Part shown: positions 1-20,763 of the stretch, in pieces
How the letters are laid out: each line of letters starts with the position of its first letter
Numbering within the stretch: the first letter of the stretch is position 1
IMG/VR virus record: IMGVR_UViG_3300032242_001296
Coordinates: 1-20,763 of that record
DNA from: a virus
Length of the DNA stretch: 20,763 nucleotides
Reading direction: 5' to 3' (one strand)
Position numbers and translations under genes: made by a program
The notes under the pieces: model-generated
Told to the model about the DNA's origin: nothing
Database searches by the model: none
The model's input: only the letters and a program-made list of their open reading frames with translations

Positions 1-52
1 AATTGGCCACGGTAATATCGTCTGTAAAATCATCATCAAGTTCTAATATCAT
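1..52 (-). CDS. Hypothetical protein, N-terminal fragment cut by window edge
   Basis: An ATG at 52-50 opens a frame reading MILELDDDFTDDITVAN before leaving the window. It overlaps the stop codon of the DUF3310 gene in an ATGA junction, the coupling used throughout this operon. The visible part is very acidic. Too little is present to name a family. Confidence 0.6.
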   Translation of the reverse strand, partial: MILELDDDFTDDITVAN

Positions 53-270
53 TTTCCACACTCCTTATCGGCTTGACGCTTGGCGATTTCGCGCTGGATA
101 TACCAGATTGCTTTGTTTAAATCCTCAACGGCGTCTTTTTTTAAATCACAACGCCAAATATACTTTAATGCATTACCTAAATTAAATCCCATGTGCTCAG
201 TAATCTGAATGCACTCAATGCCGGAGGGGTGATCTGTGTAGTGCTTAGGATGGTTGACCGGGTCGTGCAT
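49..270 (-). CDS. DUF3310 family protein
   Basis: This 73-aa protein shows the DUF3310 signature: VNHPKHY at residues 5-11, then GIEC (17-20), the GNALKYIWR core (32-40) and a Lys-rich helix. The family is common in tailed phages and includes part of the T7 gp1.7 nucleotide kinase, so a role in nucleotide metabolism is possible but not shown here. The start is supported by an AAGGAG ribosome binding site 8 nt upstream. It overlaps the preceding gene by 26 nt and the following one by 4 nt, so it is co-transcribed with the helicase and nuclease genes upstream. Confidence 0.85.
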   Translation of the reverse strand: MHDPVNHPKHYTDHPSGIECIQITEHMGFNLGNALKYIWRCDLKKDAVEDLNKAIWYIQREIAKRQADKECGK

Positions 271-439
271 GTCGCAGCTCCTTTAGTTCTTTTTCCATAA
301 CTCGAGCCTCTTCTGAAGAGTCACAAACCCAAATACCCAATATATCTTTGTACATGCTGGTATCAATGTCTTCTACCCCAGAAATGGTTTCCATAACGTA
401 ATGGCCTTTGAGGCGATGTTCAACAATAAAAGTGCTCAT
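245..439 (-). CDS. Hypothetical protein, 64 aa
   Basis: Small acidic protein starting at an ATG that overlaps the upstream stop codon (ATGA). Its C-terminus (KELKELRHARPGQPS) runs 26 nt into the DUF3310 gene. No recognisable domain. The tight junctions on both sides make it very likely to be translated. Confidence 0.7.
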   Translation of the reverse strand: MSTFIVEHRLKGHYVMETISGVEDIDTSMYKDILGIWVCDSSEEARVMEKELKELRHARPGQPS

Positions 440-753
440 AGTTGTAACTCCTTTTTAATAAACTCAATACCTTTTATAAAATGGTAACGCCAATACTTCT
501 CTGTGACCCCAACATCTACATAATTTAAACCGTCTAAAAATGCTTCAAGTACAAACTGCTGTTTTTGTGGCATCCTTTCAGCAATCAATCTTTTAATGTC
601 AATAACATCTTCTGTGTCCCAAGGGAGCCAGCCCTCCACAACTTGTGAGGATATTGTTTCCATGTCATCTTGTTCAATGGGGTCAATGTCCTCATCTGAT
701 AATCGGGGCGCGACAGCGCATACTTTGTACTTTGTTTTTGTTTTTAGCTTCAT
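436..753 (-). CDS. Sigma-70 region 4-like HTH protein
   Basis: 105 aa. Residues 53-103 follow the pattern of sigma-70 region 4: an IKRLIAERMPQKQQFVLEAF helix, a turn (DGLNYVDVG), a candidate recognition helix (VTEKYWRYHF) and KGIEFIKKEL at the end, equivalent to the usual AL.KLRK.L. The first helix of the HTH pair looks shortened, so this is a remote match. The N-terminal 45 residues are acidic and unassigned. It begins 3 nt after the helicase stop codon. A GCATTATTATAA box lies at 767-756, directly before its ATG, so it may have its own promoter. It could act as a transcription regulator or a detached sigma region 4. Confidence 0.65.
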   Translation of the reverse strand: MKLKTKTKYKVCAVAPRLSDEDIDPIEQDDMETISSQVVEGWLPWDTEDVIDIKRLIAERMPQKQQFVLEAFLDGLNYVDVGVTEKYWRYHFIKGIEFIKKELQL

Positions 754-755
754 GC

Positions 756-767
756 TTATAATAATGC
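756..767 (-). promoter_or_regulatory. Promoter-like box GCATTATTATAA before region 4-like gene
   Basis: AATTTTGCATTATTATAAGC stands directly before ATG 753, one base different in the core from the other three copies. It also encodes the helicase end (NFALL stop), so part of the match could be coding coincidence. Confidence 0.4.
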
Positions 768-2099
768 AAAATTTAGGGACTCTAGCAAGGCTTCTTGTAA
801 ATTTATTTTGCCTTCCAGTACTTTGACTACTTGTTCGTCAATGCTTTTGGCCACAGTTAGATGGTGTATGATAACCGGCTTCTCTTGCCCTTGGCGGTAA
901 ATCCGTGCGTTGGCCTGGATGTAGTTCTCAGAACTCCACGGGAGGTCAAACCACACCGTTTGGGCAGTGTCACCAACGTTGCACTGAAGATTGATCCCGA
1001 TTCCGCCTGACTGGGGATGGGCAAGGAGCATACGAATCTCGCCGCGACGCCACGCTTGGATGTTGTCATCGTCCAAGACCACAGCCTGCGGGAATTGAAG
1101 TCGTAGTCTTTGGAGTGAATGTTTGAAATGGTAGAAGACCAGTGTGGGAGACGAAGATTCTTCCATGATCGACTCAAGATATTCCAATTTGCTACGGTGT
1201 ATTTCTTTCGTTTCTCCATCCGCTGTGTAAACAGCACCCGAGGTGAACTGCAGGAGCTTGTTCGCCAGTGTTGCTGCTGTTGGAGCTGTGATCTTTTCCC
1301 GCCCGATCTCAGTGACCATATCTTTTCTAAGTTGTTCATATTGGTTCCTTGCTTGTTTGTCTATTTCAATTTTGTGATAAAGCGACGTACAGCTAGGTAG
1401 CTGCAAATAATCTTCAGCTTTAAGCGAAAAGCAAATATCTGAAATTTTGTCGTTAATAATCTGATCCGCATTAGGTTGTAGCTTCCATGAATAAATTACC
1501 CTTGTGTGCCTGTTCATTTGGTCGGGTTGCATGTATTTGTCCCTAAAGCGGGTAAGGCTAGTCTCCAAACGTTGCCCTAAGTCCAATATACCCACCTGTG
1601 ACCAGAGATCGGCCATGCCCTGAGGGGTGGGTGTGCCCGTCAGAATTAAACGCCGTGAGAACCCCTTTAAATGCTTTTTAAGAGCCTTAAAACGTTTAGT
1701 GCTAGGATCCTTAAATCTGGATGACTCATCTATTACTAAGTTAGTGAACACTAACTTAGGCTGAACGTCACAAAGCCAAGCTACATTCTCTAGGTTAATC
1801 AAATACACGTCTGCCTGTGAATTCAGTGCCTCCAACCTCTGGGACGGAGTCCCCATCATCTTCGCGACTTTCAAGTGCGCGAGATGGCTCCACTTTTCTA
1901 TTTCTGTGTGCCACACTGTTTCCGCTACCCGCTTGGGCGCTATGATCAGGGTCTTCCCCGTAAACTGCTCCGCGATGATGGTTAGTGTCGTAATTGTCTT
2001 GCCAAGTCCCGGGGGCAAGAAGAGGCCTAAGTTCAGCATAGATTTCGCTTTGTTGATTAATTCCTGCTGATATGGGTGAAGCTGATTTCTGCTTAGCAT
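756..2099 (-). CDS. SNF2/DEAD-like superfamily 2 helicase
   Basis: About 447 aa with all main SF2 motifs. Numbered from the alternative TTG at 2108, these are: Walker A PPGLGKT (32-38), a DESS form of the DEAD/DEAH box (127-130), LTGTP motif III (156-160), SGGIGINLQ motif V (367-375) and QANARIYRQGQ motif VI (398-408). This is the SNF2-like helicase found in many phages beside a VRR-NUC nuclease, as here, and it probably remodels or unwinds DNA during replication or repair. Two starts are possible: ATG at 2099, chosen here, or TTG at 2108, which sits 3-4 nt after an AAGGG. Its first 314 nt overlap the long HNH frame. Confidence 0.9.
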   Translation of the reverse strand: MLSRNQLHPYQQELINKAKSMLNLGLFLPPGLGKTITTLTIIAEQFTGKTLIIAPKRVAETVWHTEIEKWSHLAHLKVAKMMGTPSQRLEALNSQADVYLINLENVAWLCDVQPKLVFTNLVIDESSRFKDPSTKRFKALKKHLKGFSRRLILTGTPTPQGMADLWSQVGILDLGQRLETSLTRFRDKYMQPDQMNRHTRVIYSWKLQPNADQIINDKISDICFSLKAEDYLQLPSCTSLYHKIEIDKQARNQYEQLRKDMVTEIGREKITAPTAATLANKLLQFTSGAVYTADGETKEIHRSKLEYLESIMEESSSPTLVFYHFKHSLQRLRLQFPQAVVLDDDNIQAWRRGEIRMLLAHPQSGGIGINLQCNVGDTAQTVWFDLPWSSENYIQANARIYRQGQEKPVIIHHLTVAKSIDEQVVKVLEGKINLQEALLESLNFALL

Positions 2100-2634
2100 T
2101 ATCTTCAAGTGCCCTTACTAATATTTTTAATAGCGGAAGTGCTTGTTCATCAGAGCATTCACCTAGCGCACAATTTACAAACCAAATAACAATCCGAATG
2201 TTGTCTGGAGTATAGCCTTTATCGCTGTCTATCCTATCAATAGATGGTCCTAAAGGATTGTGATTCATAGTTGGATGTGGTGAAAAATCAAACGGTATTC
2301 CTGTGACTGAACAAGTGCCGCGTTCTAATGCTGGCATTACATCATTTTTGGTAATAGTAAATACTTTATTGCGGTTCTTTGCTCCATTTTTTGCGTTAGT
2401 TATCATTCTTTTAACTCGGCCAGTGGGCACTAAATTAGAGTCATTAGAACGTTTTTTGTTTATAGACTCTAATTTAAAAAACCGCATTGGTGTATACCAC
2501 ATTTCTGCATACATTCCATCTTTTTTTAGATTACCATATCCCCAAAACATAGTGCGTCCTTTGTTTTTTGGATCTACCAATCTAATATCACCATATTTAA
2601 ATGGTTTGCCAGTTTCAGGATTTAATCGTTTCAC
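1795..2634 (-). CDS. HNH endonuclease with long C-terminal overlap
   Basis: GTG-start frame of 279 aa. The HNH part is at residues 105-150: TCSVTGIPF, then GPSIDRID (129-136) and YTPDNIRIV (141-149), typical of free-standing phage HNH nucleases. The N-terminal 60 residues (MKRLNPETGKPFKYGDIR start; Trp/Tyr-rich) may form a DNA-binding part. The domain ends near residue 178, where the helicase gene begins, but no stop codon occurs. About 100 more residues (Pro/Ser/Asp-rich, low complexity) are read out of frame across the helicase. It sits between VRR-NUC and helicase genes that are usually adjacent, consistent with a homing-type insertion. The true C-terminus is uncertain. Confidence 0.8.
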   Translation of the reverse strand: MKRLNPETGKPFKYGDIRLVDPKNKGRTMFWGYGNLKKDGMYAEMWYTPMRFFKLESINKKRSNDSNLVPTGRVKRMITNAKNGAKNRNKVFTITKNDVMPALERGTCSVTGIPFDFSPHPTMNHNPLGPSIDRIDSDKGYTPDNIRIVIWFVNCALGECSDEQALPLLKILVRALEDNAKQKSASPISAGINQQSEIYAELRPLLAPGTWQDNYDTNHHRGAVYGEDPDHSAQAGSGNSVAHRNRKVEPSRALESREDDGDSVPEVGGTEFTGRRVFD

Positions 2635-2890
2635 GAATAAATTCCTCTATGTCATCGTAGCTACGTAAAATATGAACGGGAAAACCTTGTTCGCCAATTT
2701 GATCAAAAACCAGTTCTTGTCTCGGACTCAGTTTTCCCGTCTCCGTCTTCAGCTCTACGAACAATACTTTTGAGTTCAGGAATACTATTCGATCCGGCAC
2801 TCCCGACACTGTGCTGATCCACTTGAACGTCAGTCCCCCCGACTCCACTACCCTTTTTACTAGGTATTTTTCTACTTGTTTTTCGAGCAT
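2615..2890 (-). CDS. VRR-NUC domain nuclease
   Basis: 91 aa, the usual size for a stand-alone phage VRR-NUC protein. PD-(D/E)XK-type residues are visible: Glu3, Asp33 in GVPDR (30-34), and Glu46/Lys48 in VELK (45-48), followed by LSPRQ (55-59). Such proteins are predicted structure-specific or nicking endonucleases and are commonly encoded next to an SNF2-type helicase. ATG start at 2890. The first 188 nt lie inside the C-terminal part of the HExxH protein frame, and the last 20 nt overlap the HNH gene. Confidence 0.9.
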   Translation of the reverse strand: MLEKQVEKYLVKRVVESGGLTFKWISTVSGVPDRIVFLNSKVLFVELKTETGKLSPRQELVFDQIGEQGFPVHILRSYDDIEEFIRETIKS

Positions 2891-3287
2891 ACTTTTCCTT
2901 TTCGTGCATGCAGATTTTAAATATCTGACCGGCTAAGTGGCCCGAAAGATATGCACGTGTTTCATTTACAAAATTATCTTCCTCACCTATATGTTCAGCC
3001 AGGTGATCTACTGCATGATTAACTTCATGAGCGATAGTATCAACCAGCTCACTAAGGTTATCGTTAACGAGAGACATATCAAATACAAGAATGATGATTG
3101 CGTCTTTTCCATCGCCGATAAGATGCGTTTCAGCGATTCCACAATCCAGCGCATTGGCTTTAAGCGTAACATCGTGGTCCTTTAAAATTTGTTGAAATAC
3201 TTTGTCATCAAAACACAACTTCACAATATCAGGAAAGAACCCAACGTTGAGCTTGTAGTAGTTGTAGTTCTTTTTTTTCTTGACCAT
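2703..3287 (-). CDS. Putative zinc metallopeptidase-like protein (HEVNH)
   Basis: 194-aa frame. Residues 78-112 hold LSELVDTIAHEVNHAVDHLAEH, with an HExxH zinc motif (HEVNH, 87-91), and NETRAY, whose Glu109 could be the third ligand, as in gluzincin-like proteins. The N-terminus is Lys-rich and cytosolic in character. The folded part seems to end near residue 130; the last 62 residues (Gly/Ser/Asp-rich) overlap VRR-NUC out of frame and look like low-complexity read-through. The start overlaps the upstream stop codon (TAATG). Substrate unknown; a structural rather than catalytic zinc is possible. Confidence 0.75.
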   Translation of the reverse strand: MVKKKKNYNYYKLNVGFFPDIVKLCFDDKVFQQILKDHDVTLKANALDCGIAETHLIGDGKDAIIILVFDMSLVNDNLSELVDTIAHEVNHAVDHLAEHIGEEDNFVNETRAYLSGHLAGQIFKICMHEKEKYARKTSRKIPSKKGSGVGGTDVQVDQHSVGSAGSNSIPELKSIVRRAEDGDGKTESETRTGF

Positions 3288-3514
3288 TAGTGTCTCGTAT
3301 CTTTTGGCTTATTGAGTTTTTCTACAATCTCTTGCTGCTCTTCTTCAGATAGCTCTTCAAGGGCCATAGCGTCTGCCAGTATTTCGCCAGTCTCTACCAT
3401 CTGTACAATGCCGCGCATTAGGGCGTTAAGTTCTTCTTGGGTAAATGAACCATCAGCTAACAATTCATCAGCCCAGCCCTCTTCAAACTCTACTGTTTTC
3501 TTTTTCTTAATCAT
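3287..3514 (-). CDS. Hypothetical acidic protein, 75 aa
   Basis: Begins MIKKKKTVEF and is then strongly acidic (EEGWADELLADG; ALEELSEEEQQEIVEKLNK), mostly predicted helical. No known domain. It overlaps the PIG-L gene by 4 nt and the HExxH gene by 1 nt. The charge pattern resembles DNA-mimic or small partner proteins, but that is only a guess. Confidence 0.7.
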   Translation of the reverse strand: MIKKKKTVEFEEGWADELLADGSFTQEELNALMRGIVQMVETGEILADAMALEELSEEEQQEIVEKLNKPKDTRH

Positions 3515-4017
3515 TTCTTTTCTTCCTTATAGTAAGACACGCCAGAGTTTGCATGAATAAGAATGGACTCATAGTGTCGTGGTAATTCTTTTAACATAAT
3601 GTTTGTTGGGTACTGCTTGTCTTGTATGTCTAATGAAAAGTAAACCTTTGATACATTAAAATCTTTGACTGCATTGTGCACAACTTGGTGGTGCGGGTGC
3701 CCATACTCACCTTCTTCATTGTGCGTCAGTATAAAGTCGTACTTGATTGCCTCATTGCGAATGGCACGTATGGCTTCATCTGCGCACCATGTCTTTAAAC
3801 TCAATGATCCTAAGTCACGGCCATGATCTTTAAATCCTAAAAACTTTGTCTTGATGCCACGCCTGCACCAATATCTTGCCATCTCACGGGCGCGTTTGTT
3901 CCACCAGTGATGTGTCAAATAAACAATGCTCCACTCATATTCAGGATGCGCGTCCATATACGCACTGGCAAAGATCACGCAATCATCCGGGTGGGCAACG
4001 GCAACAAGGGCTTTCAC
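3511..4017 (-). CDS. PIG-L/LmbE family deacetylase
   Basis: 168 aa, starting with GTG at 4017, which shares its G with the upstream TAG stop. The two hallmark motifs are present: AHPDD (residues 8-12) and THNEEGEYGHPHHQVVH (98-114). These provide the Asp/His ligands and catalytic residues of Zn-dependent de-N-acetylases acting on GlcNAc-type substrates. The protein is shorter than many bacterial members (about 220-250 aa) but ends after a complete-looking core. In a phage it could act on a sugar or nucleotide-sugar; the substrate is not evident. No signal peptide, so it is cytoplasmic. Confidence 0.88.
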   Translation of the reverse strand: MKALVAVAHPDDCVIFASAYMDAHPEYEWSIVYLTHHWWNKRAREMARYWCRRGIKTKFLGFKDHGRDLGSLSLKTWCADEAIRAIRNEAIKYDFILTHNEEGEYGHPHHQVVHNAVKDFNVSKVYFSLDIQDKQYPTNIMLKELPRHYESILIHANSGVSYYKEEKK

Positions 4018-4136
4018 TATGCGTTCCTATGGTATGCGTCATGGGGGTTGTTAAGCATTGCTTTAATAAGTTCTTCTATATTAAAGAAATATTGAATAAC
4101 TTTTAAACCATCTGCTTGGTAAATGGTAAAGCTCAT
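4017..4136 (-). CDS. Hypothetical protein, 39 aa
   Basis: A frame from ATG 4136 to TAG 4019-4017 reads MSFTIYQADGLKVIQYFF and ends YHRNA. The start lies in an ATGA overlap with the 21-aa frame upstream, and the stop shares one base with the GTG of the PIG-L gene. It fills what would otherwise be a gap. Function unknown. Confidence 0.6.
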   Translation of the reverse strand: MSFTIYQADGLKVIQYFFNIEELIKAMLNNPHDAYHRNA

Positions 4137-4198
4137 TTCTTTAATGCTTTCAAAATTTCTTTTAGTAGTCTAAGAACTTCATCCTCGTATGCTGTCAT
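4133..4198 (-). CDS. Possible micro-ORF, 21 aa
   Basis: Reads MTAYEDEVLRLLKEILKALK plus one Lys, an amphipathic helix, and ends in an ATGA overlap with the 39-aa gene. Very short, and no good ribosome binding site. It may instead be a translational coupler or chance. Confidence 0.4.
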   Translation of the reverse strand: MTAYEDEVLRLLKEILKALKK

Positions 4199-4223
4199 TT
4201 TTGTTCTACCTTTCTGTAATAGT

Positions 4224-4388
4224 TTAATCACCTAACAACATCTTAATGTCAATGCCGCGTTCCTCAAGCGCCTTGCGGATTTTTTCAATGCCAGATCGTT
4301 CTGCATCCAAAACTGCTTTGCGGTCAATGTTCAACGCCGCGGCCACTTCGTCCTGGCTCATGTATAAATATTCTTTAGTTAGTTGCAT
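4224..4388 (-). CDS. Stand-alone sigma-70 region 4-like HTH protein, 54 aa
   Basis: MQLTKEYLYM is followed by a clear helix-turn-helix: SQDEVAAAL (11-19), the turn NID, RKAVLDAERSGIEKIRKALE (23-42). This matches the end of sigma-70 region 4 (EIA..LG.S..RV...E..A..KLR..L). It ends GIDIKMLLGD. No other sigma regions are present. It overlaps the next upstream gene by 14 nt. As this phage's sigma factor lacks region 4, this could supply the -35 or activator contact in trans. A small Aca-type repressor is the main alternative. Confidence 0.75.
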   Translation of the reverse strand: MQLTKEYLYMSQDEVAAALNIDRKAVLDAERSGIEKIRKALEERGIDIKMLLGD

Positions 4389-4533
4389 TTTTTATTGATT
4401 CCTCAATTTGTTTAACTACCTTATCAGCCAATGGGTTTGGTTTAAAGATTGCGTCCCAGTTAGCCTCAAACTGTTCTTTGGGTATAGTGAGTGGGCGTTG
4501 CTGGTCGCCCTTACCGCCGTCTCTCGTTTTCAT
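4375..4533 (-). CDS. Conserved-type phage hypothetical, 52 aa
   Basis: Starts MKTRDGGKGDQQRPLTIP and contains FEANWDAIFKPNP. I recognise this Gly/Arg-rich start and Trp-Asp-Phe core as common in small proteins of aquatic phages, but no function is known to me. ATG at 4533 overlaps the stop of the membrane protein gene (ATGA). The C-terminus overlaps the HTH gene by 14 nt. Confidence 0.75.
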   Translation of the reverse strand: MKTRDGGKGDQQRPLTIPKEQFEANWDAIFKPNPLADKVVKQIEESIKNATN

Positions 4534-4694
4534 CCGCAAGTCCTTATCCAAATGCCCCCAGACTTTTGCATCACGCAGCCGTCAACCATTTGATTCTGCT
4601 CATATGGTTCTTTGGGGCATTCTTTTGTAATGGGGAAGTTCATTGACAGAGCAAAGGCTACAAACAATACAAATATCGCAATGTTCTTAATCAT
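4530..4694 (-). CDS. Small membrane or exported protein, 54 aa
   Basis: Residues 4-18 (NIAIFVLFVAFALSM) form one hydrophobic segment after a single Lys, like an uncleaved signal anchor or signal peptide. The remainder carries Cys26, Cys40 and Cys53, so the C-terminal part may be outside the cytoplasmic membrane and disulfide-bonded. Flanked by ATGA overlaps on both sides. It could be a superinfection exclusion or envelope protein, but nothing proves it. Confidence 0.75.
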   Translation of the reverse strand: MIKNIAIFVLFVAFALSMNFPITKECPKEPYEQNQMVDGCVMQKSGGIWIRTCG

Positions 4695-4903
4695 TTTGTT
4701 TTCTTCCTTCCATCAATCTCAAGCAAATAATCTTCTAATCGCTTGATACGTTTATTTTCAAAGTCTACCTGCGCTGTGTAGTACTCGGTGTGCGTTTTTG
4801 CTGCTAAGAATGCTTTACGTGACTCTTCTAATTCTTTACGTGCCATGTCAGTAGAATCAGGTGCACCCAAGTATTTGTTGTATATGTTCTTAATGAATTT
4901 CAT
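4691..4903 (-). CDS. Coiled-coil hypothetical protein, 70 aa
   Basis: After MKFIKNIYNKYLGAP, residues 17-63 are a charged heptad-like helix (ARKELEESRKAFLAAKTHTE, then ENKRIKRLEDYL). This layout is common for small phage proteins of unknown role. ATG shares one base with the upstream TAA, and the end overlaps the next ATG. Confidence 0.8.
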   Translation of the reverse strand: MKFIKNIYNKYLGAPDSTDMARKELEESRKAFLAAKTHTEYYTAQVDFENKRIKRLEDYLLEIDGRKKTK

Positions 4904-5073
4904 TAGTGATCCATTCCATGATATTTTTCAAGCAGTTTATCGGCTAATTCAAGGGCGCGATCAGTTGCTATATCGTCCCATGTCTTATCTTTAATCTCAA
5001 ACTTCCAATCACCCGCGCACATTCCTTGCAAGATCTGTGTGGCCACGCGTAAACGTATTGGGTTATTCATCAT
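4903..5073 (-). CDS. Hypothetical protein, 56 aa
   Basis: Reads MMNNPIRLRVATQILQGMCA and ends LLEKYHGMDH, probably helical. Two adjacent ATG codons (5073 and 5070) are possible starts. It overlaps the 50-aa gene upstream by 11 nt and the coiled-coil gene by 1 nt. The pattern (ATQILQGM, then DW and a helix with LADKLL) looks like small phage proteins of unknown function. Confidence 0.75.
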   Translation of the reverse strand: MMNNPIRLRVATQILQGMCAGDWKFEIKDKTWDDIATDRALELADKLLEKYHGMDH

Positions 5074-5215
5074 TTTTTGGTTCCTTGTAATTCATTGCAA
5101 AGTCGGCGTATTGCCACATCTGTTCTGCTGTTGACGTCGGTGATTCGCCGCGAGCAACAAGCCCCATTAAAGCGAATGCTGCAAACATCATGCGCTCGTC
5201 TTCTCTTTCCATCAT
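5063..5215 (-). CDS. Hypothetical protein, 50 aa
   Basis: Starts MMEREDERMMFAAFALMGLV and is acidic afterwards, ending YKEPKNDE. Its ATG directly abuts the primase stop codon, so its translation is probably coupled to the primase. The central Phe/Ala/Leu stretch is short for a membrane segment. Function unknown. Confidence 0.7.
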   Translation of the reverse strand: MMEREDERMMFAAFALMGLVARGESPTSTAEQMWQYADFAMNYKEPKNDE

Positions 5216-7525
5216 TTAAAATACTCCTTCGTCAAATGTTTCAATGCTGTCTATGTATTTCTGCGCTTTAGCATTGAGTTTAACGCCCATGTATACCTGT
5301 GAGCGCTCGCCGTTAATTTGCAGTTGATAAGATGTTACGTATTTCTCTTGCGTGGCTGCTAAGAATCTACGTTTAAATGCCTGTTCTGTTCCTGGGCTCA
5401 TTGACTTCTTAAGCGCCCAATGTTTCCAACAAGCAAACACATCTTCTTTACGCGCCCAACTCTTAGGATCAAACTCCAGCGCATCATTAGCAAATGGTTT
5501 AATTGGATTACCTAACTCTTCCATCAAATCTAAATACTCTTTACCCGAAGTTGGTTGTAAGAAATGGCCGCCGCGTACTAGTCTACGCTTTAATCCTTCC
5601 ATTGCCCAGTTAAAAATGCCGCTGAGTTCTTGGTCTAACTTGTGAGATAGATCGGTGTCCTCATTGTCAAAGAATGATTTTGTCATCTTAAACACAATCA
5701 TGCGGCCGGTTAAAGCGTTAGAATTTTCAGTTAACTGCAGCACCTCGTTTGAATAGATAACTATTCGCGTTGGGAGGTAGCCGTTCCAGCTTTCTTTGTT
5801 TTTTCTGTTGACAGTAATAGTATCTCCACCAACAATACGCAAAAGCTGAGACACAACAGCGCTACGGTTACGTTCAGGCGCCCGAGCATCAGTGAAAGAA
5901 GCGAGCAGCTTGCCAAGCCAAGGTTGAAGACCGAATGTATCACAAAGCTCTCCTAGTTCCGGTGCCACGGTATTGTGCTGCCCAAGCAGCGATACTAGCA
6001 CCTTATTAATAGTTCCCTTGCCTGAGCGGCGTGGTCCAATCAGGTTAAAGAATTTCTGCTGACGTGTGTCGCCGGAGATGATGTAACCCATCATTTCCTG
6101 TAATGCTTCGACTGATTCTCGATCATCAGGCCAGATGTCATGTAAGAACTTTATCCAAGTTGGGCACTGAGCCGCTGGGTTATATGCAAACGGCAAACTG
6201 TTTTGTGTAAAAAAGCCTTGTGAGTGTGGTAACAAGATAGAATCCTCCAAATGAAATATACCGTTCATCAAACTGATTAGTTTAGAAGCAGCTGGTTTAG
6301 CGGCAGCATAGTCTTCTAACCAAATCGGTGGCTTGGTGTTCGGGTGGTTGGCTAAGTGAATAATAGATTGAATTGCGTCGATCGCGGCACTTACGCTCGC
6401 AGGTGATGGGTTAAACGGAGCTAGTGATCCCTGCTTAGCTGGCTTTTTGCACTTGTCTAAGAATGCATATACCTTTGAGCGAATGGTTGCATCTTCTATT
6501 ATTTCGTAGTGTGTACCTACATAAATGTAAAACTCATCACCATAATGCACAAGCGAGTAACCTTCCTCACTAGTGTAGTAACTATCTAAAAAAGTACGCG
6601 CGTGGTTCATTGCTCCTGAGTCGAGCACAATCTCGCCTCTAGCTAACGCATCTTCACGCACCTTAGCATTGGCCATGAAGATCAATGAGCGCAGTGTGGC
6701 ACCCGATCCTTTAAACGTTCTCCACTTAGTGTCACATGAGTAGTCACCTGTGGTGGTGTATTCAGCGCTCTGTGCGCTCCATCTATCCCAGCACTCCAAT
6801 GCTTCTACATCACCACTAAACTGGTGGTGCAGGATCTGGCCAATCTTAAGCCAATCGTTGTAGTGGCAGTCAGGATCAAGTCTTGAGAGCAGCTCAGTCT
6901 CTACGCGATTGATGTCCCATCCTTCTAGCGGCGCTGTGTAGTCTGCAAACGCATCACCGGTGCGACGCATAGTACGCTCAGGAATGATTGCGGTGAAGTC
7001 TTGGGGTGCGTCCGGGACACTACCTGACAAGTGATGACCAGTCACTGTAAAGTAGCGTCCCGTCGCGTAAGCCTCAAAACCGATTGAATGATCTGCATGG
7101 GAGGCAAAGTCTTCAGAGCGGGTAAATATCTTTACACCGGTGCCTGAGGGTGACACTTCCATGTAACCTTGAATTGAGTTGGCTAAATGCTGCATTGCAG
7201 CATTTGTGAAACCGATGTGAGGGTCATAGCAGTCATCTAGGTCGATGCCTACTAGGTTGTCTTCTTGTGTAAACACAAAGCCAATCCCGGCAAACTTATC
7301 GGGGTTGGATTGATACGCATCTTGGACACTGAGAAAATCAGTCCAGTGCTCGGGGTTTGTCGATGAGGCAGCTAGGCCATTGGTGCGTGCTGGCACTTTT
7401 GCCCAGGTGGTGTGCTCTCCCTCTCCCTTTTCTAGGAGGCGCCATAGAACCCAGCGTGGGGTTTTCTTGAGCTCAATTGGGATGTTATCAAATTGAACTG
7501 GTAAGCAGGTTGGTCTTGTGGTCAT
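5216..7525 (-). CDS. Bifunctional primase-polymerase / D5-P4-type helicase
   Basis: 769 aa. The N-terminal archaeo-eukaryotic primase (PrimPol) part carries GIDLDDC with catalytic acids at 95-98, SPSGTGVK (125-132) and FEAYATGRYFTVTGHH (150-165). Residues about 205-285 resemble a primase C-terminal linker (NDWLKIGQILHHQF, Trp-rich). The C-terminal half is a D5/P4-family SF3-type helicase with Walker A GPRRSGKGT near residues 494-502, then SFTDAR and a YSNEV segment. It is the main replication initiator and helicase encoded in this window. ATG 7525 follows an AAAGGA site. The box GCATTATTGTA ends 20 nt upstream of the ATG, so this gene heads its own operon. It abuts the 50-aa gene downstream. 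Confidence 0.93.
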   Translation of the reverse strand: MTTRPTCLPVQFDNIPIELKKTPRWVLWRLLEKGEGEHTTWAKVPARTNGLAASSTNPEHWTDFLSVQDAYQSNPDKFAGIGFVFTQEDNLVGIDLDDCYDPHIGFTNAAMQHLANSIQGYMEVSPSGTGVKIFTRSEDFASHADHSIGFEAYATGRYFTVTGHHLSGSVPDAPQDFTAIIPERTMRRTGDAFADYTAPLEGWDINRVETELLSRLDPDCHYNDWLKIGQILHHQFSGDVEALECWDRWSAQSAEYTTTGDYSCDTKWRTFKGSGATLRSLIFMANAKVREDALARGEIVLDSGAMNHARTFLDSYYTSEEGYSLVHYGDEFYIYVGTHYEIIEDATIRSKVYAFLDKCKKPAKQGSLAPFNPSPASVSAAIDAIQSIIHLANHPNTKPPIWLEDYAAAKPAASKLISLMNGIFHLEDSILLPHSQGFFTQNSLPFAYNPAAQCPTWIKFLHDIWPDDRESVEALQEMMGYIISGDTRQQKFFNLIGPRRSGKGTINKVLVSLLGQHNTVAPELGELCDTFGLQPWLGKLLASFTDARAPERNRSAVVSQLLRIVGGDTITVNRKNKESWNGYLPTRIVIYSNEVLQLTENSNALTGRMIVFKMTKSFFDNEDTDLSHKLDQELSGIFNWAMEGLKRRLVRGGHFLQPTSGKEYLDLMEELGNPIKPFANDALEFDPKSWARKEDVFACWKHWALKKSMSPGTEQAFKRRFLAATQEKYVTSYQLQINGERSQVYMGVKLNAKAQKYIDSIETFDEGVF

Positions 7526-7545
7526 TTTTTTCCTTTCGTATTACC

Positions 7546-7556
7546 TACAATAATGC
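7546..7556 (-). promoter_or_regulatory. Promoter-like box GCATTATTGTA before primase operon
   Basis: On the minus strand the sequence TTTGCATTATTGTAGG precedes the primase ATG by about 20 nt. The same core occurs before three other genes or operons (767-756, 14831-14840, 17567-17578). The repeated placement, not similarity to a known promoter, is the evidence. Confidence 0.55.
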
Positions 7557-7573
7557 AAATCTAGGGGCTTCCA

Positions 7574-7592
7574 TATTTCACATTATGAAATA
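7574..7592. promoter_or_regulatory. Palindromic operator-like site
   Basis: TATTTCA-CATTA-TGAAATA has perfect 7-nt arms and a 5-nt centre. Its core TTTCACATTATGAAA matches 13 of 15 positions of TTTCACATTGTGAGA in control region B (14413-14427). It lies 18 nt upstream of the primase promoter-like box, a suitable place for a repressor or activator. Confidence 0.45.
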
Positions 7593-7714
7593 GTGCAAGG
7601 GTTACTAGGGTTGCAAGGCTTATTTAGTCATTCCTGTATGCTTACGCTTTTTATTTAAAATATTTAAAAAATAATAAAAACGTAGTGCAACCCTAGTAAC
7701 CCTAGGACTTGCAC
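7593..7714 (-). repeat. Control element A: inverted repeat with 70-nt AT-rich spacer
   Basis: Arms GGGTTACTAGGGTTGCA (7599-7615) and its complement (7686-7702) are perfect over 17 nt, with extra GTGCAA matches at the outer ends. The 70-nt spacer is almost all A/T near the upstream arm. A second copy with the same arm type, the same 70-nt spacing and the same TAAATAAGCCT next to one arm lies at 14673-14783 in the opposite orientation. It stands upstream of the primase operon. It could be a regulator-binding region or a replication origin. Confidence 0.7.
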
Positions 7715-7725
7715 CACTTTGGTGC
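7711..7725. terminator. Hairpin after the 65-aa gene
   Basis: GCACCA-CTT-TGGTGC forms a 6-bp stem with a 3-nt loop, 10 nt beyond the stop codon of the last gene of the leftward cassette. No T-run follows on the minus strand, so it is a weak candidate terminator or mRNA-end structure. Confidence 0.35.
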
Positions 7726-7735
7726 ATAATATGGG

Positions 7736-7933
7736 TCATTTTAGCACTTCGTAGTCTTTGTTTTTAATAAAATTGTAAGACCACTTCCTAAACTCTTCTC
7801 GGTTCTTGCTAGTTTGCTCATCTTTTGGATCCCACACTGCGTCAATGATATGTTCCCCTTGTGAGTCATGGAATTCAATCCGTAGCATATTGCCGTCTTT
7901 GTCATATACATCTACCGGTATAGCTCTTTTCAT
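7736..7933 (-). CDS. Hypothetical protein, 65 aa
   Basis: Begins MKRAIPVDVYDKDGNMLRIE, a short beta-strand pattern, followed by a charged helical tail (KNREEFRKWSYNFIKNKDYE). It is the last gene of the leftward cassette and overlaps the upstream gene by 4 nt (ATGA). No domain recognised. Confidence 0.75.
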   Translation of the reverse strand: MKRAIPVDVYDKDGNMLRIEFHDSQGEHIIDAVWDPKDEQTSKNREEFRKWSYNFIKNKDYEVLK

Positions 7934-8307
7934 TTATCTTCCTCCTTGATTATAAAAAAGGTATCTTTTACTACGGGCGCGACTTCGTCCCAGTTATCCG
8001 AGTGGCCATAATCCCCACGAATAGAGCTCATGCGCTCATCCTTTCTAAATTCTGGTTCGACTGACCACCATGTTAGGCTAGCATCTTTATACTCCAGCCA
8101 ATCATCGTTTGCTTGAAATACCGGATGGTTCATTCCGGCAATGTCGACTGTGCATACAACATCAGAAAGCCGTATCCACTCTCTTTTGGTAAATCCTTTG
8201 GTTCTCACTAGGCCAACACGATTACGCGCCTCTATGAACCGTTTATAGGCTTTTAACTGTGCTTCCGTTGCCGAATTAGGCCATAAGGCCTGTTTTTCAA
8301 TTTTCAT
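7930..8307 (-). CDS. Hypothetical protein, 125 aa
   Basis: Soluble protein rich in Trp and Asp (e.g. WLEYKDASLTWWSVEPEFRK). It starts in an ATGA overlap with the sigma factor gene, so the two are likely made together. A role tied to the sigma factor is possible from position only. Confidence 0.75.
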   Translation of the reverse strand: MKIEKQALWPNSATEAQLKAYKRFIEARNRVGLVRTKGFTKREWIRLSDVVCTVDIAGMNHPVFQANDDWLEYKDASLTWWSVEPEFRKDERMSSIRGDYGHSDNWDEVAPVVKDTFFIIKEEDK

Positions 8308-8873
8308 TCTTCTGACTCCTCTTGTAGGTTCTCGTTATTTAGGTTATCTAGTGAGATTGGCTCGCGGCTAATATAGCCTTTGAGTTGATGAATGCGTGTT
8401 GCCGTTGTGCCAACGATCGTTGCTAATTCGACAACAGTCGGTTTACGCCCGAGCACCTGTGATAATGCCTGCTCGTTGTAATTCATGCGTTTTAGCTCTT
8501 CCATCACATTGATGGGTAGGCGAATGATATTGGAGGTATTGTCTAGCTCTCTTCTAACGCCACGTTCAATGAATGGGCGCGCGTATCCCGCAAACGGTAC
8601 ATTCTTATGGGGTTTCCATCGCTTGGCCGCAACAAGCAGCATCTCGTTGCCAATGGCCAGTATGTCTTCTAATGGCATTTTGCCATGTTGCCATGCCGTC
8701 ATCTTTGTAACTACATGGGGTACAAATCGTAAATTGTGGGTAACTAGTTTTTCTAGGGCATCATCGTCACCTTGGCCAATCAGCGCGGCCAGTCGGTGCT
8801 CTTCTTCGACTGATAAAGTCGGTATCCCGTATAGTGATTGAAGGTAGTCTGTCTTAATATCATTTTCGCTCAC
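8304..8873 (-). CDS. Phage RNA polymerase sigma factor lacking region 4
   Basis: 189 aa. Residues 18-55 resemble region 1.2 (LSVEEEHRLAALIGQGDDDA). Residues 69-110 resemble region 2 (EDILAIGNEMLLVAAKRW, then FAGYARPFIERGVRREL). Residues 117-165 resemble region 3 (RLPINVMEELKRM; LGRKPTVVELATIVG, then a short HTH). After EPISLDNL it ends in an acidic tail at residue 189. Full sigma factors would continue into region 4, which is missing, recalling T4 gp55. It likely directs host RNA polymerase to phage promoters. GTG start at 8873, in a GTGA overlap with the upstream gene, with AAGG nearby. Confidence 0.85.
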   Translation of the reverse strand: MSENDIKTDYLQSLYGIPTLSVEEEHRLAALIGQGDDDALEKLVTHNLRFVPHVVTKMTAWQHGKMPLEDILAIGNEMLLVAAKRWKPHKNVPFAGYARPFIERGVRRELDNTSNIIRLPINVMEELKRMNYNEQALSQVLGRKPTVVELATIVGTTATRIHQLKGYISREPISLDNLNNENLQEESEE

Positions 8874-9049
8874 AAAAGTGCCTTGGGTAGTTGTAGTGAT
8901 GCTATTATATACCTATTTGCTTTAGGGCTCTTTGGAAGAACCTCTAAGCGCGTTCCAGCAGTAAGGTAGGGGGTTGCCTCAAGTCGTGATACAAACTTGC
9001 GACAAGCCCCTCCAAACTCGTCTATCAGGATATACCTGTACTGACTCAC
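8870..9049 (-). CDS. Hypothetical protein, 59 aa (GTG start)
   Basis: A frame from GTG 9049 reads VSQYRYILIDEFGGACRKFV and ends LQLPKALL. The GTG shares its G with the upstream TAG, and the TGA overlaps the sigma factor GTG by 4 nt. These junctions and the unbroken frame make it real despite its size. It looks like a small alpha/beta domain; function unknown. Confidence 0.75.
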   Translation of the reverse strand: MSQYRYILIDEFGGACRKFVSRLEATPYLTAGTRLEVLPKSPKANRYIIASLQLPKALL

Positions 9050-9219
9050 TATTTTTTATCGCGGTGAATGAATCTTTGCGTGCGCATAAATATTTCAAAT
9101 AGCTCCGGGATTAACATTAATACTATGCCGCATAATAAAGCAAGAATACCATTTAATGTGACTGCTTGAGAAAATCCAAAGATAGCTAAAAAGCATATAA
9201 AACCCCCAATGATCTTCAT
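9049..9219 (-). CDS. Small membrane protein, 56 aa, two TM segments
   Basis: MKIIGGFICFLAIFGFSQAV gives a first hydrophobic segment (2-18) and NGILALLCGIVLMLIPELFE a second (23-42). A basic tail (RTQRFIHRDKK) is likely cytoplasmic. Flanked by ATGA and TAGTG overlaps. Candidates include an inner-membrane exclusion factor or an accessory lysis protein, without direct proof. Confidence 0.78.
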   Translation of the reverse strand: MKIIGGFICFLAIFGFSQAVTLNGILALLCGIVLMLIPELFEIFMRTQRFIHRDKK

Positions 9220-9521
9220 AATGCTTTTACCACTACGGCATCAATGGCCTTTACTTGGGTTACTTGGCGGACAATCTCTGCATCGCACAATTCACGCACA
9301 AGCAAAGGATTGATGGTAGAGCGGTCATAGTGTTGCACCTCAGCAAAGTACTCCATGCCTTCATACTTACCAACACCTTGGGCAATGAGCGCTTGCTTGA
9401 TCTTACGCGCTTGTGCCTCTAGCTCTTTAATCTGCTTGTCTAAGCGGCCGAGCTCGTCCACTGGGTTTGTTGATGATTGAAAAAAGTCGTTTACTGCTTT
9501 GAGTGTAATTTCTTCTAACAT
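9216..9521 (-). CDS. Coiled-coil hypothetical protein, 101 aa
   Basis: Residues about 20-48 form a coiled coil (DELGRLDKQIKELEAQARKI), followed by a small domain with YEGMEYFAEVQHYDRST. This helix-plus-small-domain plan recurs in phage proteins of unknown function. ATG start; a 4-nt overlap with the membrane protein downstream. A GGAGAA site precedes the start. Confidence 0.8.
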   Translation of the reverse strand: MLEEITLKAVNDFFQSSTNPVDELGRLDKQIKELEAQARKIKQALIAQGVGKYEGMEYFAEVQHYDRSTINPLLVRELCDAEIVRQVTQVKAIDAVVVKAL

Positions 9522-9524
9522 GGT

Positions 9525-9635
9525 CTATTCTCCTAATTGAATGGTCAAATCCACTGGGGTTACTTCATAAAAATTGTTTTCTACTATCCACTCCAGCATC
9601 TCTTGGATACTAGCAAACTTAATTGTATGCTTCAT
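9525..9635 (-). CDS. Hypothetical protein, 36 aa
   Basis: Reads MKHTIKFASIQEMLEWIVEN and ends LTIQLGE. An AAGGA lies 8 nt before the ATG, and the frame fits between neighbours with gaps of only 3-4 nt. Its last codons form the ribosome binding site of the next gene. Function unknown. Confidence 0.65.
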   Translation of the reverse strand: MKHTIKFASIQEMLEWIVENNFYEVTPVDLTIQLGE

Positions 9636-9639
9636 TTTA

Positions 9640-9849
9640 TTATCCTTGTATTGTCATTGGAATATAGCCGTCACCATTGTCTTTACCATCATGGTGATCA
9701 TGTACATAATCTTTAGCCATCCAAGTAATGCCTTGCAGGTCTTTGATTACATCCATTTTAGTAATCCAGTCGGATACAACAAACCCATCCGCCCATTTAA
9801 CTTCGGTTGTGTCCGTTGCCATGTTGTAGTAAATTGTGCCTACTCTCAT
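9640..9849 (-). CDS. Hypothetical protein, 69 aa
   Basis: A likely beta-rich protein (MRVGTIYYNMATDTTEVKWA) with an acidic His/Asp stretch DYVHDHHDGKDNGDG (48-61) that might bind a metal. Overlaps the upstream gene by 4 nt. No family recognised. Confidence 0.7.
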   Translation of the reverse strand: MRVGTIYYNMATDTTEVKWADGFVVSDWITKMDVIKDLQGITWMAKDYVHDHHDGKDNGDGYIPMTIQG

Positions 9850-10037
9850 TCTATTACCTCCACTATTCTGTAATTGTCAAAATCGCCGGCATCTTCCATA
9901 TAACCTAATTGGCATGCATGCTCGCACTCTTCCATCTCTTCTATTAACGCCTGCTCTGCTTCTGCTTCTGTACGGAAGCGCATTGGTTTACCACCTTCCC
10001 ACCAAATCTCTTGGCCATCTGCTTTAATTGCAAACAT
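9846..10037 (-). CDS. Hypothetical protein, 63 aa
   Basis: MFAIKADGQEIWWEGGKPMR followed by an acidic helix (EAEAEQALIEEMEECEHACQ) and a short strand. It overlaps the 44-aa gene by 14 nt and the 69-aa gene by 4 nt. The start lies after an AGGAG inside the 44-aa gene. Unknown role. Confidence 0.72.
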   Translation of the reverse strand: MFAIKADGQEIWWEGGKPMRFRTEAEAEQALIEEMEECEHACQLGYMEDAGDFDNYRIVEVIE

Positions 10038-10158
10038 TTTTAATCTCCTCTGCCATCTCTTTAAGAATTCGCGCGGCCTCCATCAACGTGGCCTCATCCT
10101 CTTTTGCACAATACCTTGATAGCTCAAAAAGCTCGTCTGCCAGTTTATCTAATTTCAT
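10024..10158 (-). CDS. Hypothetical helical protein, 44 aa
   Basis: MKLDKLADELFELSRYCAKE and on to KNVCN is an amphipathic, acidic helix bundle fragment. A GGAG site lies 9 nt before the ATG, and the ATG overlaps the upstream stop codon (ATGA). Function unknown. Confidence 0.7.
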   Translation of the reverse strand: MKLDKLADELFELSRYCAKEDEATLMEAARILKEMAEEIKNVCN

Positions 10159-10325
10159 TGTCTAATCTCCTCAATTGAAATAATTCTATATTTTTCGTCG
10201 GGGTGCTCTTCATCTTGCATAAACTTAGTAGCTAATAAACTATCCCAAACACCAAACCCTTTTTGATGGTGCATCTTTACCATGTCATTATCGGTATTCA
10301 AAATCATAATGTTGTAATGTCGCAT
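10155..10325 (-). CDS. Hypothetical protein, 56 aa
   Basis: Starts MRHYNIMILNTDNDMVKMHH and ends ISIEEIRQ. A strong AAGGAGG lies 8 nt before the ATG, one of the best ribosome sites in the window. It shares one base with the upstream stop (TAATG). No domain recognised. Confidence 0.75.
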   Translation of the reverse strand: MRHYNIMILNTDNDMVKMHHQKGFGVWDSLLATKFMQDEEHPDEKYRIISIEEIRQ

Positions 10326-10594
10326 TATATTGCCTCCTTAGCTCGTATAACGTTAGTCTCTGCAATCGGCACAAATACATAACCGCCGCGCCCATGGTCA
10401 CCTACTGCATATTTATAATTATCCCAATCTAAACTCATGGCCAAGCGCATTGCAACGGACTCATGCGCTTGTGAAGTACTAAGGCCATAATCTAGGGCAT
10501 CGGTAATGGATATATCTCGGTGCGACACTGTGGCCTTAATACGCGCGCCATGGCTATTTGTTGGTGATAGGTATTTAGTAGTGATTACATACAT
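10325..10594 (-). CDS. Conserved phage protein of unknown function, 89 aa
   Basis: I recognise the layout TKYLSPTNSHGARIKA (6-21), a helix with AHESVAMRLAMSLDW, and a Gly-rich strand ending GGYVFVPI as a frequent small phage protein family, but I know no function. Gene order and the 3-nt gap to the next gene fit a co-transcribed cassette. Confidence 0.8.
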   Translation of the reverse strand: MYVITTKYLSPTNSHGARIKATVSHRDISITDALDYGLSTSQAHESVAMRLAMSLDWDNYKYAVGDHGRGGYVFVPIAETNVIRAKEAI

Positions 10595-10597
10595 GAT

Positions 10598-10924
10598 CTA
10601 ATATCCTTCGTTTTCGTGTAACCATGCGGCAATGACTTCGTCAATGTCATCTGTATCGCGGTCAATAATGCCGGCCTCAATAATGCGCTTGGTAATGTTG
10701 CATACATGCCACCGGCTCTCAGCACGTGGCGAGTTTTCTATAATATCGCCTACTTGCCACGCTACTTCTGTGGCTATCTCTAAGTGCATATAATTCCCCT
10801 TGGTATTGGCCTCTTCTTTTTCTTGAATCTGCCGCAATTCATAGCCGGCGTTAAATTCATCAGATCCGGCGCCGCCGTATGTCATTGTGGATCCATCTGC
10901 TAGTGATATACATTGTGTCTTCAT
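10598..10924 (-). CDS. Hypothetical protein, 108 aa
   Basis: The N-terminus (MKTQCISLADGSTMTYGGAG) is followed by a helical C-terminal part with ITKRIIEAGIIDRDTDDIDE and the ending AAWLHENEGY. ATG start, with a 2-nt gap from the upstream stop. No family assigned with confidence. Confidence 0.75.
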   Translation of the reverse strand: MKTQCISLADGSTMTYGGAGSDEFNAGYELRQIQEKEEANTKGNYMHLEIATEVAWQVGDIIENSPRAESRWHVCNITKRIIEAGIIDRDTDDIDEVIAAWLHENEGY

Positions 10925-10926
10925 GA

Positions 10927-11175
10927 TTAGCTATTCCATAAGTTAAGTACTTCGTTTTCTTTTTGCTTGGCCTCTTGGTCGCGAATGCGCTTGTAATACT
11001 TTCGCACTAGCTTATTAGCCTCTTTAATTTCCTTGTGCATGGCATCTATTCCATCCCATCTATCATCGTCTAGGTATGTTTCAATAGATTCTGTAAGCCG
11101 CGCCAATAGGTCGACTGTGTAAGATATTTCTAATTGATCCATGGTAGGTTTTAAACTAACTTTGCGGAATGTCAT
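10927..11175 (-). CDS. Hypothetical protein, 82 aa
   Basis: Mostly helical and charged (AMHKEIKEANKLVRKYYKRI, then RDQEAKQKENE), with a likely coiled coil at 45-76. ATG shares a base with the stop of the 25-aa membrane peptide upstream, so translation is probably coupled. Function unknown. Confidence 0.75.
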   Translation of the reverse strand: MTFRKVSLKPTMDQLEISYTVDLLARLTESIETYLDDDRWDGIDAMHKEIKEANKLVRKYYKRIRDQEAKQKENEVLNLWNS

Positions 11176-11252
11176 TATTTTGCCCCTTGTAAGAATTTAA
11201 CGCATAAGAATGATGTAATAACCGGCAGTGCAATAAGTGATAAATAAATCAT
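11175..11252 (-). CDS. Membrane micropeptide, 25 aa
   Basis: MIYLSLIALPVITSFLCVKF followed by LQGAK is one transmembrane helix with a short basic end. The start follows TTGGAGGCTTAATC, an excellent ribosome site, and the stop overlaps the next ATG (TAATG). The context strongly suggests it is translated. Confidence 0.65.
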   Translation of the reverse strand: MIYLSLIALPVITSFLCVKFLQGAK

Positions 11253-11254
11253 GA

Positions 11255-11428
11255 TTAAGCCTCCAATTCTTTATAAATTAATTTAACTAAAGTTTGAATT
11301 TCTGCAAACATCGTATCGCATTCGTAATTAGGTTGGCCGGCAATGGCCTCTTCTACTGAGGCCTCTACTAAATTAGAATATTGGTAATTAAGATCCGATA
11401 CCATGTTTTTAATTTTCTCTGCATTCAT
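11255..11428 (-). CDS. Hypothetical protein, 57 aa
   Basis: MNAEKIKNMVSDLNYQYSNL, then acidic helices, ending KELEA. The start is preceded by TTGGAGGCTTAATT, the same sequence that ends this gene and starts the next. No function known. Confidence 0.7.
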   Translation of the reverse strand: MNAEKIKNMVSDLNYQYSNLVEASVEEAIAGQPNYECDTMFAEIQTLVKLIYKELEA

Positions 11429-11430
11429 AA

Positions 11431-11739
11431 TTAAGCCTCCAACATTAGATCAGCCCATTCGAGGCCGGATTGTTTAACTACGTATTGATAACTGCCCTTG
11501 GTGCCCTTTTGTACATCATCGCGACTCGGTATCACGTTGCCGTAATAATCGCGGCATTGGTCGCGGCCGAGCATGCAATGCCCATGGGTTATGGCGTCCA
11601 TCATGGCGCGGCCATAACTGCCTTGCATTGACCATGCTGTGCCGCTATTAATAGCACGTTGAAGGGCAAAATAATGGTCTTCGGCGCGCTCATCATCGTA
11701 CGCGCTTTCAATTGCATCTATGTCGTTAAGTGTTAGCAT
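11431..11739 (-). CDS. Conserved phage protein of unknown function, 102 aa
   Basis: The order WSMQGSYGRAMMDAITHGHC (36-55), LGRDQCRDYYGNVIPSR (57-73) and GTKGSYQYV (79-87) is one I recognise from small conserved phage proteins. I know no role. It overlaps the upstream gene by 14 nt and ends at the GGAGGC site of the next gene. Confidence 0.8.
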   Translation of the reverse strand: MLTLNDIDAIESAYDDERAEDHYFALQRAINSGTAWSMQGSYGRAMMDAITHGHCMLGRDQCRDYYGNVIPSRDDVQKGTKGSYQYVVKQSGLEWADLMLEA

Positions 11740-12085
11740 CTTGCATTCTCCTTAGTTTAGATATAACGGGTATTAAATCCCAGCATAATTCGTCACTGGT
11801 ATTGTGTAATGAGTCGCGGCGAGCGGCATCTAGAATTGATATAGCTAGAGCGAGCTCGTTAAATGTTAACTTACGCGCTTTTTCACAAGCGGCCGCGTAT
11901 TCTGCATCCTTCTTGGCCTTCTTAGCGGCGGCTTGCTCCGGTGTTGGAATAGCATCTAGTGCTCTATATGCTTCCTGATCCGCGCATTTATTGGTGTATA
12001 CGTATTCGCCACAAGGCAAACCCTTGGCGCCGTTAATCTCGTTATTGCGTTGAGATTGTGCGAGTATTGATTGAATTGATCTCAT
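11726..12085 (-). CDS. Hypothetical protein, 119 aa
   Basis: N-terminus MRSIQSILAQSQRNNEINGA, then an Ala/Lys-rich helix (TPEQAAAKKAKKDAEYAAAC, 48-67) that is likely a coiled coil, then a helical end. ATG overlaps the upstream stop by 4 nt. No domain recognised. Confidence 0.75.
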   Translation of the reverse strand: MRSIQSILAQSQRNNEINGAKGLPCGEYVYTNKCADQEAYRALDAIPTPEQAAAKKAKKDAEYAAACEKARKLTFNELALAISILDAARRDSLHNTSDELCWDLIPVISKLRRMQDANT

Positions 12086-12384
12086 GATTTTCTACCCTTT
12101 AAAATGTTAATGACACGCTCGGCGGCAATATGGTTATGGCCGCCTATATGCCAATCGGTAACGCTCCAATATGGTTTATCTTCCTTCCAGTCGTAAATTG
12201 TGGCGACTTCGCCGTCATTAAATTGAATTGTCCATTCGGCCTGTACTTTGTCAAAATCGCCGGTCAATGGTTTGCCGAATGCTTCTAATATTTCGCTATA
12301 CGGTAGGTCGATTGTGTCAATTAAATGCGTGCCATTGGTGTTGATTAGGTCATCTTGATTGTGAGTTATGTATTGCATGGTCAT
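12082..12384 (-). CDS. Conserved-type phage protein, 100 aa
   Basis: The core AEWTIQFNDGEVATIYDWKE and TDWHIGGHNH look like a small beta domain that I have seen in phage proteins of unknown role. A longer start (ATG 12408) exists, but AAGGAG sits 4 nt before ATG 12384, and the longer form would overlap the 33-aa gene. I therefore chose 12384. Confidence 0.78.
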   Translation of the reverse strand: MTMQYITHNQDDLINTNGTHLIDTIDLPYSEILEAFGKPLTGDFDKVQAEWTIQFNDGEVATIYDWKEDKPYWSVTDWHIGGHNHIAAERVINILKGRKS

Positions 12385-12397
12385 TGCTCCTTTTAAA

Positions 12398-12499
12398 TTA
12401 AACTGCATCGAATAAGGCCAGTATAACGGCCGAAAATAATCCTACCATTAGGATATACCCTAATACGTTGACGATATAAGACCATAATAATTTGATCAT
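12398..12499 (-). CDS. Membrane micropeptide, 33 aa
   Basis: MIKLLWSYIVNVLGYILMVG with the end LFSAVILALFDAV is hydrophobic along almost its whole length, one long or two short membrane helices. GGGG lies about 8 nt before the ATG. The stop sits 13 nt before the next start, with that gene's ribosome site in between. Confidence 0.6.
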   Translation of the reverse strand: MIKLLWSYIVNVLGYILMVGLFSAVILALFDAV

Positions 12500-12502
12500 A
12501 AT

Positions 12503-12688
12503 TTAATCCCCTATCTTAATAAAATGTAGATGGCCTGTACTCTTAGCCCAATCCATATAGGCCGCTAAACGTGTCTCTACTTTGCCGCCGGTTACCCTGG
12601 CGAATTGCTTCGCCGCTCTCATGGTGTCGAAGACCTTGGAATAATCTTGGCCATGGTGCCGGTAAAATACAATAAATGGCGCGCTCAT
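12503..12688 (-). CDS. Hypothetical protein, 61 aa
   Basis: Reads MSAPFIVFYRHHGQDYSKVF with an RAAKQFARVTGGKVETRL helix. An upstream ATG (12736) would lengthen it by 16 residues, but ATG 12688 has GGGAG 8 nt before it and an ATGA overlap with the 49-aa gene, so I use the short form. It may bind nucleic acid through its basic surface (inference). Confidence 0.75.
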   Translation of the reverse strand: MSAPFIVFYRHHGQDYSKVFDTMRAAKQFARVTGGKVETRLAAYMDWAKSTGHLHFIKIGD

Positions 12689-12834
12689 TTTGTGGTCTCC
12701 CATTGGCGGGTATATTGATCCCAATAAACCCGCCATTCTTGCAATGTTGCGCTCGGGTTATCTCGCGCAAATACGGCGGCGGCCGCACGATTAGTAAACC
12801 AGAAAATACGATTATTTAAATATGCTTTAATCAT
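12685..12834 (-). CDS. Hypothetical protein, 49 aa
   Basis: MIKAYLNNRIFWFTNRAAAA, then DNPSATLQEWRVYWDQYTRQ, ending WETTK. Rich in Trp and Arg. Both ends make ATGA overlaps, so it is the coding frame here. A longer frame on the same strand (12788-12543) is its shadow. Confidence 0.72.
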   Translation of the reverse strand: MIKAYLNNRIFWFTNRAAAAVFARDNPSATLQEWRVYWDQYTRQWETTK

Positions 12835-13019
12835 GGTTTAACCCCATTGTCTACTTGATCAATCTCGCATATTAAGCAAGTGTAATCGTCGCGCGGATCA
12901 CAAGATCGGCAATTAATACGTGGATTTAATACATTGCCCTTTTCTGACCATTTATTTAATAATTCATCGCGATAAATTAGCCATTCGCCGCGTGTCATTT
13001 TGTCTATATTTGTGCTCAT
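12831..13019 (-). CDS. Small zinc-finger-like protein, 62 aa
   Basis: Four cysteines in a CRSC-(7)-CLIC arrangement (Cys37, 40, 48, 51) suggest a treble-clef or zinc-ribbon site. The N-terminal helix is polar (MTRGEWLIYRDELLNKW). AAAGG lies before the ATG. Likely a DNA, RNA or protein adaptor; the partner is unknown. Confidence 0.75.
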   Translation of the reverse strand: MSTNIDKMTRGEWLIYRDELLNKWSEKGNVLNPRINCRSCDPRDDYTCLICEIDQVDNGVKP

Positions 13020-13030
13020 GGTTTAACCTT

Positions 13031-13765
13031 TTAAATAGATTGAATTGAAATAAAACGGCCTTTTAACGTGCCATGGGCAATTATTACCGGATCAGCGCGG
13101 CGAGAATTCAAGCCGCCATCACAAGCGCCGCACTCGCCGCACAATTTGCGGCGGCTTCCTTCGGCCGAAGCGGGGCAAATAAACTCGCCGGCCTCGGCGG
13201 CCTCATTGGCGGCGCGTACCCTGAAAGTACGATATCCGGCGGCCTTAGCGGCGGCGCGCTCGGCGGCATTATCGGCGCTCGCCATGCATAACGCCATAAT
13301 ATCGGCGCCGGCCTTGCCGCTTTGCCATTGGTGACTGTATCCGGTATGCCCTTGAGCATTGGCCAATAATGAGCGCCAAATGTTGGCCGGTACGGCGGCC
13401 GGATCGCCATAAGTACCTAAGCGCACCATACGGCCGGCGGCGGCAGATTGTGCGGCCATTAAATCGGCCGGATAATTGCCCTTCACAATGGCGGCCGCGA
13501 CGGCGCGCGCACCTTGGCCGAGATTGACATAGCAAGCGCCGCCGGTACCCGTCCTATGCTTACAATCGCCGCAAATACTTACATCGGCCAATGATCGCGC
13601 GTTATCTACTGGCGAGCGGCCGTTATCCACTAGAATATAGGTTTGCACCATATTGCCGGTTTTACTATTAGTACTATTAGTAAGCGCCACTACTACAATC
13701 GGCGCGCCATCTAATTGTGAAGCGCCGCGGTAAATGATATATCCACTAGGTTTTTTAGATGTCAT
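13031..13765 (-). CDS. Cysteine-rich conserved phage protein, 244 aa
   Basis: Largest protein of the cassette. Residues 61-80 (DVSICGDCKHRTGTGGACYV) hold Cys65, 68 and 78. The middle has RLGTYGDPAAVP (115-126), HTGYSHQW (140-147) and RTFRVR (179-184). The end has Cys197, 209, 212 and 215 (ICPAS, LCGECGAC). I recognise the family as widespread in phages and plasmids (possibly DUF7227, from memory), without a known activity. The cysteines suggest zinc or iron-sulfur binding. The region is GC-rich, with many Ala codons and GGCC sites, unlike the portal gene. Confidence 0.82.
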   Translation of the reverse strand: MTSKKPSGYIIYRGASQLDGAPIVVVALTNSTNSKTGNMVQTYILVDNGRSPVDNARSLADVSICGDCKHRTGTGGACYVNLGQGARAVAAAIVKGNYPADLMAAQSAAAGRMVRLGTYGDPAAVPANIWRSLLANAQGHTGYSHQWQSGKAGADIMALCMASADNAAERAAAKAAGYRTFRVRAANEAAEAGEFICPASAEGSRRKLCGECGACDGGLNSRRADPVIIAHGTLKGRFISIQSI

Positions 13766-13781
13766 GATATTAGGCCTTTAA

Positions 13782-14057
13782 TTATTTAATAGATTGTGCA
13801 AGGGTTTGCAATTCGGAAAGTATTTGCGCGTATTGATCGCAATCAATATTTAAACCCCAAATGGTGTTTAAATTGTCGCAATCATAAGCGGCCATAATGC
13901 CGGCCTGAGTGAATTCCGCCGCGCCGGCCGGTATTGCATAATCAAGGCCGCGATCAATATCGATAAAAACGATATCGCCATTTGGCATTTTAATGGCCGC
14001 TATTCTTTGGCCTTTATCGCTATATTGCCGGCCGGTATTGAATTTAATTGTTTGCAT
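13782..14057 (-). CDS. First gene of leftward cassette, hypothetical, 91 aa
   Basis: Beta-rich start (MQTIKFNTGRQYSDKGQRIA; GDIVFIDIDRG), then an acidic helical end. A strong TTGGAGG lies 11 nt before the ATG, and a sigma70-like promoter lies 48 nt further up (14131-14105), so it is the first product of the early cassette. Function unknown. First-expressed phage genes are often host-takeover or anti-defence genes. Confidence 0.8.
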   Translation of the reverse strand: MQTIKFNTGRQYSDKGQRIAAIKMPNGDIVFIDIDRGLDYAIPAGAAEFTQAGIMAAYDCDNLNTIWGLNIDCDQYAQILSELQTLAQSIK

Positions 14058-14104
14058 TGTGATAAATCCTCCAATAAATTAAAAATAAATGTACAACAGT
14101 CTCA

Positions 14105-14131
14105 ATATTACTATGGTTTTCCGACTGTCAA
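14105..14131 (-). promoter_or_regulatory. Putative sigma70 promoter for the leftward cassette
   Basis: A consensus -35 TTGACA (14131-14126) is followed by a 15-nt spacer and TAATAT (14110-14105), 4 of 6 matches to -10. It lies 48 nt upstream of the first gene (14057), which has a good GGAGG. The 15-nt spacer is short, so activation may help. A CTAGGG-AAAA-CCCTAG palindrome lies right beside the -35. Confidence 0.6.
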
Positions 14132-14132
14132 T

Positions 14133-14192
14133 CTAGGGAAAACCCTAGGTTTGCAAACTAAAAACCCTAATAGGGTAAACCCTAATACGGGA
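14133..14192. repeat. Cluster of CCCTAG/CCCTAA palindromes
   Basis: CTAGGG-AAAA-CCCTAG (14133-14148), the palindrome GTTTGCAAAC (about 14150-14159), ACCCTA-A-TAGGGT and further ACCCTAA copies follow each other within 60 nt. The same CCCTAG half-site builds the arms of elements A and B. Likely operator cluster for the adjacent leftward promoter. Confidence 0.55.
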
Positions 14193-14286
14193 GCGCGTTC
14201 GCTTTACATTCTGTCATTGTCGCGCCGCACCTACCCCCCATCGCTCGCGTGCGCGTCATGTTGCATCGCCGCATCGCCGCGCCGTC

Positions 14287-14404
14287 CTATGTGAGTGAGT
14301 GCTCACTAACTTACGTGGCCGCGACCAATGTGAGTGAGTGCTTACTAACCTATGAGCCGCGCCTACCTATGTGAGTGAGTACTCACTAACCTATATGGCC
14401 GCCT
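14287..14404. repeat. Three ~40-bp direct repeats with internal palindrome (iteron-like)
   Basis: Three units begin TGTGAGTGAGT at about 14290, 14329 and 14370 (39- and 41-bp steps) and continue to TAAC.TA..GGCCGC-like ends. Each contains AGTGAGTRCTYACT. Copy 3, AGTGAGTACTCACT, is a perfect 14-bp palindrome; copies 1 and 2 deviate by one or two bases. The spacing of four turns would put bound proteins on one helix face. Plausible initiator or repressor sites. Confidence 0.7.
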
Positions 14405-14412
14405 AGGCAGCG

Positions 14413-14427
14413 TTTCACATTGTGAGA
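14413..14427. promoter_or_regulatory. Palindromic site matching one in control region A
   Basis: TTTCACATTGTGAGA contains the perfect palindrome TCACA-T-TGTGA. It is 13 of 15 identical to TTTCACATTATGAAA before the primase operon. Probably binding sites of the same regulator. Confidence 0.45.
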
Positions 14428-14589
14428 TGCATTCCCACCATGTGCAATAGGGGGCTTTTTCTATTAGGGTATACACCTATTTGGGTCCCGCGGCGAGGGG
14501 GCGGGGCGGGGGCCCCACAAACCGCAAGCTCGCAAAAATCCCCGGTTTTGTAAAAAGTCGACTTCCTAAAATTTTTTTTTAAAAAATTG
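14428..14589. other. Non-coding part of control region B
   Basis: No gene with a credible start or composition is visible. Contents: a GC-rich stretch with four G-runs (GGG 14483-14485, G5 14497-14501, G4 14503-14506, G5 14508-14512), then AAGTCGACTT, then an A/T run near 14567-14587. The abrupt change from G-rich to A/T-rich fits a DNA-melting region. Confidence 0.5.
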
Positions 14590-14655
14590 CTATATAAATC
14601 AATACCTTGCACCGTGTCCTTTACTCCTGCGGGGTGGTACCCTATATAAATCAAT
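14590..14655 (+). promoter_or_regulatory. Direct repeat CTATATAAATCAAT, promoter-like
   Basis: The identical 14-mer occurs at 14590-14603 and 14642-14655. Before the second copy, TTTACT (14620-14625) and a 17-nt spacer lead to TATATA (14643-14648), a modest sigma70-like arrangement facing the rightward operon. The copies are 52 bp apart. Confidence 0.4.
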
Positions 14656-14672
14656 GACTTACAGAGGAAGTG

Positions 14673-14783
14673 CTAGGGTTACTAGGGTTGCATACCCTTT
14701 TTACTCTTTTTAAATAAATTTTAAAAAAATATATTTATATCTGGTAATGGTTAAATAAGCCTTGCAACCCTAGGAACCCTAGG
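14673..14783 (+). repeat. Control element B: second copy of inverted repeat with 70-nt spacer
   Basis: Left arm CTAGGGTTACTAGGGTTGCA (14673-14692) pairs with TGCAACCCTAGGAACCCTAG (14763-14782) at 19 of 20 positions. The spacer is again 70 nt and AT-rich, and ends TAAATAAGCCT exactly as in element A. The orientation is opposite to A, so each copy points to its own operon: A to the primase, B to packaging genes. Confidence 0.7.
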
Positions 14784-14830
14784 ACCAAACCTTGTTTTTG
14801 TGCAACTAGGACGGGTTTGCTGGTATTTGT

Positions 14831-14840
14831 GCATTATTGT
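14831..14840 (+). promoter_or_regulatory. Promoter-like box GCATTATTGT before packaging operon
   Basis: TTTGTGCATTATTGTTTGT ends 1 nt before ATG 14845. Same core as 7556-7546, 17567-17578 and 767-756. If it were a -10-type element, the transcript would start at or near the ATG (leaderless); otherwise it may be part of a larger site. Confidence 0.5.
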
Positions 14841-14844
14841 TTGT

Positions 14845-15153
14845 ATGAACAAATATGTTTACCAAATTCAGGGCGCACTGGAAAGTGTCATGGGAAAGTT
14901 CCTAGGCTTTCGAGTTCTGGTATGCAATGTGGACTTCTTGGACATGGTCGATGTGCCTGTAGAGATACTGGACTATGAGACAACCAAGTATTTGCAATTT
15001 CGTTTAAGCATTACTTCAGAGGCGTTGGACATCCAGCGCTTGCCCGCTGAAATACAAAATAGGATTAGAGCGCCGTTAGGGCGTTGGCTGGACCGTTGGG
15101 TCCTAGAGAACTTTTATGGCAATACTAGCAACAGAAAAAGTGTTAACCCTTGA
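14845..15153 (+). CDS. Hypothetical protein, 102 aa, first gene of rightward operon
   Basis: MNKYVYQIQGALESVMGKFL, then a mixed alpha/beta sequence ending in a basic Arg/Trp region (APLGRWLDRWVLENFYG). A GTG at 14800 would add 15 hydrophobic residues, but it lies upstream of the promoter-like box and has no good ribosome site, so I start at ATG 14845. Position before the terminase would suit a small packaging protein, but no terminase small-subunit features are visible. Its last 38 nt overlap the Hint gene. Confidence 0.72.
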   Translation: MNKYVYQIQGALESVMGKFLGFRVLVCNVDFLDMVDVPVEILDYETTKYLQFRLSITSEALDIQRLPAEIQNRIRAPLGRWLDRWVLENFYGNTSNRKSVNP

Positions 15154-16108
15154 CTGGTGGAAACCGGCTAGCAAATTAGTGATAGGGGACTATGTGTTTG
15201 ATAAGGACGGTAAGATTGTCCAGGTCAAGCTCGTTCAGCAATATCATTCCGAGCAATGTGTGCGGGTGTCCTTTAACGACCATCTGTCTGTAGCTGGGGA
15301 CACCAAGCTCAACTTTATGGTAGAAGACCTTAAGTACCGCAATCGGCTGCATGAGTACGTTGGCCGCTTTAGATTCAAACGCCCACTAAAGCAAAAGTCT
15401 GCTGATGACATGGCAACCACCCCACTTAGGGACAAGCGATCTCGCCTTGTCTATTCGGTGCCAACCACGCGCCCATTAGAACTACCCCACCAAACCCTAC
15501 CTGTGCCGCCATTCATCTTTGGCTTCTGGTTCTTTAACAGAAAGCCTGGCGGACGCTTCAGTGCCCCAACAAAATACCACGATGAGATCCTTGCCCGCTT
15601 CAAAGACTATGGGTACAAGGTAAAACTTGGCAAAAAACTGACTGGTGGCCGTAGAGAGTTTACTGTGTCCCCCAGCATTGAGTCCCAACTCGCGCCCAAC
15701 ATCCCTAACAAGGTTACAAACAACTACTTGCTTGCCAGTCCAGAGCAACGATTAGAGCTGCTGCAAGGAATTATGGTAGCTAAGTCCTCACAATACAACG
15801 AAAGAGAAGATAAGTTTCGGTTTTCATCACAGCATCTACCCACCATCCTTAGAATTCAGTTGCTTGTGGAGTCTCTTGGCTCTAAAACACGCATAGAAAG
15901 TGCAGAAACCATCAATTCTTATCGACTTTTCTTTAAATCTCGACTACAATTGGTCAGTAATCAGGTATCTCCACCCATTAAAGTGCACTTAGGGCGCCGA
16001 TACATCACAAAGATTACGCCGATTGCGCCACAAATGTGTGTTTACGTAGAAACAACATCCAAAGATAGTACTATCTTAGTAGGAGAAGGCTTTATTCCAT
16101 GTCGTTAA
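15116..16108 (+). CDS. Free-standing Hint (intein-like) protein, apparently splicing-inactive
   Basis: 330 aa resembling a whole intein without exteins. N-terminal block A-like: TEKVLTLDWWKPASKLVIGD (6-25), then VFDKDGK. Block B position GDTKLNF (61-67). LAGLIDADG-like helix RLELLQGIMVAKSSQ (212-226). C-terminal block F/G-like: RRYITKITPI (294-303), then VETTSKDSTILVGEGFIPCR (311-330). Missing are the first Cys/Ser (residue 2 is Ala), the block B His, the endonuclease acid after LQGIM and the terminal His-Asn. It should therefore neither splice nor cut. It overlaps the terminase start by 10 nt. A structural or DNA-binding role beside packaging is possible. Confidence 0.75.
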   Translation: MAILATEKVLTLDWWKPASKLVIGDYVFDKDGKIVQVKLVQQYHSEQCVRVSFNDHLSVAGDTKLNFMVEDLKYRNRLHEYVGRFRFKRPLKQKSADDMATTPLRDKRSRLVYSVPTTRPLELPHQTLPVPPFIFGFWFFNRKPGGRFSAPTKYHDEILARFKDYGYKVKLGKKLTGGRREFTVSPSIESQLAPNIPNKVTNNYLLASPEQRLELLQGIMVAKSSQYNEREDKFRFSSQHLPTILRIQLLVESLGSKTRIESAETINSYRLFFKSRLQLVSNQVSPPIKVHLGRRYITKITPIAPQMCVYVETTSKDSTILVGEGFIPCR

Positions 16109-17544
16109 CCCCAGAAAACGAAGTAGTACTCAAAAAATTCATTGAGTCCAAAAAACATTGGCCCAAACCCATGCTTGACCTGATGACTTGGCAGGCAAAG
16201 TGGAAGTTGCAAGCCCTTGAACACCAAAAGGAGCCGGTAGACGGCGAGTATGATACGTTTCTTATGTTGGCTGGTCGAGGATCCGGGAAGACGCATACGG
16301 CTAGTCATTGGATTGGCATTCGTGCTGCTACTTTTGACAATACGCGATGGCTGGTCACAGCCCCGACCTCCAACGATATACGCGCAACTTGTTTTGAGGG
16401 AGACTCCGGACTTATTAATATCATCCCCGCGTCACTTATTCGAGACTACAACAAGTCCCTCTTTGAAATTACGCTCCACAACGGATCCATCATCCAGGGC
16501 ATCCCTGGGTCAGAGCCAGAACGCTATCGTGGTAAGCAATACCATGGAGCTTGGTTTGACGAGCTGTGTGCGTTTGATTACATCGACGAAGCCTACGATG
16601 GAGTACAGTTTACCCTCCGTCTTAAAGATGCCCGCATCCCTCGAGTGCAGCAGATTATTACCACCACTCCAAAACCCAAAGAGCTCATCGTTGATCTCAA
16701 CGAGGGTAAAGTAGGTGGTGACGTCTATGTTGCAAATGCCTCATCCTACGACAACAGAGCCAACCTCTCAGAGACGTTCTTTAAACAGCTTGAGACGTAT
16801 GATGGCACCGACATTGGTAGACAAGAGATTTATGGTGAGATCCTTGACCCAGAGGCAGCGGGTATCATCAAGCGTAAGATGTTCCGCCAATGGCCCGCCT
16901 CTAAGCCCACACCAAACCTTGAGTATGTGATTGCCAGTTACGATCCGGCCACCTCAGAGAAAACAATGAACGACCCAACGGCTTGTACAGTGTGGGGTGT
17001 GTTTGACAGAGAGGACGCTGGTACTTGTGTAATCTTGCTAGACGCATGGGACGCCCACCTGTCATACCCAGAGTTGCGTAAGAAAGTTATTGCCGATTTT
17101 AAGGAAGTAGTCTACGGCGCTGACAATGATTTTGGTAAAGGCAAAAAGGCTGACTTAATCCTCATGGAAGATAAGTCCGCTGGTATCTCACTAATCCAAG
17201 AACTGCAAGGTGCCAATGTGCCCGTCAGGGGATATAACCCAGGGCGTGCCGATAAGGTACAACGACTCAACATTGTGGCCCCCTTGGTATCCAAAGGCAA
17301 AGTGTTCATTCCAGAAGACGCCACCCAAAAAGGTGAGTTTGCCGATTGGTCTAAAAGGTTCCTAAGGCAAGTATGCTCGTTTCCTGAAGCTGGGGGCCAT
17401 GATGACTACGTAGACTCCTTGTCGCAGGCATTACGCGTATTGCGCGATTCTGGCTGGTTACAGCTTGATCCATTGCCTGCAAGGGACTATGATTACGCAG
17501 ATGATGACTATGCCAAGAAGTTTAACAACCCATATAGCCAATAA
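16099..17544 (+). CDS. terL: Terminase large subunit
   Basis: 481 aa. ATPase: Walker A GRGSGKT (59-65), Walker B GAWFDEL (150-156, with Asp154 and Glu155) and the coupling motif TTTP (188-191). RNase H-like nuclease: Asp282 in SYDPA, Glu357 in LMEDKSAG and Asp435/436 in HDDYVD (434-439), so both activities look intact. It packages DNA into the prohead through the portal and cuts concatemers. ATG 16099 lies within the end of the Hint gene. No intein interrupts it. A terminase small subunit was not recognised. Confidence 0.95.
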   Translation: MSLTPENEVVLKKFIESKKHWPKPMLDLMTWQAKWKLQALEHQKEPVDGEYDTFLMLAGRGSGKTHTASHWIGIRAATFDNTRWLVTAPTSNDIRATCFEGDSGLINIIPASLIRDYNKSLFEITLHNGSIIQGIPGSEPERYRGKQYHGAWFDELCAFDYIDEAYDGVQFTLRLKDARIPRVQQIITTTPKPKELIVDLNEGKVGGDVYVANASSYDNRANLSETFFKQLETYDGTDIGRQEIYGEILDPEAAGIIKRKMFRQWPASKPTPNLEYVIASYDPATSEKTMNDPTACTVWGVFDREDAGTCVILLDAWDAHLSYPELRKKVIADFKEVVYGADNDFGKGKKADLILMEDKSAGISLIQELQGANVPVRGYNPGRADKVQRLNIVAPLVSKGKVFIPEDATQKGEFADWSKRFLRQVCSFPEAGGHDDYVDSLSQALRVLRDSGWLQLDPLPARDYDYADDDYAKKFNNPYSQ

Positions 17545-17566
17545 GGGCGGATTACCTCACTTTATT

Positions 17567-17578
17567 GCATTATTGTAA
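17567..17578 (+). promoter_or_regulatory. Promoter-like box GCATTATTGTAA in terminase-portal gap
   Basis: This gap of 112 nt (17545-17656) has TTATTGCATTATTGTAATTAG, the fourth copy of the core, 79 nt before the portal ATG. No clear rho-independent terminator is visible. The structural genes probably start their own transcript here. Confidence 0.55.
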
Positions 17579-17656
17579 TTAGGTACAGACATTCTTACCC
17601 CCAAATTCCTATATGGTGAGACAATGTTTCATCATTCAAAACACTTAAAATAATTT

Positions 17657-20539
17657 ATGCCAATCCCACAATTACCGATTCAAAATGGTGCTAACTTGCC
17701 GGGTCTTGAGGAGCATCAAGATCCACAAGAAGCAAAAGACCAAGATGAAGCCATGGATTACTATGAAGAGGCACTTGGATTAGACTCCGAAGATGTCGAA
17801 CAAGAAGTAATTGAAATGGAAGATGGTTCGGTTGTAGTTAATTTTATTCCAACCAAAAGCCCCAAAGAAGCTCCAGAATTTTATGCCAACTTGGCAGAAG
17901 TGTTTGACGACGACGTTCTTCAATCACTGGCATCTGAATACCTTGACCTTATTGATGTTGATAAAGAGTCACGTAAGCAGCGCGACAAACAGTACGAAGA
18001 AGGTTTACGCCGTACAGGTTTAGGTAAAGACGCGCCCGGTGGTGCTACTTTTGATGGTGCATCAAAAGTAGTTCATCCAGTAATGGCTGAGGCCTGCGTA
18101 GACTTTGCAGCATCCGCATCAAAAGAACTTTTACCCCCAGATGGTATTGTTAAATCAAACATCAAAGGTAATGCTAATAAAGAAAAAGAAGATACAGCCT
18201 CACGTAAGGTTGACTTCATTAACTGGCAGCTAACTGAACAAGTTCCAGAATATCGTGACGAGATGGAGCAGCTGCTGACCCAGCTACCTCTCGGCGGTTC
18301 CCAATTCCTCAAGTGGCGTTTTGATTTAGAACAAAAGCGTCCTACTTGCGAGTGGGTAGCCATTGATAACATTTATCTTCCCTATGCTTCTACAAACTTC
18401 TACACATCCCCACGTGTAACTGAAGTACAAGACATTACAGAAGACACATTCTTACAACGCGTTGAAGCAGGTATCTACAAAGATATTGATACAGAGTATA
18501 GCTCTGATGCTCCGCTAACAGAACAAACTGGCGCACAAAAAGCCAACAACAAAATTGAAGGCAAAGAAGATCCATCTAAAAACATAGACGGTTTGCGTCG
18601 TGTTTATGAGATTACTTGCTTTATGCGTCTTGATGACGATAACGAGACCGATGGTCGTCGTGCTCCGTACATCATGACCATTGATGAAACAACAAGTAAA
18701 GTAGTGGCGTTATACCGTAACTGGGAGTGTAATGATGAGAAGCTCGAAAAGCTGGATTGGTATGTTGAGTTCAAATTCATTCCTTGGCGCGGCGCTTACG
18801 CTATTGGTTTACCCCATCTTATTGGTGGTCTCTCTGCTGCTCTTACTGGCGCTCTACGTGCTCTACTCGACGCTGCTCATATTAACAACAGTCAAACTTT
18901 ACTTAAGCTCAAAGGCGGACGTATTGGTGGACAAAGTGACCGCATTGAGCCAACACAAGTAATTGAAATTGAAGGCGCCCCTGGCGTTGATGATGTACGT
19001 AAATTGGCAATGCCAATGCCGTTTAATCAGCCATCTTCTGTGCTGTTTAATTTGCTTAGCTGGTTAACTGATGCAGCTAAAGGCGTAGTTACTACATCTG
19101 AAGAAAAGATTGGCGAAGCAAACAACAATATGCCTGTGGGTACAGCTCAAGCTCTGATCGAGCAAGGCGCTAAAGTATTCTCAGCAATTCATGCACGTCT
19201 GCATCGCAGCCAAGCTAAATCATTATCAATTATCTCTAGGTTAAACCATTGGTATTTGCAGGACATGGACAACCAGTCTGGCACAGAGATTGAAGTACGT
19301 GACTTTGCGTACAACAATGACGTGCGCCCTGTATCCGATCCTAACATTTTTTCTGAAACGCAACGTGTTGCACAAAACCAAGCCCTCTTACAGATGGCTA
19401 CCTCAGCACCTCCGGGAATGTTTGACATTCGTGCTGTCTATCGCCGCGTTCTTGGACAACTAAAGATTCCAGCAATTGAAGAAGTGTTACCAAACCCATT
19501 AGGCGCAAAAGAATCTAACCCTGCTTTGGAAAACGTAGCGATGACCATGGGTCGTCCAGCTGCTGCTTACCCAGATCAAGATCACTTAGCCCACATTAAG
19601 ATTCACTTAGAATACGCAAGCAACCCAGCCTACGGTGGCAATCCTGTCGTTGGTCCTGTGTTCTCACCACAAGCTCTACAACACATCAAGCAGCATTTAA
19701 CATTGCATTATCTGCAATCTATGCGTTCTTATGTTGCACAAGCTGAAGGTGGGCGCGATACGTTAGAACTACATCAAGAAAAACCATTGGATGTAGAAGC
19801 ACAGCAAGCCTTGGCTATTGCCTCACAATTAGTTTCACAAGAGTCCCAGCAAACCCTTGGACCTTACTTACAACAAATTCAAGCTCTGGCACAAAAAGTA
19901 CAACAAGCTCAGCAGGCTCAACAGCAACAAGCTGCTGAATCTGATCCTACTGCTCAGGTTATTCTTAAAACTCAAATGGCTGAGACACAGCGCAAACAAG
20001 CTGAATCTCAAGCCCGTATGCAACTTGAGCAACAAAAAGATCAACAGACTTACCAGCTTAAAATTGCCGAGTTACAGCAAAAAGTTCAAGAATTGCAAGC
20101 TAAGTACCAAACACAAAGCACCGTTGATTCTAACCGTAATGCAACTCAAATTGCTATGGCAGACATTAACAACGCTTCGCGTGAGCGTGTGGCTTCAATT
20201 AACGCTGGTGCCCAGTTAGGTGCAGATCAGATGGCTATGGCCCATGAGCAAAACCAAACAGCTTTGGAAGCATCACATGCCGCTCAGCAAGAAATTCGCC
20301 AGCATGGTTTAGAAATAGAACAACAGGCATTTCAAGCACAAGCCCAACAAGTTCAACAACAAATTGTCGCGCAACAAGCACAAAACCAAGCAGCACAACA
20401 AGCGGCGCAGCAGGCACAACAAACCGGGTTAGAGCACGCGGCAGCAATGCAGCAAGCTGATCAAGCGCACCAACAAACACTACAACAACAAGCAGTAGCA
20501 GCACCACAACCAACAACACCCCCAACAGGAGCAATTTAA
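17657..20539 (+). CDS. Portal protein with Gln-rich C-terminal extension
   Basis: 960 aa. The N-terminal ~75 residues are very acidic. Residues about 110-690 show portal-like features: GLGKDAPGGATFDGASKVVHP, VDFAASASKELLPPDG, a P22-type helix-rich middle and NNNMPVGTAQALIEQGAK, where the stem or tunnel loop may lie. From about residue 735 the sequence becomes helical and Gln/Ala-rich, a coiled coil at about 765-830 (e.g. KQAESQARMQLEQQKDQQ) and a tail with QQAQ repeats (about 880-960), perhaps a barrel as in P22. A dodecameric ring through which TerL pumps DNA is expected. No clear ribosome binding site before the ATG. Confidence 0.85.
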   Translation: MPIPQLPIQNGANLPGLEEHQDPQEAKDQDEAMDYYEEALGLDSEDVEQEVIEMEDGSVVVNFIPTKSPKEAPEFYANLAEVFDDDVLQSLASEYLDLIDVDKESRKQRDKQYEEGLRRTGLGKDAPGGATFDGASKVVHPVMAEACVDFAASASKELLPPDGIVKSNIKGNANKEKEDTASRKVDFINWQLTEQVPEYRDEMEQLLTQLPLGGSQFLKWRFDLEQKRPTCEWVAIDNIYLPYASTNFYTSPRVTEVQDITEDTFLQRVEAGIYKDIDTEYSSDAPLTEQTGAQKANNKIEGKEDPSKNIDGLRRVYEITCFMRLDDDNETDGRRAPYIMTIDETTSKVVALYRNWECNDEKLEKLDWYVEFKFIPWRGAYAIGLPHLIGGLSAALTGALRALLDAAHINNSQTLLKLKGGRIGGQSDRIEPTQVIEIEGAPGVDDVRKLAMPMPFNQPSSVLFNLLSWLTDAAKGVVTTSEEKIGEANNNMPVGTAQALIEQGAKVFSAIHARLHRSQAKSLSIISRLNHWYLQDMDNQSGTEIEVRDFAYNNDVRPVSDPNIFSETQRVAQNQALLQMATSAPPGMFDIRAVYRRVLGQLKIPAIEEVLPNPLGAKESNPALENVAMTMGRPAAAYPDQDHLAHIKIHLEYASNPAYGGNPVVGPVFSPQALQHIKQHLTLHYLQSMRSYVAQAEGGRDTLELHQEKPLDVEAQQALAIASQLVSQESQQTLGPYLQQIQALAQKVQQAQQAQQQQAAESDPTAQVILKTQMAETQRKQAESQARMQLEQQKDQQTYQLKIAELQQKVQELQAKYQTQSTVDSNRNATQIAMADINNASRERVASINAGAQLGADQMAMAHEQNQTALEASHAAQQEIRQHGLEIEQQAFQAQAQQVQQQIVAQQAQNQAAQQAAQQAQQTGLEHAAAMQQADQAHQQTLQQQAVAAPQPTTPPTGAI

Positions 20540-20757
20540 TGGCTAAAAACCCACAAGACGGCGGCGAATTAGGCTTTCGTAAAACATACAAAATGACTGG
20601 CGAAGCTGGCTACGCTGGCGGCCCAGATCAAAAAGTTGACAATGGACCATCAGGATCCAAGCGTCCTAACAATGCAGTTAAAGGCAAACCAGCTCGTTCG
20701 AGCAAAGTTGGCCCAGGTAAAAACCTAAACGACATCGGCGGCGGCAACTTTTATTAA
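20539..20757 (+). CDS. Small basic Gly-rich protein, 72 aa
   Basis: MAKNPQDGGELGFRKTYKMT, then Gly/Pro/Lys/Asn-rich to NDIGGGNFY, lacking hydrophobic core residues and probably disordered. ATG shares a base with the portal stop (TAATG), so it is coupled to the portal. A scaffold, head decoration or DNA-binding role is possible but not shown. Confidence 0.78.
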   Translation: MAKNPQDGGELGFRKTYKMTGEAGYAGGPDQKVDNGPSGSKRPNNAVKGKPARSSKVGPGKNLNDIGGGNFY

Positions 20758-20763
20758 TATTTG

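Follow-up and report, generated by a model that had tools for sequence, protein, structure and literature searches.

A free-standing gene derived from a class 3 intein, without splicing and nuclease residues, lies directly upstream of terL in a group of freshwater phages

Organization of the locus

We analysed a stretch of virus DNA of 20,763 bp (the window), in which the replication region runs leftward and the late operon rightward. The late operon, on the plus strand, consists of an ORF of 102 aa (14845-15153), the gene studied here (15116-16108; hereafter the Hint gene), terL (16099-17544) and the portal protein gene (17657-20539). The Hint gene begins with ATG and has 330 codons, encoding a protein of 330 aa (the Hint protein). 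It overlaps the ORF before it by 38 nt and terL by 10 nt, each time in a different frame, and its stop codon lies inside the start of terL. The preliminary description had presented it as fused into the terminase operon; the genes do overlap, but they are not fused and share no frame. The same description had reported an intact 330-codon gene overlapping terL, and this was borne out, with 127 distinct intact homologues found in IMG/VR, far more than chance would give for such an ORF.

The terL gene is uninterrupted and contains no intein; its Walker A motif, GRGSGKT, is empty at the P-loop position where phage class 3 inteins insert. The members of the family are not in frame within a host protein and have their own start and stop, with terL in another frame. 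An active intein with a frameshift fusion to terL is out, since terL is complete and always in the other frame and no extein is present.

The 102-aa companion ORF is conserved. Its fold search gave a best Z of 4.6 with no clear fold match, and a search for its relatives outside Hint gene loci matched the query's own contig only. In one sub-clade (L024 at 1351, L027 at 4251 and L028 at 5848, plus strand), the companion ORF is missing and is replaced by a PqqA peptide gene about 150 bp upstream of the Hint gene (Pfam PqqA, E 6e-11). This gene is a phage-borne PQQ precursor, which points to methylotrophic beta-proteobacterial hosts. In another relative, L039, the remnant of an inserted HNH-type ORF (5494-6000) separates the companion ORF from the Hint gene. 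On the minus strand of the window, the early region contains a gene for a PIG-L type deacetylase (3511-4017; Pfam PF02585, E 1.6e-11), and a sigma-factor-like gene lies at 8304-8873 (phrog_351, E 1.4e-24); the product of the latter is a possible activator of late genes.

The intergenic region between the divergent operons (14058-14841, plus strand) holds many palindromic repeats and is a candidate control or recognition region. A 47-nt repeat with AGTGAGnnCTCACT-like palindromes occurs there three times, about 40 bp apart (14276-14402), and related palindromes are abundant at the same place in relatives. Inverted repeat clusters surround an AT-rich spacer before the primase gene (7592-7710) and before the late operon (14668-14785), and the same repeats stand at both sites in the window and in several relatives. 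These twin clusters are candidate replication origins or control regions. A further motif, TGCATTATTG, lies shortly upstream of the primase gene (7557, minus strand), the companion ORF (14830, plus strand) and the portal gene (17566, plus strand), and one related genome has 8 copies, mostly near gene starts; it is possibly a phage promoter element.

Fold and descent from class 3 inteins

The AlphaFold2 model of the Hint protein, built with a family alignment of 28 sequences, had a mean pLDDT of 89.3. In Foldseek, its top match was PI-SceI over the whole chain (E 5.7e-14), and I-DmoI matched the inserted LAGLIDADG part. The class 3 intein MchDnaB-1 matched the model with a VIA Z of 19.5 (1.8 A over 128 residues), from residue 2 to residue 330, and hedgehog and other inteins ranked next. 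The full Hint scaffold with a LAGLIDADG-like insertion that had been proposed from the sequence was thus recovered by structure prediction. At the level of sequence, the protein matched phrog_15, the intein-containing large terminases, in PHROGs (E 3e-11), and tblastn retrieved phage inteins (best 6e-19). A Pfam scan with the single sequence gave no match, and phmmer against the PDB gave chance ribosomal matches only.

Four parts follow each other along the gene, all on the plus strand. The Hint N-terminal part covers residues 1-72 (15116-15331) and the Hint C-terminal part residues 286-330 (15971-16105), and the Hint fold with blocks A, B, F and G is present in the family. Between them lie a basic linker of residues 73-130 (15332-15505), which has a net charge of +9 and the family-specific motif KYRxR...FRRPLK, and the LAGLIDADG (DOD) domain of residues 131-285 (15506-15970), in which both motifs and the fold are present.

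In a profile-profile comparison of the family with 11 real inteins, residues 2-330 aligned with intein residues 1-329 (100%, E 6e-39). The nearest TerL inteins are those of Synechococcus phage B23, Gordonia phage YungMoney, Mycobacterium phage LittleE and Escherichia phage ELT3; others include the DnaB intein of Brevibacterium phage Rousseau and the RecB intein of Zeeculate. Several of these insert directly after the P-loop GK. They carry the signs of class 3 as laid down in the WCT definition (PMC3196547), namely a non-nucleophilic first residue in most, a His-x-Trp block B, a Cys in block F and a Thr-His-Asn end. Ala2 of the family pairs with Ala1 of the inteins, and the Cys/Ser/Thr nucleophile at residue 1 is absent, as in class 3. 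Because the nearest inteins are of class 3 and naturally lack Cys1, its absence is no sign of decay. The first Cys had earlier been counted among the lost residues, which was a misreading; by the alignment with class 3 inteins, the absence is inherited and no loss took place. The Hint gene accordingly reads, in these alignments, as a start codon followed by a class 3 intein, the final residues of which lie on the terL start codon.

The other residues that had been described as missing are indeed gone: block B His, the nuclease acids and the terminal His-Asn are absent in 126/126 of the distinct full-length homologues that were aligned for all residue counts. The block B His (B:10) is replaced by Leu65 in 122/126 and by Met or Phe in the others, and the block B Trp (B:12, residue 67, Phe in the window) by Phe in 96, Leu in 29, or Ile. 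The terminal Thr-His-Asn is absent in every homologue, and x-Cys(-x) and a stop are found instead, x-Cys-x in the window. In LAGLIDADG motif 1 of the window (PPFIFGFWFFN), Asn141 takes the place of Asp, and this position is N, A, S or T in 125/126, mostly Asn. In motif 2 (LLQGIMVAK), Asp is replaced by Lys223, with K, R or N in 126/126 and Lys or Arg in 125/126. By the ungapped profile register, the block F:4 position is His310 (His in 114/126). The invariant Cys308 lies two residues from it and could be the heir of F:4 only if the loop has a two-residue insertion. The control consisted of 41 class 3 inteins embedded in TerL and taken from the same collection; they keep His-x-Trp (41/41), THN (41/41), GDG or GNG (40/41) and D-x-D-G (39/41).

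On the one hand, the family shares with class 3 inteins from the TerL, DnaB and RecB genes of phages the Hint and LAGLIDADG parts from end to end, the Ala start, the block spacing and the FIP-x end. On the other hand, it is free-standing without an extein frame, and it has lost the block B His and Trp, the THN and the nuclease acids. Most probably, a LAGLIDADG-bearing phage intein became a free-standing gene with a Met before residue 1 and a stop at its last residues, on the start of terL, and splicing and cutting were lost while the gene was retained.

Distribution, inheritance and selection

In a large group of bacterial viruses from fresh water, the Hint gene stands directly before terL. 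A second scan gave 288 related stretches, and the best 80 of these were kept. Where loci were fetched on terL alone, the Hint gene was present at 80/80 of them, whole or cut by the contig end. At every locus terL followed directly downstream. The median dN/dS of the Hint gene was about 0.08, between that of terL (0.04) and that of the companion ORF (0.14), in agreement with the earlier view of a decay-free, selected gene. Purifying selection acts on both domains. By segment, all values fell within 0.05-0.11: 0.05-0.07 for Hint, 0.11 for the linker and 0.08-0.09 for LAGLIDADG, with the lowest in the Hint parts (0.054-0.065). Distances correlated between Hint gene and terL (0.69), Hint gene and portal (0.69), and terL and portal (0.63), and this congruence speaks, as far as sequence distances can tell, for vertical inheritance of the Hint gene.

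Pseudogenised relatives, which would speak against a selected role, were looked for and were rare. Broken copies occurred on three contigs, and in two cases the break is at a contig edge. L080 (the same contig as L131) has an in-frame TAA at codon 274, L190 has frameshifts at a contig edge, and L057 has an inverted chimera, likewise at a contig edge. A scan of bacterial genomes for the Hint gene yielded two contigs, of one beta-proteobacterial MAG only. A pseudogene or a sequencing artefact is ruled out by the dN/dS and the number of intact homologues. One may still consider a relic being lost or a mobile homing element, for homing genes often adjoin terminase genes and the three broken contigs would fit. 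However, the low dN/dS, the presence at all terL-selected loci, the distances congruent with the neighbours and the loss of the nuclease acids in every homologue weigh against it. Sporadic distribution and mobility, the homing trait of LAGLIDADG genes, were not seen. Taken together, the dN/dS, fixation, congruence and scarcity of broken copies make a strong case against both a relic and an active homing element, and we give this explanation hardly any likelihood.

The marks of a domesticated homing element, namely origin from a homing element, immobility and retention by selection, were all found here. The gene is inactive, free of decay, selected and fixed beside terL, and therefore domesticated, as had been suggested at the outset. 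We hold it to be highly probable that this is a domesticated class 3 intein that has become an ordinary phage gene with splicing and cutting lost. On the sequence comparisons above, a gene so strictly preserved must presumably serve a new job.

In the next phages by terL identity, MW202545 (53%) and Caulobacter phage GB2A (43%), terL is preceded by a TerS gene and the Hint gene is absent; the latter was found in 0/80 further relatives of MW202545. The terL of this sister clade is likewise free of inteins. Because the nearest terL relatives have no Hint gene, the simplest account would be a single gain or release of the gene at the base of its clade, with terL genes of intermediate identity lying outside the sample. 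Just upstream of terL, the sister phages L060 (2445-3113) and L259 (about 540-1300) carry another TerL-like ORF, of about 220-250 aa, which has the ATPase part only.

The position before terL raises the matter of TerS. The Hint protein matched no TerS family in the Pfam and PHROGs searches. Assembled contigs of 64-68 kb encode an HTH protein of 131 aa that matches several TerS families (two examples, with weaker matches besides), on the other strand and far from terL. Since related genomes have a TerS-like gene at another site and the sister clade lacks the element, the Hint protein is not simply TerS, and a plain replacement of TerS is out.

Possible roles of the Hint protein

Because the genes overlap, co-translation of the Hint protein with TerL is likely, and the two would be translationally coupled. 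The Hint protein has a pI of 9.1-9.9 in all copies, with positive charge in the linker and the LAGLIDADG part. With Lys or Arg at the second catalytic Asp, cleavage would end and DNA binding could remain. The LAGLIDADG saddle may have been kept to bind DNA without cleaving it, with the Hint fold as a rigid, possibly protein-binding, platform, so that the Hint protein would act with the terminase as an accessory marking or holding phage DNA in packaging. For this full explanation, a domesticated class 3 intein acting as a packaging accessory, we see nearly an even chance. That the protein is a non-cleaving DNA-binding accessory of packaging or of the late operon is a tentative proposal, but the one we favour over the alternatives below. 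A bolder reading, which appears doubtful, is that the dead intein became central to packaging, or to protection from homing, in a widespread clade of freshwater phages, and that its leftover DNA recognition is used beside, or against, the gene that such inteins invade. Against the packaging accessory count the TerS-like protein encoded at another site and the phages nearest by terL, which package their DNA without the Hint gene. A search of terL for a binding site by synonymous conservation likewise gave nothing stronger than the portal control: terL codons 70-76 (16306-16329) have unusually uniform synonymous codons (p 0.014), and this patch was discarded because the control was equally strong (p 0.018).

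Selection is strongest on Hint and not on LAGLIDADG, and the DNA-binding module may therefore not be the main thing kept. The Hint protein could instead be a partner of TerL (a chaperone, inhibitor or motor cofactor) through protein contact of the Hint fold without DNA binding. The constraint on the Hint parts, the strict linkage to terL and the co-translation suggested by the overlap would suit such a partner. However, the partial correlation of the Hint gene with terL given portal was 0.46, no higher than that with portal given terL (0.46), so the mirror-tree test for a Hint-TerL-specific link was not specific, and the terL of the sister clade works without the Hint gene. We regard such a partner as distinctly unlikely.

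The repeats bring in another candidate, a regulator of transcription for the late genes and perhaps those of replication; its dead LAGLIDADG domain would bind the repeats before its own operon in the manner of WhiA. The repeat-rich region lies directly upstream, GTGAG-N0-4-CTCAC occurs at 0.59/kb in the region upstream of the Hint operon versus 0.004/kb elsewhere, the same repeats precede the primase gene in the window and some relatives, and the protein is basic. However, the palindromic repeats vary from phage to phage and are often present at one site only, the primase-helicase or the phage sigma factor would be equally good binders, and WhiA relies for DNA binding mainly on an HTH domain, which the Hint protein lacks. 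The repeats could equally mean replication origins and are thus not tied to the Hint protein. A regulator is, in our view, rather unlikely.

Alternatively, the dead nuclease may occupy the site in the phage's own terL that inteins target, and so block invasion by active TerL inteins. The nearest inteins lie in TerL or other genes, several just after the P-loop GK, the terL genes of the clade are uninterrupted, and a dead nuclease can still bind. The sister clade without the Hint gene is, however, equally intein-free, the Hint protein diverges fast and terL does not, and the P-loop shows no unusual synonymous conservation. An anti-homing guard is accordingly very improbable.

The Hint protein belongs to a class that is known in kind from HO and WhiA. 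Yeast HO is a domesticated, non-splicing, free-standing Hint/LAGLIDADG gene derived from an intein, in which the nuclease is kept (PMC7282813). HO and the WHO elements share this free-standing, intein-derived, non-splicing build with the phage family, but have an active nuclease and a zinc finger, neither of which the family has. WhiA (DUF199) contains a catalytically dead LAGLIDADG domain reused by the host and binds DNA by its HTH (PMC3781837). The dead, reused LAGLIDADG domain is common to both, whereas the HTH, C-terminal in place, occurs in WhiA only and the Hint domain in the phage family only. The HK97 HNH gene, as discussed in PMC10448857, is homing-endonuclease-like, lies upstream of the terminase and serves packaging, and it offers a precedent for the packaging accessory; it shares the place in the packaging module with our family but has another fold and an active nuclease. 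Arthrobacter Arth_1007 is an inactive, nearly free-standing class 3 intein (PMC3196547); it is a lone pseudogene, whereas the phage family is conserved and under selection. In a limited search of the open-access literature, no description of this dead-intein family was found.

In summary, inteins are usually viewed as active or decaying, but the intein described here is dead in both respects and yet fixed and strictly conserved across 127 distinct phage sequences. The Hint and LAGLIDADG scaffold can accordingly be retained for a new purpose without either chemistry. If the packaging role is true, the terminase module would gain a new kind of component; if the protein guards terL, it would amount to a defence against homing that the phage itself encodes.
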